From NCBI RefSeq assembly GCF_034314045.1, contig NZ_JAVIWL010000001.1, positions 2,356,001 through 2,420,000 on the forward strand: a stretch of 64,000 nt of DNA. Reading direction: 5' to 3'. Source of the DNA: Glaciimonas sp. CA11.2. GTDB taxonomy: Bacteria > Pseudomonadota > Gammaproteobacteria > Burkholderiales > Burkholderiaceae_D. The translations under genes and the position numbers were made by a program. Shown piece by piece: positions 1 through 64,000 of this stretch (the first letter of the stretch is position 1; each line of letters opens with the position of its first letter). The notes under the pieces were generated by a model, which was not told the DNA's origin, did no database searches, and worked only from the letters and a program-made list of their open reading frames with translations.

Positions 1-3000
1 TTGCCGATTCCTGAATCAAAGATCATTCAAAAATGGCGTTTGCAACCCGGTAAAATGTTTTTGATCGACCTTGATGCCGGTCGCATCATCGACGACAAAG
101 AACTCAAGGACATGTACGCCAATGCCAAGCCATACAAGCAATGGATTGAGTCGGTGCGTATTAAGCTCGACGCGTTGAAGGAAGAGCCAGCGCAATCCGG
201 CTCGACAATTCCACTTCTGGATCGTCAGCAATTGTTTGGTTACACGCAGGAAGATTTGAAGTTCCTGATGTCGCCAATGGCCGCTAATGCGGAAGAGGCG
301 ATTGGTTCGATGGGCAATGATTCGCCGCTGGCTGTCATGTCCAATAAGAACAAGACGCTGTATAACTATTTCAAGCAATTGTTTGCGCAAGTAACCAATC
401 CGCCGATCGATCCGATTCGTGAGGCGATGGTGATGTCGCTGGTGTCTTTTATCGGACCGAAGCCAAACGTACTTGATACCAACAACATCAATCCACCGAT
501 GCGCCTTGAAGTATCGCAACCGATTCTGGACTACGCGGATATTGCCAAGTTGCGCAATATCAGTGCCCATACCGGTGGCAAGTTTAAGTCGCATGAGCTG
601 AACATTTGCTATCCCGTCGCTTGGGGTAAAGAAGGCATCGAAGCACGTCTGGCCTCGTTGTGTGCTAAAGCCGTTGATGCGGTTAAATCAGGTCACAACA
701 TTCTGATTATTTCTGATCGTAAGGTCGACGCTGAACAAGTCGCCATTCCGGCCTTGCTGGCAACTTCTGCAATTCATCAACATCTGGTTACCAAGGGTTT
801 GCGCACTTCGACAGGTCTGGTGGTTGAAACTGGTTCAGCACGTGAGACGCACCACTTTGCATTGTTGGCCGGTTACGGCGCGGAAGCAATTCATCCGTAC
901 CTGGCGATGGATACGCTGAGTGAAATGGCGCACGGTTTGCCAGGCGCGTTGTCGCCAGAAAAAGCGATCTATAACTTTCAAAAAGCCATCGGTAAAGGCT
1001 TGTTAAAAGTCATGTCGAAGATGGGTATTTCGACGTATATGTCGTATTGTGGCGCACAGATTTTTGAAGCTATCGGCCTCAACAAAAACATGACCGACAA
1101 GTACTTCAAAGGCACCTCATCGAACGTTGAAGGTATCGGCGTATTTGAAGTTGCTGAAGAAGCGCTGCGTCTGCACCGTGCTGCGTTTAGCAATGATCCG
1201 GTGCTGGCTAATGCGCTTGATGCCGGCGGCGAATATGCGTATCGTATTCGCGGTGAAGAGCATATGTGGACACCGGACGCGATTGCTAAATTACAGCACT
1301 CGACCCGTTCTAATAATTTCAACAGCTACAAAGAATACGCGCAGTTGATCAACGACCAAACCAAGCGTCATATGACGCTACGTGGTTTGTTTGAGTTCAA
1401 GCTCGATCCAAGCAAGGCTATTGCGCTGGATGAAGTCGAGTCGGCAAAAGAAATCGTCAAGCGCTTTGCGACCGGTGCGATGTCTCTGGGTTCGATCTCG
1501 ACAGAAGCGCATGCCACGTTGGCAGTTGCCATGAACCGTATCGGCGGCAAGTCGAATACCGGCGAAGGCGGCGAAGACGTGAATCGTTATCGTCAGGAGT
1601 TGAAGGGCATTCCGATCAAGAAGGGTGACACGCTGGCATCGGTGATTGGTCCTGAGAATATTGAGGTCGATACACCATTACTTGCCGGTGATTCGCTACG
1701 CTCAAAAATCAAGCAAGTCGCCTCTGGACGATTCGGCGTCACCGCCGAATACCTGACTTCTGCCGACCAGATTCAGATCAAGATGGCACAAGGCGCGAAG
1801 CCGGGCGAAGGCGGTCAGCTACCGGGTCATAAAGTGTCTGAATACATTGCGCGATTGCGTTTCTCCGTGCCGGGTGTGGGATTGATTTCACCGCCGCCGC
1901 ATCATGATATTTATTCGATCGAAGATTTGGCGCAGCTGATTCACGATCTCAAAAACGTCAATCCAAAAGCGTCGATTTCGGTCAAGCTGGTGTCGGAAGT
2001 TGGCGTTGGTACGATCGCCGCCGGTGTCGCTAAAGCGAAGTCTGATCACGTTGTGATCGCGGGTCACGATGGTGGCACGGGCGCGTCGCCATTGTCATCC
2101 GTCAAACATGCCGGTTCACCGTGGGAATTAGGTCTTGCAGAAACCCAGCAGACACTCGTGTTGAATGGTTTGCGTAGCCGTATTCGGGTGCAGGCTGACG
2201 GTCAGATGAAGACCGGCCGTGACGTTGTTATCGGTGCTCTGTTAGGCGCGGATGAGTTCGGTTTTGCGACTGCACCGCTGGTCGTTGAAGGCTGCATCAT
2301 GATGCGCAAATGCCACTTGAATACATGTCCGGTTGGTGTGGCGACACAAGATCCTGTATTGCGTGCCAAGTTCTCCGGCAAGCCGGAACACGTGGTTAAC
2401 TTCTTCTTCTTTATTGCCGAAGAAGTGCGTCAGATCATGGCACAACTTGGTATTCGCAATTTCAACGATTTGATCGGACGCTCAGATTTCCTCGATAAAG
2501 CGAAAGCGATTTCGCATTGGAAAGCGCAGGGCCTGGACTTCTCAAGAATCTTCTATCAGCCAGCGCTGCCAGAAGGCGAAGTCTATTACCACACCAAAGA
2601 GCAAGATCATGGCTTGCACAAGGCACTGGATCATAAGTTGATTGCACAAGCCAGAGCCGCGATCGATAAGGGTGAGCGCGTATCGTTTATTTCGCCGATC
2701 AAGAATTTGAACCGAACCGTTGGTGCAATGTTGTCAGGTGAAGTTGCCAAGAAATATGGTAACGACGGTCTGCCGCACGACACCATTCATATCCAGTTGC
2801 AAGGTACTGCCGGTCAATCTGCCGGTGCGTTTTTGGCGCACGGGATTACACTTGATCTGGTGGGCGAAGGCAACGATTACGTCGGTAAGGGATTGTCGGG
2901 CGGACGCATTATCGTTCGTCCTAACACCGAGTTCCGTGGTCGGGCAGTGGATAATATCATTGCCGGCAACACCGTCCTGTACGGCGCAACTGCCGGTGAA

Positions 3001-3519
3001 GCTTTCCTGAACGGCGTAGCTGGTGAGCGCTTCGCAGTACGTAACTCGGGCGCCATTGCAGTGGTCGAGGGAACTGGCGATCATGGTTGTGAATACATGA
3101 CCGGCGGCACGGTAGTGGTGTTGGGCGAAACTGGCCGAAACTTTGCAGCCGGTATGTCAGGTGGTCTGGCGTATGTTTACGATCCTGATGCGCAGTTTGC
3201 ATCGCAGTGCAACTTGTCGATGGTCACGTTGGAGAAAGTACTGAGTCAAGGCGAGCAGGAAGCGACCATCGACCATGCGATCTGGCATGCGACAACCCGT
3301 GCTGATGAAGCGCAAACTGATGAAGCGATTTTGAAGGGCTTGATCGAGCGTCATTTCAAGTACACCGGCAGCACGCGTGCGCGTTATCTGCTGGATAACT
3401 GGGTCGCTTCGCGCGCAAAATTCGTCAAGGTATTCCCGACAGAATATAAGCGCGCACTCGGTGAGTTGAACGCAGCGAAAGACGCTGCGCCATTAGCCAA
3501 GGAAAAAGTCGTCGCTTAA
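1..3519 (+). CDS. gltB: Glutamate synthase (NADPH) large subunit, 5'-truncated by the window edge
   Basis: The large subunit of glutamate synthase makes two glutamates from glutamine and 2-oxoglutarate. The reading frame is open at base 1 and yields 1172 residues; the family is about 1500-1580, so the N-terminal glutaminase domain with its catalytic Cys lies outside the window and the TTG at base 1 is not the true start. What remains is the central domain, the FMN/synthase barrel with the 3Fe-4S cysteines C765, C771 and C776 (partial numbering; context CHLNTCPVG), and the C-terminal beta-helix with its glycine-rich GxxGG repeats. gltD follows after 184 bp on the same strand, the usual pairing. 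Identity is certain; only the 5' end is missing. Confidence 0.97.
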
Positions 3520-3628
3520 TTTTAAGGTTGGCTTCAGGCTGTTTGGATTCTCCGAATCCGGCAGTGTGAGGCCAATATAACGATATCGATTTACTGCGCG
3601 ACCCCTTTGTAATGAACAGTGAGCAAGG

Positions 3629-3651
3629 ATCCGGATCACAAAAATCCGGAT
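3629..3651 (+). repeat. Short inverted repeat in the gltB-gltD spacer
   Basis: Two copies of the 8-bp self-complementary motif ATCCGGAT are separated by seven bases (CACAAAA), so the transcript could form a small hairpin between gltB and gltD. No U-tract follows, so it is not a classical terminator. A role in processing or in setting the gltB:gltD ratio is only a guess. Confidence 0.4.
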
Positions 3652-3703
3652 GCCATGTGGATCAATGCAGGGTGGATCGCTTAGCTAAGAATGTGAGTGG
3701 AAA

Positions 3704-5167
3704 ATGGGTAAAGTAACGGGCTTCATGGAATATAGCCGCATGCCAGAGACGTACGAGGCACCGCTGGCACGTAAGAAACATTACAAAGAATTTATTTTGC
3801 AGCTTGGCGATAAAGAAGCCAAGGTACAAGGCGCACGCTGCATGGATTGCGGTATTCCGTTCTGCAACAACGGTTGTCCCGTGAATAATATTATTCCTGA
3901 CTGGAATGATCTGGTGTATCGCGGCGCGTATCAGGAAGCGCTGGACACACTACATTCGACCAATAATTTCCCGGAATTCACCGGTCGTATTTGTCCTGCG
4001 CCTTGCGAGAGCGCGTGTACGCTGGGGATTAACGATGATCCGGTCGGGATCAAATCGATTGAACATTTCATCATCGATAAAGGCTGGGAAAACGGTTGGG
4101 TTGTCGCACAGCCAGCGCTGGTAAAGACCGGTAAGAAAGTCGCGGTAGTTGGTTCCGGCCCAGCAGGTCTGGCGGCAGCGCAACAGCTAGCGCGCATCGG
4201 ACATGATGTGACTGTATTTGAAAAGAGCGATCGTATCGGCGGCTTGCTGCGTTATGGTATTCCTGATTTTAAAATGGAAAAAAGCCATATTGACCGTCGC
4301 GTCGCACAGATGGAAGAAGAAGGCGTTGTTTTCCGTACCGGCGTTTTGGTCGGTAAGGATTTTCCTGCTAATGTGAATAATTGGTCTAAAAAAACAGTTT
4401 CTCCGGAAGAGTTGAAGGCAGAATTTGACGCAGTGGTGATTGCTGGTGGTGCCGAGCAGCCACGTGACTTGCCAGTGCCTGGTCGGGAATTGAAGGGCGT
4501 CCATTTCGCGATGGATTTCCTGCCGCAACAAAACAAGATCAATGCCGGCGATAAGGTCAAGGATCAAATTCTGGCTGGCGCGAAAAACGTGATTGTTATC
4601 GGCGGCGGTGATACCGGATCGGATTGCGTTGGTACGTCTAACCGTCAAGGCGCAACATCGGTGTCGCAATTCGAGTTGATGCCAGAGCCACCAGAAACAG
4701 AAAACAAGCCGATGGTATGGCCATATTGGCCAATCAAATTGCGTACATCTTCGTCGCACGAAGAGGGCTGTGACCGTGATTGGGCGGTTGCGACTAAGCG
4801 TCTTGAGGGCAAAAATGGTCGGGTTGAAAAGCTGATTGCTGCCCGCGTCGAATGGAAGGACGGCAAGATGCAGGAAGTGCCGAATTCCGAATTTGAAATG
4901 AAGGCGGATCTGGTATTTTTGGCGATGGGATTCGTCTCTCCTGTGGCCCAAGTGCTGGAGGCGTTTGGGGTTGATAAAGACGCCCGGGGCAATGCCAAAG
5001 CAACGACCGATGGCGATGGTTCGTATAAAACCTCGGTCGATAAAGTATTCGCGGCGGGTGATATGCGTCGCGGTCAGTCATTAGTGGTCTGGGCAATTCG
5101 GGAAGGTCGTCAGTGTGCACGTGCAGTCGATGAGTTCCTGATGGGCGCATCAGTACTGCCTTTGTAA
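3704..5167 (+). CDS. gltD: Glutamate synthase small subunit
   Basis: 487 residues, normal for GltD. It takes electrons from NADPH through FAD and passes them via 4Fe-4S clusters to GltB. The N-terminal cysteine clusters are visible ([14 protein letters not shown], then CPAPCESAC), followed by an FAD-binding dinucleotide fold ([11 protein letters not shown]), a second nucleotide fold ([10 protein letters not shown]) and the C-terminal [14 protein letters not shown] motif that closes the FAD site. The ATG start has the family-typical [10 protein letters not shown] beginning. It lies downstream of gltB and is followed by a strong terminator, so gltBD ends here. Confidence 0.97.
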
Positions 5168-5261
5168 AACAGGTTGTAACGACCTTTTTCCTTTAACTAC
5201 GATTGCGCTGTAAACAATATAGAGCAATAGCAGAACTAAATGAATTTGGCCTTATTGACAA

Positions 5262-5298
5262 AAACAGGTTCGCATCTAGCATGCGGACCTGTTTTTTT
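5262..5298 (+). terminator. Rho-independent terminator after gltD
   Basis: A 13-bp stem (AACAGGTTCGCAT pairing with ATGCGGACCTGTT, one G-U pair) with a short loop, followed by a run of seven T. It sits about 95 bp after the gltD stop and closes the gltBD transcript. Confidence 0.85.
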
Positions 5299-5411
5299 AT
5301 TTTTGTAGAACAGAAGCCGCAAAATCGGCCAATTAATAAATATAAATTGTATTATTGGCAATGTTTGGTGTGGATACCCACAGTCTTTTGTTACGATAGA
5401 TTTATGCAGCG

Positions 5412-5447
5412 CAATTCAATCTTTATATTAAGATTGAATTGTTTATT
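5412..5447 (+). terminator. Second hairpin with T-rich tail, gltD-mlaF spacer
   Basis: A perfect 12-bp stem (CAATTCAATCTT and AAGATTGAATTG) with loop TATATT, followed by TTTATTTCTT. It is AT-rich and weaker than the hairpin at 5262. It may be a back-up terminator or a structure in the mla leader. The 382-bp spacer 5168-5549 otherwise shows no convincing gene; the mla promoter must lie in it. Confidence 0.5.
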
Positions 5448-5549
5448 TCTTATGAGAACTTGTTTTTTATATCTTTAAGGTGCATTTTATGTCGTCGGAT
5501 CAAACTCTAATGTTGCAAGTGCACTACAATGTCGCCTTTGATCTAAACG

Positions 5550-6362
5550 GTGGGCTTAGTGGGTAATATTGTCGAAATCCGAGATGTGGAGTTTAGCTAT
5601 GGTGATCGGCCGATCTTATCGTCCCTTAGTATGGACTTCCCGCGAGGAAAAGTTATCGCGATCATGGGTGGCTCCGGATCAGGAAAAACGACCATTTTGC
5701 GACTGATTGGCGGCCAATTGCAGCCAAACGGCGGGAAAATCGTTGTTAACGATCAATTAGTCGCTACGCTTAACAAGTCAGATTTGTACGCTATGCGACG
5801 TAAGATGGGTATGTTGTTTCAGAATGGTGCTTTATTTACCGATTTGTCGGTATATGAAAATGTCGCCTTTCCGATACGTGAGCATACCGATTTGCCAGAT
5901 GAATTATTAAACAACTTGGTGTTAATGAAATTACAGGCTGTCGGTTTGCGCAATGCAGCACAACTTATGCCGTCTGAAATATCCGGTGGGATGGCGCGTC
6001 GCGTCGCGTTGGCCCGTGCGGTAGCGCTAGATCCATGCTTAACCATGTATGACGAGCCATTTGCCGGACTGGACCCTATCTCGATGCGCGTGACCGCGTC
6101 ACTGATTCGTAAGCTCAATGATGCATTAGGTTCAACTTCAATCGTGGTGTCACACGATGTGGACGAGTCGTTCGCTATTGCAGATTATATTTATTTCCTA
6201 TCGCAAGGGAAGATCGTTGCCCACGGCACGCCGGATGAAATGCGAGCCTCAAGCGACCCGTTTGTGAAGCAATTCGTTTACGCGGAAGCAGATGGTCCGG
6301 TGCCTTTCCATTATCCAGGTAAGTCGTTCGCGGCCGATCTTGGCCTGGAGGCGCGTCCGTGA
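5550..6362 (+). CDS. mlaF: Phospholipid ABC transporter ATP-binding protein MlaF
   Basis: ATPase of the inner-membrane MlaFEDB complex, which moves phospholipids between inner membrane and periplasmic carrier MlaC to keep the outer membrane asymmetric. 270 residues with Walker A GGSGSGKTT (about 40-48), signature ISGGMARR (about 144-151), Walker B ending TMYDEPFAGLDP and an H-loop in VVSHDVDE. The start is GTG at 5550; a second GTG three codons on gives MGNIVEIRD and is an equally good choice. Its stop overlaps the mlaE start by 4 bp (GTGA), showing translational coupling. First gene of mlaFEDACB. Confidence 0.93.
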   Translation: MGLVGNIVEIRDVEFSYGDRPILSSLSMDFPRGKVIAIMGGSGSGKTTILRLIGGQLQPNGGKIVVNDQLVATLNKSDLYAMRRKMGMLFQNGALFTDLSVYENVAFPIREHTDLPDELLNNLVLMKLQAVGLRNAAQLMPSEISGGMARRVALARAVALDPCLTMYDEPFAGLDPISMRVTASLIRKLNDALGSTSIVVSHDVDESFAIADYIYFLSQGKIVAHGTPDEMRASSDPFVKQFVYAEADGPVPFHYPGKSFAADLGLEARP

Positions 6363-7138
6363 TCGTTAGACTATTTGAGTCAGTTGGCAGGAGTGTGCGT
6401 GAAACCGTATCTGGCATTGGTAGAGCGACGCGGATATTTTTTGCCATTTTGCGGGCTTCCGGAGGCTTGCTAAAGCGCCCTCGACTAATTACCGATCAGA
6501 TCCATTTCATCGGTAATTATTCGATGCTGATCATTGGTGTGTCGGGTCTGTTTATCGGATTTGTATTGGGTTTGCAGGGTTACTACACGCTCAATAAGTA
6601 TGGCTCCGAACAGGCGCTGGGTTTGTTGGTCGCCCTGTCGCTGGTACGTGAGTTGGGTCCGGTAGTGACGGCGTTGCTGTTTGCCGGGCGCGCTGGTACA
6701 TCGCTGACTGCCGAAATCGGGCTGATGAAAGCTGGCGAGCAGTTGGTCGCGATGGAAATGATGGCGGTTGATCCTTTGCAGCGCGTGATCGCACCGCGCT
6801 TCTGGGCCGGAATTATTGCAATGCCGTTGCTGGCAGCGGTCTTTAGCGCGCTCGGTATCTTGGGCGGCTACGTTGTTGGTGTACGTTTGATTGGTGTTGA
6901 TGAAGGTTCTTTCTGGTCTCAAATGCAGGCAGGCGTCGATGTTTGGAAAGACGTCGCTAACGGGGTCCTGAAAAGTGCCGTGTTTGGGGTAGCAGTGACT
7001 TTTATCGCGTTGTATCAAGGTTATGAGGCCAAGCCAACTCCAGAAGGTGTTGCGCGTGCAACAACAAGAACCGTCGTGATAGCGTCCCTGACTGTGTTGG
7101 CACTGGACTTCTTGTTAACTGCATTAATGTTTAATTAA
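6359..7138 (+). CDS. mlaE: Phospholipid ABC transporter permease MlaE
   Basis: Inner-membrane permease of the Mla system, 259 residues, the usual size. The MlaE/TGD1 family signature is clear: LVRELGPVVTALLFAGRAG followed by TAEIGLMK, within a protein of about five hydrophobic segments (for example FIGNYSMLIIGVSGLFIGFV). The start is GTG overlapping the mlaF stop by 4 bp. It works as a dimer bound by MlaF, MlaD and MlaB. Confidence 0.95.
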   Translation: MIVRLFESVGRSVRETVSGIGRATRIFFAILRASGGLLKRPRLITDQIHFIGNYSMLIIGVSGLFIGFVLGLQGYYTLNKYGSEQALGLLVALSLVRELGPVVTALLFAGRAGTSLTAEIGLMKAGEQLVAMEMMAVDPLQRVIAPRFWAGIIAMPLLAAVFSALGILGGYVVGVRLIGVDEGSFWSQMQAGVDVWKDVANGVLKSAVFGVAVTFIALYQGYEAKPTPEGVARATTRTVVIASLTVLALDFLLTALMFN

Positions 7139-7270
7139 AACGCCGCTTAGAGCGACGATCGATGTAGTTATTTGGTAACGCATTGTGTCGTTCGATACTT
7201 TTTATTAGTACCTATGGCAGTATATCGAGGCAGACAAAGTGCTTCGGCTGGCATTCTTAAGGTGATAAAT

Positions 7271-7744
7271 ATGCAACAAAAATCTGTGGATGGTTGGGTC
7301 GGCTTATTCGTCGTGTTTGGTGCGCTGGCACTTATTTTTCTGGCTTTTAAAGCCGGTAATTTGGGTGGCGCATCGTTTCAGGCCAGTTATCCCGTGATAT
7401 CGAAGTTCGATAACATCGGCGGTCTGAAGCCACGCGCGCCTGTGAAGAGTGCGGGTGTTGTTGTCGGGCGGGTGGGTGCGATCAATTTTGACGACAAAAA
7501 CTTTCAAGCTGTTGTAACGTTAAATATGGATGAGCGTTACAAATTTCCGGTAGACAGCTCGGCCAAAATTCTGACCGCGGGTTTGTTGGGTGAACAATAT
7601 ATCGGCATAGAAGCTGGCGGCGATACCAAAGATCTGGTCGCTGGAGAAAACATCAAAATGACACAATCAGCGATCGTGCTAGAGAATCTGATCAGTCAGC
7701 TTATTTATAGCAAGGCAGCGGACGGAAAGGATAGTTCCCAATGA
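7271..7744 (+). CDS. mlaD: Phospholipid-binding MCE-domain protein MlaD
   Basis: Single-pass inner-membrane protein with one MCE domain, which forms a hexameric ring on MlaE and passes lipid to MlaC. 157 residues from ATG 7271, chosen because MQQKSVDGWVGLFVVFG begins the transmembrane anchor and AAGGTG lies just upstream; an in-frame start at 7172 would add an atypical 33-residue leader. The MCE core reads FDNIGGLKPRAPVKSAGVVVG, and LLGEQYIGIEAGG marks its second half. The stop overlaps the mlaA start (ATGA). Confidence 0.93.
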   Translation: MQQKSVDGWVGLFVVFGALALIFLAFKAGNLGGASFQASYPVISKFDNIGGLKPRAPVKSAGVVVGRVGAINFDDKNFQAVVTLNMDERYKFPVDSSAKILTAGLLGEQYIGIEAGGDTKDLVAGENIKMTQSAIVLENLISQLIYSKAADGKDSSQ

Positions 7745-8436
7745 AAACCACGACGCTCGTTAGTGCTTTAGCTGTTGTAGCGGTCATGAGCGGTTGCGCA
7801 ACCACCGGTGGCGCCAGCAATCCACAGGATCCGCTGGAAGGCTTCAATCGGGCGATGTTCACAGTGAACGATAAATTCGATCAAATTGCCTTGAAGCCTG
7901 TGGCGACTGCGTATAGAAACTGGTTGCCGTCTTTTGTACAAACCGGGGTTAATAACTTTTTTGGTAACCTTGCTGATGTATGGAGCGCAGCTAACGGCTA
8001 CTTGCAGGGCAACGGTGTGGATGGTACGACGGCCGTGATGCGGGTAGCAGTCAATACTACGTTCGGTCTGGGCGGTTTGCTGGATGTCAGTTCGGCAGCT
8101 GGCTTACAAAAAAAGAACAAAGATTTTGGTCAAACGCTAGGCGTATGGGGCGTCGGTTCAGGTCCTTATCTGGTGTTACCGTTGTTTGGTCCATCCAATA
8201 TTCGTGATGCAGCGGCGTTGCCAGTAGATTTCTACGGTGATATCTGGACTTACAAATATCCAGTGCGCTGGCGTAATACCGGATCGGTGGTACGTTTGGT
8301 TGACAAGCGTGCTAACTTACTTGATGCCTCTACATTACTTGAAGATGCGGCCCTTGATAAATATGAATTTGTGCGTGATGCGTATACGCAGCGCCGTCAA
8401 AGTCAAATCGATGGTCCAAATAAAGAAGACAACTAA
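7741..8436 (+). CDS. mlaA: Outer-membrane lipoprotein MlaA (VacJ)
   Basis: Outer-membrane lipoprotein that extracts mislocalised phospholipid from the outer leaflet and hands it to MlaC. 231 residues. The signal sequence ends in a lipobox, MSGC, with the lipidated Cys at position 19. The family pattern DPLEGFNRAMFTVNDKFD follows, then FGLGGLLDVSSAAGL and GPYLVLPLFGPSNIRDA. It lies inside the mla operon between mlaD and mlaC, the arrangement usual in betaproteobacteria; E. coli keeps mlaA elsewhere. Confidence 0.95.
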   Translation: MKTTTLVSALAVVAVMSGCATTGGASNPQDPLEGFNRAMFTVNDKFDQIALKPVATAYRNWLPSFVQTGVNNFFGNLADVWSAANGYLQGNGVDGTTAVMRVAVNTTFGLGGLLDVSSAAGLQKKNKDFGQTLGVWGVGSGPYLVLPLFGPSNIRDAAALPVDFYGDIWTYKYPVRWRNTGSVVRLVDKRANLLDASTLLEDAALDKYEFVRDAYTQRRQSQIDGPNKEDN

Positions 8437-8613
8437 TAGCGGTGATTTTTCGGTGGTTGCGTAGGAAATGGTTACAACTATTTTTATTAGGCAATCCTTA
8501 CGCCGGAACAAGTTAAGGAATGCGGCGTCATAGTAAACGTTACAGTTCGCGTTACAGTTTGGATGTGAAATACATTCTGCCCATCAACAAACATTGCGTA
8601 AAGTTATTAAAAT

Positions 8614-9243
8614 ATGAATACTATAAAAAAATATTTGGCGTTAGCCATGACACTTGGTGCTATGACATTGGCTGGTTCTGCTTTTGCTCAGGAGGCGCCA
8701 GATGCGCTGGTTCAGCGCATTAGTCACGAGGTTATTGATACTGCTAAAGCCGATAAGAGCATCCAGGGTGGCAATCAGCAACGCATTCTCTCGCTGGTCG
8801 AAGAAAAAATTATTCCATACGTTGATTTCGACCGCATGACGTCGCTTGCTGCAGGGCGTTTTTGGAGAGAAGCAACGCCTGACCAGAAAAAACAGTTAAC
8901 CGCACAGTTCCGTAGTCTGCTGATCTTTACTTATTCTGGCGCTTTGGCGCAAGTCCGTGATCAAAAAATTGACTTCAAGCCAATGCGTGGAAGTCCTACA
9001 GATACAGACGTTGAAGTTCGTTCGCAAGTGATTCAACCCCGTGGCGAGCCTATTCAACTTAATTACCGCATGGAAAAGCTGGCAGACGGCTGGAAAATTT
9101 ATGATGTCAACGTATTGGGCGCATGGCTCGTTGAGTCTTATAAAGGGACCTTTGCTTCAGAAATCGGCCGTTCGGGGATGGATGGTCTGATTAAAATGTT
9201 AACTGACAAGAATAAATCCCTCGCCGCTAAAAATAGCAAATAA
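8614..9243 (+). CDS. mlaC: Periplasmic phospholipid carrier MlaC
   Basis: Soluble periplasmic shuttle between MlaA and the MlaFEDB complex. 209 residues with a cleavable signal peptide ending AGSAFA-QEA (cleavage near residue 26). The Ttg2 family features follow: IIPYVDFDRMTSLAAGRFWREATPDQ and a C-terminal WKIYDVNVLGAWLVESYKG segment. The 177-bp gap from mlaA has short GTTACAGTT repeats and an ACGCCG/CGGCGT pair but no clear terminator, so co-transcription is likely. Confidence 0.94.
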   Translation: MNTIKKYLALAMTLGAMTLAGSAFAQEAPDALVQRISHEVIDTAKADKSIQGGNQQRILSLVEEKIIPYVDFDRMTSLAAGRFWREATPDQKKQLTAQFRSLLIFTYSGALAQVRDQKIDFKPMRGSPTDTDVEVRSQVIQPRGEPIQLNYRMEKLADGWKIYDVNVLGAWLVESYKGTFASEIGRSGMDGLIKMLTDKNKSLAAKNSK

Positions 9244-9250
9244 TTAAATT

Positions 9251-9296
9251 GCCTGATTAAGTGATTAGAGATAATCACTTAATGTGTTTATCAGGC
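9251..9296 (+). repeat. Long inverted repeat between mlaC and mlaB
   Basis: Inner perfect 11-bp stem TTAAGTGATTA / TAATCACTTAA around a GAGA loop (9257-9282), enclosed by GCCTGAT / ATCAGGC (9251-9257, 9290-9296). There is no T-run behind it. It could protect the 3' end of the mlaC message or lower expression of mlaB. Function is inferred from position only. Confidence 0.6.
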
Positions 9297-9407
9297 GTAA
9301 CTAAATAAATTTGTATCAATAAACTTAAAATTAATAAGTGTCAGTAAGTTTTTGAATTAGTCACTATCTAGCAGTTAAACATAGTTAAATATTATTGATC
9401 GACCACC

Positions 9408-9710
9408 ATGTTCAGGCCTTCTCATTCTCTTACTGTCAGTAACGCCAAACTCGCCCTTGAAGCGGGACTTCGGGCGATCGCTGGCGGCGAGACCGAAATT
9501 GATTTGGGCGACGTGGTGGCGGTAGATTCTGCCGCAGTAGCAACGTTGCTTGCGTGGCAATGTGCCGCGCTCAATCAAGGGCTTTCGCTCCACTTCTCCA
9601 GCTTGCCTTCCAATCTGGAAAGCCTGATTGATTTATATGGTGTATCGGATTTGCTGTCCCCTGCGACACAACCGATCATGATCGACTCCCCCGTGACCCC
9701 ACATCACTGA
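9408..9710 (+). CDS. mlaB: STAS-domain protein MlaB
   Basis: 100-residue STAS-domain protein, the small cytoplasmic subunit that binds MlaF and supports ATPase activity and assembly. The STAS core EIDLGDVVAVDSAAVATLL carries the Asp-Ser pair typical of this fold, followed by the helix with SLIDLYGV. It is separated from mlaC by 164 bp containing the inverted repeat at 9251. Sequence is weakly conserved in this family, so the call rests on the fold motif plus operon position. Confidence 0.85.
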   Translation: MFRPSHSLTVSNAKLALEAGLRAIAGGETEIDLGDVVAVDSAAVATLLAWQCAALNQGLSLHFSSLPSNLESLIDLYGVSDLLSPATQPIMIDSPVTPHH

Positions 9711-9862
9711 TCTTTAGCATTGCTTTTGCCTTCTGTTATCTCCTCAATTCTGCCCCTGTTTCCCTATTCATTTGTGCCTGAGTGCAATACGAATTTGCGG
9801 CAAACTGTGGATTAAAAACGTATTTAGTTATTCGCTTTCAGATTGGGTTTGTGCCCATAGCC

Positions 9863-9890
9863 GGTTGCCTTTCGGGAAATCCCCTATAAT
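9863..9890 (+). promoter_or_regulatory. Possible sigma-70 promoter for the ABC-2 exporter genes
   Basis: A perfect TATAAT at 9885-9890 is preceded by GGTTGC at 9863-9868 with 16-bp spacing (TTGCCT at 9865 would leave only 14 bp). It lies 75 bp upstream of the ATPase start in the 254-bp spacer after mlaB. The -10 is strong and the -35 poor, so this is tentative. Confidence 0.35.
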
Positions 9891-9964
9891 TGAGGGTTCC
9901 GTGCATCACAATTTCATTGTAGTGTCATTGCGCGCTATCCCTTTTAAGAGTAAATCGAGCCACT

Positions 9965-10909
9965 ATGGCGGCCATACAAATTACCAACGTCAAAAAACGT
10001 TACCAGTCATTGCAAGCATTGGATGATGTTTCTCTTACTATCGAAGAAGGGGAGTTCTTTGGGTTGCTTGGGCCTAACGGCGCAGGGAAGACGACTCTGA
10101 TTTCGATTATTGCCGGATTGAATCGGGCTGATACAGGTACCGTCAACATTCATGGTCACGACGTGATCAGTGATTTTCGGAACGCGCGTCGTAAGCTTGG
10201 CGTCGTACCGCAAGAATTAGTATTTGATCCATTTTTCACCGTACGTGAGACATTGCGTTTGCAATCCGGCTATTTCGGACTGAAAAATAATGATAAGTGG
10301 ATCGACGAGGTAATGGAAAATCTCGATCTGACCAGTAAAGCCGATGCCAATATGCGCACGCTATCTGGCGGTATGAAGCGTCGGGTTCTGGTGGCGCAAG
10401 CACTTGTGCATAAACCACCCGTGATAGTGCTCGATGAGCCGACAGCAGGTGTTGACGTTGAATTACGCCAGACTTTGTGGAAATTTATTTCCCAGTTGAA
10501 TCGCGACGGTCATACAGTGGTGTTGACCACGCATTACCTGGAAGAGGCGCAAGAACAGTGTAATCGCATCGCGATGTTGAAACGGGGCAAAGTAGTTGCT
10601 CTCGATACAACTGCTGGTTTATTAAAACGCATATCAGGTTCACAATTGATTGTGCATTTGCTCCCAGGTGTGTCATTGCCAGAGGCTTTGCATCCGCTAG
10701 TATTGCAAGCCGGTAGCCATGAAGCAGCGGGTAAGTTTGCCTTACGGGTTACCGCGTTTAACGAAGTCGAGCCGATTTTGGCGACCTTACGGACCGCTGG
10801 CGTCGTCATTGATGACATGTATTTGCAGCAGGCCGATTTGGAAGACGTGTTTTTGCAAATTATGGATGGTAAAAGCGTGGACGGAATAAACATGGGCGGT
10901 GCCCGATGA
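9965..10909 (+). CDS. ABC-2 type exporter, ATP-binding protein (YadG-like)
   Basis: ATPase of an export-type ABC transporter, 314 residues. Walker A GPNGAGKTT at 36-44, signature LSGGMKRR, Walker B VIVLDEPTAGVD, and H-loop TTHYLEEA are all intact. The C-terminal 80 residues form the accessory domain common to YadG/CcmA-like ATPases. The stop overlaps the permease start by 4 bp. This pair sits between mla and murA in several betaproteobacteria; its substrate is not known and cannot be read from the sequence. Confidence 0.9.
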   Translation: MAAIQITNVKKRYQSLQALDDVSLTIEEGEFFGLLGPNGAGKTTLISIIAGLNRADTGTVNIHGHDVISDFRNARRKLGVVPQELVFDPFFTVRETLRLQSGYFGLKNNDKWIDEVMENLDLTSKADANMRTLSGGMKRRVLVAQALVHKPPVIVLDEPTAGVDVELRQTLWKFISQLNRDGHTVVLTTHYLEEAQEQCNRIAMLKRGKVVALDTTAGLLKRISGSQLIVHLLPGVSLPEALHPLVLQAGSHEAAGKFALRVTAFNEVEPILATLRTAGVVIDDMYLQQADLEDVFLQIMDGKSVDGINMGGAR

Positions 10910-11661
10910 TTGGTTTTCAAACGTTATTTTATAAAGAAGTATTGCGGTTTTGGAAGGTCGCCACCCAGACTGTTGGCGCGCCGATTCTGACGGCAATGTT
11001 GTATTTGCTGATTTTTGGTCACGCTTTGAAGGGTCATGTTCAAGTGTATCCGGGCGTGGAATACACCGCGTTTCTGGTTCCTGGTCTAGTGATGATGAGT
11101 GTGTTGCAAAATGCATTTGCCAATACGTCGTCGTCTTTGGCGCAATCTAAAATGACTGGTAACCTGGTATTCGTCTTACTACCGCCGCTGTCACACTGGG
11201 AATTGTTCGGCGCTTATGTACTGGCCTCGGTTGTCCGCGGTGTCGTTGTCGGCGGCGGCGTCCTGCTGATTACGGGATTTTTTGTTGATTTATCGTTTGT
11301 TGCGCCGTGGTGGATCGTTATTTTTGCGGTATTGGGTGCAGGATTCTTAGGCACTATGGGTTTAATTGCAGGGATTTGGGCTGACAAATTCGATCAGTTG
11401 GCTGCGTTCCAAAATTTCCTGATTATGCCGGCAACATTTTTGGCTGGCGTATTTTATTCGATTCATTCGCTGCCGCCATTTTGGCAAGCGGTCTCCCATT
11501 TCAATCCTTTCTTTTACATGATTGACGGATTTCGTTATGGATTTTTTGGTCAGTCCGACGTTAATCCGTTTATTAGCCTCGCTATTATTTCGGTGTTCCT
11601 GTTGGTTCTGGCTACTATAGCGGTCCAGATGTTGAAGCAAGGGTATAAGTTACGCCACTAA
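10906..11661 (+). CDS. ABC-2 type exporter, permease (YadH-like)
   Basis: 251-residue ABC-2 membrane protein with about six hydrophobic segments. The family hallmark near the C-terminus is visible: FLAGVFYSIHSLPPFWQ followed by NPFFYMIDGFRYGFFG. It is translationally coupled (ATGA) to the ATPase upstream, so the two make one transporter. No terminator with a T-run follows; instead the duplicated palindromic region 11712-11955 begins within about 50 bp. Confidence 0.9.
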   Translation: MIGFQTLFYKEVLRFWKVATQTVGAPILTAMLYLLIFGHALKGHVQVYPGVEYTAFLVPGLVMMSVLQNAFANTSSSLAQSKMTGNLVFVLLPPLSHWELFGAYVLASVVRGVVVGGGVLLITGFFVDLSFVAPWWIVIFAVLGAGFLGTMGLIAGIWADKFDQLAAFQNFLIMPATFLAGVFYSIHSLPPFWQAVSHFNPFFYMIDGFRYGFFGQSDVNPFISLAIISVFLLVLATIAVQMLKQGYKLRH

Positions 11662-11715
11662 TTTTGGCTATCACGTCGGGCAACTGCCTTAAGCCACAAA
11701 TCTAAGCCATGACGT

Positions 11716-11751
11716 TCACTGCGTTAAGTCACTAGTGACTTAACGCAGTGA
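11716..11751. repeat. Perfect 36-bp palindrome
   Basis: The 36 bases centred between 11733 and 11734 read the same on both strands, with arms TCACTGCGTTAAGTCACT and its exact complement and no loop. The equivalent place in the second unit of the duplication (11838-11873) keeps only the outer ends (TCACTGA and TTCAGTGA). No T-run follows. It may be an operator, a cruciform or a transcript-end hairpin. Confidence 0.85.
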
Positions 11752-11916
11752 CACCGTTAAACTAGGGCAGTTTTGAATTAAGCTGGTTTTTAATGAGGTT
11801 CCTCGAACGAACTCATCAAACAGTTGCGCCACTCCGTTCACTGAGATCAATCACTACTGACTGAATTCAGTGACACCACCAAATTAATGCAGTTTTAAAT
11901 CAATCAGGTTCTAATT

Positions 11917-13442
<1,526 letters not shown>

Positions 13443-13513
13443 ATCGATTCATAAGCCGATACTCAAGCCGATTCTCAAGCCGAAATTCGGCTGAATGTGA
13501 CTGAAAGAAACAA

Positions 13514-14167
13514 ATGAGTCAAAAATTAACCCTGGCATTGTCCAAGGGGCGCATCTTCGAAGAAACCTTGCCATTGCTGGCGGCGGCTGGCATTGTCGTG
13601 ACGGAGAACCCGGAAACGTCGCGCAAGCTCATTTTGCCAACCAACGATCCATTGGTGAACGTTATCATTGTTCGTGCATCTGATGTCCCGACCTACGTTC
13701 AATACGGTGCTGCCGATTTTGGCGTGGCCGGTAAAGATGTTTTGCTTGAGCACGGCGGTGAGGGTCTTTACCAGCCGATCGATCTGAATATTGCTAAATG
13801 CCGAATGTCGGTTGCTGTATTTGCGGGTTTTGATTATGAAAAAGCGGTGCGCCAAGGTGCACGTCTGCGGGTTGCTACAAAGTATTTATTGACGGCCCGC
13901 GACCATTTTGCGGCCAAAGGTGTGCACGTTGACTTAATTAAATTGTACGGCTCGATGGAGTTGGCGCCGTTGGTCGGTTTGGCGGATGCGATTGTCGATT
14001 TGGTTAGTACCGGCAGCACATTACGCGCTAATCATCTGGTTGAGGTCGAGCATATTATGGACATTTCTTCGCGCCTGGTTGTCAATCAGGCGGCGTTGAA
14101 ATTGAAGCACAAGCAGCTTCAGCCAATTTTGGAAGCCATTGAGAAAGCATCAACCAGAGCACTTTAA
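13514..14167 (+). CDS. hisG: ATP phosphoribosyltransferase, short form
   Basis: First step of histidine synthesis, joining ATP and PRPP. At 217 residues it is the short form, which lacks the C-terminal regulatory domain and in known cases needs HisZ for activity and histidine feedback; hisZ is not in this window. Motifs: [16 protein letters not shown], the [19 protein letters not shown] segment, and [18 protein letters not shown], which binds the PRPP phosphate. hisD follows after 21 bp. Confidence 0.96.
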
Positions 14168-14188
14168 GAAACTATCGCGAACACAATC

Positions 14189-15514
14189 ATGACCCTAAAA
14201 ATCAGAAAACTGAATGCTAACGATGTTGATTTTCAAGCCCAGCTTTCGGCTCTGCTGGCATTTGACGCGACTGAAGATGATGCCATTGACCAGTCGGCTG
14301 CGCAGATTCTGGCCGATGTAAAGGTACGTGGTGATGCGGCAGTTTTAGACTATACCAAGCGGTTTGATCGATTGGATGCGCAGACCGTCTCAGCGTTGGA
14401 AATTGGTCAGGATGAATTGCAGGCTGCGTTGATGCAATTGACACCGGAACGTCGTGTTGCATTGCAAACCGCTGCAGACCGCGTGCGCGCGTATCACGAA
14501 CGTCAAAAGCAAGAATGCGGATCAGATGGCTTTAGCTACACCGAAGCAGACGGAACCGTTTTGGGTCAAAAAGTCACACCGCTGGATCGCGTCGGTATCT
14601 ACGTGCCGGGCGGCAAGGCCGCCTATCCGTCGTCGGTCCTGATGAACGCGATTCCCGCCAAGGTCGCTGGCGTCCAGGAAATCATCATGGTCGTGCCAAC
14701 GCCCGATGGTGTTAAAAATGAACTGGTGCTCGCCGCTGCTGCAATCGCAGGCGTTGATCGGGTTTTTACCATTGGTGGTGCGCAAGCTGTCGGTGCATTG
14801 GCCTACGGCACGGCAACTATCCCGCCGGTCGATAAGATCGTCGGACCGGGAAATGCCTATGTCGCGGCTGCCAAACGTCGCGTGTTTGGAACCGTCGGCA
14901 TCGATATGATCGCCGGACCTTCAGAAATTTTAGTGATTTGCGATGGAACGACCGATCCGGACTGGATCGCGATGGACCTGTTTTCGCAAGCGGAACATGA
15001 TGAGTTGGCACAGTCGATTTTGTTGTGTCCTGACCCAAATTACCTCGATAAGGTCGAAGCCAGCATAAATCGCCTGTTGGCGGATATGCCGAGACACGAC
15101 ATCATTCGCACGTCGCTGACCAATCGCGGCGCGCTGATTACTGTGCGTGACATGGAACACGCGTGTGAGATCGCCAATCTGATCGCAGCTGAGCATCTGG
15201 AGATTTCAGCCGCAGATCCGCAACAATGGGCCGATCAGATTCGTCACGCAGGTGCGATGTTTCTGGGGCGTTTCTCGTCCGAGGCTTTGGGCGATTATTG
15301 TGCGGGTCCAAATCACGTGTTGCCAACCTCGCGTACTGCCCGGTTTTCATCGCCGCTCGGTGTCTACGACTTTCAAAAGCGCTCAAGCATGATCCATATC
15401 AGCGAAGCCGGCGCACAAACGCTGGGCAAGATCGCAGCCGAACTCGCTTATGGCGAAGGTTTGCAAGCACATGCGCGCTCAGCCGAGTATCGCCTGAAAG
15501 ACAGCGCTAAATGA
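14189..15514 (+). CDS. hisD: Histidinol dehydrogenase
   Basis: Zinc enzyme that oxidises L-histidinol to L-histidine in two NAD-dependent steps. 441 residues. Signature segments: [46 protein letters not shown], and the [11 protein letters not shown] region; zinc ligands lie in QAEHDE. The C-terminal part retains [20 protein letters not shown]. It is followed 28 bp later by a DNA methyltransferase instead of hisC, the usual next gene in Burkholderiales. Confidence 0.97.
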
Positions 15515-15542
15515 TCGTGCAGATGACTACGCCGCGGTTGAA

Positions 15543-16328
15543 ATGCTGAGCTGGCAAAACAAAATTTATGGCGAGGATGCCTTACAAGGCATGGCCCGTA
15601 TCCCGGATGGCTCGGTTGATTTGTTGCTCGCGGACCCGCCATACGGTCTGGGCAAGGATTATGGCAATGATTCCGACAAACTGGATACCGCTGCTTATTT
15701 GCGCTGGACTGAAGAATGGATCGATGCGGCGCTACCGAAGCTGAAGCCAAATGGCAGCCTTTATATTTTTCTTACGTGGCGATACTCGCCAGAAATATTC
15801 GTGATGCTGAAGCAGCGCATGACGATGCTCAATGAGATTATTTGGGACCGCCGCGTGCCTTCCATGGGCGGCGGCACTCGACGTTACTCTTCGGTACATG
15901 ACACCATTGGTTTTTTTGTACGCGGCAAGGATCATTATTTCGATCTTGATGCGATCCGGATTCCTTACGATGTCGAAACCAAGAAAGCCCGTTCGCGATC
16001 CATATTCGTTGGGGCAAAATGGCTGGAATTGGGCTATAACCCGAAGGACGTATGGAGCGTATCGCGGTTGCATCGTGAACATCGTGAACGCGAAGATCAC
16101 CCCACGCAAAAACCATTAGAAATCGTCGAACGTATGATCAAAGCATCCTGCCCGCCTGGAGGAGTCGTATTTGATCCGTTTATGGGGAGCGGCACGACAG
16201 CCGTTGCAGCCCGACGTTGCGGTCGAAACTTCGTGGGATTTGAATTAAATCCCGACTATTGTGCGTTGATCGAGCAGCGCTTAGCCCAGCTCGACGGTGA
16301 AAAATCATTTGACCCGGCGCCAGTCTGA
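15543..16328 (+). CDS. Site-specific DNA methyltransferase, beta class, without partner nuclease
   Basis: 261-residue S-adenosylmethionine-dependent DNA methyltransferase. The catalytic motif ADPPYG (Asp31-Tyr34) comes first, a variable middle with WDRRVPSMGGG follows, then HPTQKP (186-191) and the AdoMet-binding motif DPFMGSGTT (211-219). That order is the beta class, as in CcrM, M.HinfI and YhdJ. DPPY points to adenine N6, though some N4-cytosine enzymes use similar motifs. It lacks the C-terminal extension of CcrM. No restriction endonuclease is nearby, so it looks like an orphan modifier. An earlier ATG at 15511 hits a stop within 13 codons. Target sequence cannot be read from the protein. 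Confidence 0.92.
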   Translation: MLSWQNKIYGEDALQGMARIPDGSVDLLLADPPYGLGKDYGNDSDKLDTAAYLRWTEEWIDAALPKLKPNGSLYIFLTWRYSPEIFVMLKQRMTMLNEIIWDRRVPSMGGGTRRYSSVHDTIGFFVRGKDHYFDLDAIRIPYDVETKKARSRSIFVGAKWLELGYNPKDVWSVSRLHREHREREDHPTQKPLEIVERMIKASCPPGGVVFDPFMGSGTTAVAARRCGRNFVGFELNPDYCALIEQRLAQLDGEKSFDPAPV

Positions 16329-16621
16329 GATTGCTCCGTTTCATTAAGGATGCGTTAACGAAGGCGGTGTTTCGGGATAATCAGTCGTCATTGAAAACTT
16401 GGGCTGAAATACCGGTAAAATGGGGCGCAACCTCCGAATCGGGAAATTGGCCTGGATGCACCTGTTCAAGGACCTAATTTAAGGGCTTGGCGCAAGGACC
16501 CAATTCAACGTATACGCTTGTAATGTATCTGTGAGATGTATTTGTAACATGTATCTTGTAACTCCCTATTCTTGATGCCCCGAACAGGGGTCTTTTATCG
16601 TCACTTTGGTCCAATCTGAAC

Positions 16622-17218
16622 ATGTCTACCGCCCGTACTGCAGCGATTACCCGCAACACCAATGAGACGCAAATTCGCGTCGCTATCAATCTTGATGGTA
16701 CCGGTCAGCAAAAGCTGAATACCGGTGTACCTTTTCTCGACCATATGCTGGATCAAATTGTGCGTCATGGTCTGATTGATATTGAAGTCGAGGCGGTTGG
16801 CGACTTGCATATTGATAATCATCATACGGTAGAGGATGTCGGTATTACGTTAGGACAAGCGTTTGCCCAGGCGATAGGCGATAAGAAGGGTATCCGACGC
16901 TATGGTCACGCGTATGTGCCGCTGGACGAAGCGCTGTCGCGCGTAGTGATTGATTTCTCCGGTCGTCCGGGCTTGGAGTTTCACGTGCCGTTCAAACGTG
17001 CCATGATTGGATCGTTTGATGTTGATCTGACCCACGAATTTTTCCAAGGCTTCGTCAATCATGCGTTGGTTTCGTTGCATATTGATAATCTGCGTGGCGA
17101 TAACGCACACCATCAATGCGAAACAGTGTTCAAGGCTTTCGGTCGTGCCTTACGCATGGCAACTGAACTTGATCCACGCTCGGCTGGCACTATTCCATCG
17201 ACCAAGGGCAGTCTTTAA
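16622..17218 (+). CDS. hisB: Imidazoleglycerol-phosphate dehydratase
   Basis: Dehydrates imidazole glycerol phosphate to imidazole acetol phosphate. 198 residues, so this is the monofunctional form, without the histidinol-phosphatase domain of E. coli HisB. Manganese-binding histidine motifs are intact: [32 protein letters not shown] and [14 protein letters not shown]. The 293-bp region upstream holds degenerate ATGTATCTG-like repeats (16522-16560) and probably its own promoter, since the methyltransferase gene interrupts the cluster. Confidence 0.97.
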
Positions 17219-17465
17219 ACTGAAGACCGTGAATAGGCGCGGCACCGGTGCAGGTTAATCTGCAATGTTGCCAAATGTCTCATAAGTGCAAGGCACGGTA
17301 GGTTGTCTTTGTGTCAAGTTATACTGCGTTTGAGATTGTTATTCGGCTGATTCTCTTGATTCCGTTATCGAAATCAAGATGCCTTAACAGATTACAATTG
17401 TCAGATATCGTGTGACGTCAAGCCTGACCGTGAATCGCATTTCCCGTCCGAATTTACTTTTTATT

Positions 17466-18104
17466 ATGAAAAAAATTGTTATAGTTGATTATGGCGTCGG
17501 CAATTTGCGCTCGGTAGCGCAGGCCTTGCGTCAGGTAGCGCCAGAGGCTGACGTGCGTATTTCAGGTGATGTCGCCGAGATTCAGTCGGCTGACCGCATC
17601 GTATTACCGGGTCAGGGAGCAATGCCGGATTGCATGCGCAGCTTGCGTGATTCTGGTGTGCAAGAGGCAGTACTCGTAGCGGCACGCAATAAACCGTTGT
17701 TGGGCGTATGCATTGGCGAGCAGATGTTGTTTGACTGGAGCGACGAGGGCGATACGCCAGGTCTGGGTTTGTTGCCGGGCAAAGTGGTGCGTTTCCAACT
17801 CGACGAACAGTTGCAGGAAGATGGTTCGCGTTTTAAGGTCCCCCAAATGGGATGGAATCGGGTTCATCAGTCACGCTCTCATCCACTATGGCAGGACGTT
17901 GCTGACGACGCGTATTTCTATTTCGTTCATAGTTATTATGCGGTTCCGGCAGATCCTGCTCACACTGTCGGCGAGACCAATTATGGTGCGCCATTCAGTT
18001 GTGCGGTCGCACGTGATAATATTTTCGCGACGCAGTTCCACCCGGAGAAAAGTGCCTCTGCGGGTCTGCAGCTTTACAAGAACTTCGTCCACTGGAACCC
18101 CTGA
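17466..18104 (+). CDS. hisH: Imidazole glycerol phosphate synthase, glutaminase subunit
   Basis: Class I glutaminase that feeds ammonia to HisF. 212 residues from ATG 17466, chosen because [13 protein letters not shown] is the family N-terminus; an in-frame ATG at 17412 would add 18 unlikely residues. The nucleophile is Cys82 in [10 protein letters not shown], and the His-Glu pair lies in FHPEKS. The oxyanion strand reads PGQGAMPDC. It is separated from hisB by 247 bp, where marC is often found in relatives but is absent here. Confidence 0.96.
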
Positions 18105-18262
18105 TTGCGTGATGGTAGCTGGCTAGCCGGTTCGGGTGTTTGGCTGATTTAGCGCCCTCTTGATTGGCTTGTTCAGTTTTTAGTGCGTAATATGCAGCGC
18201 TTATATCGGTTTCATATTTATTTTTACGTTTATTTTTTTAACCTACTTCTCAAATTGTAGCC

Positions 18263-19078
18263 ATGCTGCTGATACCTGCAATCGACCTGAAAGACGGTCA
18301 CTGTGTTCGCCTGAAACAAGGTGACATGAACCAAGCCACTGTATTTTCCGATGATCCGGGCAAAATGGCGCTGCATTGGCTAGAGCAAGGCGCACGTCGT
18401 CTGCATCTGGTTGATTTGAATGGCGCTTTTGCTGGCAAACCGAAAAATGAGTCAGCCGTTAAATCCATCATCAAATCAGTTCGCGAGTTTGCATTAGCGC
18501 ACGGCATTGATGAAATTCCGGTGCAATTGGGCGGCGGTATTCGTGATCTCGACACAATTGAACGTTATCTGGACGATGGATTGAGCTACATCATCATTGG
18601 CACTGCTGCGGTGAAGAATCCTGGCTTTTTACACGATGCCTGTAGCGCTTTTCCAGGACAAATCATTGTCGGCCTTGATGCGCGGGATGGCAAAGTGGCG
18701 ACCGATGGCTGGAGCAAACTGTCGGGCCATGAAGTCATCGATCTGGCGAAAAAATTCGAAGATTACGGTTGCAACTCGATCATCTATACCGATATTGGTC
18801 GCGATGGCATGATGGGCGGCGTAAATATTGAGGCAACAGTCAAACTGGCCCAAAGTATGTCGATTCCTGTTATTGCCTCGGGCGGCGTCCACAATATTGA
18901 TGACGTTGAGGCTTTGTGTGCGGTGCAAGACGAAGGGATTGAAGGCGTTATCTGCGGTCGGTCAATTTATGAAGGCACACTCGATTTGCGCAGCGCGCAA
19001 GAGCGTGCTGACGAACTGACGGAGTCAGCTGACGCGGAAGATGATTTGTCGGAGCAGCCGGACGCTGATCAATCATGA
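18263..19078 (+). CDS. hisA: 1-(5-phosphoribosyl)-5-[(5-phosphoribosylamino)methylideneamino]imidazole-4-carboxamide isomerase
   Basis: ProFAR isomerase, a TIM barrel performing an Amadori rearrangement. 271 residues against about 245 in the family. The catalytic Asp residues lie in [13 protein letters not shown] and [12 protein letters not shown], and phosphate-binding glycines in LGGGIRD and ASGGVHN. The extra length is an acidic C-terminal tail (about the last 22 residues, rich in Asp and Glu), which also carries the overlap with hisF (ATGA). The tail is a small peculiarity, not a known domain. Confidence 0.96.
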
Positions 19079-19839
19079 CACTCGCCAAGCGTATCATTCC
19101 TTGCCTGGATGTGACCAATGGTCGCGTTGTGAAGGGCGTTAATTTTACCGAGCTGCGCGATGCTGGGGACCCGGTCGAAATTGCGCGTCGTTATGATGAG
19201 CAGGGCGCGGACGAGCTCACTTTCCTTGATATTACGGCTTCTTCGGACAACCGCGATCTGATTCTTGACATCATCGAAGCGGTAGCCTCGCAGGTATTTA
19301 TTCCATTAACAGTCGGCGGCGGTGTACGTGTTGTTTCCGATGTCCGCCGTTTGTTAAACGCGGGTGCTGACAAGGTCAGCATTAACACTTCTGCCGTCAC
19401 TAATCCGCAATTAGTCGCAGACGCGGCCAGCAAATACGGTTCGCAATGTATTGTCGTCGCCATCGATGCCAAACAAACGGCACCCGGAAAATGGGAAGTC
19501 TTTACGCACGGCGGTCGCACCGCGACTGGGCTGGATGCGATTGAGTGGGCGCAAAAGATGGAGCTACTTGGTGCCGGTGAAATTTTGTTGACCAGCATGG
19601 ATCGTGATGGCACCAAGGCTGGATTCGATCTGGCGCTGACGAGTAGCGTCTCTAACGCGGTGAGAATTCCGGTGATTGCTTCCGGTGGCGTCGGTGGTTT
19701 GCAGGATCTGGCTGATGGTATCAAAATTGGTCGTGCGGATGCAGTATTGGCGGCGAGTATCTTCCATTATGGGCAACATACGGTACAAGAAGCCAAACGT
19801 TTTATGGCTGCACAACAAATTCCGATGAGGCTGGCATGA
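19075..19839 (+). CDS. hisF: Imidazole glycerol phosphate synthase, cyclase subunit
   Basis: Uses ammonia from HisH to close the imidazole ring, releasing AICAR. 254 residues, the usual size. Catalytic Asp residues are in [17 protein letters not shown] and [15 protein letters not shown]; phosphate-binding loops are TVGGGVR and ASGGVGG. Its start overlaps hisA and its stop overlaps hisI by 4 bp each, so hisA-hisF-hisI are translationally coupled. Confidence 0.97.
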
Positions 19840-20234
19840 GTGTGACCTGGTTAAATAAAGTGAGATGGGATGAGCACGGTTTAGTGCCGGTCATCGCGCA
19901 AGAAGTCGGATCTGGCGATGTGTTGATGTTTGCCTGGATGAATCGTGATGCACTCGCAAAAACGGTTGCTCTGGGTGAGGCGGTGTATTGGAGCCGTTCG
20001 CGCAAGAAGCTTTGGCATAAAGGTGAAGAATCTGGTCACGTGCAAAAAGTGCATGAAATCCGCCTGGATTGTGATGAAGATGTCGTGCTGTTAAGAGTTG
20101 AGCAAGCCGGTGACATCGCATGTCATACGGGGCGCCACTCTTGTTTCTTCCAAAAGTTTGAAGGTTCGGAAAAATCAGGTCTCTGGAATGCCGTAGAGCC
20201 AGTCCTGAAAGATCCGAAGATAATGTATAAATGA
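19836..20234 (+). CDS. hisI: Phosphoribosyl-AMP cyclohydrolase
   Basis: Zinc enzyme that opens the adenine ring of phosphoribosyl-AMP. 132 residues; a separate protein from HisE, as in most betaproteobacteria, not the HisIE fusion of E. coli. Metal-binding residues are in [10 protein letters not shown] and [11 protein letters not shown], and [18 protein letters not shown] is the family signature. hisE follows after 16 bp. Confidence 0.96.
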
Positions 20235-20250
20235 ATAATGAGTCTGCATC

Positions 20251-20652
20251 ATGAGTGAAACGTTACGGCGGTTGTCCGAAATTATCGAGTCGCGCAAGTT
20301 AATCAATGGCGGAGACCCGGAAAAATCGTATGTTGCCCGTTTGTTTTCGAAGGGCGACGATGCGATTTTGAAAAAAATCGGTGAAGAAGCGACCGAAACC
20401 GTGATGGCGGCCAAGGATGCGCGGGTCGATGGCGATAAATCACATGTGCTATATGAATGTGCCGACCTTTGGTTTCATTCGATGATCATGTTGGCGCAAT
20501 TCGATTTAACGCCGCAGGATGTATTGGACGAGCTGGCGCGCCGCGAGGGTTTGTCCGGTATTGAAGAAAAAGCGAATCGCAAGCTGATTGCACGCGAAAA
20601 AGAAGAATTACAAGAAATTCCGGTTGTACAAGCAGTGCAAAACAAACAATAA
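20251..20652 (+). CDS. hisE: Phosphoribosyl-ATP pyrophosphatase
   Basis: Hydrolyses phosphoribosyl-ATP to phosphoribosyl-AMP and pyrophosphate, the second pathway step. 133 residues, slightly long because of a charged C-terminal tail rich in Glu and Gln. The MazG-like helical core shows [16 protein letters not shown] and [13 protein letters not shown], the acidic residues that bind magnesium. It is the last his gene of the cluster; no clear terminator separates it from hinT. Confidence 0.95.
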
Positions 20653-20744
20653 CGCGTGACAAAAAATTGCATCGTTAAAATCTGAGTTTTTGCGCCGTAG
20701 CAAAACTAATACCACTATGGCGCTATCAATCCGTGGAGATGAAT

Positions 20745-21116
20745 TTGGACAACTGTATTTTTTGCAAGATCGCTTCTAAACAGATATCATCCAATCTCAT
20801 TTACGAAGATGACGATGTAGTGGCTTTTCATGATCACAACCCGGCCGCACCGGTTCATTTTTTGATTATTCCAAAGCAACACATTTCTACTCTTGCAGAT
20901 TGTAGCGAGCAACATGCAGCGTTGCTAGGTAAAATGATGTTATTAGTTCCGCGTCTGGCCGAAGAGCAGGGTTGCGGCTACAAAATCGATGCGGAAGGCC
21001 AGTCAAGCGGCGGCTTCAAGACTTTATTCAATACCGGTCCAGATGGCGGTCAAGAGGTATACCATTTGCATGTGCACGTTATCGGTGGGCCACGTCCCTG
21101 GAAGGGGCAACATTGA
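20745..21116 (+). CDS. hinT: Histidine-triad nucleotide-binding protein (HinT)
   Basis: Small HIT-family purine nucleoside phosphoramidase. The histidine triad HLHVHVIGG closes the protein. The start is ambiguous. TTG 20745 gives MDNCIFCKI, the common N-terminus, and has GGAG six bases upstream. ATG 20739 lies directly against that GGAG, and GTG 20733 is further upstream in the same frame. I prefer TTG (123 residues). hinT next to the his and tat genes is a common betaproteobacterial order. Confidence 0.88.
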   Translation: MDNCIFCKIASKQISSNLIYEDDDVVAFHDHNPAAPVHFLIIPKQHISTLADCSEQHAALLGKMMLLVPRLAEEQGCGYKIDAEGQSSGGFKTLFNTGPDGGQEVYHLHVHVIGGPRPWKGQH

Positions 21117-21324
21117 GGTGTAGCTGAACTGAAAGCTGAGCCTTTAGGCAAGTTCTAAAGGCGTCATCAACTGTCTTATGATGGCGGCGCAAGATTGCAG
21201 GACCGAATTTAGTAATTAAAATTTGTATGTGTACAAGTAAATAAGCACACAGTCCTGCCAGACTATTACTGTCTGGCACTGTGGTCATAGCGTTCCGGAC
21301 ATCATCGTTCGGCAAGGAGATAGT

Positions 21325-21543
21325 ATGGGTTCGTTCAGTATTTGGCACTGGTTAATAGTGCTGGTTATCGTGATGTTGGTATTCGGTACCAAAAAAATTG
21401 GCAATATGGGCGCTGATCTTGGAAAAGCCGTTAAAGGCTTTAAAGACGGTGTTAAAGGCGAAGAAGAGAAAGAAGCCGAAGCGCAAGCAGTCAAACCGAC
21501 CATTGACGTTGCAGCCAAAGAACAGGATAAAACCGGCCGTTGA
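21325..21543 (+). CDS. tatA: Sec-independent translocase subunit TatA
   Basis: 72 residues. One N-terminal transmembrane helix (about 5-21), then the hinge [23 protein letters not shown] amphipathic helix and a charged tail. TatA polymerises to form the route by which folded twin-arginine proteins cross the inner membrane. A good AAGGAG ribosome site precedes the ATG. First of tatABC. Confidence 0.95.
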
Positions 21544-21611
21544 TTGAATGACTCCGGCATAGTGTTGTTTTGCCGGAGTTATGCACATTCAGCGTTTGCC
21601 GCAATCACCTC

Positions 21612-22109
21612 ATGATTGATATTGGCCTCACGAAACTAGCAGTAATTGGCGTCGTTGCACTGGTTGTGATTGGACCGGAAAAATTGCCGACCGTAGCACG
21701 CATGGCGGGCTCGCTGTTTGGTCGCGCCCAGCGCTATATCAATGAGGTCAAATCCGAGGTCAGTCGTGAGATTGAGCTTGAAGGTTTGCGCAAGATGCAA
21801 AAAGACGTGCAGGACGCGGCCAGTGGATTTGAGGACAGTGTTTCACGGACAATCTCGGATACCAAAGATTCGTTGCACGCGGCATGGGATGACAATCTCA
21901 CAGACACGCCGTTAGTGACAGGCAACGTCGAACAGCTTGCGCGTAAAGCCAAAAATTTTCGCAAGAAAAAACTCGCTAAAAATAGCGCTATTCCGGGCTG
22001 GTATAAAAGCCAGAATGGCCGGAAAGCGCGTGTTATCTCAGGCGCTGCGCGTGTTGCAAAATACCGTCCTGCCGGCCGGACCAAAAATAACTCTTCTTTT
22101 TACGCATGA
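21612..22109 (+). CDS. tatB: Sec-independent translocase subunit TatB
   Basis: 165 residues from ATG 21612, chosen because MIDIGLTKLAVIGVVALVVIG is the standard TatB membrane anchor; an upstream in-frame start at 21570 would put polar residues ahead of it. The Pro-Glu after the helix (GPEKLPTVARMAG) is diagnostic and separates it from TatA. A long basic C-terminal tail follows. With TatC it forms the twin-arginine signal receptor. Confidence 0.95.
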   Translation: MIDIGLTKLAVIGVVALVVIGPEKLPTVARMAGSLFGRAQRYINEVKSEVSREIELEGLRKMQKDVQDAASGFEDSVSRTISDTKDSLHAAWDDNLTDTPLVTGNVEQLARKAKNFRKKKLAKNSAIPGWYKSQNGRKARVISGAARVAKYRPAGRTKNNSSFYA

Positions 22110-22217
22110 GTTTGATCGTCGGTCACAATCTCGTTAATAATTCTGATGGTATGTGTCCATCGGGTTTTCCCTATTTACGCCAGCAGGCTAGTCTGCACAA
22201 TAACGTTGGTGTGAACC

Positions 22218-22985
22218 ATGACTGAAGAATCAAAAACCAGCGCCGTCGAGGAAACATTTATCTCGCATTTGGTGGAGTTGCGCAATCGCATCATGAAGGC
22301 GTCAATCGCGGTTATCGTGGTCTTTCTGTGCCTGATGCCTTGGGCGGCAAATATTTACGATCTGTTGGCCGCACCAATGATCGCAGCACTTCCGACCGGT
22401 AGCAAAATGATTGCTACCGGCGTGATAACGCCTTTTCTTATCCCGGTCAAGGTAACGTTGCTGGTGGCGTTCGTTATTGCCCTGCCGTGGGTTCTGTATC
22501 AATTGTGGGCATTCATTGCTCCAGGTTTGTACGCGCACGAAAAAAAGCTCATCGCACCGCTGGTGATTTCATCATCTGCCCTATTTATCACCGGGGTCGC
22601 TTTCTGTTACTTCCTGGTGTTTAAGGTCATTTTTCACTTCATTAACAACTTTGCACCCAAATCCATTTCGGTCGCGCCGGATATCGATAGTTATTTTGAT
22701 TTTGTGATGACGATGTTCATCGCTTTCGGCTTGACGTTCGAGGTTCCAATCGTTGTGATCGTGTTGGTGCGTATGGGTCTGGTTTCGCTTGAAAAGCTGA
22801 AAGCAATTCGACCTTATGTCGTGGTCGGGGCGTTCGTCGTCGCGGCGGTGGTCACGCCGCCCGACATTATGAGCCAGTTATTATTGGCGGTGCCGCTGTG
22901 TCTGCTATATGAAGTCGGCCTTCTTGTTGCCCCTTTGTTCGTCAAGGCAACCCAAGCGCCGAAGGATGCTGAAGAAACTATCTGA
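22218..22985 (+). CDS. tatC: Sec-independent translocase subunit TatC
   Basis: 255 residues with six predicted membrane segments. The N-terminal ETFISHLVELRNRIMKA is the conserved signal-peptide-binding cytoplasmic region, and AFGLTFEVPIVV in the fourth-fifth helices holds the conserved Phe-Glu. Rieske proteins and other cofactor-containing exports depend on it. Ends the tatABC group; a pyrimidine-rich 12-bp repeat follows in the spacer. Confidence 0.96.
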   Translation: MTEESKTSAVEETFISHLVELRNRIMKASIAVIVVFLCLMPWAANIYDLLAAPMIAALPTGSKMIATGVITPFLIPVKVTLLVAFVIALPWVLYQLWAFIAPGLYAHEKKLIAPLVISSSALFITGVAFCYFLVFKVIFHFINNFAPKSISVAPDIDSYFDFVMTMFIAFGLTFEVPIVVIVLVRMGLVSLEKLKAIRPYVVVGAFVVAAVVTPPDIMSQLLLAVPLCLLYEVGLLVAPLFVKATQAPKDAEETI

Positions 22986-23120
22986 CGTTTTGTAGCGCGG
23001 CGCGATGGCTCGTCCGCGCTTCAACTTGATAACTGAGTTATAGCGCTGCACGAAATTAGGCTGACCACTGACGTCATCCCCATCATGCGCCCATCATCGT
23101 TGGTCTATCGTTACCCTAAT

Positions 23121-23162
23121 TTTATCTCTTTCTTTATCTCTTTCTTTATCTCTTTCTTTATC
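23121..23162 (+). repeat. 12-bp tandem repeat TTTATCTCTTTC, about 3.5 copies
   Basis: Three exact copies at 23121-23156 and a partial fourth lie in the convergent spacer between tatC and the DUF2461 gene. Such a tract is prone to slippage, but it overlaps no coding region or evident promoter. Confidence 0.85.
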
Positions 23163-23169
23163 GCTCTTA

Positions 23170-23850
23170 TCATTCGAATGTGTTGATTTGACGCAGCCAA
23201 CTGACCAGCGGATAGGCATCCTTAAAGCTGGCGATAAGTTCTTTTTCCATTGCCTCGCCGAGCATTTTATTGATTGGCTGCTCTCGACGCACCAAGAAAC
23301 TTTTCAGTCGAATATAGTCAATGTGAGGCGATGCAGCGTCAAAACCTTTGGGCGGCCGCACTAATTGTTCGCCAATTTGAAGGCCGTTGTAACTTCCAAT
23401 TAATTTTTTATTTTTTATTAGCTTACTAAAGCCAATGTTATCGCTCACGATTTGTTGGCGGATAGCCCGTAAACGATCAATCGGCGGTATATATTCTCCT
23501 GCCGCGATGCGCAACATGCCATCGGCATTGACGTGAAAATAGTACATTGGCCCGCCGCCCTGGCTTGGTCGCTTTAGGCCGCTAGCTGTTATCGCGGCAG
23601 AAAACGTTGTTTTATACGGATTTTTATCGTGCGAAAAGCGCATGTCCCGGTTAATTCTAAACAGCGCTTTTTTAGGATTACAGGCCGCCACTGCAGGATC
23701 GAAACGTGTAATTTCCCCGATAAGGCGAATGACTAACTCGAGAAACTCCGCCCGCAAGATGTCGTAACGTGGTTTGTTCATCACAAACCACGCACGATTA
23801 TTATTTTCCGATAATTCGGCCAAAAATTGCGTCAGGTCGCGCACGTGCAT
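23170..23850 (-). CDS. DUF2461 family protein
   Basis: 226 residues from the ATG at 23850 (MHVRDLTQFLAEL). An in-frame start at 23901 would overlap the protease gene upstream and is less likely. It matches the DUF2461 (TIGR02453) pattern: LSENNNRAWFVMNKPRYD near the N-terminus, RINRDMRFSHDKNPYKTTFSA in the middle, and GEYIPPIDRLRAIR. The biochemical function of this family is not known. It lies 10 bp after the protease stop on the same strand and is probably co-transcribed. Confidence 0.88.
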   Translation of the reverse strand: MHVRDLTQFLAELSENNNRAWFVMNKPRYDILRAEFLELVIRLIGEITRFDPAVAACNPKKALFRINRDMRFSHDKNPYKTTFSAAITASGLKRPSQGGGPMYYFHVNADGMLRIAAGEYIPPIDRLRAIRQQIVSDNIGFSKLIKNKKLIGSYNGLQIGEQLVRPPKGFDAASPHIDYIRLKSFLVRREQPINKMLGEAMEKELIASFKDAYPLVSWLRQINTFE

Positions 23851-23860
23851 CAAGTGCTCT

Positions 23861-25030
23861 CTATTCTTGTTCTTGTTGTTTGAGGAGCGGACGCTTGCCA
23901 ATTAACAGATCAATCGCCATTTTTTTCGTTTTACGGATCACTTCCATTTTGACCTTGGTACCGGGCGCAAATTTTGCGACCACATTAAGTAGGTCCGTCG
24001 TGTCTGCAATCGGCGTCTCATTAATTGCCACCAGAATATCGCCGGGTTTTATGCCGGCCTTATCTGCTGGACCATTTTTCAGAACGCCCGCAATAATTGC
24101 GCCCTTTTTCTGCGCCAGGCCAAAGCTTTCCGCCAGTTCAGGGGTAATATCTTGTGGCTCAACACCAATATAGCCGCGCACCACGCTACCGGTATTGATG
24201 ATTGATTCCATGACCGTTTTAGCGGTTGATACCGGAATGGCGAAACCGATCCCCAACGAACCACCGGTACGAGAGTAAATTGCTGTATTGATACCGAGCA
24301 GATTGCCATTGGTATCAACCAGTGCGCCGCCTGAATTGCCGGGATTGATCGCGGCGTCGGTTTGAATAAAATTTTCGAATGCGTTGATACCGAGATGACT
24401 GCGACCAAGTGCGGAAATGATTCCCATGGTGACAGTCTGACCGACCCCGAACGGATTGCCGATTGCCAATACGACGTCACCTACGCTGGCCTCATCGATA
24501 TGGCCGAGCGTAATCGCTGGCAAGTTTGGCAAGTCAATCTTAATCACCGCCAGATCGGTGTCAGGGTCACTACCGACGACTTTCGCGGTGGCGGTACGCC
24601 CATCTGCCAGTCCCACTTCAATTTCGTCAGCGGCTTCGACCACATGGTTATTGGTCAAAATATAACCTTGAGAACTGACGATGACGCCCGAGCCGAGGCT
24701 AGACTGCTTTTCTTCTGGCTCTGATCGGTCGCCAAAGTATTTTTTGAATAATGGATCCTGCAAAAGCGGATTCGGCGAGGCCTTGGCTTCTTTTGTAGTG
24801 AAAATATTCACGACCGAAGGCATGGCGAGCTTTGAGGCATCGCGGTATGAATTCTGGGCCTTTGTGCCGGGAACTGCTTCTTGAATTGGCACCTTGGAGG
24901 TGGCAATATGTAATCGCGTGTTGGCGCTCAATCCGCCGTTAACCCATTCGGGTTTGAGGGTGGTTAAAATGAACCAGATCGCTAAACCGATGGTGACGGT
25001 TTGCGCAAACAATAGCCAGAAACGTCGCAT
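23861..25030 (-). CDS. Membrane-anchored serine protease of the HtrA family (DegS/AlgW type)
   Basis: Periplasmic quality-control protease. 389 residues from ATG 25030 ([16 protein letters not shown], a transmembrane anchor); the frame stays open to 25090, with other ATGs at 25051 and 25090. The catalytic triad is His in NNHVVEAAD, Asp in [12 protein letters not shown] and Ser in [11 protein letters not shown] single PDZ domain follows ([18 protein letters not shown] onward). One PDZ and an uncleaved anchor fit the DegS/AlgW type, which cuts anti-sigma factors, better than the two-PDZ DegP/DegQ. Confidence 0.9.
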
Positions 25031-25045
25031 ATAAGAGGTCTGATA

Positions 25046-25828
25046 ATGCATCAAAAGTTGGTGAGTAAAAAGCCGGTAAGCCGCGTGCAACTTGAAAAAT
25101 ATATGGCAGAAATGCTAAATATTACACAATACCGTGATTATTGCCCAAATGGCCTGCAGGTGGAAGGGCGCACTGACATATCCACACTGATTACTGGCGT
25201 CACCGCTAGTCAGGCTTTGCTTGAAGCAGCGCTTGAAGCCGGTGCTGATGCGATACTTGTGCACCACGGTTACTTCTGGCGAGGCGAGGACGCGCGGGTG
25301 ATTGGGCCTAAACACAATAGACTGAAATTGCTTTTGACGCACGACATTAATCTATTTGCCTATCATTTGCCACTAGATGCACATGCGACATTGGGGAATA
25401 ACGCGCAGTTGGCAAGCGAACTGGGACTGGTTGAAAATGGACGTTTTGGTGAGGATAACCTTGGCTGGCTGGGTTCCGTCGCTGATCCTGCGGTCCGGAC
25501 AGTGGGTGATCTGGCGCAATTAATTGAGCGAAAACTGCGGCGTCAGCCAACGCTGATCGGTGACCCGTCGCAGCCGTTGGGGCAGATTGCCTGGTGTACC
25601 GGCGCGGCCCAAAATTTATTGGGTGCTGCGATTACGGCGGGTGCAAGCGTATATATGAGTGGTGAAATTTCGGAGCCGACCGTCCATTTGGCGCGTGAAT
25701 CCGGCGTCGCCTATCTGGCCGCGGGACATCACGCCACCGAACGCTACGGCGTGCAAGCCTTGGGCCAGCACCTTGCGGAACACTTTGGCATGACGCATCA
25801 ATTTATTGATATTGATAATCCAGTTTAA
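25046..25828 (+). CDS. NIF3-like dinuclear metal centre protein
   Basis: 260 residues of the NIF3/YbgI family (also described as GTP cyclohydrolase I type 2-like); true function unsettled. Metal-binding motifs are visible: [33 protein letters not shown] and, near the end, [12 protein letters not shown]. The start used is ATG 25046; the conserved region begins about 14 residues in, so a later start such as GTG 25061 is possible. Its start codon lies only 15 bp from that of the divergent protease gene. Confidence 0.88.
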
Positions 25829-25890
25829 ATATTCTGCTTAATCCGTTTAGTCGTCTTATTTGATTCCCTTAACGCTGTATCAGGGCTGGT

Positions 25891-26277
25891 ATGCAAAATT
25901 TAGTAGAAACGGTACGCATCGATAAATGGTTGTGGGCGGCCCGATTTTTTAAGACCCGTTCACTCGCTACAGAGGCGGTTCTTACCGGCAAGGTCGCCCT
26001 GAACGGCGATCGGGTCAAGCCTGCGCACAATGTCAAAGTCGGTGATACGTTGGCTATCAACAATAGTGCCAACGAATGGGAGGTCGTCGTGCAGCGCCTC
26101 GCCGACGTGCGGGGATCGGCTGCGATCGCACAAACGTTGTATACGGAAACCGAACAAAGCCTCAAAAAACGCGAAGTTGTGGCAGAAGACCGAAAATACT
26201 TTCACGAGCCGACGATGCGCATAAAAGGACGCCCAACCAAGCGCGACCGGCGATTGATTGATAAAAATCAGACATGA
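25891..26277 (+). CDS. hslR: S4-domain RNA-binding heat-shock protein Hsp15
   Basis: 128 residues with an N-terminal S4 RNA-binding domain: VRIDKWLWAARFFKTRSLA then GKVALNGDRVKPAHNVKVGD. The C-terminal segment is basic (KGRPTKRDRRLIDK). Hsp15 rescues stalled 50S subunits that carry nascent chains after heat shock. No clear terminator follows. Confidence 0.92.
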   Translation: MQNLVETVRIDKWLWAARFFKTRSLATEAVLTGKVALNGDRVKPAHNVKVGDTLAINNSANEWEVVVQRLADVRGSAAIAQTLYTETEQSLKKREVVAEDRKYFHEPTMRIKGRPTKRDRRLIDKNQT

Positions 26278-26534
26278 AGTCCGAAGAAAAGCTAAATAAT
26301 GAGCGGACTGGACGCCCCAAACGGACACCAGACCTGTTTTTTTTTGGCGATTTACCCATTTATTTTTAGAGCGCTTTGATGTTTTCGTGGCGCAATAAAA
26401 TTGCTTTTATTTTAAGTAAATTGACTTGATTAAATTCAACAATAATGACTTATCACTGTCTTGGCAGAGGTAAAAGCGCATCACTAGAATTTGCCCTCTA
26501 ACGTATGTCATAGGACTATTTTTGGTGCATAATA
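26278..26534. other. Non-coding spacer upstream of the putative TetR operator
   Basis: AT-rich stretch between hslR and the regulatory region of the fatty-acid operon. I see no reading frame with family features and no stable hairpin. The last bases include CATAAT at 26528-26533, a possible -10 element that runs into the operator-like palindrome. Confidence 0.5.
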
Positions 26535-26546
26535 GAACGGTCGTTC
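26535..26546. promoter_or_regulatory. Putative TetR-family operator
   Basis: GAACGGTCGTTC has 5-bp inverted arms (GAACG/CGTTC) around GT. The flanks almost extend the symmetry (TAATA before, GTATTA after). It directly follows the -10-like CATAAT, a placement expected for repression. The TetR gene begins 220 bp downstream, with a MITE-like element in between. Inference from symmetry and context. Confidence 0.5.
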
Positions 26547-26576
26547 GTATTATTTCTACGAGCAGATTATTAACTA

Positions 26577-26735
26577 TTAGGACTTACGCAAAACCTTCCC
26601 AGCAATGGAATTGTCAAACCTGCCGACGACGTCGGTATGTTAGTTTTGGGCCGCCTAGGCCGGGCCGTGCAGGTCAGGCCTCGCCGGTGGCTAGAAGAGC
26701 ACAACGCCGTTGGGGCGATTTTGCGTAAATCCTAA
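26577..26735 (+). mobile_element. MITE-like element, copy 1 (159 bp)
   Basis: Ends are near-perfect inverted repeats: TTAGGACTTACGCAAAA on the left and, on the right, the complement of TTAGGATTTACGCAAAA, 16 of 17 matching. The right-hand 40 bp (26698-26737) match 37066-37105 at 37 positions. It contains no gene. The internal part is GC-rich unlike its flanks. Target duplication is not obvious. It lies between the operator-like site and the TetR start. Confidence 0.75.
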
Positions 26736-26766
26736 AAAAGATGGGAATACTGTGGGACATACAATC

Positions 26767-27459
26767 ATGGGCACGCAAACTAAATTTATGCGAAAAGGCG
26801 AACTCACGCGCGTTGCCATTCTCGATGTAGCGCTTGATCTTGCCAGCCGCAATGGCCTGGAAGGGCTCACGATAGGTTTGCTGGCTGAAAAAATGAGCAT
26901 GAGCAAGTCGGGTGTATTCGCGCATTTCGGCTCACGTGAAGATCTGCAAATTGAAGTCGTCAAACTTTACCATCGTCATTTTGAACAAGAAGTATTTTAT
27001 CCAAGCATCAAGGAAGCACGCGGATTACCTCGCTTGCGCGGCATGTTTGCGCGTTGGATCAAACAAGTCACGATCGAGATTTCATCCGGCTGTATCTACA
27101 TTAGCGGTGCAGTTGAATACGACGATCGTCCGGGACAAATCCGCGACCAATTAGTATCGATGGTCGATACCTGGCAAAAAGCTTTATGCCGTTGCGTGCG
27201 CCAGTCAATTGAATCACATCATCTGCGCACCGATACCGATGCCGACCAATTAGTCTATGAGATGTATGGCTTGATTTTGGGTTTACATCACGATGCCCGC
27301 TTTCTAAAAAAAGCTGGTAGCGAAGAACGTGCGCAAGCTGGCTTTGATCGCCTCATTCAAAGTTATCAAAGTAATCGCAGCAACATGCCAGAACAAAAAG
27401 ACGCCAGCAACACGGTGTCAGCAAAAAATCTAACTTCGTCTGCGCATAAAGCAGTCTGA
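26767..27459 (+). CDS. TetR-family transcriptional regulator
   Basis: 230 residues from ATG 26767 (MGTQTKFMRKGELTR). The frame also opens from a TTG inside the MITE-like element, but that start would be spurious. The N-terminal TetR helix-turn-helix is clear: ILDVALDLASRNGLEGLTIGLLAEKMSMSKSGVFAHFGSRE (quoted in part: MSMSKSGVFAHFGSRE). The C-terminal ligand domain carries YEMYGLILGLHHDARFL. It precedes the beta-oxidation genes by only 25 bp on the same strand, so it probably controls its own operon in response to acyl-CoA. Confidence 0.9.
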   Translation: MGTQTKFMRKGELTRVAILDVALDLASRNGLEGLTIGLLAEKMSMSKSGVFAHFGSREDLQIEVVKLYHRHFEQEVFYPSIKEARGLPRLRGMFARWIKQVTIEISSGCIYISGAVEYDDRPGQIRDQLVSMVDTWQKALCRCVRQSIESHHLRTDTDADQLVYEMYGLILGLHHDARFLKKAGSEERAQAGFDRLIQSYQSNRSNMPEQKDASNTVSAKNLTSSAHKAV

Positions 27460-27484
27460 CAAATTTAAATATCAGGAGAACACC

Positions 27485-29275
27485 ATGGGTCAATACGTCG
27501 CGCCGCTGCGGGATATGCAATTCGTTATGCACGAGTTGTTACATGTCGAAGATGAACTGAAGCAGTTGCCGAAGCATGCGGAGATTGATGCGGATATCAT
27601 CAATCAGATATTGGAAGAGGGCGGTAAATTTACGTCGCAGGTATTGTTTCCGCTAAACCATTCCGGTGACCGCGAAGGATGCGCGCACGATAAAGAACAT
27701 AAAACTGTTACCACGCCAAAGGGCTTCAAAGAAGCTTATAAGCAATACGTTGAAGCCGGTTGGCCCGCGCTGTCGTGCGTGCCGGAATTTGGTGGCCAGG
27801 GTTTGCCGCTGGTGATGAATAATTCGTTTTACGAGATGATGAATTCTGCCAATCAAGCATGGACTATGTATCCTGGCTTGTCGCACGGCGCTTACGAGTG
27901 CTTACTTGAGCATGGAACGCCAGAACAAAAAGCGGTGTATCTGCCAAAGCTGGTATCAGGCGAATGGACCGGCACCATGTGTCTGACCGAATCGCATTGC
28001 GGCACAGATCTTGGCATGTTGCGCTCAAAAGCCGAGCCGCAGCCGGATGGTTCTTATCTGATTACGGGCAGCAAGATTTTTATCTCCGCTGGTGAACACG
28101 ATATGGCCGACAACATCCTGCATTTGGTCCTGGCACGGTTGCCTGATGCGCCGCAAGGATCAAAAGGGATTTCGTTATTTTTGGTGCCGAAATTCTTGCC
28201 TAATGCAGATGGCACTCTCGGTGCACGTAATCCAATCACATGCGGTGCCATTGAAGAAAAAATGGGTATCCACGGCAATTCAACCTGCCAGATGAATCTG
28301 GATGGCGCGGCAGGCTGGATTATTGGCGGTCCGCATAAAGGCTTGAATGCGATGTTTGTGTTCATGAACGCGGCGCGTCTGGGTGTCGGCATGCAAGGTC
28401 TTGGTCTCACGGAAGTCGCTTATCAAAATGCCTTGGTCTACGCCAAAGACCGGATACAGATGCGTAGCTTGTCAGGTATCAAAGCGCCGGATAAAGCTGC
28501 CGATCCGATCATCGTGCATCCAGACGTGCGGCGCATGCTATTGACTGCCAAGGCCTACGCAGAAGGCGGCCGTGCATTCTGCACCTATGTTGCCTTGCAA
28601 ATTGACAAGGAATTAAATCATCCCGACGAAGCGGTGCGTAAAGATGCGGCTGATGAGGTGGCATTGCTGACGCCAATCGTTAAAGCGTTTATCACGGACA
28701 ACGCCTGGATCGCCACTTCAGAGTGTATGCAAGTCTATGGCGGCCATGGTTATATCGCTGAATGGGGCATGGAGCAATATGTGCGTGATGCCCGTATCAA
28801 CATGATTTATGAAGGTACCAATACGATTCAGTCATTGGATTTGTTAGGCCGTAAAGTGTTGATGGATAACGGCGTCAAGTTGAAGAAATTCGGTGCCAAA
28901 GTGCAAGCTTTTATCGAAGAGAATGGCACGGACGAAGCCTTATCGGAGTTCATCACGCCGCTGGCCGATTTGGGTGATAAGGTCACTAAACTGACGATGG
29001 AAATCGGTATGAAGTCGTTCCAGAATAAAGACGAAGCCGGTGCCGCTGCGGTACCCTATTTGCGCGTAGTTGGTCATTTGGTGTATGCGTACTTCTTTGC
29101 ACAGATGGCAAAAATAGCGTTGGAAAAGCAAGACAGTGGCGATACCTTTTACGTGTCTAAACTAGCAACGGCGCGCTTTTACTTTGCCCGTTTATTGCCA
29201 GAAACAGCCATGTTGATCCGCCAGGCACGCGCCGGTTCGGCTAGCCTTATGGCGTTGGATGCTGACCTGTTTTAA
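27485..29275 (+). CDS. Acyl-CoA dehydrogenase, long form with C-terminal extension
   Basis: FAD enzyme for the first oxidation of fatty acyl-CoA. 596 residues, typical for the FadE5/DUF-extended group and about 200 longer than short-chain types. Motifs: TMCLTESHCGTDLGML and ITGSKIFISAGEHDM (FAD/substrate), and the catalytic Glu in MIYEGTNTIQSLDLLGRK. The last 100-plus residues form the acetyl-CoA-dehydrogenase-like C-terminal domain with FYFARLLPET. A strong AGGAGAA ribosome site precedes it. First enzyme gene after the TetR regulator. Confidence 0.94.
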   Translation: MGQYVAPLRDMQFVMHELLHVEDELKQLPKHAEIDADIINQILEEGGKFTSQVLFPLNHSGDREGCAHDKEHKTVTTPKGFKEAYKQYVEAGWPALSCVPEFGGQGLPLVMNNSFYEMMNSANQAWTMYPGLSHGAYECLLEHGTPEQKAVYLPKLVSGEWTGTMCLTESHCGTDLGMLRSKAEPQPDGSYLITGSKIFISAGEHDMADNILHLVLARLPDAPQGSKGISLFLVPKFLPNADGTLGARNPITCGAIEEKMGIHGNSTCQMNLDGAAGWIIGGPHKGLNAMFVFMNAARLGVGMQGLGLTEVAYQNALVYAKDRIQMRSLSGIKAPDKAADPIIVHPDVRRMLLTAKAYAEGGRAFCTYVALQIDKELNHPDEAVRKDAADEVALLTPIVKAFITDNAWIATSECMQVYGGHGYIAEWGMEQYVRDARINMIYEGTNTIQSLDLLGRKVLMDNGVKLKKFGAKVQAFIEENGTDEALSEFITPLADLGDKVTKLTMEIGMKSFQNKDEAGAAAVPYLRVVGHLVYAYFFAQMAKIALEKQDSGDTFYVSKLATARFYFARLLPETAMLIRQARAGSASLMALDADLF

Positions 29276-29358
29276 ATTTTTTGCATAGCGGTTGGAAGCT
29301 TCCTCTATGCATTTTTCTGTATTTTTCGTACCAGAATTGTTAAATTAAGGAGACAACA

Positions 29359-31746
29359 GTGTCCAATTTTATCGTTAAAAAAGTCGCCGTTCTCGGTGCT
29401 GGCGTAATGGGTGCACAAATTGCTGCGCACTGTCTAAATGCCAAGGTGCCGGTCATTCTGTTTGATTTGCCAGCTAATGAAGGTCCGAAGAACGGGATCG
29501 TGCTGCGCGCCATCGAGAATTTGAAAAAACTCAGCCCCGCACCGTTAGGAAACAAAGACGATGCAGCGTTGATTGAGGTCGGCAACTACGAAGACAATCT
29601 GGCCTTACTTGGCGATTGCGATCTGATCATTGAAGCGATTGCCGAGCGCATGGACTGGAAGCACGATCTTTACAAAAAGGTCGCACCGCATATCGCGCCT
29701 AATGCTATTTTTGCCTCGAATACTTCTGGCCTGTCGATTACCGGATTATCCGAAGGTTTTGATGATGAATTGAAAGCGCGCTTTTGCGGTGTGCATTTTT
29801 TCAATCCCCCGCGCTACATGCATTTGGTTGAACTGATTCCTACCGCGTCGACGCGTCCGGAAATTTTGGATCAGCTAGAAGGCTTTCTGGCTACAACACT
29901 TGGTAAAGGTGTTGTACGCGCCAAAGATACGCCAAACTTCATCGCCAACCGTGTCGGCGTGTTCGGTATTTTGTCGACGGCGCATCAGGCCGAGAAATTT
30001 GGTCTGTCGGTCGATGTCGTCGATGATTTAACCGGCGCCAAATTAGGCCGCGCCAAGTCCGGCACGTTCCGCACCGCTGACGTCGTGGGTCTGGATACGA
30101 TGGGACATGTCATCAAAACTATGCAAGATAGTTTGAAAGATGATCCATTTTACGGCGTCTATACAACCCCGCCATTGCTCTCCAAGTTGATTGGGCAAGG
30201 CGCATTGGGCCAAAAAACCGGTGCTGGATTCTATAAAAAAGTCGGCAAGGATATTTTGCGTATTGATGCTGCGACAGGTGACTATGTTGCTGGCGGCGGC
30301 AAGGCCGATGACTTGGTGGCCCGCATCCTGAAAGATAAAGATCCAGTTAAGCGTATGAAAGCATTGCGCGAATCGACTAACCCACAAGCGCAATTTCTAT
30401 GGTCGATTTTTCGGGATGGCTTTCACTATATTGCCATTCATCTGGATGCGATTGCTGATAACGCACGCGATATCGATTTCGCGATGCGATGGGGTTTTGG
30501 CTGGAGTGTTGGCCCGTTTGAAATCTGGCAAGCTGCCGGCTGGCAACAAATTGCTGGATGGGTGAAGGAAGATATCGATGCGGGCAAAGCATTGTGCAAC
30601 GCGCCATTACCGGCTTGGGTCTTCGATGGTCGCACTGGTGTGCACAGCGCTGATGGCTCTTATTCTCCAGCGAAGAAAGTCAACGTTGCACGATCTGATC
30701 TGGCGGTATATCAGCGGCAATTGTTCCGTGCTCCGTTGGTAGGTGAAGGTGTCGCTGCCGGTACTACTGCCGGTACGACTGTATTTGAAGATGAATCGGT
30801 CCGTCTCTGGCATCAAAACGACGAAGTCCTGATTATTTCGTTTAAGACTAAGTTGCATGTCATCGGACCGGGTGTTATTGCAGGTCTGAACATGGCCGTG
30901 ACTGAAGCCGAAAAGAACTTCAAGGGCTTGGTGTTGTGGCACGCGGATGCCGCAAATGGCGGTGCGTTCTCCGCCGGCGCAGATTTACAATCGATGCTTC
31001 CCCTGTTTATGTCAGGCGGCGTCAAAGCCATTGAACCGATGGTCGCGCAGTTGCAGCAGGCTTTCATGGGCTTGAAGTATGCGAGCGTTCCGGTGGTTGC
31101 TGCGGTGGCTGGTTTGGCGTTGGGCGGTGGCTGCGAATTGGCCCTGCACGCAGCCAAGCGTGTTGCGGCTCTCGAATCCTACATCGGTCTCGTCGAAGTC
31201 GGCGTCGGTTTGATTCCAGCCGGTGGTGGTTTGAAAGAAGCAGCAGTGCGCGCAGCGCATGACGCCAGCGGCAACGACATTCTGCAATTTCTTAAGTCCT
31301 CATTCCTCAATGCAGCGACTGCGAACGTGTCGAAGTCGGCATTGGAAGCCAAGAAGATGGGCTATCTGAAGCCGAGCGATGTCATCGTTTTTAATACGTA
31401 TGAATTACTGCATGTCGCCAAGGTTGAGGCCCGTGCGATGTTCGATGCTGGATATCGTCCGCCATTGAAAGCCCTGATTCCGGTCGTTGGTCGCAGCGGT
31501 ATTGCAACCATCATGGCGCAACTGGTGAACATGCGCGATGGTGGTTTTATCTCGGCGCATGACTACAAGTTGGGTTGCATGGTGGCTGAAATTGTCTGCG
31601 GCGGGGAAGTCGAAGAAGGCAGTCTGGTGAACGAACAATGGCTGTTGGATCTTGAGCGCAAAGCCTTTATCGAACTGCTGAATCATCCAAAAACGCAGGA
31701 GCGCATCATGGGCATGCTGCAAACCGGCAAGCCGGTCCGCAACTAA
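29359..31746 (+). CDS. 3-Hydroxyacyl-CoA dehydrogenase / enoyl-CoA hydratase fusion (FadN-like)
   Basis: 795-residue bifunctional beta-oxidation enzyme. Domain order is dehydrogenase first: Rossmann motif VAVLGAGVMGAQIAAHC at 9-25, then FFNPPRYMHLVELIPT and KDTPNFIANRVGVF. The hydratase/isomerase domain is in the last third, with GGAFSAGADLQSM and VAGLALGGGCELAL. This order is that of FadN of Bacillus and many Burkholderiales; E. coli FadB has the hydratase first. The thiolase gene follows 14 bp later. Confidence 0.94.
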   Translation: MSNFIVKKVAVLGAGVMGAQIAAHCLNAKVPVILFDLPANEGPKNGIVLRAIENLKKLSPAPLGNKDDAALIEVGNYEDNLALLGDCDLIIEAIAERMDWKHDLYKKVAPHIAPNAIFASNTSGLSITGLSEGFDDELKARFCGVHFFNPPRYMHLVELIPTASTRPEILDQLEGFLATTLGKGVVRAKDTPNFIANRVGVFGILSTAHQAEKFGLSVDVVDDLTGAKLGRAKSGTFRTADVVGLDTMGHVIKTMQDSLKDDPFYGVYTTPPLLSKLIGQGALGQKTGAGFYKKVGKDILRIDAATGDYVAGGGKADDLVARILKDKDPVKRMKALRESTNPQAQFLWSIFRDGFHYIAIHLDAIADNARDIDFAMRWGFGWSVGPFEIWQAAGWQQIAGWVKEDIDAGKALCNAPLPAWVFDGRTGVHSADGSYSPAKKVNVARSDLAVYQRQLFRAPLVGEGVAAGTTAGTTVFEDESVRLWHQNDEVLIISFKTKLHVIGPGVIAGLNMAVTEAEKNFKGLVLWHADAANGGAFSAGADLQSMLPLFMSGGVKAIEPMVAQLQQAFMGLKYASVPVVAAVAGLALGGGCELALHAAKRVAALESYIGLVEVGVGLIPAGGGLKEAAVRAAHDASGNDILQFLKSSFLNAATANVSKSALEAKKMGYLKPSDVIVFNTYELLHVAKVEARAMFDAGYRPPLKALIPVVGRSGIATIMAQLVNMRDGGFISAHDYKLGCMVAEIVCGGEVEEGSLVNEQWLLDLERKAFIELLNHPKTQERIMGMLQTGKPVRN

Positions 31747-31760
31747 TAACGGAGATTTAA

Positions 31761-32957
31761 ATGACTAAACAACTTCAAGACGCTTATATCGTTGCCGCGA
31801 CCCGGACGCCAATCGGTAAAGCGCCCCGCGGCATGTTCAAGAACACCCGTCCCGACGACTTGTTGGTGCGTGTACTGCAATCAGTGATGGCGCAAGTGCC
31901 GGATCTGGATCCTAAACTAGTTGAAGATGCGATCATCGGCTGCTCGTTTCCTGAGGGCGCACAAGGCCTGAATATGGCGCGTAACGGCATATTGCTGGCT
32001 GGCTTGCCGAACACTATCGGTGGCGTCACCGTTAATCGCTATTGCGCCTCCGGCATTACTGCCATTGCAATGGCAGCCGACCGGATTCGTGTTGGCCAGG
32101 CCGATGTCATGATTGCTGGCGGTGCTGAGTCAATGTCGATGGTACCGATGATGGGCTTTCATCCATCGGTCAACATGAACGTCTTCAAGGACGAAAATAT
32201 TGGCATGGCGTATGGCATGGGTCTGACGGCAGAGAACGTTGCGAAGCAATGGAAAGTCTCGCGCGAGTCGCAGGATGCATTTGCTTTGCTGTCGCATCAG
32301 AAAGCGATTGCCGCTCAATTGGCAGGTGAATTCGATGACGAGACGACCTCGGTTGATATCATTGAGCGCTTTCCAAATTTGGCAACCGGGCAGATTGATA
32401 TCAGTACCCGCACGGTTAATCGTGACGAAGGTGCGCGTGCCGAATCGACCTTGGCAGCGTTAGCTAAATTGAAGCCGGTATTTTCGCCTAAAGGCAGCGT
32501 CACAGCTGGTAATAGTTCGCAGACCTCGGATGGTGCCGGTGCGTTGATTTTGGTCAGCGAAAAAATTCTCAAGCAATTTAATTTGACGCCGCTGGCACGT
32601 TTTGCCTCGTTTGCAGTTCGGGGCGTGCCGCCGGAAATCATGGGAATTGGTCCGAAAGAAGCGATACCGGCTGCGTTGCGCGCTGCGGGTATTACGCAAG
32701 ACCAACTGGACTGGATTGAATTGAACGAAGCGTTTGCGGCGCAGGCATTGGCGGTGATTCAGGACCTTGGACTTGATCCGTCGAAGGTCAATCCGATGGG
32801 CGGCGCAATTGCTTTAGGCCATCCGCTTGGTGCCACCGGTGTGATTCGCGCCGCGACCACAATTCATGCGCTACGTCGCAAGAATCTGAAGTACGGCATG
32901 GTCACGATGTGTGTCGGGACCGGTATGGGTGCGGCGGGAATTTTCGAACGTATGTAA
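31761..32957 (+). CDS. Acetyl-CoA acyltransferase (3-ketoacyl-CoA thiolase)
   Basis: 398-residue thiolase that cleaves 3-ketoacyl-CoA to acetyl-CoA and shortened acyl-CoA. The nucleophilic Cys95 sits in NRYCASGITAIAMA, the active-site His in GGAIALGHPLGATG, and the second Cys in CVGTGMGAAGIFE. With the preceding fusion enzyme and the acyl-CoA dehydrogenase it completes a beta-oxidation round. A strong terminator lies 30 bp downstream. Confidence 0.95.
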   Translation: MTKQLQDAYIVAATRTPIGKAPRGMFKNTRPDDLLVRVLQSVMAQVPDLDPKLVEDAIIGCSFPEGAQGLNMARNGILLAGLPNTIGGVTVNRYCASGITAIAMAADRIRVGQADVMIAGGAESMSMVPMMGFHPSVNMNVFKDENIGMAYGMGLTAENVAKQWKVSRESQDAFALLSHQKAIAAQLAGEFDDETTSVDIIERFPNLATGQIDISTRTVNRDEGARAESTLAALAKLKPVFSPKGSVTAGNSSQTSDGAGALILVSEKILKQFNLTPLARFASFAVRGVPPEIMGIGPKEAIPAALRAAGITQDQLDWIELNEAFAAQALAVIQDLGLDPSKVNPMGGAIALGHPLGATGVIRAATTIHALRRKNLKYGMVTMCVGTGMGAAGIFERM

Positions 32958-32988
32958 GAAGCGTTACTGCTTTGACGTTGATCACATT

Positions 32989-33024
32989 AAAAGCCGTACT
33001 GCTGTTGCTGTGCGGCTTTTTTAT
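32989..33024 (+). terminator. Rho-independent terminator after the thiolase gene
   Basis: A 10-bp stem AAAGCCGTAC / GTGCGGCTTT (one G-U pair) with loop TGCTGTTGCT and a T-run. It separates the thiolase from the enoyl-CoA hydratase, which then needs its own promoter or depends on read-through. Confidence 0.85.
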
Positions 33025-33133
33025 TTGGTAAACATTAAAACTTCTTAAACAATTTTTGGCTAATTTTCGAGATAATGCATTCGACGAGAACCAGCATAAT
33101 CGATAGTTATATTTTGCCTTACAGGAGAATAAA

Positions 33134-33898
33134 TTGGATATTTTGACGAGCAAAGAAAGTGGCATATTGACGATCACAATTAATCGTCTTGAGAAAAAAA
33201 ATGCGCTGACCGCGGCGATGTATCAAACCATGGTCGATGCGATGAAAGATGGAGAAAGCGATGCGTCCGTGCGTGTGATTCTGTTCGTTGGACAGTCGCA
33301 AATATTTAGCGCAGGCAATGACATCGAAGACTTTTTGAAAAATCCGCCGAATAGTCAAAGCAGTCCGGTCTTTCAATTTTTATGGCAAATCAGCCATGCC
33401 AGCAAGCCTTTAGTTGCGGCAGTCGCTGGCGCCGCAGTTGGTATCGGTACCACCATGTTGTTGCATTGCGATCTGGTTTACGCATCAGACAATGCCCGAT
33501 TCTCAATGCCTTTTAGCCAGCTTGGTTTATGTCCTGAGGCGGCATCGAGTTTGCTGCTTCCCCAACTCGCGGGTTATCAACGTGCGGCGGAAAAATTACT
33601 CCTCGGTGAAGCCTTCGATGTCACCGAAGCGCATGCCATGGGGTTGGTGAATAAAATATTGCCAGCAGAAGATTTGCTAGCCTTTGCCCACGCTCAGGCT
33701 GCGAAATTGGTGGCGTTGCCTGCCACCTCAATTCGCATCTCCAAGCAGTTGATGAAGGGTGCGCAAACAGCCGCGATTGAAGCCCAAATGACGCAGGAAA
33801 TCGCCCATTTTGGCGTAATGCTGAAAGCGCCGGAAGCTAAGGAGGCGTTCACAGCATTCTTTGAAAAACGCCGCCCGGATTTCGGTCAGTTTAATTAA
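33134..33898 (+). CDS. Enoyl-CoA hydratase/isomerase family protein
   Basis: 254-residue crotonase-fold protein. The oxyanion-hole segments are IFSAGNDIEDFL and AVAGAAVGIGTTMLLHCDLVYAS, and the FGLCPEAASS-type region (here LGLCPEAASSLLLPQLAGY) follows. The start is TTG with AGGAG eight bases before it; no ATG fits the conserved N-terminus. It lacks one of the paired glutamates of classical hydratases (the second position is occupied by Pro-Glu-Ala-Ala), so the exact reaction, hydratase or isomerase, is uncertain. Confidence 0.88.
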   Translation: MDILTSKESGILTITINRLEKKNALTAAMYQTMVDAMKDGESDASVRVILFVGQSQIFSAGNDIEDFLKNPPNSQSSPVFQFLWQISHASKPLVAAVAGAAVGIGTTMLLHCDLVYASDNARFSMPFSQLGLCPEAASSLLLPQLAGYQRAAEKLLLGEAFDVTEAHAMGLVNKILPAEDLLAFAHAQAAKLVALPATSIRISKQLMKGAQTAAIEAQMTQEIAHFGVMLKAPEAKEAFTAFFEKRRPDFGQFN

Positions 33899-34370
33899 CG
33901 CTAAGGTTCTCAGAAAACAGAAATGCCTTTGGTTCGGTGGTGTTCTGGTTTTAACCGGTCACCATTTCTACGCGATAGTCGAACAACATTTTCTGCAATG
34001 CAACATGAATGTTTGTTGACTTTGGTTTTTTGGTTCTATATATTTATAAAACCAAAAAAAGAAACTTCATTTTAAATGGCGTTTGCATTCTTTAAAAGAG
34101 GATCAAAAGCACATTTTTCATTTTTTTGGCAATTATTAACACCTTAAAGCGGATGTCAGTTTCACTGTGGATCCGCTATTTATTTCTCATTGGCGGTACA
34201 TTAAACATATAAAACCGTGATTCATTCGTAATGAGGGCGGATTCAAATGCAGCGGTTGAGCCAACAAATTGCCCGGTAGCTGCGAACGTCAGCTGCGATA
34301 ATTTAATTGCGTATGTTGCATATGCTGGGTAAAAAAAGCTGTTAAACCCTTTAGCGTTTCTGAGAAAAAT
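33899..34370. other. 472-bp AT-rich spacer before the sugar-transport operon
   Basis: No reading frame with recognisable features. It contains a T-rich/A-rich inverted repeat, TTTTTTGGTT and AACCAAAAAA around a 13-base AT loop (34026-34059), which may end the hydratase transcript. The remaining part before 34371 should hold the promoter of the ABC importer; I could not assign -35/-10 boxes with confidence. Confidence 0.45.
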
Positions 34371-35930
34371 ATGCAGCAAGAAGACACTGTTGAATCAGTT
34401 CAACGATTGCCGACCGATCCTGCCGAGGCGATTATTGCGACGATTCTTTCGTTGAGAGACATCACTAAGCGATTTCCCGGCGTGCTGGCATTGGATCGTG
34501 TCAGTTTCGATTTGAAAAAGGGCGAGGCGCATGCGGTATGCGGTGAAAACGGTGCAGGAAAATCTACTCTGATGAAAGTCATCAGCGGAGTATTTCAAGC
34601 CGATGAAGGGACTATTCTTTATAAGGGTGAGGTGCGCCAGTTTGGATCTAGCGTAGAGGCGCAGGCCGTTGGTATTGCCATCATCCACCAGGAACTGAAT
34701 TTGGTGCCGCAACTGTCGGTTGCGGAAAACATCTTCCTGGCGCGTGAGCCGAAGAAAGGTTGGTTCATCGACAAAGCTAAAATGTGCGCAGACGCGCAAA
34801 TGTATCTTGATCGTCTTAAGTTGCAGGTTAAGCCAACTGATCTGGTGAAGTCGCTGTCAGTGGCGCAGCAACAAATGGTTGAGATTGCGAAGGCCTTGTC
34901 ATTAAACGCGGAAGTCCTGATCATGGACGAGCCGACTTCTTCCCTGACCGAAAGCGAAACCGAGCAGCTTTTCAAGATCATCAACGATCTGAAAAGCAAA
35001 GGTGTGTCGATTATTTATATCTCGCACCGCCTCGATGAAATGCAACACATCATTGACCGGGTGACGATCATGCGGGACGGGAAATATGTTAGTACCGATG
35101 ACTTTTCATCCATTAGCGTAGACCAGATAGTAACCAAAATGGTCGGCCGCTCGCTTGATAGCAAATTTCCCGAACGGACCTCCGTCCCCACCGAAGAGAC
35201 ATTACTTTCGGTCAAAGAATTGACCCGAAATGACGGCATTGGCCCAGTCAGTTTTACTCTGCGACGTGGCGAAATTTTAGGGTTCGCCGGGTTAATGGGT
35301 GCGGGTCGGACCGAAGTCGCACGTGCGATATTTGGCGCAGACCCGATTACTGGTGGGCAAATATTTTTAGGCGATAGCGAGGTGATGATCGATTCACCGA
35401 TTGACGCCATCAAGCATGGGATTGCCTATCTTTCCGAAGACCGGAAAAAAGATGGACTATTAATAAAAATGTCGGTGGCGAGCAATATTTCATTGACTAA
35501 TATTGATGCTGTTTCGGACCGATTTGGTTTCATACAGTTTGCGAAGGAAGAAACGATCGGTCAGGAATATGTGCGAGTTCTCGATATCAAAACGCCTTCA
35601 TGCCATCAGATCGTAAAAAATCTCTCAGGTGGAAATCAACAAAAAGTCGCGATCAGCAAATGGCTTTTCCGCGGCTCGAAAATATTATTCTTTGACGAGC
35701 CAACACGTGGTATCGATGTCGGGGCCAAATTCGCGATTTACACATTACTCGATAAGCTTGCTGCCGACGGCATTGGCGTGGTGATGATCACGTCGGAGTT
35801 GCCGGAAATTCTCGGCATGACCGACCGTGTTGCAGTTTTTCATGAGGGAAAAATAGCGGCAATGTTGACTACAAAAAATACCTCTCAAGAAGAGATCATG
35901 CATCACGCATCCGGTCGATCCGGGATATAA
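34371..35930 (+). CDS. Sugar ABC importer, ATP-binding protein (RbsA/XylG type)
   Basis: 519 residues with two fused ATPase domains, as in ribose, xylose and rhamnose importers. The first has Walker A GENGAGKST and Walker B LIMDEPTSSLTESE. The second has the degenerate GLMGAGRTEVARAIFG in place of Walker A, then signature LSGGNQQKVAISKWL and FFDEPTRGIDVGAK, all normal for this family. It is followed by permease and binding-protein genes, together a CUT2-type importer. The adjacent enzymes suggest a 6-deoxyhexose or related aldose as substrate; the protein itself does not show the specificity. Confidence 0.92.
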   Translation: MQQEDTVESVQRLPTDPAEAIIATILSLRDITKRFPGVLALDRVSFDLKKGEAHAVCGENGAGKSTLMKVISGVFQADEGTILYKGEVRQFGSSVEAQAVGIAIIHQELNLVPQLSVAENIFLAREPKKGWFIDKAKMCADAQMYLDRLKLQVKPTDLVKSLSVAQQQMVEIAKALSLNAEVLIMDEPTSSLTESETEQLFKIINDLKSKGVSIIYISHRLDEMQHIIDRVTIMRDGKYVSTDDFSSISVDQIVTKMVGRSLDSKFPERTSVPTEETLLSVKELTRNDGIGPVSFTLRRGEILGFAGLMGAGRTEVARAIFGADPITGGQIFLGDSEVMIDSPIDAIKHGIAYLSEDRKKDGLLIKMSVASNISLTNIDAVSDRFGFIQFAKEETIGQEYVRVLDIKTPSCHQIVKNLSGGNQQKVAISKWLFRGSKILFFDEPTRGIDVGAKFAIYTLLDKLAADGIGVVMITSELPEILGMTDRVAVFHEGKIAAMLTTKNTSQEEIMHHASGRSGI

Positions 35931-35956
35931 AAATTAAAATAATCTGGAGACAAAGA

Positions 35957-36940
35957 ATGAATGAAAAACAAAAAGATCTGGTCCAAAAGTTCGCCGCATT
36001 GGGCAGTTTATTGATTTTGTGCATTACGTTTTCGATGACTAGCAGTGCGTTCTTTTCGATGAGCAACGGGATGAGTGTTGCCTTACAAGTGACATCCATT
36101 GCGTATTTGGGTATCGGCGCGACCTGCGTGATCATTACCGGTGGTATCGATTTGAGCGTCGGCTCTGTGTTGGCATTGTCGGGCGTTGTCGCAGCGCTGG
36201 CGGTCAAGGCGGGCGTGGCGGTACCGTTGGGTATGTTTCTCGGAATCTTGGTTGGGGCGCTGTGTGGTGCGATAAACGGCTTCTTTATTACCAATCTAAA
36301 ACTTCCTCCTTTTATTGCCACGCTTGGGATGATGTTGGTAGCGCGGGGTGTGGCATTGCAAATTACTGGCGCGCGTCCTGTCTCAGGGCTTGGTGACGCG
36401 TTCGGCGTCCTAGGAAACGGTGCATTGTTTCGGATCGTGAAGGAAACCACAAACGGGTTTCCTGATGTCGTGTTTCCCGGCATTCCTTATCCCGTCATCA
36501 TCATGGTAGTTCTTGCGGTGCTGGTGTCAATTATGTTGAGCCGTACCACTTTCGGCAGACACATCTATGCGGTGGGATCAAATGCGGAGGCTGCACGTTT
36601 GTCTGGTGTCAACGTCGCCCGTGTCACTTTGTCGACTTATGTGATTTCGGGCGCGCTTGCGGGTCTTGCTGGCTGCGTACTGATGTCACGTCTGGTCACC
36701 GCACAGCCGAATGAAGGCGTCATGTATGAACTCGACGCAATTGCCAGCGCGGTCATTGGTGGCACGTCTCTAATTGGCGGTATCGGTACCATTTCGGGGA
36801 CTGCAATTGGCGCTTTTGTCATCGGGATTTTACGTAACGGTTTGAACATGAATGGTGTTTCAAGCTTCGTCCAGCAAATCATTATTGGCGTAGTCATTCT
36901 GTTGACGGTCTGGATTGATCAGATGCGCAATCGCCGCTAG
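35957..36940 (+). CDS. Sugar ABC importer, permease (RbsC type)
   Basis: 327-residue inner-membrane permease with about eight to ten hydrophobic segments. The CUT2 permease signature is present: IITGGIDLSVGSVLALSGV, and SNAEAARLSGVNVARV with the EAA-like loop, then IASAVIGGTSLIGGIGTISGT. It begins 26 bp after the ATPase gene. The binding-protein gene follows only after 182 bp containing a MITE-like element. Confidence 0.92.
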   Translation: MNEKQKDLVQKFAALGSLLILCITFSMTSSAFFSMSNGMSVALQVTSIAYLGIGATCVIITGGIDLSVGSVLALSGVVAALAVKAGVAVPLGMFLGILVGALCGAINGFFITNLKLPPFIATLGMMLVARGVALQITGARPVSGLGDAFGVLGNGALFRIVKETTNGFPDVVFPGIPYPVIIMVVLAVLVSIMLSRTTFGRHIYAVGSNAEAARLSGVNVARVTLSTYVISGALAGLAGCVLMSRLVTAQPNEGVMYELDAIASAVIGGTSLIGGIGTISGTAIGAFVIGILRNGLNMNGVSSFVQQIIIGVVILLTVWIDQMRNRR

Positions 36941-36998
36941 AACACTGCCTGATGCGGGACGACCGCTTTGGGCGTTGTAAATACGTAGTTTAATAAAA

Positions 36999-37103
36999 TT
37001 GGACTCACGCCAAACCGTCCCAATAACGCGTGCCGACGAAGACAGTACGCTAGTACGGCTAGGAAAGCACAACGTAGTTGGGGCGATTTTGCGTAAGTCC
37101 TAA
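36999..37103 (+). mobile_element. MITE-like element, copy 2 (about 105 bp)
   Basis: Right end GGGGCGATTTTGCGTAAGTCCTAAA matches copy 1 almost exactly; the left end TTGGACTCACGCCAAA is a more diverged inverted copy, with the inverted similarity reaching about 30 bp. The whole can fold into one long hairpin. It lies between the permease and binding-protein genes, ending about 20 bp before the binding-protein start. No gene inside. Confidence 0.72.
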
Positions 37104-37122
37104 AATATAGAGGAGAACAAAG

Positions 37123-38076
37123 ATGAATAACTTCAAGAAATTTTCTATCGGGCTATTGACCGCTACGCTGGCGTTTTCAATTCACTCAGCGCTTGCAGCC
37201 GGTGGAGAAATCGCGGTGATTGTGAAGTCGGCAAACTCCAATTACTGGCAGAACGTTCAAAAGGGCGCAGCAGCGGCGCTCAAGGACACCAAAGGTTACA
37301 CAATGTCGTTTCAGGGACCGGCGTCGGAATCTGCGATTGCGGATGAAGTCAGCATGGTGGAGAACGCCGTGAACCGAAAAGTGGCCGGTATTGTGTTGGC
37401 CCCGTCAGATCCTGATGCGCTGATTCCGGCAATGAAGAAAGCCTGGGAAGCCAAAATTCCCGTGATCCTGATTGACTCTATGGTGTCGGATGGCGGCAAA
37501 AAATATTATCAGTCCTTCCTTTCCACGGATAACGATGCCGCTGGCGCGCTGTGTGCGAAAGAGTTGATCGCCAAAATTGGTACGACTGGCAAGATCGCGG
37601 TGATGTCGTATGTTGCGGGCGCTGGTTCAGAAATTGGTCGTGTCGGCGGCTTTAAAAAATATATTGCGGATAACTCCAAGCTGCACATTGTGAATACTTT
37701 CTATTCGCAATCGCAAATGGCGACCGCACTGAATCAAACCACTGATGTGCTGACTGCTAATCCTGATCTAAAGGGAATCTTTGGTGCCAACGAACCGACC
37801 GCAGTCGGCATGGCTCGCGCACTCAAGCAGTCGGGCAAAGCTGGGAAGGTCGTGGCAATTGGTTTTGATGGTAATCAAGATCTGCAAGAGTTTGTAAAAG
37901 ATGGAACGATTGATGCGACGGCGGTGCAAGGTTCTTATCAAATGGGTGCGCTGGGAATCAAAACGTTGACCAGTGTGATCGAAGGAAAAACCGTGCCGAA
38001 GTTTGTCAATACCGGCGTTGTGATGGTAAGGAAGAAAAATATTGATCTTCCCGAAGCCAAGAATGTTTTGTATTAA
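37123..38076 (+). CDS. Sugar ABC importer, periplasmic binding protein (RbsB type)
   Basis: 317 residues with a signal peptide (MNNFKKFSIGLLTATLAFSI, cleavage near ALA-AGG). The periplasmic type-1 binding fold shows IAVIVKSANSNYWQNVQKGA, VAGIVLAPSDPDALIPA, PVILIDSMV and AIGFDGNQDLQEF. A strong GAGGAGAA site precedes the ATG. Likely ligand is an aldose handled by the downstream enzymes, inferred from position. The binding gene normally needs higher expression than the membrane parts, so the inserted repeat just upstream may matter. Confidence 0.93.
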   Translation: MNNFKKFSIGLLTATLAFSIHSALAAGGEIAVIVKSANSNYWQNVQKGAAAALKDTKGYTMSFQGPASESAIADEVSMVENAVNRKVAGIVLAPSDPDALIPAMKKAWEAKIPVILIDSMVSDGGKKYYQSFLSTDNDAAGALCAKELIAKIGTTGKIAVMSYVAGAGSEIGRVGGFKKYIADNSKLHIVNTFYSQSQMATALNQTTDVLTANPDLKGIFGANEPTAVGMARALKQSGKAGKVVAIGFDGNQDLQEFVKDGTIDATAVQGSYQMGALGIKTLTSVIEGKTVPKFVNTGVVMVRKKNIDLPEAKNVLY

Positions 38077-38115
38077 TTGCCGGACGCAAATAAAAAGGTC
38101 GTTAAAGCATCCTGT

Positions 38116-38207
38116 GAGTCATGGCGGAGGCGTTGCATATTGATGATGGATTTGCAGGCTTCCGCATGCAATGCGATACCAATCTCGCCATGGCTAAAAC
38201 GACTCAT
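38116..38207. repeat. Nested imperfect inverted repeats after the binding-protein gene
   Basis: Three pairs of complementary blocks occur in mirror order: TGAGTC/GACTCA, ATGGCG/CGCCAT and GTTGCAT/ATGCAAT, with unequal spacers. A transcript could fold into a long interrupted hairpin between the binding-protein and dehydrogenase genes. Its meaning is not clear. Confidence 0.45.
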
Positions 38208-38253
38208 GGATACTCTTTCGTTTCTTTTTTAAAAGAAATGGGAAGGGTATCCA
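38207..38253. promoter_or_regulatory. 47-bp interrupted palindrome upstream of the zinc dehydrogenase gene
   Basis: TGGATAC at 38207-38213 pairs with GTATCCA at 38247-38253, and TTTCTTTT pairs with AAAAGAAA in the centre. The outer and inner arms are symmetrically placed. It lies 48 bp before the dehydrogenase start, a position suiting an operator, perhaps for the GntR regulator encoded next; a hairpin in the leader is the alternative. Confidence 0.45.
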
Positions 38254-38300
38254 GGTAGTACTCAGGAAATGCAGATTTCGTAATGAAAAGAGATAAATAA

Positions 38301-39314
38301 ATGATGAAAACCCTTGTCTGTGAAAGCCCTGGCATCCTGCAAATGGTGCAAAGACCCATGCCACAACGTGGGCCGGACGAAGTGTTGATGCGTGTCAGGC
38401 GGGTCGGTATTTGCGGCACGGATATGCATATCTATCAGGGCACGCAACCCTATCTTGATTATCCAAGAGTGATGGGTCATGAATTGTCGGGGGAGGTTGT
38501 AGAAGCACCTTGCACGTCTGCGTTAAAGGCGGGTGATACCGTCTACGTCATGCCTTATATATCTTGTGGCATTTGCGTAGCTTGCAAAAAAGGTAAAACG
38601 AATTGCTGTACCAATATTCAGGTATTGGGCGTTCATCGCGATGGTGGCCTGACGGAGTATTTGTCGATTCCGTTGGCATTTGCTTTTAAGACAGACGGCA
38701 TCTCGCTGGATGATGCTGCGATGATTGAATTTCTTGCGATTGGCGCGCACGCCGTGCGCCGTGCCGCGATTCAAGCGGGGCAGAAAGTGTTGATCACCGG
38801 AGCCGGACCTATTGGTATTGCCACGGCATTGTTTGCGCGTCTGCGCGGCGCAGAAGTGTGTGTATTGGATACGCGGATTGATCGACTTCAGTTTTGTCGT
38901 GATGCGATGCAAATTTCCCATACGGTTGAGGTCGGTGAGACGGATAAGTCGCAACTGGCTGCGATGACTAACCAAGATTTTTTTGATGTGGTATTCGATG
39001 CAACCGGCAATACGAAAGCAATGGAAAGAGGATTCGAATTTGTCGCTCATGGTGGAACCTATGTGCTGGTTTCGATTGTTCGCGGTGATATCTCGTTTTC
39101 CGATCCTGAATTTCATAAACGTGAAATGACATTGCTTGGCAGTCGTAACGCAACCATGGAAGATTTTAAAGAGGTTTTAAAAGCAATGCGTGCCGGCTTG
39201 GTACCGACAAAACTGCTGAATACCCATCGCACCACCATGGATGCGCTTCCTGTGGTTTTTTCGGAATGGCTTAAACCGTCGGCAGGCGTCATCAAAGCGA
39301 TCGTTGAATGTTGA
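38301..39314 (+). CDS. Zinc-dependent alcohol dehydrogenase (MDR family)
   Basis: 337-residue medium-chain dehydrogenase. Catalytic zinc ligands are in VGICGTDMHIYQG and VMGHELSGEV; structural-zinc cysteines follow in CGICVACKKGKTNCC. The NAD-binding motif is ITGAGPIGIATALFA, with an Asp (VLDT) after it, favouring NAD over NADP. Relatives act on sugar alcohols and sugar acids such as L-galactonate or L-gulonate. Here it may oxidise a 2-keto-3-deoxy sugar acid or the sugar acid itself; this is inferred from neighbours, not from the sequence. Confidence 0.88.
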   Translation: MMKTLVCESPGILQMVQRPMPQRGPDEVLMRVRRVGICGTDMHIYQGTQPYLDYPRVMGHELSGEVVEAPCTSALKAGDTVYVMPYISCGICVACKKGKTNCCTNIQVLGVHRDGGLTEYLSIPLAFAFKTDGISLDDAAMIEFLAIGAHAVRRAAIQAGQKVLITGAGPIGIATALFARLRGAEVCVLDTRIDRLQFCRDAMQISHTVEVGETDKSQLAAMTNQDFFDVVFDATGNTKAMERGFEFVAHGGTYVLVSIVRGDISFSDPEFHKREMTLLGSRNATMEDFKEVLKAMRAGLVPTKLLNTHRTTMDALPVVFSEWLKPSAGVIKAIVEC

Positions 39315-39571
39315 GCTGGTGAATGCGTCTAATACTGTCATTTGACACAAGCCGCTTTCAAATCGCCTTCTTTAGGCGCACGCTGATTGGTACAAAAGTG
39401 AAGTGCCAAAGCGTAGAAAAACGTTTCACGGCATCGCGACGGTGCGAGCCAATGTCAAGAGTTTAGCATCGTGAGGACTCGTTTTTTAATGGTAAAATAC
39501 TATGCAATTATCTTCCCAACCTTCTGTGGTTTCGACTAAGCGCGACACTGCGACTGCACGGTCAATATCTC

Positions 39572-40468
39572 ATGTCAAAACCGCCAACCATCTTCAAAAA
39601 AACGACCAACTTTCTGTTGGGGTTTATTGCGCAAAACATGACTGTGTCAGAGGTACTGCCTTCGGAGCAGTATCTGGCAACGGTATGTCACGCGAGCAGA
39701 ACGGTGGTGCGCAGTGTGATTGCTTATTTGGACGAACGCAGATTAATCAACGGTTTAACCGACCGTCAGTTGATCAGGCTTCCAATCGAGGACGATTATT
39801 TCGATGTCTCGGAATTGCAATCAGGACTGGAACGTATCCAGCAAGTGATGATGGAGCGGGTCTTCCAGAAAGATATGCAGCCGGGAGCCGAATTTTCGGA
39901 AGCAGAACTAGCGCGAGAAGCGGGGACCAGCACCGTGAGCATTCGGGAGTTTTTGATCGGTTTTTCTCGCTTCGGGTTGATCGAAAAAAAGCCCCGTGGC
40001 GGTTGGCGGCTGTGTGCGTTCGATCTTTCATTTGCACGCGAACTGGCAGATATGCGTCAGATGTTCGAGGTGGCTGCGGTCGAACATTTCTGCAGCTTGC
40101 TACCGACCGATCCGGCCTACAAAGAACTCGATCGACTGATTGTCAAACACGCACAATTAGAGCCGAAAATGAAGACCCGATATGGCGAGTTTCCCGCACT
40201 CGATCGCGAGTTTCATACGTTCCTTATCGGTCTGTTGCGCAACCGGTTTGCGCAAGAATTCTACGATATTGTTTCTTTCGTTTTTCATTACCATTATCAA
40301 TGGGACAAAGGCGAGGAAATGCAGCGCAACAGTTATGCCTTGAAAGAGCATCTGGCGATTCTGCATGCGCTTTCCGAGCGCAATCCGGAAAAGGCGCTCG
40401 ACTGTATGCGCAGCCATTTGGATTCCTCTCGCACGTCCTTGATGAAATCAATCCGTACGCGAGGATAG
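39572..40468 (+). CDS. GntR-family (FCD) regulator with two winged-helix segments
   Basis: 298 residues. A first winged-helix-like segment covers about 8-70 (LPSEQYLATVCHASRTVVRS matches the GntR pattern). A second lies at about 86-147 (FSEAELAREAGTSTVSIREFL, then RFGLIEKKPRGGW). The FCD ligand domain follows, with the metal-binding Asp and His in LDREFHTFLIG and later His in KEHLAILHALSE and MRSHLDSS. FadR/FCD regulators usually have one DNA-binding domain and about 230-250 residues, so the extra module is unusual. It probably senses a sugar acid and controls the surrounding island. Confidence 0.87.
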   Translation: MSKPPTIFKKTTNFLLGFIAQNMTVSEVLPSEQYLATVCHASRTVVRSVIAYLDERRLINGLTDRQLIRLPIEDDYFDVSELQSGLERIQQVMMERVFQKDMQPGAEFSEAELAREAGTSTVSIREFLIGFSRFGLIEKKPRGGWRLCAFDLSFARELADMRQMFEVAAVEHFCSLLPTDPAYKELDRLIVKHAQLEPKMKTRYGEFPALDREFHTFLIGLLRNRFAQEFYDIVSFVFHYHYQWDKGEEMQRNSYALKEHLAILHALSERNPEKALDCMRSHLDSSRTSLMKSIRTRG

Positions 40469-40589
40469 GTTTTTCTGCAGACTTAAATCGCTTTATCACT
40501 TTCCGTGCCGGTGCAGATTGCTTTCTGCGTCGGCTTAACATCGCCCAACTATTTTCTTTTCAATTTAACTTGCTTAAGGGGAATGCCGC

Positions 40590-40922
40590 ATGGTGACCTC
40601 AACCAGACCCACGCCTGCGTCGTCTGTACTGCTGATGTCGGCACGGGATAACTGCGTGATAGCACGGTCGGCCTTGCGCGCTGGCGACGTGGTACTGATT
40701 GACGACCGGGAAGTCTTGTTGACGCAAAATATCGACATTGGCCATAAGTTGGCACGTTGCGCACTTCAGGTTGGTGACAAGGTATTGCGATACGGCGCAC
40801 CAATTGGCAGCGTTTCGCAACCTATCGCCATTGGGCAACATATTCATACCCATAATTTGGAGAGTGATTACATTCCGACCTATACCCTGAGCGGTGAAGG
40901 TCATCATTTTATCGAGAGGTAA
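40590..40922 (+). CDS. UxaA-type sugar-acid dehydratase, small (SAF-domain) subunit
   Basis: 110 residues corresponding to the N-terminal SAF domain of altronate dehydratase UxaA. Conserved elements: SARDNCVIARSALRAGD, IDIGHKLARCALQVGD, VLRYGAPIGSVSQPIAIGQHIHTHN. The large catalytic part is encoded by the next gene, 5 bp downstream, so the enzyme is split, as in Campylobacter jejuni and some other bacteria. The pair should dehydrate an aldonic acid to a 2-keto-3-deoxy acid. Confidence 0.88.
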   Translation: MVTSTRPTPASSVLLMSARDNCVIARSALRAGDVVLIDDREVLLTQNIDIGHKLARCALQVGDKVLRYGAPIGSVSQPIAIGQHIHTHNLESDYIPTYTLSGEGHHFIER

Positions 40923-40927
40923 TACCG

Positions 40928-42139
40928 ATGAGTGCTAGCGAAATTTCTGGCTATTTGCGCGCTGACGGACGCAAAGGCATACGCAATATTGTAGTCGTCG
41001 CCTATATGGTTGAGTGCGCTCATCATGTGGCGCGGCAAGTGGTGAACGTGTTTCCTAATCAACCGGTACATCTGATTGGGTTTGCCGGATGTTTTCCCAA
41101 CGAATATGCTGATCAAGTCATGCGGCGTCTGGTGACGCATCCAAATGTAGGCGCGGTTTTACTCGTTTCGCTGGGATGCGAAGGCTTCAACAAAAATGGA
41201 TTAGCCGAGGTAGTTGCCGCCAGTGAACGTCCGGTGCACACGATTACGATTCAGGAAAACAAAGGAAGTCGGGCCAGTGTCAGTAGTGGCGTTGAATGGG
41301 TTCAATGGGCGCTTGACGACATTGCACGGCAGCCGAGAGTACCTATGGCGCTTAGTGAGTTGGTCGTCGCCACCATATGTGGCGGTTCAGACAGTACCAG
41401 CGGCATCACTGCAAATCCGGCAGTCGGCTATGCGTTCGATGTGCTGATCGATGCTGGCAGCACTTGTATTTTTGAAGAAACGGGCGAACTGGTCGGCTGT
41501 GAATATCACATGAAGAACCGCGCAGTGACACCAGAACTCGGCGATGCAATTGTGCAAACTGTTGAGAAGGCGGCGAATTATTACACCATTATGGGACACG
41601 GCAGTTTCTCTCCGGGCAATGCAGATGGCGGCTTGACGACGCAGGAGGAGAAGTCGCTAGGTGCATACGCCAAGAGTGGAGCGTCATCTATCTGTGGGAT
41701 TTTAAAGCCGGGTGATCAAGCGCCAGGCGGCGGTTTATATTTGCTGGATGTCGTGCCTGATGGCGAGCCGCGCTTTGGGTTTCCCAATATCTCCGACAAT
41801 GCTGAAATCGTTGAGCTGATCTCCTGCGGCGCGCATATTACTTTATTTACGACGGGGCGCGGTTCGGTGGTTGGATCGGCGATTTCACCGGTGATCAAAG
41901 TCTGTGCCAACCCGCACACCTTCGAACAATTGTCTGACGATATGGATATCAATGCCGGACGAATTTTGAATGGCGAAGCGACATTGGCAGAAGTCGGCAC
42001 CGAAATTGTGACGATGGTGTGCGATGTGGCGAATGGTGGTTTGAGCCGATCAGAAGAGTTGGGACATCAAGAATTCATCCTCACCTATAAACGATTTGAG
42101 CCGTCCGGTCCGAGCTGTTTTCCGCTGCGCTCGCTGTGA
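40928..42139 (+). CDS. UxaA-type sugar-acid dehydratase, large subunit
   Basis: 403 residues matching the C-terminal catalytic region of altronate/galactarate dehydratases (UxaA/GarD superfamily). Motifs: GYLRADGRKGIRNIVVVAYM at the N-terminus, CGGSDSTSGITANPAVGYAFD, GSFSPGNADGGLTTQEEKSLG and LFTTGRGSVVGSAISPVIKVCAN (quoted in part: TTGRGSVVGSAISP). Family members need a divalent metal, often iron. It works with the SAF subunit upstream. Together with the neighbouring lactonase, the likely substrate is L-fuconate or a stereochemically similar acid; this is inference. Confidence 0.9.
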   Translation: MSASEISGYLRADGRKGIRNIVVVAYMVECAHHVARQVVNVFPNQPVHLIGFAGCFPNEYADQVMRRLVTHPNVGAVLLVSLGCEGFNKNGLAEVVAASERPVHTITIQENKGSRASVSSGVEWVQWALDDIARQPRVPMALSELVVATICGGSDSTSGITANPAVGYAFDVLIDAGSTCIFEETGELVGCEYHMKNRAVTPELGDAIVQTVEKAANYYTIMGHGSFSPGNADGGLTTQEEKSLGAYAKSGASSICGILKPGDQAPGGGLYLLDVVPDGEPRFGFPNISDNAEIVELISCGAHITLFTTGRGSVVGSAISPVIKVCANPHTFEQLSDDMDINAGRILNGEATLAEVGTEIVTMVCDVANGGLSRSEELGHQEFILTYKRFEPSGPSCFPLRSL

Positions 42140-42242
42140 ATGAGTTGGGTAGCTTGAGTATGAAAGACTTAGCCTGAATTTATCTTTCGTTCGACGTTTA
42201 ACCTCAAAAAGTGTTTTTTTACGTCTTTAAATTGGATCAATT

Positions 42243-43256
42243 ATGCTTGCTAAAGCGTCTTCTGCGTTGCCTCGCAGCGGGTTATCACTGACAGCATTGG
42301 GAATGGGCTGCGCTGTTATTGGCGGGCTTTACATAGCGACTAGCGAAGCGGATGCGCGCGCTGCCTTGGATGAAGCTTGGGCGCTTGGACTACGGTATTT
42401 TGATACCGCGCCCTATTATGGTTTTACCTTGTCAGAACATCGCTTAGGTGCGGCATTGCGCGAGCGCCCACGCGACGAATATGTGATTAGCACCAAAGTC
42501 GGACGCCTCATGAAACCAGATAAGAGTGTGCGTGCGGGCGAGAGTGATTGGGCTGCGCCGCTGCCGTTTCGCCCGATGTTCGACTATAGTTACGACGGCA
42601 TAATGCGCTCGCACGAAGATAGTTTGCAACGACTTGGGCTGACGCATATTGATGTGCTGTTTGTGCACGATATTGGGCGGATAACGCACGCTGACAGGCA
42701 TGACCACTATTGGGGGCAACTGACTGTGGGTGGCGGCTTCAAAGCGCTCGATGATCTGCGCAGAAGCGGACAGGTTTCGGCAATTGGCCTCGGCGTCAAC
42801 GAATGGGAGGTCGTCTACGCCAGCATGCAGGAAATCGATCTGGATTGCACGCTGTTGGCCGGGCGGTATACATTGCTGGAACAGGCAAGCCTTTCACCAT
42901 TGCTCGACGCCTGCCAACGTGATGGAAATGCCATCGTCATTGGAGGGCCGTTTAACTCGGGCATACTTGCTGGCAATCCAAAATATAATTACATGGATGC
43001 ACCAGCAGATATTGTTTTGCGCGTCAAAGAGTTGGAGGCGGTGTGTCTGGAATTTGCGGTCCCATTACCTGCTGCAGCGCTGCAATTTCCGATGGCGCAT
43101 CCTGCCGTCGTATCGTGTATTCCTGGCGGCAAAGACGTTGCGCAGCTTCGTCAAAACGTAGCCTGGTTTGATATGCCGATACCGACAGAACTATGGACAA
43201 CGTTAAAATCGCGCGGGCTGATCGACGAGCGCGCACCGGTTCCGGTCAATATTTAA
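42243..43256 (+). CDS. Aldo/keto reductase, D-threo-aldose 1-dehydrogenase (L-fucose dehydrogenase) type
   Basis: 337 residues of the aldo/keto reductase fold. Active-site residues: Asp54 and Tyr58/59 in RYFDTAPYYG, Lys85 in ISTKVGRL, and His in VLFVHDIGR. The sequence around FRPMFDYSYDGIMRSHEDSLQRLG and IPGGKDVAQL is typical of the group that oxidises L-fucose, L-galactose or D-arabinose at C1 to the lactone. The lactonase gene follows after 15 bp, which fits that reaction. Substrate not proven. Confidence 0.88.
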   Translation: MLAKASSALPRSGLSLTALGMGCAVIGGLYIATSEADARAALDEAWALGLRYFDTAPYYGFTLSEHRLGAALRERPRDEYVISTKVGRLMKPDKSVRAGESDWAAPLPFRPMFDYSYDGIMRSHEDSLQRLGLTHIDVLFVHDIGRITHADRHDHYWGQLTVGGGFKALDDLRRSGQVSAIGLGVNEWEVVYASMQEIDLDCTLLAGRYTLLEQASLSPLLDACQRDGNAIVIGGPFNSGILAGNPKYNYMDAPADIVLRVKELEAVCLEFAVPLPAAALQFPMAHPAVVSCIPGGKDVAQLRQNVAWFDMPIPTELWTTLKSRGLIDERAPVPVNI

Positions 43257-43271
43257 CCTGAAAGTATAAGC

Positions 43272-44099
43272 ATGCGAATTGATGCCCATCAACATTTCTG
43301 GTTGCTTGCAGATCGCGGCGGCGCATGGCCGCCGCCTGAGCTGGCTGTAATTTGCCAAGATTTTTTGCCCGACGATTTGAAGCCGCATTTAGCCCGGAGT
43401 GGGATAGACGGGACGGTATTAGTACAGACTTTACCGAGCGAGGATGACACTACTTTTATGCTCGGGCTGGCGGCGCGTTATGCATTTATTCAGGCGGTTG
43501 TGGGATGGGTCGATTTGAAAGCGGCAGATGCTTCCGAAAGAATACAAATGCTCGCCATGCATCCGAAACTCAAAGGACTCCGTCCAATGCTGCAGGATAT
43601 CCCGGATGACGATTGGATAGCCGACCCCGCACTTGCGCCAGCTATCGATACGATGCAGCGCTATAACCTCAGTCTCGATGCATTGGTTACGCCGCGCCAC
43701 CTATCTTCTTTGCTGGTGTTTGCGAATCGTTTTCCGAACATGCCGATAGTTATTAATCATGCGGCTAAACCGTCGATTGCAAGTGGCGATATCACATTGT
43801 GGAAACAGAACATGACGCGGTTGGCGGCGTATCCGCAGATACATTGCAAACTATCCGGATTGGTAACGGAGGCAGCGCTGCAATGGCAGGTCGCTGACCT
43901 TCGGCCAGTGGTTGATCATGTGCTTGACGCTTTTGGTGCGGATCGGGTGATGTGGGGCAGCGACTGGCCGGTAGTGGATCTGGCGGCGGATTACGGACGC
44001 TGGACAGAGACGACCGATTTGCTTCTTGTTGGCTTGGGTGATTCAGACAGAAAAAAAGTACTCGGCCTGAACGCACAAGGTTTTTACCGCATCGATTAG
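43272..44099 (+). CDS. Amidohydrolase, L-fuconolactonase type
   Basis: 275 residues of the COG3618 amidohydrolase family. The metal-site start is RIDAHQHFWLL; later ligand motifs are VINHAAKP and MWGSDWPV, the latter with the catalytic Asp. Family members hydrolyse L-fucono-1,4-lactone and similar aldonolactones to the free acid. It lies between the dehydrogenase that would make the lactone and a mutarotase, and 10 bp separate it from the latter. Confidence 0.9.
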   Translation: MRIDAHQHFWLLADRGGAWPPPELAVICQDFLPDDLKPHLARSGIDGTVLVQTLPSEDDTTFMLGLAARYAFIQAVVGWVDLKAADASERIQMLAMHPKLKGLRPMLQDIPDDDWIADPALAPAIDTMQRYNLSLDALVTPRHLSSLLVFANRFPNMPIVINHAAKPSIASGDITLWKQNMTRLAAYPQIHCKLSGLVTEAALQWQVADLRPVVDHVLDAFGADRVMWGSDWPVVDLAADYGRWTETTDLLLVGLGDSDRKKVLGLNAQGFYRID

Positions 44100-44108
44100 G
44101 AATTAAAA

Positions 44109-44438
44109 ATGCAAAGAATGGGAATGGTGATCGGTATCGATCCTGCTAGTATCGTTCAATACAAGGCTTTGCATACGGCGGTATGGCCGCAGGTGTTGGC
44201 GACATTGAAGGCAGCAAATATTCGCAACTATACAATTTTCTTACGTGAGCCGGAAAATCTTCTTTTTAGCTATTGGGAGTATTACGGCAAGAATTTTGAA
44301 GCTGACATGGCGCAGATTGCAGCGGACCGGATGACTCAAAAATGGTGGGCGGTGTGCGGCCCGTGTCAATTACCGCTGGCGTCAAGGGGCGATGGTGAGC
44401 ATTGGGCAACGATGGAAGAAGTATTTCATATGGATTAA
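44109..44438 (+). CDS. DUF718 (RhaM/FucU-like function) sugar mutarotase
   Basis: 109 residues of the L-rhamnose mutarotase family (DUF718): MGMVIGIDPASIVQYKALHTAVWPQVLATL (quoted in part: YKALHTAVWPQVLATL), NYTIFLREPENLLFSYWEYYG, QKWWAVCGPCQLPL. Interconverts alpha and beta anomers so that the dehydrogenase gets the right one. The family acts on L-rhamnose, and members in L-fucose loci also occur. Last gene of the island; a terminator lies 78 bp beyond. Confidence 0.9.
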   Translation: MQRMGMVIGIDPASIVQYKALHTAVWPQVLATLKAANIRNYTIFLREPENLLFSYWEYYGKNFEADMAQIAADRMTQKWWAVCGPCQLPLASRGDGEHWATMEEVFHMD

Positions 44439-44515
44439 TGATTCCGTCATTCGAGACGGAAGGTAAATGTCTATTTTATTAAATTTGTATCGGAGGGGAA
44501 ATGAAAGCCCCAATA

Positions 44516-44546
44516 AAAAAACCCGACATAACGTCGGGTTTTTGTC
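44516..44546. terminator. Bidirectional terminator between the sugar island and the entericidin-like gene
   Basis: Stem ACCCGAC / GTCGGGT with loop ATAAC, flanked by an A-run on the left and T-run on the right, so it can stop transcription from both the + strand island and the minus-strand lipoprotein gene. Confidence 0.88.
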
Positions 44547-44583
44547 GATGGCACGTACCTGACGCCATCTTGGGTATGGCTAT

Positions 44584-44733
44584 TTACATTTTAGCTTTGG
44601 TATCTTGCGCAGCGTCTTGCACCTTCTGACCGCCCGACTGGACGTCTTTGCCCATGCCTTCGAACGTGTTACATGCTGATAGGATACCGAACAAGCTGAT
44701 TATTGCTGCGATCGAAACGATTTTCTTGATCAT
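44584..44733 (-). CDS. Entericidin A/B-family small lipoprotein
   Basis: A 49-residue protein read directly from the minus strand, starting MIKKIVSIAAIISLFGILSA-C. The lipobox LSAC places the lipidated Cys at 21, and the mature part (NTFEGMGKDVQSGGQ, then KVQDAAQDTKAKM) has the GMGKDVQ..G pattern of entericidins. AGGAGC lies six bases before the ATG. Entericidins are tiny membrane lipoproteins linked to stress or toxin-antidote behaviour in E. coli; only one is present here. Too short for usual gene callers. Confidence 0.88.
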   Translation of the reverse strand: MIKKIVSIAAIISLFGILSACNTFEGMGKDVQSGGQKVQDAAQDTKAKM

Positions 44734-44929
44734 GGTTGGCTCCTGTGCTGTTAATAAAAGTGCTGCATCTACGGTGAAAATTCTGTTGTACTCATTTTGA
44801 CTGATCTCATTAGTTGAGAAAAGACAGCCATAAGATTAACTTTTCTCGAAGATTGTGTCCATAGTCAACGCATATTTTTGTTGTTTCCAGGAAAATAGGG
44901 CCTGACATTTTCATTCGGCATGCGTATAA

Positions 44930-45607
44930 CTATAAACCGATAGAGCGCAGCTGAAGCAGTAATCCACCTACGCCATCCCACAAAATCTGTACGCCGATAC
45001 ACAGTAAGATAAATGAATACATACGCAGCATGACTGTTGTGCCAGTGTCGCCAAGCAGCCTAACCAGCACACCGGCAAAGCGGTTACTGAAATACACAGC
45101 GACTGAAGCTAAGGCTAATGCGGCGACCGCAGCAACCAGTGTGATGATAACGGGTACCTGAGGAATCCGAAGGCCAGCACCAAGTGTGATGGCGACCGAA
45201 ATTGATCCGGGGCCGACAGTAAAAGGGAAGGTGAGCGGGTAGAAGGCTTTTTTTGAAGCCAGTTCTTTGGTCCACAGCGATCCTGGAATGGTTTCTACCT
45301 TCTGAACCTCGTCCATGCCCAGCAATTTCCAGGCGGTGGCGATGACCAGCAGGCCTCCGGCGACCTTCACAACCGGTAGTGAGATGCCAAAAAATGCCAG
45401 AACATGCGTGCCGATAAACATTCCGGCAACCAGTAAAATAAACGTATTAACGGCGACGCGCCACGCCAGCGCGTTGCGGGTGGCATCTGAAGCGCCCGCC
45501 GTCAACGAATGAAAAATGGGTGCGTTACCGGGGGGATTCATGATCGGTAATAGCGCGGCCAGGACAAAGAAAACAGTTTTTACAAACGCGAGTAGGTGAA
45601 ATTGCAT
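44930..45607 (-). CDS. MarC-family integral membrane protein
   Basis: 225 residues with six hydrophobic segments. MarC/UPF0056 features: FFVLAALLPIMNPPGNAPIF at the N-terminus and FYPLTFPFTVGPGSISVAITLGAGL in the middle (quoted in part: PLTFPFTVGPGSISV). Function is unknown; an early link to multiple antibiotic resistance was not supported. In many Burkholderiales a marC gene sits between hisB and hisH, a place that is empty in this genome. Confidence 0.88.
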   Translation of the reverse strand: MQFHLLAFVKTVFFVLAALLPIMNPPGNAPIFHSLTAGASDATRNALAWRVAVNTFILLVAGMFIGTHVLAFFGISLPVVKVAGGLLVIATAWKLLGMDEVQKVETIPGSLWTKELASKKAFYPLTFPFTVGPGSISVAITLGAGLRIPQVPVIITLVAAVAALALASVAVYFSNRFAGVLVRLLGDTGTTVMLRMYSFILLCIGVQILWDGVGGLLLQLRSIGL

Positions 45608-45712
45608 GGGGTCTGGAGTGTCGTCGTGGGCTGACTAGCTTGTGAGGCGGCGGGATTTGCATTGTTTATGCACGAGCAGATTCTAGACCGACGAGGGTTA
45701 TGCGGCAAGAGT

Positions 45713-46978
45713 TTAGGCACCAAACGCAAAAGGACTGCTCTCAATGCTGGGTGTCTCGCCATTAATCAATTGCAATAATAGCGTTGCGCTGCCGTGGGCT
45801 AGTGTCCAGCCGAGACCGCCATGCCCGACATTCAGATACAAATTGGGTACTGGCGAGGCGCCAATGATGGGAACGCCGCTTGGGGTAGCAGGACGCAAGC
45901 CGGTCCAAGGCGACAGCTCGGTGTCAGAAAGGTCTATGCTGCCAGGAAACAGAGCATTGACACCCTGTTTTAGCTCATCAATCGCACGATTGGGGATGTG
46001 TCGATCGAGGCCGACTATCTCCACCCGACCAGCGACGCGCAAACGTTCGCCAAGTCGCGCATAAACGATTTTCTTTGAAAGGTCGGTAATCGACACTTTG
46101 GGCGCTGCGGCTTGATTAGCACTGTTTCGGAGTGGGATCGTAATGCTGTAACCTTTGAGCGGATACACCGGCAAGTCGAATCCTGCCTGAAGCGCAAAGG
46201 CGGTGCTGTATACGCCCATCGTCAGCACAAATTTATCAGCGGCGATTTGTTCGCTTCCGGCATGGACCGCGGTTAGCGCACGGTCACGCATTTCAAGCTT
46301 GCCGATGCGTTGGGAATGCGCAAAACGAAACCGTGGATTCTGCGACATCGCTGCTACCAGTTGTCTACAAAACATAGCGCAATCACCCGCTTCCTCACTT
46401 GGGGTATAGACGCCACCGACCCAATCGCGCTTTGCATTGGCTAAAGCCGGTTCAATTTCCATGCAGCGGGTGGCGTCGATAACTTCTTGCTGGGAACCAT
46501 ATTGCGCCTGAAACGCCACTTGCTTACGCGCCGCAACTAAGCCTTTTTGATCTGTGAACATGACCAGTTTCCCCGCCGTTTTATGCTGAAAATCGAACGG
46601 CATTGCGTGAATGGTGCGTGCTAACTGATCACGACTAAAAAAAGCCAGGCGCAATAAATCAATTGTCGTTTTTTGCGTGGTGTTGGTATTACATGCTGCT
46701 AAAAATCGCAGTAGCCAGCGCCACTGTGCGGGATCAATTTTAGGGCGCAGCGTGAGAGGTGAGTCAGCGCCAAATAAATAGTGCGGCCAATGCGTCCAGA
46801 CCGAGGGATCAGCCAGCGGCGCGACATAAGAAAAGCTCAGTTGGCCGCCATTAGCAAAACTGGTCTGTGCGCCGGGTTGCGCTTCGGCATCCACTAACGT
46901 GACCTGATGACCACCTTCCAGCAGGCGATAGGCAGACGTTACACCGATGATGCCAGCCCCTAAAACGCAAATATGCAT
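45713..46978 (-). CDS. D-amino-acid dehydrogenase small subunit (DadA-like)
   Basis: 421 residues from ATG 46978 (MHICVLGAGIIG); the frame extends six codons further but this start directly begins the FAD-binding motif GAGIIGVTSAYRLLEGG. Other features: SFANGGQLSFSYVAPLADP, and near the end GLRPATPSGVPIIG and YLNVGHGGLGWTLAHGSA, which close the FAD site in DadA and glycine-oxidase relatives. It deaminates D-amino acids to keto acids and delivers electrons to the respiratory chain. No alanine racemase gene lies beside it. Confidence 0.9.
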   Translation of the reverse strand: MHICVLGAGIIGVTSAYRLLEGGHQVTLVDAEAQPGAQTSFANGGQLSFSYVAPLADPSVWTHWPHYLFGADSPLTLRPKIDPAQWRWLLRFLAACNTNTTQKTTIDLLRLAFFSRDQLARTIHAMPFDFQHKTAGKLVMFTDQKGLVAARKQVAFQAQYGSQQEVIDATRCMEIEPALANAKRDWVGGVYTPSEEAGDCAMFCRQLVAAMSQNPRFRFAHSQRIGKLEMRDRALTAVHAGSEQIAADKFVLTMGVYSTAFALQAGFDLPVYPLKGYSITIPLRNSANQAAAPKVSITDLSKKIVYARLGERLRVAGRVEIVGLDRHIPNRAIDELKQGVNALFPGSIDLSDTELSPWTGLRPATPSGVPIIGASPVPNLYLNVGHGGLGWTLAHGSATLLLQLINGETPSIESSPFAFGA

Positions 46979-47274
46979 GTTTGTTCCTATGACCAAAAGT
47001 GAGATGCAGTGTGGAAATGGATGTGAGCGTGGTGGAAGTATCAGCTACTCTGTCGCTATATTGTCTACAGCAGGGCAATCCGCCAGACATTATTTCATGT
47101 GTCTGCGGCTCACTATACGGATTGCGTCGGTAACTGTCACATGCCGTTTTGGCATGGTGCATAGCACCATTTTGCGCGTGAAAGCAGCGTGAGTGACCGC
47201 AAATAGCTGGTGTTATCTGATGGTTTAGTGGAATCTGCCTTTGCTGCTGGTCCACACTGAGGTAGAATGCCGCT

Positions 47275-47600
47275 TGAAGTAAGCCAGACAACCGCTGGTC
47301 ATTCGGTGCAAGCTGCGTGGCGGGAGGAAGGTCCGGACTCCATAGAGCAGGGTGACGGTTAATGGCCGTCCGCCGTGAGGCGAGGAATAGGGCCACAGAG
47401 ACGAGCGTATTAAGTTACGGTGAAACGCGGTAACCTCCACCCGGAGCAATTCCAAATAGGCACGCGTTGATGTTGCTCGCGGAGCGTGCGGGTAGGAAGC
47501 TTGAGCGCTGGAGTAATTCAGCGCCTAGAGGAATGGTTGTCATAACGGGCGGGCGCAAGCCTCATCGTCGTAACAGAATCCGGCCTATCGGCTTACTTCA
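47275..47600 (+). ncRNA. rnpB: RNase P RNA, bacterial class A
   Basis: The catalytic RNA that trims 5' leaders of precursor tRNAs. The ends pair: GAAGTAAGCC (47276-47285) with GGCTTACTTC (47590-47599), the P1 helix. The universally conserved core GGGAGGAAGGTCCGGACTCC and ATAGAGCAGGGTG follows P3, AGAGGAATGGTTGTCA lies in the P15-P18 side, and ACAGAATCCGGCC precedes the closing helix. Length of about 325 nt is normal. A perfect hairpin terminator follows. Confidence 0.97.
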
Positions 47601-47616
47601 TTCTCTTTCAATTAAT

Positions 47617-47656
47617 TTGCATATCTGCCAACTGCAGATATGCAATTATCTTTTTT
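47617..47656 (+). terminator. Rho-independent terminator after rnpB
   Basis: Perfect 12-bp stem TTGCATATCTGC / GCAGATATGCAA with loop CAACT, followed by TTATCTTTTTT. Confidence 0.88.
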
Positions 47657-47821
47657 CTGTACGACATTTCCCCTTTCAGTTTTCCTCTCAAGTGTCAGTT
47701 TCAGTTTTGGCTAGTCATTGTTTTTTTTCGTCAAACTTTTAAAACCGCTGAATCCAGTTTTAAATTACCGGCGTATATGACTCTGCAAGCTCCGAAAATT
47801 GACTCTCTTAAGGAAATTATC

Positions 47822-48376
47822 ATGCGCAAATTCAGCACCGTAATCACACTCTCCGCCGCTTTGTTGGTCGCCAACGTGGCGTTTGCCGAAAACACCGTAA
47901 TGGTCGGCGGACAAAGTATGTACCCAAGCAAAGATATTATCGATAACGCTGTCAATTCAGCTGATCACACGACACTCGTCGCAGCAGTAAAAGCGGCTGG
48001 GCTGGTTGATACACTGAAAGGAAAAGGTCCTTTCACCGTATTTGCACCAACCAACGAAGCTTTTGGTAAATTGCCTGCCGGTACGGTCGATACGCTGGTA
48101 AAGCCAGAAAACAAAGCAACATTGACCAAGATTTTGACGTACCACGTTGTACCAGGAAAATATGATTTTATGGCGCTTTCGAACGCCATCACAAAAGGTG
48201 GTGGTCAAGCTGAATTGGCGACAGCTAGCGGCGGTAAATTAACCTTCAAGAAAAACGGAATGCACAACATTGACGTCATCGACGAAGGTGGTCACGTAGC
48301 CAGCATCAGCACATATGATGTCTATCAATCGAATGGCGTTATTAATGTAGTCGACAGTGTTTTGATGCCAAAATAA
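47822..48376 (+). CDS. Secreted fasciclin (FAS1) domain protein
   Basis: 184 residues from ATG 47822, preceded by AAGGAA; an ATG 15 codons upstream lacks a signal sequence. The signal peptide is MRKFSTVITLSAALLVANVA with cleavage after AFA. One FAS1 domain fills the rest: TLVAAVKAAGLVDTLKGKGPFTVFAPTNEAF (quoted in part: GPFTVFAPTNEAFGKLP) and the H2 region NGVINVVDSVLMPK. FAS1 domains mediate adhesion or cell-surface contacts in various bacteria; a specific role here is not known. Confidence 0.92.
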   Translation: MRKFSTVITLSAALLVANVAFAENTVMVGGQSMYPSKDIIDNAVNSADHTTLVAAVKAAGLVDTLKGKGPFTVFAPTNEAFGKLPAGTVDTLVKPENKATLTKILTYHVVPGKYDFMALSNAITKGGGQAELATASGGKLTFKKNGMHNIDVIDEGGHVASISTYDVYQSNGVINVVDSVLMPK

Positions 48377-48514
48377 GTCATTCGTTTTACCTCTCCTGAT
48401 CAGTCGGTTCAATTCGACTGCAGGACCAGACATTGAACAGCAGCAGTGTATCGCGCATAGAGAATGCCGATTTCTGCTGCTTGCAAGCTAACCGATCCAA
48501 GGTGGCTGTGATTT

Positions 48515-48544
48515 GGACGACATTCCCATGTCGTCCTTTTTTTT
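48515..48544 (+). terminator. Rho-independent terminator after the fasciclin gene
   Basis: Perfect 9-bp stem GGACGACAT / ATGTCGTCC with loop TCCC, then eight T. It closes the fasciclin transcript 140 bp after its stop. The rest of the convergent spacer 48377-48704 holds no visible gene. Confidence 0.92.
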
Positions 48545-48704
48545 GGTATGAATAGTTCGCTGGTGTGATCGAACGAATGATGGCGAATCCTATTATTTTA
48601 TTACCCCAATGGCGCGCATTTTTTATCACGACTTTTAGTCGTGCCGTTAACTATGTTGCTGACCACCGTATTAAATATAAAGATAAATTATTTTTTTTAA
48701 CATT

Positions 48705-50651
48705 TTAATTTTGTGATGTTTGTAAATGAGCGAACGTCGTAATTTTTCCGGCGAGCGCGCTCGCAGCAACGGTGTAAGGACTCGCCAGCCAGACCTGGCC
48801 GGGACCGGACCGACCTGGAAAATTTCTGTTTATTGCGCTGATGGTGACATCATTCGCATCCGTTGATTGGCCCGGGCCGCAGTTGGCGCAAGAGCCGCAA
48901 CCCGGTAGGATCATTATTGCGCCAGCTTTTTCAAACACTATCATATAGCCTTGCTCTTCGCAGTAACGACGTACTTCGAGTGTGCCGAACTGCAAGAATA
49001 GTGTAGTGTGCGGTGGCACGGTCATGTTGCGTGCAACGCCCCAACTCAGCACTTCGTGATAAAAATCAAAGTCATGCTGTTTGCCAGCGGTACAAGATCC
49101 GCCATAGGCAATATTGATAGGAATATCCTGCATCAAGCTATCGGCTGTGATTCCGTTGCCAGGATCGCCGGGGCTTGCCAACATCGCGGAAATAGCCGCT
49201 GCGTCGATGACAACGCGCTTTCGGTAATGCGTATCGGCATCGCTGACCATCCAGTCTTCGATTACAAAGTCGATCCCACGTCGTTGCTTTAAGAATGCGA
49301 CCGTTTTATCGTCGGGTTCCACAATGCCGGTAAAGCCGCCCAACTCCGCAACCATGTTGGTTAGGGTGGCGCGTTCATCGATATCCATCGCGCGAATGGC
49401 AGAACCACCGTATTCAAATACTAGGCCTATTGCATCGCCTGCACGAATAAAATCCATCTGTAATAAATGCAGTACGATATCTTTTGCCGTCACGCCTGGC
49501 CGCAAGCATCCATCGATTTGAATACGGATGGTTTCAGGCACTTTGCAGCGTACATAGCCAGTCATCCAGCTATTAGCGATTTCCGTTGCGCCTGCTCCAA
49601 AAGCGAGGCATCCCAGCGCACCAGAATGCGGTGTGTGCGAGTCGGTGCCAGCAATTACCTGACCGGGCAGCGCATAGTTTTCAGCCATCATCGCGTGACA
49701 GATGCCCTCTGAACCGGCACTGTCTGTTAGCTTTCCGTGCGAACGAACGGGATAGTCTTGCGTAAAGCGAGTATGCCCTTCGGTCAGATTGGCAACACCT
49801 TGCAATAAATTGTCGCGTACATGCGGCAGACTTTGCGCCGCCAGAACTAAATGATCCTGAAAAGCGATGATGCTTTCAGGATGATGCAACGTGACCGGAT
49901 TGCCGAAAGCGCGGTGCATTAAATGCGTGCACATACCGGTGAAATAATCGTGGCTGAAACGCCAGTCCGTGGAAATAAATGTGCCTTGTCCACGTTCAGC
50001 ATGCGCGATATCTGGATGTAAATGCCGATCAATAATTTTTTCAACCAGGGTTTTTCCATGACTTGCCGAAGTGGTATTTGATCGCTGTTCTGGGGCGGGC
50101 CACGATGCAGACTTACTATAAGCAAGCAGACCACCGCAACGAATAATATCTTGCGTCAATTGATCGCGCCCTTCTAAAAAGGCATCGATAGGAATAGATT
50201 CACCAGCGTTGATGCGATCCAGAATCGAAAAATCGGTCGTCGTCAAAATCCCGATATTGTCGCAATTTTGTTGATAGATACGCTCAAAACTTTCAGCGAT
50301 AATTAATTTAATTCCGGCCGATAGTTCTGCCAACGGACTTGATTCACGTGATGAACCTTTGCCGTAACGTTTGCCAGCCACCGTCACCTGAAAACCACCG
50401 TCTTTAATCGCGTTTTTTTTGATTGGATGTTCGCCGCCCGTTTTGAATCCTACGTACGGAACATCTCCGAGACGCTCGTCATACACCATCATGACCGTAA
50501 CGGGCGTGATTTCGTCCGTGGATACGTCATCACGCAACGGAAGGGCGTCTGCCAGGCGGATATTTTTACCCTTCAGTTGCGTCACAATACAATCGGCATC
50601 TTGCGACAAAAAGAGTACACGGCCATTAAATTGCATTAATTTTTCCATCAT
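48705..50651 (-). CDS. Aconitase-superfamily hydro-lyase, swivel domain first
   Basis: 648 residues from ATG 50651, which overlaps the leuD stop (ATGA), so the two are coupled. The N-terminal 190 residues are a LeuD-like swivel domain ([22 protein letters not shown] and [19 protein letters not shown]). The rest is a LeuC-like catalytic region: [21 protein letters not shown], and Fe-S ligand cysteines C520 (GGSCTAGK), C585 and C588 ([11 protein letters not shown], which also has C591). The order swivel-then-catalytic resembles AcnB without its HEAT domain and is the reverse of AcnA. Substrate unknown: a tricarboxylic or 2-alkylmalate-type acid. Confidence 0.85.
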
Positions 50652-51325
50652 GCGCTTTTGCTTCCAATTGCTGTTTTGAGTGTTTTCAATAACCATGGAT
50701 GTTTGACGAGATGGCGGTCTTCAAACTCGCGTATTTGATCCATCTTCCGTAACGTCAATCCGATGTCATCCAGACCTTCCAGAAGACAGAGCTTGCGGAA
50801 AGGATCGACCTCAAACGTATAGTTAATAACGCCATCTGCGCTGGTAACGGTTTGTTGCGCAAGATTGATGCTTAACACAAATCCGGGCGTGGCTTCAACC
50901 GCGTTAAACAGACAATCTATCGCTTCTTCGCTAAGAATAATCGGCAATAATCCGCTCTTAAAACAATTGTTGAAAAAGATGTCGGCAAAGCTGGATGCGA
51001 TCACGGCACGAAAGCCGTATTGATCCATCGCCCACGGCGCATGTTCACGCGATGATCCGCAACCAAAATTTTGCCGTGCAAGCAAAATGGATGCGCCTTG
51101 AAAGCGCGCCTGATTGAGGACAAAATCAGGATTGAGCGGCCTGTTGGTGCAGTCTTGTCCAGGCTCGCCATGATCGAGATAGCGCCATTCATCAAATAGA
51201 TTTTGACCGAATCCAGTGCGTTTAATCGATTTTAAGAATTGCTTGGGGATGATAACGTCGGTATCCACGTTGGCACGATCGAGCGGTGCGACTAATCCCA
51301 CAAGGTGATTAAATTTTTTCATCAT
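50648..51325 (-). CDS. leuD: 3-Isopropylmalate dehydratase small subunit
   Basis: 225 residues from ATG 51325 ([23 protein letters not shown]); a further in-frame ATG at 51367 would overlap leuC. The swivel-domain signatures are [21 protein letters not shown] and [20 protein letters not shown], then [19 protein letters not shown]. It pairs with LeuC in leucine synthesis. It begins 7 bp after leuC and is coupled to the aconitase-like gene; leuB is not present here. Confidence 0.93.
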
Positions 51326-51332
51326 TAGTACC

Positions 51333-52733
51333 TTATAACGATCTGATATCAACAAAATGTCCGGCAATGCCAGCCGCTGCCGCCATGGCAGGACTGACCA
51401 GATGCGTTCGCCCGCCTGGGCCCTGACGTCCTTCGAAATTTCTGTTTGACGTAGAGGCGCAACGTTCGCCCGGTGCCAGACGATCGGCGTTCATCGCCAT
51501 GCACATGGAGCAGCCGGGTTCGCGCCATTCGAAGCCGGCATCCAGAAAGATGCGATCCAGACCTTCTTGCTCGGCTTGTTGTTTTACCAGACCAGAACCG
51601 GGTACGACCATTGCCAGCACGACGTTGGCAGCGCGCCGTTTACCACGCACGATGGCCGCGGCTGCACGTAAATCTTCGATGCGCGAGTTAGTGCACGAGC
51701 CGATAAACACTTTATCGATGGCGATATCGGTGATCATGGTGTTGGCGCTGAGGCCCATATAAGCCAATGCCTTTTGCATGCCGTCGCGTTTTGTCGCGTC
51801 TTGCTCATCCTCTGGATCGGGAATGTGTCCGTTAATCGAAACAACCATTTCCGGCGAGGTTCCCCACGTTACCTGCGGTGCTATCACACTTGCGTCAAGG
51901 GTGACGGTAGCGTCGAAAATAGCATCGTGATCGGATTGCAGAGACCGCCAATAGTCAAGCGCCTGATCCCACTCTGCGCCGGTGGGCGACAGAGGTCGGC
52001 CTTTGACATAAGCCAGCGTGGTGTCGTCAAAGGCGATCATTCCAGCCCTTGCACCGGCTTCTATCGACATATTGCAGACGGTCATACGGCCTTCCATCGA
52101 CAAATTGCGGATAGTTGAACCGGCGTATTCGATCGCATATCCCGTTCCGCCAGCGGTGCCGATGGTGCCGATCAATGCTAAAACGATGTCTTTGGCGGTG
52201 ACGCCAACAGCTAATTGGCCTTCGACTAATACCAGCATTGATCGCATTTTTTTGGTTAGCAATGTTTGCGTGACCAATACGTGTTCAACTTCTGATGTGC
52301 CGATTCCGTGCGCGAGGCAGGCAAAGGCGCCATGCGTGGAAGTGTGGGAATCGCCGCAGACCACGGTCATGCCAGGCAGCGTGGCGCCTTGTTCCGGTCC
52401 GATCACGTGTTCGATACCCTGGCCCATATCCTGCAAGCCGAAAAAAGTCAGCCCGTAGGTTTTTGCATTCGCGTCAAGTGTGTCGACTTGCAGACGCGAA
52501 ATTGGATCTTGAATACCTTGGCTGCGGTCGGTCGTTGGCACGTTATGATCGGCGACAGCAAAATTGGCAGCCACACGCCAAGGTGTTCTTTGCTCCAGTC
52601 TCAAGCCCTCAAATGCTTGCGGGCTGGATACTTCATTGATGATATGACGATCGATATAAAGAAGACTGGTACCGTCACTTTCGGTAGTGACGACGTGCGC
52701 GTCCCAGAGTTTGTCGTAAAGGGTTTTGGCCAT
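51333..52733 (-). CDS. leuC: 3-Isopropylmalate dehydratase large subunit
   Basis: 466 residues, the standard LeuC length. It isomerises 2-isopropylmalate to 3-isopropylmalate with a 4Fe-4S cluster held by Cys in [13 protein letters not shown] and GCSMCMAMN. Other motifs: [24 protein letters not shown] and [18 protein letters not shown]. Lies downstream of a LysR gene on the same strand and upstream of leuD, without leuB or leuA. It could be the biosynthetic enzyme or a second copy devoted to another pathway. Confidence 0.93.
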
Positions 52734-52909
52734 GAGGTTTCATGCAGAATGATGTAGAGATGCAGAAATCATACCGGCAGCCAGTAGCGGGTGAAGTGAT
52801 CACTGGCGATGACAGGCGTCTCGATTGGAGATGATTGCACAAACGCCATGCTTAAGATACGTAGTGAGGGTTAGGACCTATTGACGGTGGCCGATGGTGA
52901 CCGATTCTT

Positions 52910-53809
52910 TTACTTATTCACCAGAAAGTTGACCAGCGACGTCGCCGTAGCGGTCAATTGGTCGCGCTGATTGAAAATAATAACCAGATGGCGAATAGCC
53001 CACGGATCTCGAATGGGAACCAATTTCACCGCCAATGTATTTAAATATAACTCGCCGATTTGTTGTGGTACCACGGCGATGCCGAGACCGACATGGACCA
53101 TGCGACACAGCGCGTCCAGACTGCTGACTCTGATCTTGATTTTAAGTTGCGCACCAAGATTGATCGCTTCTTGTGCCAGAAGTTGGGTAAGCGTAGCGTC
53201 CGCACCGAGGCTAACAAAGTTCTCATTCACGATTTCCGTTAATCCAACCGATGTTTCGGCGCTCAGCGGATGGCTGCGCGGAACCATTAAGAAAAGGTGA
53301 TCGGTGCGGTAGGGTAAATATTGGAACTGTTCCAGACCTGCGATTGCATTGCAAATGCCTAAATCGGCATTGTGTTCTCGAATGCTGCGCATTACCTCTG
53401 TGCTGTTTTGCTCTTCCAGATCAATATCAACATGGGGAAAAATGCGTTGGAACGCAGCGATATCCTCTGGCAAAAATTGTACGATGGAGGACAAATTTCC
53501 GACCAGACGTACTTTGCCCTTAGCCCCGCTGGAAAACTCAGAAAGCTCTGCGCCTAGCGCTTCTATGCTGGCAATCACCGCTAGCGCATGGCGTAGCACC
53601 GTTTCACCAACCGGCGTGACTGAAATACCACGCGATTCGCGGTGTATGACGGGTAATCCGATCATTGCCTCGATTTCACCGATACGACGGCTGACCGCAG
53701 AAGGCGCGATGAATTCGCGTTCGGCGGCGCGCGCGATATTCTTCTCCTGGCAAACAGCGACGAATAAACGGAGTGAAGTAAGATCGATTTTTCTGAGGAG
53801 ATTATTCAT
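52910..53809 (-). CDS. LysR-family transcriptional regulator
   Basis: 299 residues from ATG 53809 (MNNLLRKIDLTSLRLFVAV); an earlier in-frame ATG at 53845 is less typical. The N-terminal helix-turn-helix reads NIARAAEREFIAPSAVSRRIGEIEAMIG, quoted in part as REFIAPSAVSRRIGEIE. The substrate domain follows with VRLVGNLSSIVQFLPEDIAAF and GLGIAVVPQQIGE. It lies 176 bp upstream of leuC on the same strand and so is probably the activator or repressor of leuC-leuD-aconitase; it is also divergent from the valine-degradation genes. Confidence 0.92.
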   Translation of the reverse strand: MNNLLRKIDLTSLRLFVAVCQEKNIARAAEREFIAPSAVSRRIGEIEAMIGLPVIHRESRGISVTPVGETVLRHALAVIASIEALGAELSEFSSGAKGKVRLVGNLSSIVQFLPEDIAAFQRIFPHVDIDLEEQNSTEVMRSIREHNADLGICNAIAGLEQFQYLPYRTDHLFLMVPRSHPLSAETSVGLTEIVNENFVSLGADATLTQLLAQEAINLGAQLKIKIRVSSLDALCRMVHVGLGIAVVPQQIGELYLNTLAVKLVPIRDPWAIRHLVIIFNQRDQLTATATSLVNFLVNK

Positions 53810-54114
53810 GTAGTGAGTTTTGTTATAGGCATCTATCGATCTCATTCCTGAATCATTGCATGCAAAAAATGGCCTGCTTCAGGACCGACAGCTTGCAATA
53901 TACCAAATGGCTGTCAGTCATTGCGGAGTTGATGAAATTTCGTTTAACGCTGAAGATCAGCGGAGCTCCGACTAATCTTACCTTCGATGCCGAATAATGT
54001 GGTTTTAAGCGTGTTCTCGGCATGATTCGACACCGCTGATGAGGTTTCGGATGGTGCTTTTTAAGACTTGGGATTGCACCTCGGTTGAGGTTGATGCTGA
54101 CGACGACGCTAGTG
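53810..54114. other. Divergent spacer between the LysR and acyl-CoA dehydrogenase genes
   Basis: About 300 bp without a recognisable gene. It must hold the LysR promoter (minus) and part of the acyl-CoA dehydrogenase promoter (plus). The only strong sequence signal in the region is the 20-bp palindrome immediately downstream. Confidence 0.4.
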
Positions 54115-54134
54115 TGACGTTTACGTAAACGTCA
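54115..54134. promoter_or_regulatory. Perfect 20-bp palindrome, LiuR-like operator upstream of valine-degradation genes
   Basis: TGACGTTTACGTAAACGTCA is identical on both strands. It lies 85 bp before the acyl-CoA dehydrogenase start. MerR-family LiuR regulators of branched-chain acid degradation in proteobacteria bind palindromes rich in ACGT with TTTACG/CGTAAA cores, so this is a good candidate. TGCTATTCT soon after could serve as an extended -10. Assignment is by motif resemblance and gene context. Confidence 0.6.
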
Positions 54135-54219
54135 ATTCTTGCTATTCTTCAGAAAATAATTAGAGAACGTCGCGCCGCATACGCGCTAACAAAAATCACT
54201 CATCAGGAGACCGAACAAC

Positions 54220-55380
54220 ATGGATTTTGAACTGTCAGAAGAGCAACGAGCGTTTCAGCAGACGGCGCGCGATTTTTCCGTTGGTGAATTTGCACCGCAC
54301 GCGGCGCTCTGGGATGCCGAGGGTATATTCCCCACAGATGCTATTGCCAAGGCAGGTGAACTAGGATTTTGCGGTCTATATACGCCGGAAGAGGCGGGCG
54401 GTCTGGGCTTGTCACGTCTGGATGCGACTATCGTATTTGAGGAACTGGCGCGAGGCTGCACGTCCACGACCGCCTATCTGACCATACACAATATGGTGAG
54501 CTGGATGGTCGCAAACTGGGCGACCCCGGCATTTAAGCAGCAATGGTGCGAGCAGTTGGCGAGCGGCAAGAAACTGGGATCGTATTGCCTGACCGAGCCG
54601 GGTGCGGGATCGGATGCGGCGTCACTAAAAACCAATGCTGTTCTGGAAGGTGATACTTACGTTCTGAATGGTTCCAAGGCGTTTATTTCTGGCGCTGGTG
54701 CGACGGATCTGTTGGTGGTGATGGCGCGCACTGGCGGCGATGGCGCCGGTGGTGTCTCGGCATTTGTAGTGCCAGCCGATACGCCAGGAATCAGTTATGG
54801 CCGTAAAGAACAAAAAATGGGCTGGAACAGTCAGCCGACCCGTACGATTAGTTTTGATAATGTGCGTATTCCTGCGGACCATTTAATGGGGCAGGAAGGC
54901 GAGGGATTTCGGATGGCGATGCGTGGATTGGATGGTGGCCGCATCAATATTGCAACTTGTTCAGTCGGAACTGCACAGGCTGCGCTGGATGCCGCGCACG
55001 GATACATGAACGAGCGCCGTCAATTCAAGCGGCCGTTAGCTGATTTTCAGGCGCTGCAATTTAAATTAGCCGATATGCAGACGGAGTTGGTCGCGGCGCG
55101 CCAGATGGTGCGTCTGGCGGCGTGCAAACTCGACGCCAAAGACGCAAATGCCACGACCTATTGCGCCATGGCGAAGCGTTTTGCGACCGACATCGGATTT
55201 CAAATTTGCAATGAGGCGCTGCAAATTCATGGCGGTTACGGCTATATTCGTGAATATCCGCTTGAGCGCTATTTCCGCGACGTGCGCGTCCATCAAATTC
55301 TGGAAGGCACTAACGAAATCATGCGCGTTATTATTGCCCGCAATCTATTAAGTAACGGTTCAAACGAGGATGTACGATGA
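54220..55380 (+). CDS. Isobutyryl-CoA dehydrogenase-like acyl-CoA dehydrogenase
   Basis: 386-residue short-form acyl-CoA dehydrogenase. Motifs: SYCLTEPGAGSDAASLKTNA (FAD binding), KMGWNSQPTRTISFDNVRIP, QFKRPLADFQALQFKLADM, and the catalytic Glu in HQILEGTNEIMRVIIAR. The sequence style and coupling (ATGA overlap) to a 3-hydroxyisobutyryl-CoA hydrolase gene mark it as the valine-branch enzyme converting isobutyryl-CoA to methacrylyl-CoA. A good AGGAG site precedes the ATG. Confidence 0.9.
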   Translation: MDFELSEEQRAFQQTARDFSVGEFAPHAALWDAEGIFPTDAIAKAGELGFCGLYTPEEAGGLGLSRLDATIVFEELARGCTSTTAYLTIHNMVSWMVANWATPAFKQQWCEQLASGKKLGSYCLTEPGAGSDAASLKTNAVLEGDTYVLNGSKAFISGAGATDLLVVMARTGGDGAGGVSAFVVPADTPGISYGRKEQKMGWNSQPTRTISFDNVRIPADHLMGQEGEGFRMAMRGLDGGRINIATCSVGTAQAALDAAHGYMNERRQFKRPLADFQALQFKLADMQTELVAARQMVRLAACKLDAKDANATTYCAMAKRFATDIGFQICNEALQIHGGYGYIREYPLERYFRDVRVHQILEGTNEIMRVIIARNLLSNGSNEDVR

Positions 55381-56543
55381 GTCAAATAATTTCTCCTGAC
55401 ATGCCGCAGCCGGTATTGTTTGAGGAGCGAACGGCCGAAAACGGTAAGCGTATCGGTATCGCGACACTCAATGTAGAGAAGACCTTAAATTCGATTTCGC
55501 TGGAAATGGTCGATTTGCTGGATCCGCAACTGCGTAAATGGGCGGCAGATCCCCAAATCGCCATCGTCGTGTTGCAAGCGGCTGGCGAAAAAGCATTTTG
55601 TGCCGGGGGCGACTTGCAGCATTTGTACCACACGATGCTCGAACACCACGCGACGGACGACCCCGAAAATATCCAGGGAAACCCCTACGCTGGTGCATTT
55701 TTTGAGCGGGAATACCGGCTAGACTATTTGATTCACACCTTTCCCAAGCCAATTCTTGCCTGGGGACATGGCATTGTCATGGGTGGCGGGATTGGTTTGA
55801 TGTCCGGCGCGAGTCATCGCGTGGTGACCGAAAAATCGCGTTTAGCAATGCCAGAGATCACGATTGGTTTGTACCCAGACGTCGGCGGGACCTGGTTTTT
55901 AAACCGGATGCAGGGACATGTTGGCCTGTTTTTGGCGCTGACCGGTGCATCGATTGGTGCCGCTGATGCGATTTTTGCCGGTTTGGCCGATGTCGAAATT
56001 GCTCAGGCGAATAAGCAAGTGGTATTGGACGCTTTGTTGAAGCAATCGTGGACGGGCGATGAAGATGGGGTTTTATTGACGCGGTTGTTGCAAAGCCATG
56101 CGTCTTTCTCGGCTACATCAGTGCCAACTCCATTGAGCGCCCACCTTGCATTGATCAATCAACTTTGCAGCCAGCCAACCTTGCCAGAAATTGTCGACGC
56201 CATTCTAGCGCTGAAAACGGACGATGTGTGGCTGCAAAAAGCAGCGGCAACGTTGCGTGCCGGCAGTCCGGGCTCTGCTGGCTTAATTTATGCCCTACTT
56301 CGTCGCGGTCGACATCTGTCTTTGGCCGAAATCTTCCGTTTAGAGTACGTCGTGACCTTGCACTGCGCGGCTCGCGCAGATTTTTCCGAAGGTATTCGGG
56401 CATTGATCATCGAGAAGGATCGTCAGCCAAAATGGCTGCATGCAGGTTTAGCAGACGTTAGCCGGGATTGGGTGAATGGATTTTTTGAGGGGCCATGGGC
56501 TGTGGTTGGTCCTTCAAAACATCCGCTAGCGGATTTGATTTGA
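55377..56543 (+). CDS. 3-Hydroxyisobutyryl-CoA hydrolase-like protein
   Basis: 388-residue crotonase-fold protein of the HIBCH group, longer than ordinary enoyl-CoA hydratases. It has KAFCAGGDLQHLYH and WGHGIVMGGGIGLMSGASHRV (oxyanion hole), PEITIGLYPDVGGTWFLNRM, and the C-terminal hallmark DFSEGIRALIIEKDRQPKW. It releases 3-hydroxyisobutyrate from its CoA ester in valine degradation, avoiding build-up of methacrylyl-CoA. Translationally coupled to the preceding dehydrogenase. Confidence 0.9.
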   Translation: MSQIISPDMPQPVLFEERTAENGKRIGIATLNVEKTLNSISLEMVDLLDPQLRKWAADPQIAIVVLQAAGEKAFCAGGDLQHLYHTMLEHHATDDPENIQGNPYAGAFFEREYRLDYLIHTFPKPILAWGHGIVMGGGIGLMSGASHRVVTEKSRLAMPEITIGLYPDVGGTWFLNRMQGHVGLFLALTGASIGAADAIFAGLADVEIAQANKQVVLDALLKQSWTGDEDGVLLTRLLQSHASFSATSVPTPLSAHLALINQLCSQPTLPEIVDAILALKTDDVWLQKAAATLRAGSPGSAGLIYALLRRGRHLSLAEIFRLEYVVTLHCAARADFSEGIRALIIEKDRQPKWLHAGLADVSRDWVNGFFEGPWAVVGPSKHPLADLI

Positions 56544-56728
56544 TGCAATGAACGCTTAAAGCAAGATTTCCGTGACGGCCACCGGCGGTCATGGAAAAAT
56601 GAATTGTTTTTTTTGCATGAGATGCGCGTTGTTGCGAATTTTCGGTAGGATGGATATTGTTGAAGATGTGGGTTTTGAAATTTCATCAAATTTTATCGTG
56701 TCAGCAAAGCGCACAGTGTGTTTCAGGA

Positions 56729-56756
56729 CTTATTACTCCTTGCTTATTACTCCTTG
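56729..56756 (+). repeat. Tandem 14-bp duplication
   Basis: CTTATTACTCCTTG occurs twice in direct succession in the 295-bp spacer before the DUF2244 gene. No gene was found in that spacer; it should contain the promoter of the cytochrome oxidase locus. Confidence 0.8.
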
Positions 56757-56838
56757 ATAACAAGGCCTATTACCCTTTATACTTCGAAGGTTTTAGGTTG
56801 TGCGCACCGGTAGGTCACATGCATTGAGGTATTCCACA

Positions 56839-57294
56839 ATGATCCGGCGTGAATGGAATTTGAAGCGGAATTGCGCAATAGCACCGCGACAACTTGCAAG
56901 TTTTTACGCGAGCATGTGTGTCACGTCACTATTGGTGGCCACTGTGTGGACCGTGCGCGGCGCTTGGTTTGTGTTGGTGTTTGCAATGCTTGAAATGCTG
57001 GCTGTTGGCTTGGCATTTTTGGCTTACGCACGACATGCAACAGATCGCGAGCACATTACTATGCAGGACGATTGCCTAGTAGTGGAAGTAGTACAGGCAC
57101 AAGAAGTTCGACAGTACAGACTGGCATTACGTTCAATCCGGATTGTGGGGAAATCTTCTCGTAGAGAATTGATTTGTCTGGAAGCGGACGGTGTCCGGGT
57201 TGAAGTAGGGCGGTTTTTGACGGAATGGAGGCGGCGTGAATTTGTGCGGGAGTTGCAGCAAAACCTCGAGCACAAAGGCGCGTCTGGTGGTTGA
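56839..57294 (+). CDS. DUF2244 family membrane protein
   Basis: 151 residues from ATG 56839 (MIRREWNLKRNCAIAPRQL), chosen to match the family N-terminus; the frame opens 13 codons earlier. Two adjacent membrane helices occupy about 25-70. The C-terminal soluble part has a beta-rich region and ends REFVRELQQNL. DUF2244 genes are routinely found just upstream of coxB in betaproteobacteria, as here (32 bp), and a role in oxidase assembly or membrane insertion is suspected but not shown. Confidence 0.85.
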   Translation: MIRREWNLKRNCAIAPRQLASFYASMCVTSLLVATVWTVRGAWFVLVFAMLEMLAVGLAFLAYARHATDREHITMQDDCLVVEVVQAQEVRQYRLALRSIRIVGKSSRRELICLEADGVRVEVGRFLTEWRRREFVRELQQNLEHKGASGG

Positions 57295-57326
57295 TAGAAT
57301 TATAATTTTGGGCTTTTGGGGTAATC

Positions 57327-58496
57327 ATGAAATATGCGAAGCGCCTTATATCGTTGATGCTTGCTGCGCTTTCCATCACGGCACTGCCGTCTTGGGCAGT
57401 GAAAGACAGCGTTGGCGGTCCTGCGGTACTGCAAATGAATTTTCAGCCACCGGTGACGCAAATTGCGCAGCAGATTTACGATCTGCATACCTGGATGCTG
57501 ATTATCTGTCTGGTAATCTTTGTTGCAGTTTTCAGTGTCATGTTCTATTCGATTCTGAAACATCGTAAATCACGCGGTCACAAGTCGGCCAGTTTTCATG
57601 AAAGCACAACGGTCGAAATCGCCTGGACCGTGGTTCCGTTCCTGATTGTTATCGGAATGGCGCTGCCAGCGACCAAAACGGTCGTGGCTATGAAAGATAC
57701 TTCGAACGCCGATCTGACGATCAAGGCGACGGGTATGCAATGGAAGTGGGGCTACGATTACCTCAAAGGCGAGGGTGAAGGCATTTCTTTCTTGTCTAAT
57801 CTGGCCACGCCACATGAGCAGGTTGTTGACTCAACAAAAGTAAAAAATGACAATTATTTGTTAGAGGTCGATAACGAAGTTGTCGTCCCGATCAATAAAA
57901 AAGTCCGCATCATCACGACTGCTAATGATGTAATCCACTCGTGGACCATTCCAGCATTTGGTGTGAAGCAAGATGCCATTCCTGGTTTTGTTCGCGACAC
58001 TTGGTTCAAGGCCGAAAAAATCGGTACTTACCGCGGTCAGTGCGTTGAACTCTGCGGTAAAGACCATGGTTTTATGCCGATTGTTGTAAAAGTCGTCAGT
58101 GACGCCGATTACACCAAATGGGTTGATGGCAAGAAGAAAGAAATGGCTGCGCAAGCCGACGATCCTAATAAAGTCTGGACTATCGACGAGTTGAAAACAC
58201 GCGGCGAAAAAATCTACACTGCCAATTGCGTTGCTTGTCATCAGGCGAGCGGTAAAGGTATCCCCGGAGCGTTCCCTGCATTGGACGGTGATCCAGTTGT
58301 GAATGGCCCGCGTGCAGAACAAATTAATGTATTGCTAAACGGTAAGATTAACGGCGCGATGCAGATGCCGGCGTGGAAAGCTGTGTTGTCGGATACCGAG
58401 ATTGCCGCCGTAATTACGTATACCCGTAATACATGGTCCAACAAGGCTGCAGAAAACATTGTTCAACCGGCTGAAGTGCTGGCTGCGCGCAAGTAA
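57327..58496 (+). CDS. coxB: Cytochrome c oxidase subunit II with fused cytochrome c domain
   Basis: 389 residues. A signal peptide (to about residue 24) and two membrane helices are followed by the cupredoxin domain holding the CuA centre: C239 and C243 in GQCVELCGKDHGFM, with the His in VIHSWTIPAFGVKQDAIPG. A C-terminal cytochrome c domain has heme site C301-V-A-C304-H305 and an axial Met in QMPAWKAVL, making this a caa3-like fusion. It accepts electrons from cytochrome c on the periplasmic side. coxA follows 18 bp later. Confidence 0.96.
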   Translation: MKYAKRLISLMLAALSITALPSWAVKDSVGGPAVLQMNFQPPVTQIAQQIYDLHTWMLIICLVIFVAVFSVMFYSILKHRKSRGHKSASFHESTTVEIAWTVVPFLIVIGMALPATKTVVAMKDTSNADLTIKATGMQWKWGYDYLKGEGEGISFLSNLATPHEQVVDSTKVKNDNYLLEVDNEVVVPINKKVRIITTANDVIHSWTIPAFGVKQDAIPGFVRDTWFKAEKIGTYRGQCVELCGKDHGFMPIVVKVVSDADYTKWVDGKKKEMAAQADDPNKVWTIDELKTRGEKIYTANCVACHQASGKGIPGAFPALDGDPVVNGPRAEQINVLLNGKINGAMQMPAWKAVLSDTEIAAVITYTRNTWSNKAAENIVQPAEVLAARK

Positions 58497-58514
58497 TTGA
58501 ATTAGGAGATTGAG

Positions 58515-60131
58515 ATGAGCACAACCGCAGTCGATCACGCACACGATCATTCTCACGATCATGACCACGATCACCACGATCACGCCCATGATGTACCGAC
58601 GGGCTGGCGTCGCTGGTTGTTCGCGACGAATCATAAAGATATTGGTACCTTATATTTATGGTTCTCTTTCACGATGTTGCTTTCGGGCGGCGTTCTGGCA
58701 ATGTTGATTCGTGCTGAATTATTTGAGCCAGGCTTACAGTTTTTTAAGCCAGAGTTCTTTAATCAGCTGACAACAATGCACGGCATCATCATGGTGTTCG
58801 GCGCGATCATGCCGGCTTTCGTGGGTTTTGCTAACTGGATGATTCCGCTGCAAATTGGCGCTTCAGACATGGCTTTTGCACGGATGAATAACTTTTCATT
58901 CTGGTTATTGCCACCAGCGGCGATTTTATTGCTGACATCATTTCTGGTGCCAGGCGGCGCGACTGCTGCGGGCTGGACTTTGTACGCACCACTATCGACC
59001 CAAATGGGCCCTGGGATGGACATGGCGATTTTTGCTATCCATATCATGGGTGCATCGTCGATCATGGGCTCAATTAACATCATCACTACCGTACTGAATA
59101 TGCGTGCGCCGGGTATGACATTGATGAAGATGCCGATGTTCTGCTGGACCTGGTTGATCACTGCTTACTTGCTGATTGCCGTGATGCCAGTATTGGCCGG
59201 TGCCATCACCATGACATTGACCGATCGTCATTTCGGTACATCGTTCTTTAACGCGGCCGGCGGCGGCGATCCTGTGATGTACCAGCATATATTCTGGTTC
59301 TTTGGTCACCCAGAGGTCTACATCATGATTTTGCCTGCGTTTGGCATCATCTCGCAAATCATCCCTGCCTTCGCACGTAAGCAACTGTTTGGTTATGCAT
59401 CAATGGTGTATGCAACCGCGTCAATCGCGATTCTGTCATTCATCGTTTGGGCGCATCACATGTTCACCACTGGTATGCCAGTGACTGCGCAATTGTTCTT
59501 CATGTACGCAACGTTGTTGATCGCGGTGCCGACTGGTGTGAAGATATTTAACTGGATCGCAACAATGTGGCGTGGTTCGATGACTTTCGAGACACCTATG
59601 TTGTTCGCAGTCGGTTTCATTTTTGTGTTCACCATGGGTGGCTTTACGGGGCTGATTCTGGCCGTGACGCCAATCGATATCCAGATGCAGGATACTTATT
59701 ATGTCGTGGCGCATTTCCACTATGTTTTGGTGGCGGGTTCGTTGTTCGGTTTGTTTGGTGGTTACTACTATTGGAGCCCTAAGTGGACTGGTTTCATGTA
59801 CAACGAAACACGCGGTAAGATTCACTTCTGGGCGTCTTTGATCACATTTAACGTTACGTTCTTCCCAATGCATTTCCTGGGTTTGGCGGGTATGCCACGT
59901 CGGATTGCAGATTATCCAGCGCAGTTCACCGACTTCAACATGCTTGCATCAGTCGGTGCATTCGGTTTCGGTCTGAGCCAGCTTTACTTCTTGTTCTTCG
60001 TTGTCATCCCATCGATCAAAGGTGGCGTAAAAGCCCCTGCGAAGCCTTGGGATGGCGCTGAAGGATTGGAGTGGACGATTCCAAGCCCAGCACCGTTTCA
60101 TACCTTTGAAGTGCCACCGATTGTAAAATGA
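58515..60131 (+). CDS. coxA: Cytochrome c oxidase subunit I
   Basis: 538 residues with twelve membrane helices, the heme a/a3-CuB catalytic core. Ligands are seen: FGHPEVYIMILPAFG (CuB His and cross-linked Tyr), VWAHHMFTTG (CuB His pair) and VVAHFHYVLVAG (heme His pair). The canonical start of the core is WLFATNHKDIGTLYLWF. Before it lies a His/Asp-rich leader with ten His between residues 8 and 25. Oxygen reduction is coupled to proton pumping. Confidence 0.97.
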   Translation: MSTTAVDHAHDHSHDHDHDHHDHAHDVPTGWRRWLFATNHKDIGTLYLWFSFTMLLSGGVLAMLIRAELFEPGLQFFKPEFFNQLTTMHGIIMVFGAIMPAFVGFANWMIPLQIGASDMAFARMNNFSFWLLPPAAILLLTSFLVPGGATAAGWTLYAPLSTQMGPGMDMAIFAIHIMGASSIMGSINIITTVLNMRAPGMTLMKMPMFCWTWLITAYLLIAVMPVLAGAITMTLTDRHFGTSFFNAAGGGDPVMYQHIFWFFGHPEVYIMILPAFGIISQIIPAFARKQLFGYASMVYATASIAILSFIVWAHHMFTTGMPVTAQLFFMYATLLIAVPTGVKIFNWIATMWRGSMTFETPMLFAVGFIFVFTMGGFTGLILAVTPIDIQMQDTYYVVAHFHYVLVAGSLFGLFGGYYYWSPKWTGFMYNETRGKIHFWASLITFNVTFFPMHFLGLAGMPRRIADYPAQFTDFNMLASVGAFGFGLSQLYFLFFVVIPSIKGGVKAPAKPWDGAEGLEWTIPSPAPFHTFEVPPIVK

Positions 60132-60165
60132 TAGGAAAGGCAGATGAGAGTCTGCCAACTCACCC

Positions 60166-60273
60166 ATGTCAGATAGAAAAAAACCAAACAACCTGCGTAC
60201 CGCGCTGCTGTTAGCAGCCGTTGCGCTGGCGTTTTTTGTAGGCATATTTGTTAACCGGGTCTGGTTCACCTGA
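60166..60273 (+). CDS. Cytochrome oxidase small assembly protein (35 residues)
   Basis: MSDRKKPNNLRTALLLAAVA then LAFFVGIFVNRVWFT: a basic start and one membrane helix. It lies in the coxA-ctaG gap, where betaproteobacteria commonly encode a tiny protein annotated as oxidase small assembly protein. Its stop shares one base with the ctaG start (TGATG), showing coupling. No biochemical role is established as far as I know. Confidence 0.85.
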   Translation: MSDRKKPNNLRTALLLAAVALAFFVGIFVNRVWFT

Positions 60274-60851
60274 TGGATGCACCAAAGCCAAATGGTGAAG
60301 GGCGTGCTTACGCGCTACAGTTAAATCGAAAAATGCTCGGCAAGCTTATTGTGATTGCCGTATTGATGTTTGGTTTCGGCTATGGACTTGTGCCAGTGTA
60401 CAAATCCATTTGCTCATTGACCGGAGTCAATTTTTTGACTCCGCAAGATAGTACTGTCGTTGCACCGACGAATACGCAGATTGATAAGTCCAGAACGATT
60501 ACGGTCGAGTTTGATGGAAATGCGCGCGGACCTTGGCGCTTCCGTCCTGCGGTGAGTAGCATGCAAGTGCATCCCGGTGAAATGACGCAAGTCATTTACG
60601 AAGTCGTTAATAAAGAAGCGCGGACGATGGATGCGCAGGCGATTCCCAGTTATGCACCGATGCAAGCAGAAGCATTCTTTAAGAAAGTGGAGTGTTTTTG
60701 CTTCACGCAACAGACGCTCGGACCAAATCAGGCCAAAGAATTTCCGGTCGTGTTTTATATTGATCCTAAGTTGCCTAAAGATGTGAAGTCGATTATGTTG
60801 TCTTACACATTTTTTGAGATCAGCAAACCAGTAGTGGCAAAGCCAGCTTAG
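60273..60851 (+). CDS. ctaG: Cytochrome c oxidase assembly protein CtaG/Cox11
   Basis: 192 residues. One N-terminal membrane helix (about 20-40) and a periplasmic beta-rich domain. It delivers copper to CuB of subunit I. The copper-binding motif is visible in KKVECFCFTQQTLGPNQ (Cys-x-Cys-Phe), and YKSICSLTGV holds a third conserved Cys. Family length is about 190. Coupled to the small assembly protein gene upstream. Confidence 0.95.
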   Translation: MDAPKPNGEGRAYALQLNRKMLGKLIVIAVLMFGFGYGLVPVYKSICSLTGVNFLTPQDSTVVAPTNTQIDKSRTITVEFDGNARGPWRFRPAVSSMQVHPGEMTQVIYEVVNKEARTMDAQAIPSYAPMQAEAFFKKVECFCFTQQTLGPNQAKEFPVVFYIDPKLPKDVKSIMLSYTFFEISKPVVAKPA

Positions 60852-60978
60852 CATCCTGACAAGACTGTCATCATGTTGCAAGACAGGATTAGATGGCGGC
60901 GATGCGCTGTTTGGCAGAAAGAGTGCAAATTTGTGGTCTGGCTGTTAAGGCGATAAAAAGCAGGTTAAAGGGTATTAC

Positions 60979-61191
60979 ATGTCAGAACTGAAGAAGGCAA
61001 GTCGCCGTAAAGTGTCATTTGGCGCAACCGTCAAAGCGGTATTGTGGGGATTCTTCGGTGTACGTAAAAAGAAAGATTACGAAAGCGACGCAGCGGGTTT
61101 AAACCCAATCCATGTAGTGATTGCCGGCGTTATCGGTGCAATCATTTTCATCGTAATATTGATTACGATTGTGAAGTTGGTCGTCGCTTAG
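60979..61191 (+). CDS. DUF2970 small membrane protein
   Basis: 70 residues: ASRRKVSFGATVKAVLWGFFG then a charged turn (VRKKKDYESDAA) and one long membrane helix (VVIAGVIGAIIFIVILITIV). DUF2970 proteins are found between ctaG and coxC in many betaproteobacterial oxidase loci. Function unknown; the position suggests an oxidase accessory role. Confidence 0.87.
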   Translation: MSELKKASRRKVSFGATVKAVLWGFFGVRKKKDYESDAAGLNPIHVVIAGVIGAIIFIVILITIVKLVVA

Positions 61192-61245
61192 TAAGCTCCA
61201 AAAATAAGCTCAAAAAATTATTTAAATGTGTATCGGGAGATGGAA

Positions 61246-62106
61246 ATGAGTTCTCAACAAGGTAATGTGCCTTACTATTTTGTGCCTGGTCCATCCAAAT
61301 GGCCTGTGTTAGCCGGTGTAGCGCTGCTGGTGACAATGTTAGGTGCGGCAGCCTGGGTCAATAGTGTTGCCTTCGCTCCGGAAGTGTGTGTTCTCGGTAT
61401 ATTGGGATTGCTAGTCGTTTTGTACAAATGGTTCGGCGACGCGATCCACGAATCTGAGGGCGGACTTTATAGCCCACGTATCGATACATCATTTCGGTGG
61501 AGTATGAGTTGGTTCATTTTCTCCGAGGTCATGTTTTTTGCTGCTTTCTTCGGCGCATTATTTTATGCACGTAGTATTTCCATGCCTTGGCTGGCAGATC
61601 TTGATCACAAAATATTGTGGCCCGATTTTGCTGCGCATTGGGGTAACACTGGCCCCGCTGGCACGATTGAAACATTCCGGACGATGGGGCCTTTCCCGAT
61701 CCCAACCATTAACACTGCGTTGTTGTTGACATCTGGTGTGACTCTGACGATCTCTCATCATGCGCTACGCGCTGGTCATCGTGCCAAAACAGCTTTTTGG
61801 CTGGCGGCGACGATACTGCTTGGTGCTACTTTTATGTGTTTTCAGGCAGCTGAATACATGGAAGCGTACCAAGATTACAACCTCAGACTGACTTCCGGCA
61901 TTTACGGTTCAACCTTCTTCTTACTGACTGGCTTTCACGGCTTCCATGTAACAATTGGCGCGATCATGTTGTCAGTCGTCTTGTACCGTGTGTTGAAGGG
62001 TCATTTCACACCGGATAACCATTTTGCGTTCGAAGGCGCCGCCTGGTATTGGCACTTTGTAGACGTTGTGTGGCTCGGTTTGTATGTTGTCGTGTATTGG
62101 CTGTAA
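61246..62106 (+). CDS. coxC: Cytochrome c oxidase subunit III
   Basis: 286 residues from ATG 61246 (MSSQQGNVPYYFVPGPSKWP), with GGGAGA five bases upstream; an in-frame ATG six codons earlier is unlikely. Seven hydrophobic helices. Family signatures: MSWFIFSEVMFFAAFFGALFYARS (quoted in part: WFIFSEVMFFAAFFG), TGFHGFHVTIGAIML and AAWYWHFVDVVWLGLYVVVYWL near the end. It stabilises subunit I. A strong terminator follows. Confidence 0.96.
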   Translation: MSSQQGNVPYYFVPGPSKWPVLAGVALLVTMLGAAAWVNSVAFAPEVCVLGILGLLVVLYKWFGDAIHESEGGLYSPRIDTSFRWSMSWFIFSEVMFFAAFFGALFYARSISMPWLADLDHKILWPDFAAHWGNTGPAGTIETFRTMGPFPIPTINTALLLTSGVTLTISHHALRAGHRAKTAFWLAATILLGATFMCFQAAEYMEAYQDYNLRLTSGIYGSTFFLLTGFHGFHVTIGAIMLSVVLYRVLKGHFTPDNHFAFEGAAWYWHFVDVVWLGLYVVVYWL

Positions 62107-62135
62107 GTTACTTACAAACAACCGTAGACATAAAG

Positions 62136-62163
62136 AAAGGCCGCACTTCGGTGCGGCTTTTTT
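62136..62163 (+). terminator. Rho-independent terminator after coxC
   Basis: GCCGCAC-TTCG-GTGCGGC, a perfect 7-bp stem with UUCG tetraloop, then seven T. It ends the coxBA-ctaG-coxC transcript. Confidence 0.95.
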
Positions 62164-62352
62164 ACTGCCAGAAATTAAGTGGTAAATAGGTTAACTGTGT
62201 GCTTTGAAAACATCTGAATCGCTATGGTAGCTTCAGCATCCCGAGTCAGGCTGCTCCATCTACATGCTCGGCCCGGATACTGGATTGACGCACATGCATC
62301 ATGGGCCAGTCGCACAAGTCAGCGCTACGCCGGATGGGCGTCCTGTCAGGCT

Positions 62353-62553
62353 CTAGCGGATGCCAGTTGGCTGGATATAACCAAGTTTGTAGGCTACCAA
62401 TATCAGAATGAACAGGGTCACCGAGAAGCCTACGCGAAGCGCTAAAGCTTGTACGGTACGATTGCTTTTTCCTTTGTCACGCATCAGAAAAATGAGCGCG
62501 GACGCCAGACTAGCGATGATCAGAATGAAAGCGATGGCAACAATGATTTTCAT
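62353..62553 (-). CDS. DUF2909 twin-transmembrane protein
   Basis: 66 residues with two membrane helices (about 3-23 and 38-60) around a basic loop MRDKGKSNRTVQALALRVG. DUF2909 proteins lie, as here, between coxC and surf1, usually on the opposite strand. Function unknown; the consistent placement suggests a link to oxidase assembly. Confidence 0.87.
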   Translation of the reverse strand: MKIIVAIAFILIIASLASALIFLMRDKGKSNRTVQALALRVGFSVTLFILILVAYKLGYIQPTGIR

Positions 62554-62592
62554 GGAATGGCTTAAGGAATCAATAACTAAGGCGATATTGTA

Positions 62593-63351
62593 ATGCGATT
62601 CAGTTTCAAATTCAGATTCCGTTTTAGGTTGATCCCGTTTGTGGCCACCGTGTTGCTGGTCGCGTTGGGTGTTTCGCTAGCGCAATGGCAGACGCGACGG
62701 GGTGATCAAAAACAAGCGATTGAAAATGCCATTAAACAGCGCGGCGCTGAGGCCCCGATTCGTCTTAGGGCTGCGAATGAGAGCGCTGATCAGCTAGAAT
62801 ACCGGCGCGTGACCGTCCGGGGTGAGTTTGCGCAGGAGTGGCCGATCTACCTGGATAATCGCAGTTATAAAGGTAAGCCCGGATTTTATGTGCTGATGCC
62901 TCTTAAAATCGAGAACTCAAAGGTACATGTTTTGGTCCAACGTGGTTGGTTACCACTCAATCCACAAAATCGGGCGATTCTATTACCGTACCCAACCCCA
63001 AGCGGTGTAGTCGAAGTGGGGGGTGTGGTGCGCAGTCGTGTTGGTCGGGTGTTGCAACTGGGTCAGCCGGCCACACTTAAGCCGGGCGCTATTGTACAAA
63101 ATCTTGATATCGCTGCCTTGGCAACGGTAAGTAAATTTCAGTTGCAACCGCTTTTGATTGAACAGACAGGCAATAACCAAGATGGTCTTATTCGCGACTG
63201 GACCAGTCCATCGCTAGGTATTCAGATGCATCGCGGTTATGAATTCCAATGGTACGCGCTGGCCGTCATGGCCTTCCTCTTTTTTGTTGTAACAGGATGT
63301 AGACAGGGAATCAAAGATGCAAAAAGCTCCTCTGACCGTGAACATGAATAA
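62593..63351 (+). CDS. SURF1 family cytochrome oxidase assembly protein
   Basis: 252 residues with a membrane helix at each end. Motifs: FVATVLLVALGVSLAQWQTRR with the WQ..R pattern, EYRRVTVRGEFAQEWPIYLDNR, and VQRGWLPLNPQNR. Near the end HRGYEFQWYALAVMAFLFFVV is diagnostic. SURF1 takes part in heme a insertion into subunit I. It overlaps the next gene by up to 35 bp. Confidence 0.92.
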   Translation: MRFSFKFRFRFRLIPFVATVLLVALGVSLAQWQTRRGDQKQAIENAIKQRGAEAPIRLRAANESADQLEYRRVTVRGEFAQEWPIYLDNRSYKGKPGFYVLMPLKIENSKVHVLVQRGWLPLNPQNRAILLPYPTPSGVVEVGGVVRSRVGRVLQLGQPATLKPGAIVQNLDIAALATVSKFQLQPLLIEQTGNNQDGLIRDWTSPSLGIQMHRGYEFQWYALAVMAFLFFVVTGCRQGIKDAKSSSDREHE

Positions 63352-63979
63352 TCAGCCCGCAGAAAACCCGGTAAAACAGCCTTTGGCGCTTGATGGCAAA
63401 AAGGTGAAGCGGAATGGCCGCCTGAAAATGCTCCTCATAGTCGCTGTTTGTGCCGCGCCAATGATTGCTTCTTATTTCACCTACTATGTCATCAAGCCAG
63501 AGTCGCGTACCAACTATGGCGATCTGCTTGATCCGTCCCAATATGCAATTCCTGAGCTAGGGATTACGGAGCTCGATGGTACGCCAACAACGCTGGGTGC
63601 TTTTAAAGGCAAGTGGGTGATGCTGCAAATCGGCAGTGGTGATTGCCAGAAGAAATGTAAAGATACGTTGTTCGAACTGCGCCAGCTAAGATTGATGCAA
63701 GGCAAGGAGCGCGAGCGGATTGAGCGGGTGTTGTTGATTACCGATGACAAACCGTTGGATATGCCAGGCTTGCAACCTTTTGAAGGGACCCGGTTGTTGC
63801 GGGTTAAGCCGGATTTGTTAAAAGCCTGGTTGCCAACCGATGCAGGAACGACCGCGAGCGATCATATTTATCTGATCGATCCGCGCAGTAACCTGATGAT
63901 GCGCTTTCCCAAGGACTCGGACCCTTATAAAGTGAAGGCCGATCTTTCTAAACTCCTGCGGGCTTCCGCGATCGGCTAA
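63317..63979 (+). CDS. SCO1/SenC-like thioredoxin-fold protein of the cytochrome oxidase locus
   Basis: 220 residues: basic N-terminus, one membrane helix (about 38-60), then a thioredoxin-like periplasmic domain. The Cys pair is spaced as in Sco proteins (GSGDCQKKCKDTL, C-x3-C) and a conserved-type segment DHIYLIDPRSNLMMRFP follows, but the His ligand of Sco is not obvious. Start at 63317 overlaps surf1 by 35 bp; ATG 63344 is the alternative. Likely role is copper or redox handling for the CuA site. Confidence 0.82.
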   Translation: MQKAPLTVNMNNQPAENPVKQPLALDGKKVKRNGRLKMLLIVAVCAAPMIASYFTYYVIKPESRTNYGDLLDPSQYAIPELGITELDGTPTTLGAFKGKWVMLQIGSGDCQKKCKDTLFELRQLRLMQGKERERIERVLLITDDKPLDMPGLQPFEGTRLLRVKPDLLKAWLPTDAGTTASDHIYLIDPRSNLMMRFPKDSDPYKVKADLSKLLRASAIG

Positions 63980-64000
63980 TGTCAAATTTACTTCAGCTCG
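63979..64000 (+). CDS. Start of a possible ctaA (heme A synthase) gene, cut by the window end
   Basis: ATG overlaps the preceding stop (TAATG) and gives MSNLLQL before the window ends. Heme A synthase is the usual next gene in this locus and begins with a hydrophobic helix, so this is a reasonable guess but rests on seven codons. Confidence 0.4.

Follow-up and report, generated by a model that had tools for sequence, protein, structure and literature searches.

Ten genes at positions 34371–44438 of the window (the whole 64,000-nucleotide stretch of Glaciimonas sp. CA11.2 DNA that was analysed) raise the question of which sugar, or sugars, they serve. The original prediction was a non-phosphorylative L-fucose pathway. 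Judged from the sequences, most of that prediction appears to hold, but part of the picture was missing: the island is probably an operon for the catabolism of both L-fucose and L-galactose, two sugars found in plant cell walls.

Gene content and genomic setting

All ten ORFs were found, on the plus strand as predicted, and the family names first given to them agree with the Pfam families of all ten proteins: ABC_tran, BPD_transp_2 and Peripla_BP_4 for the importer, ADH_N/ADH_zinc_N for the zinc dehydrogenase, GntR with FCD for the regulator, SAF (small) and GD_AH_second with GD_AH_C (large) for the dehydratase subunits, and Aldo_ket_red, Amidohydro_2 and rhaM for the last three genes. The NCBIfam matches listed are all below their curated cut-offs, so the gene names rest on best matches.

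34371..35930, +, CUT2-type sugar ABC transporter ATPase (Pfam ABC_tran; best NCBIfam match RbsA, 587 bits, cut-off 745)
35957..36940, +, CUT2-type permease (Pfam BPD_transp_2)
37123..38076, +, sugar-binding protein of the importer (best solved relative Avi_5133, 4wut, 461 bits)
38301..39314, +, zinc-dependent MDR dehydrogenase, LgoD-type, predicted L-galactonate 5-dehydrogenase (identity to LgoD; neighbours in relatives)
39315..39357, +, short F22 relic, the 5' end of a lost tagaturonate-reductase-like gene (alignments to G096 and L005)
39572..40468, +, GntR/FCD-family regulator (Pfam)
40590..40922, +, split UxaA-type dehydratase, small subunit (SAF), predicted L-fuconate dehydratase (Pfam; locus neighbours)
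40928..42139, +, split UxaA-type dehydratase, large subunit (Pfam; tree)
42243..43256, +, aldo/keto reductase, predicted L-fucose/L-galactose 1-dehydrogenase (solved relatives; motif positions)
43272..44099, +, amidohydrolase, predicted L-fucono/L-galactono-lactonase (NCBIfam L-fucono-1,5-lactonase; solved relative 4dlf)
44109..44438, +, RhaM-family mutarotase, predicted L-fucose mutarotase (7byu/7byw)

The label 'island' holds, as the same flanking genes are found in five genomes of the genus, with the insert present in two and absent from three. The distance from the enoyl-CoA hydratase gene to MarC is about 11.0 kb here and 10.9 kb in the congener G096, and 0.34, 1.4 and 2.2 kb in G014, G054 and G077, respectively, where the island proteins have no tblastn match between these two genes. 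The G096 island is without the lactonase gene. The first ORF of at least 90 aa beyond the mutarotase gene lies on the opposite strand. Among 80 loci fetched for comparison by the large dehydratase subunit, homologues of all ten genes are present in 10/10 loci titled Janthinobacterium or Oxalobacteraceae, and the gene set is therefore more than a chance assembly.

The predicted L-fucose branch

The importer, aldo/keto reductase, lactonase, mutarotase and split dehydratase of an L-fucose route are represented in the island by homology, and the later steps are absent from it. The best solved relatives of the mutarotase are the L-fucose mutarotase structures 7byu/7byw (169 bits; NCBIfam 50.4 bits, cut-off 99.6), the lactonase best matches the NCBIfam L-fucono-1,5-lactonase (215 bits, cut-off 400) with 4dlf, named Amidohydrolase 2, as its best solved relative, and the top five solved relatives of the aldo/keto reductase are all named L-galactose dehydrogenase; its motif positions are presumably catalytic. 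Homologues of the mutarotase, 1-dehydrogenase and lactonase are, judged by homology, all in one cluster. The binding protein is 72% identical to Avi_5133 (4wut) in a fold comparison using a moderate-confidence model (pLDDT 70.3).

In known L-fucose pathways 2-keto-3-deoxyfuconate is then cleaved or oxidised further. The island ends at 2-keto-3-deoxyfuconate and FucF and FucG are not among its genes, but both are encoded elsewhere in the genome, in an operon at C1:4.325 Mb, 1.9 Mb away. The best match of this FucF is 8y11 (368 bits; table name 'SDR family oxidoreductase'), which we take to be the H. huttiense L-KDFDH, and that of FucG is 8gsr, an L-2,4-diketo-3-deoxyrhamnonate hydrolase (353 bits). 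Both genes lie within the fetched locus in 10/10 Oxalobacteraceae and 6/6 Paraburkholderia; in the remaining loci FucF is found in 14/64 (at least 55% identity) and FucG in 22/64 (at least 48% identity). A DapA-type L-KDF aldolase, as in route I of C. jejuni, is not among the ten island genes. Elsewhere in the genome there is a DapA-like gene, identified by eye.

With every reaction, substrate and flux as we infer them, the CUT2 importer would take up the sugar (its predicted ligand), the mutarotase would supply the right anomer, the NAD(P)-dependent aldo/keto reductase would oxidise C1 and the amidohydrolase would open the lactone. The split UxaA-type enzyme would then convert L-fuconate to L-2-keto-3-deoxyfuconate, which the distant FucF and FucG would take to pyruvate and L-lactate.

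The zinc dehydrogenase and a probable L-galactose branch

The zinc dehydrogenase, originally placed in the L-fucose pathway, is present but fits best as an L-galactonate 5-dehydrogenase of the LgoD type, which would add an L-galactose branch. It is 43.6% identical to E. coli LgoD (282 bits) and at most 32.3% identical to seven other E. coli paralogues (RspB, 31.7%, 140 bits; Tdh, 32.3%, 139 bits); in a tree with these eight E. coli proteins LgoD and the island dehydrogenases group together with modest branch support (87/82) and a long-branch warning.

The tagaturonate-reductase-like gene F22 lies directly 3' of the dehydrogenase in six of the seven family genomes that carry the latter (116 searched), the exception being this genome, and has the same position in nine of the ten fetched Oxalobacteraceae loci. 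It is directly downstream in 8/11 fetched plasmid loci; the other three are two Neorhizobium loci with FucF, and L116, where none of the other genes searched for was found. F22 is absent from this genome and from L008, and the pairing is not strict. The annotated plasmid records examined name the dehydrogenase and the mannitol-dehydrogenase-family gene generically or variously.

Here, a short relic of the lost gene survives in the 257 bp that separate the zinc dehydrogenase gene from the GntR gene. Against G096 the relic is the final 43 bp of an alignment of 184 columns (76% overall) that starts inside the dehydrogenase gene, with about 1.0 kb missing at the relic, and a similar alignment to L005 gives 71% over 159 bp. 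A three-stop match also covers the relic site, part of it being the dehydrogenase gene in another frame because the query began inside the L005 dehydrogenase gene. L005 also has an extra kinase gene, read by eye as a PfkB/KDG kinase and 28% identical to an L112 gene annotated 'sugar kinase'.

The same first enzymes would produce L-galactonate, which the zinc dehydrogenase would convert to D-tagaturonate by oxidation at C5. The product of the next gene in relatives would reduce this to D-altronate, which would then be dehydrated to KDG. Homologues of the tagaturonate reductase and altronate dehydratase are available, from F22 next door in most relatives and from a uxaC-uxaA-uxaB-like operon elsewhere in this genome. 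With the next-door reductase deleted, the canonical UxaB of this hexuronate operon could take its place. Either F22 or a canonical UxaB is present in all 14 distinct island genomes examined, a complementarity that could arise by chance (chance figure 0.11).

The Burkholderia plasmid locus L110 is organized as importer-AKR-lactonase-zinc dehydrogenase-F22-UxaA, with no FucF or FucG match in its 21 kb, which is the set expected for L-galactose alone; in L112, L114, L117 and L129, too, F22 and a fused UxaA accompany this dehydrogenase. In Luteolibacter, according to passages of PMC12632266, the corresponding steps belong to LguD (oxidation of L-galactonate), LguC (reduction of D-tagaturonate) and LguB (dehydration of D-altronate). 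Of the 80 loci, only the ten from Oxalobacteraceae have both the split dehydratase and the dehydrogenase (at least 55% identity).

The split dehydratase

The SAF and catalytic domains of the dehydratase are encoded by different genes as two separate subunits; the C. jejuni dehydratase Cj0483 is presumably of the same split UxaA type, as the original prediction also had it. The small subunit is present in all 16 Oxalobacteraceae and Paraburkholderia loci and in 57/64 of the others. In a large-subunit tree built without the P. mimosarum sequence, the island protein groups with 29 of the 80 loci (support 99/99) and clusters with the large subunits of L-fucose-type clusters, apart from E. coli UxaA and the genome's own UxaA; the small subunit was not detected in three of those 29 loci (L036, L079 and L082). 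Cys30, Cys55 and Cys84 are conserved in 37/38 sequences and Cys151 in 38/38, in a numbering that may not be that of PMC6336799, where four cysteines are described as common to the UxaA/GarD family, sulfolactate sulfo-lyase excepted.

The island dehydratase is the sole UxaA-family match (E<=1e-20) in two of six related genomes searched (G048 and G092), from which it would be expected to accept L-fuconate as well as D-altronate. That a dual dehydratase is the meeting point of the two routes, reached by L-fucose directly and by L-galactose once the zinc dehydrogenase and the next-door reductase have inverted C5, is a tentative suggestion. Against it, the other four genomes have a further UxaA-family enzyme, and with D-altronate a related D-arabinonate dehydratase was less efficient by a factor of about 6,700 (PMC6336799). 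If true, a single operon would handle two sugars, the second acid being brought to the stereochemistry that its only dehydratase accepts, and the next-door reductase would be dispensable wherever a canonical UxaB exists.

Regulatory elements

Four candidate elements flank the genes, as follows.

34016..34044, +, promoter-like site ahead of the operon (TTGACT, 17 nt, TATATT), conserved with G096 together with the inverted repeat below
34021-34029 / 34048-34056, inverted repeat overlapping the promoter-like site, outer arms TTTGGTTTT / AAAACCAAA, candidate operator
34148..34177, +, leader hairpin followed by ATTTATTT (fold z-score -3.3), largely conserved in G096
44516..44543, +, operon-end hairpin with flanking A/T runs, read from sequence as a transcription terminator

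Promoter-like sites are no more frequent than expected over the region as a whole (9 against 11.8 expected), so the argument for this one is its conservation. The leader hairpin has no Rfam match at the gathering score, and the operon-end hairpin is not among the sites from the terminator scan. A GntR gene of its own and another candidate operator (TGGTCTTACCA) accompany the FucF/FucG operon, which may therefore not be co-regulated with the island.

Alternative substrates

An operon for L-fucose only, with the zinc dehydrogenase acting within that route (on L-fuconate or 2-keto-3-deoxyfuconate, for example) or being a leftover, is unlikely, though it would suit the lack of F22 in this genome and L008 and the two Neorhizobium loci, which read importer-AKR-lactonase-zinc dehydrogenase-mutarotase-FucF with no F22 directly downstream. 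In its favour, too, passages of PMC3454389 report that S. meliloti SMc02774, a CUT2 binding protein encoded beside an annotated L-fucose dehydrogenase, binds L-fucose with a Kd of 3.6 nM (a parallel by transporter type). However, the zinc dehydrogenase is LgoD-like in sequence, L110, L112, L114, L117 and L129 surround it with L-galactonate-type sets, and FucF already oxidises 2-keto-3-deoxyfuconate in the route described in PMC11199699.

A D-arabinose/D-arabinonate operon, in which the aldo/keto reductase is a D-arabinose dehydrogenase and the UxaA-type enzyme a D-arabinonate dehydratase, is improbable. A P. mimosarum aldo/keto reductase gene does cluster with a UxaA-type D-arabinonate dehydratase and its product acts on D-arabinose, L-fucose and L-galactose (PMC6336799), and C. 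jejuni fuc-operon enzymes also catabolise D-arabinose, according to passages of PMC6946681. But SuyAB alone is heteromeric among characterised family members, the split pair is assigned to L-fuconate, and the P. mimosarum D-arabinose and L-fucose clusters are each induced by their own sugar only (PMC6336799); the island mutarotase and lactonase, moreover, best match L-fucose enzymes. A hexuronate or hexarate operon (altronate/galactarate) is the most remote reading: the dehydratase belongs to the UxaA/GarD family and both subunits match a single NCBIfam family, galactarate dehydratase, but at 194.8 bits against a cut-off of 730.85, a separate uxaC-uxaA-uxaB-like operon is present, and the lactonase and mutarotase would be left without explanation. 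Activity on hexuronates only is likewise unlikely because in the tree the large subunit does not group with E. coli UxaA and the genome's own UxaA. We thus return to a combined L-fucose/L-galactose operon, which would assign a likely role to the zinc dehydrogenase and the mannitol-dehydrogenase-family gene and makes it possible to test cleanly whether a single dehydratase handles both sugars.

Comparison with known systems

The suggestion that the combination may be undescribed does not stand, as gene context had already led to the proposal of a heteromeric L-fuconate dehydratase of the UxaA type in Paraburkholderia mimosarum, where, to judge from the text, the split pair lies within the L-fucose cluster, which is induced only by L-fucose (PMC6336799). 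This route III cluster has a split dehydratase of the same type, assigned to L-fuconate. The six fetched Paraburkholderia loci, P. mimosarum not among them, all contain UxaN-UxaC-AKR-lactonase-FucF-FucG; they differ from the island in having another importer and linked FucF/FucG (unlinked here), and have no match to the island zinc dehydrogenase, F22 or mutarotase at the thresholds used.

In Halomonas HL-48 and HL-93, passages of PMC5507952 describe loci that unite genes for L-fucose or L-fuconate with lgoD, uxaA and either uxaB or uxaF, so that combined L-fucose/L-galactonate loci have been inferred before (a likeness by description only); a TRAP system is proposed there for the sugar acids, whereas the island has a CUT2 importer, an aldo/keto reductase and a split UxaA-type dehydratase. 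Luteolibacter lguABCDEF, a dual L-glucose/L-galactose system, shares an aldose dehydrogenase and L-galactonate 5-dehydrogenase with the island and also has a tagaturonate reductase and altronate dehydratase, but the relevant passages of PMC12632266 include no L-fuconate branch and report LguA as inactive on L-fucose; they also cite the Bacteroides vulgatus L-galactose enzymes BVU_0219/BVU_0222, again an aldose dehydrogenase and L-galactonate 5-dehydrogenase. The C. jejuni fuc operon resembles the island in its dehydratase (Cj0483), hydrolase and mutarotase, and differs in its FabG-like first dehydrogenase (FucX) and predicted DapA-type end, L-galactose giving no growth gain (excerpts of PMC6946681). 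The E. coli L-galactonate route LgoD-UxaB-UxaA is linked to the island by the 43.6% identity of the zinc dehydrogenase to LgoD; there the neighbours of lgoD are lgoR and lgoT, the latter a galactonate symporter gene, and sugar oxidation genes are not seen in the 16 kb shown around it. The island is less novel than first claimed: both sugar routes were known before, and the novelty lies mainly in the combination of parts and in which of them have been lost, which would show how the L-fucose and L-galactose routes are joined in Oxalobacteraceae.

Organization, site and distribution of the island

The ten open reading frames of the original prediction are present on the plus strand at the coordinates it proposed, and the gene families it named agree with the domain matches; all of the NCBIfam matches listed for the island proteins score below the curated cut-off. 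The region contains:

34148–34177: leader hairpin of the operon, followed by ATTTATTT; largely kept in congener G096
34371–44438, + strand: the ten-gene island (CUT2 importer, zinc dehydrogenase, GntR regulator, split UxaA-type dehydratase, aldo/keto reductase, lactonase and mutarotase)
44560–44740, − strand: short reading frame directly after the operon, by eye a small entericidin-like lipoprotein

Leader regulation of the operon by the hairpin is possible; when the region was searched against Rfam, all matches stayed below the gathering score.

The island is flanked by an enoyl-CoA hydratase gene and marC. Across five compared genomes of the genus, these two genes lie ~11.0 kb apart in the window genome and 10.9 kb apart in G096. 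The spacing is 0.34 kb in G014, 1.4 kb in G054 and 2.2 kb in G077, and in these three tblastn gave no match to island proteins within it. Only 6 of the 116 family genomes contain the large dehydratase subunit (E ≤ 1e-150), and the distribution is therefore scattered. As scored by tblastn, which was used for the gene content of all fetched loci, the G096 island (L127, − strand) has no lactonase gene, with the aldo/keto reductase and mutarotase matches only ~106 bp apart; the other nine island genes are present, together with F22, a tagaturonate-reductase-like gene.

The proposed L-fucose branch

We read the island as probably a combined L-fucose/L-galactose operon. The best structure match of the mutarotase is an L-fucose mutarotase (169 bits), and the lactonase is matched best by the L-fucono-1,5-lactonase model in NCBIfam and by structure 4dlf (147 bits), an entry named Amidohydrolase 2; the best structure matches of the aldo/keto reductase carry the name L-galactose dehydrogenase (97 bits). 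In a dehydratase tree taking in 29 of 80 loci, the window's large subunit falls together with the sequences of all 29 loci, and E. coli UxaA and the genome's own UxaA lie outside. We reject a hexuronate operon as very unlikely, given this position outside the UxaA group and the uxaC-uxaA-uxaB genes elsewhere in the genome.

The importer binding protein has 4wut as its closest solved relative (461 bits, 72% identity), with a ligand that we take to be D-fucose; a literature search on this ligand found no paper naming the protein or the entry. A rhizobial CUT2 protein, whose gene adjoins an L-fucose dehydrogenase gene, binds L-fucose at 3.6 nM and does not react with D-fucose (PMC3454389, in excerpt). 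Assuming one gap, Lys35, Arg173, Asn223 and Gln269 of the window protein are compatible with the four residues named in that excerpt, and these are also common to ribose-binding proteins; the S. meliloti protein is likened by that description.

All six fetched Paraburkholderia loci contain both dehydratase subunits, the aldo/keto reductase, the lactonase, and FucF and FucG, the enzymes after 2-keto-3-deoxyfuconate. In the excerpted text of PMC6336799, L-fucose is the sole inducer of the P. mimosarum L-fucose cluster, and its subunit pair is assigned by gene context as a heteromeric L-fuconate dehydratase; with the Paraburkholderia loci, this means that the idea of a split UxaA-type L-fuconate dehydratase is not new. 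The P. mimosarum cluster is likened to the island by its published description.

FucF and FucG lie within the fetched locus in 10/10 Oxalobacteraceae and in the 6/6 Paraburkholderia loci. The window genome encodes them side by side outside the island (C1:4325342–4327033), flanked by a GntR gene and an MFS gene, with 71% and 66% identity to the proteins of fetched locus L005 and best structure matches to 8y11 (368 bits) and 8gsr (353 bits), respectively. The arrangement is identical in G096, and G054, which is without the large dehydratase subunit, keeps GntR-FucF-FucG; in this genus, the separate operon therefore either predates the island or is independent of it. Its candidate operator, TGGTCTTACCA, is found in all three genomes and is unlike that of the island, a TTTGGTTTT/AAAACCAAA repeat; a single operator common to both operons was looked for and not found.

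Two further loci encode UxaA-type proteins. L104 (4851–13508), elsewhere in the window genome, includes a fused dehydratase with, by eye, FAH-family, amino-acid-type ABC transporter, DapA-family and aldehyde dehydrogenase genes alongside, resembling a Route II sugar-acid cluster. L105 (6009–13343) contains a second UxaA-type large subunit; by eye, its surroundings include genes for an ABC transporter and two dehydrogenases, as well as one that is acetolactate-synthase-like. This subunit is the only one of 38 rows in the dehydratase alignment without the first three conserved cysteines, an absence reported for sulfolactate sulfo-lyase in the excerpt of PMC6336799.

The proposed L-galactose branch

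The zinc dehydrogenase shares 43.6% identity with LgoD, the E. coli L-galactonate 5-dehydrogenase, and 22.8–32.3% with E. coli RspB, Tdh, YdjJ, GatD, IdnD, YdjL and Ahr. Its usual neighbor F22 is matched best in NCBIfam by tagaturonate reductase (210 bits, under the cut-off of 359). Of the 116 family genomes, seven contain the dehydrogenase (E ≤ 1e-120) and six F22 (E ≤ 1e-70), the same set with the window genome as the exception, and F22 is directly downstream of the dehydrogenase in all six. Among 11 plasmid loci, fetched from 15 plasmid rows listed of 3915 dehydrogenase records (4 of the 11 gene-annotated), F22 follows the dehydrogenase in eight; two Neorhizobium loci (L115, L120) have the mutarotase and FucF instead, and in L116 none of the other genes searched was found. 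A fused UxaA is also downstream in L110, L112, L114 (after an MFS gene) and L117, and L112 and L117 include a KDG-kinase-like gene (28% identity to the L005 kinase); family genome G078 (L129) has the same set and lacks a split dehydratase at E ≤ 1e-150. L110 unites importer, aldo/keto reductase, lactonase, dehydrogenase, F22 and UxaA. Neither FucF nor FucG has a match in this locus, and its aldo/keto reductase is 63% identical to the window's, compared to 52–57% for those of Paraburkholderia.

The dehydrogenase-GntR gap is 257 bp in the window, as against ~1.29 kb in G096. Past the dehydrogenase stop, the initial 43 bp align with the F22 start of G096, and alignment next resumes ~90 bp upstream of GntR; on this short stretch rests the reading that F22 was lost here and left a relic. 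F22 is absent from L008 as well. Canonical tagaturonate reductase, UxaB (at least 63% identity to the genome's own), occurs in 5 of the 14 distinct genomes with the island (G072 and G117, with identical coordinates, counted once), including both that lack F22. Given these margins, the probability of such complementarity by chance is 0.11, so that an association of UxaB with missing F22 is suggestive only.

A search for altronate dehydratases covered 6 of the 14 genomes. The island subunit is the sole match to the window genome's UxaA (E ≤ 1e-20) in G048 and G092, and the other four have at least one further match. Thus, if the L-galactonate route runs in G048 and G092, D-altronate would have to be dehydrated there by the split enzyme or by an enzyme of another family. 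L-Fuconate has the C2–C4 configuration of D-arabinonate, D-altronate and L-galactonate. The excerpt of PMC6336799 notes this configuration as common to the latter three, and gives a D-arabinonate dehydratase relative activities of 12% on D-altronate, 5.6% on L-fuconate and 2.4% on L-galactonate, with a ~6,700-fold lower kcat/Km on D-altronate. This weak D-altronate activity lowers the likelihood that the split dehydratase takes both L-fuconate and D-altronate, a prediction that we regard as less likely than not.

Comparison with known systems

The suggestion that this gene combination might be undescribed does not hold, as its main elements appear in the excerpted texts of PMC6336799 and PMC5507952; for Oxalobacteraceae, we found no print account of a combined L-fucose/L-galactose operon in the open-licence PMC literature. 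The Halomonas, Luteolibacter and C. jejuni systems are likened by description. Halomonas loci unite L-fucose/L-fuconate genes with lgoD, uxaA and either uxaB or uxaF (PMC5507952, in excerpt), and relative to these the island represents a variant from a different family, partly dismantled, with a CUT2 importer, an aldo/keto reductase and a split UxaA-type dehydratase.
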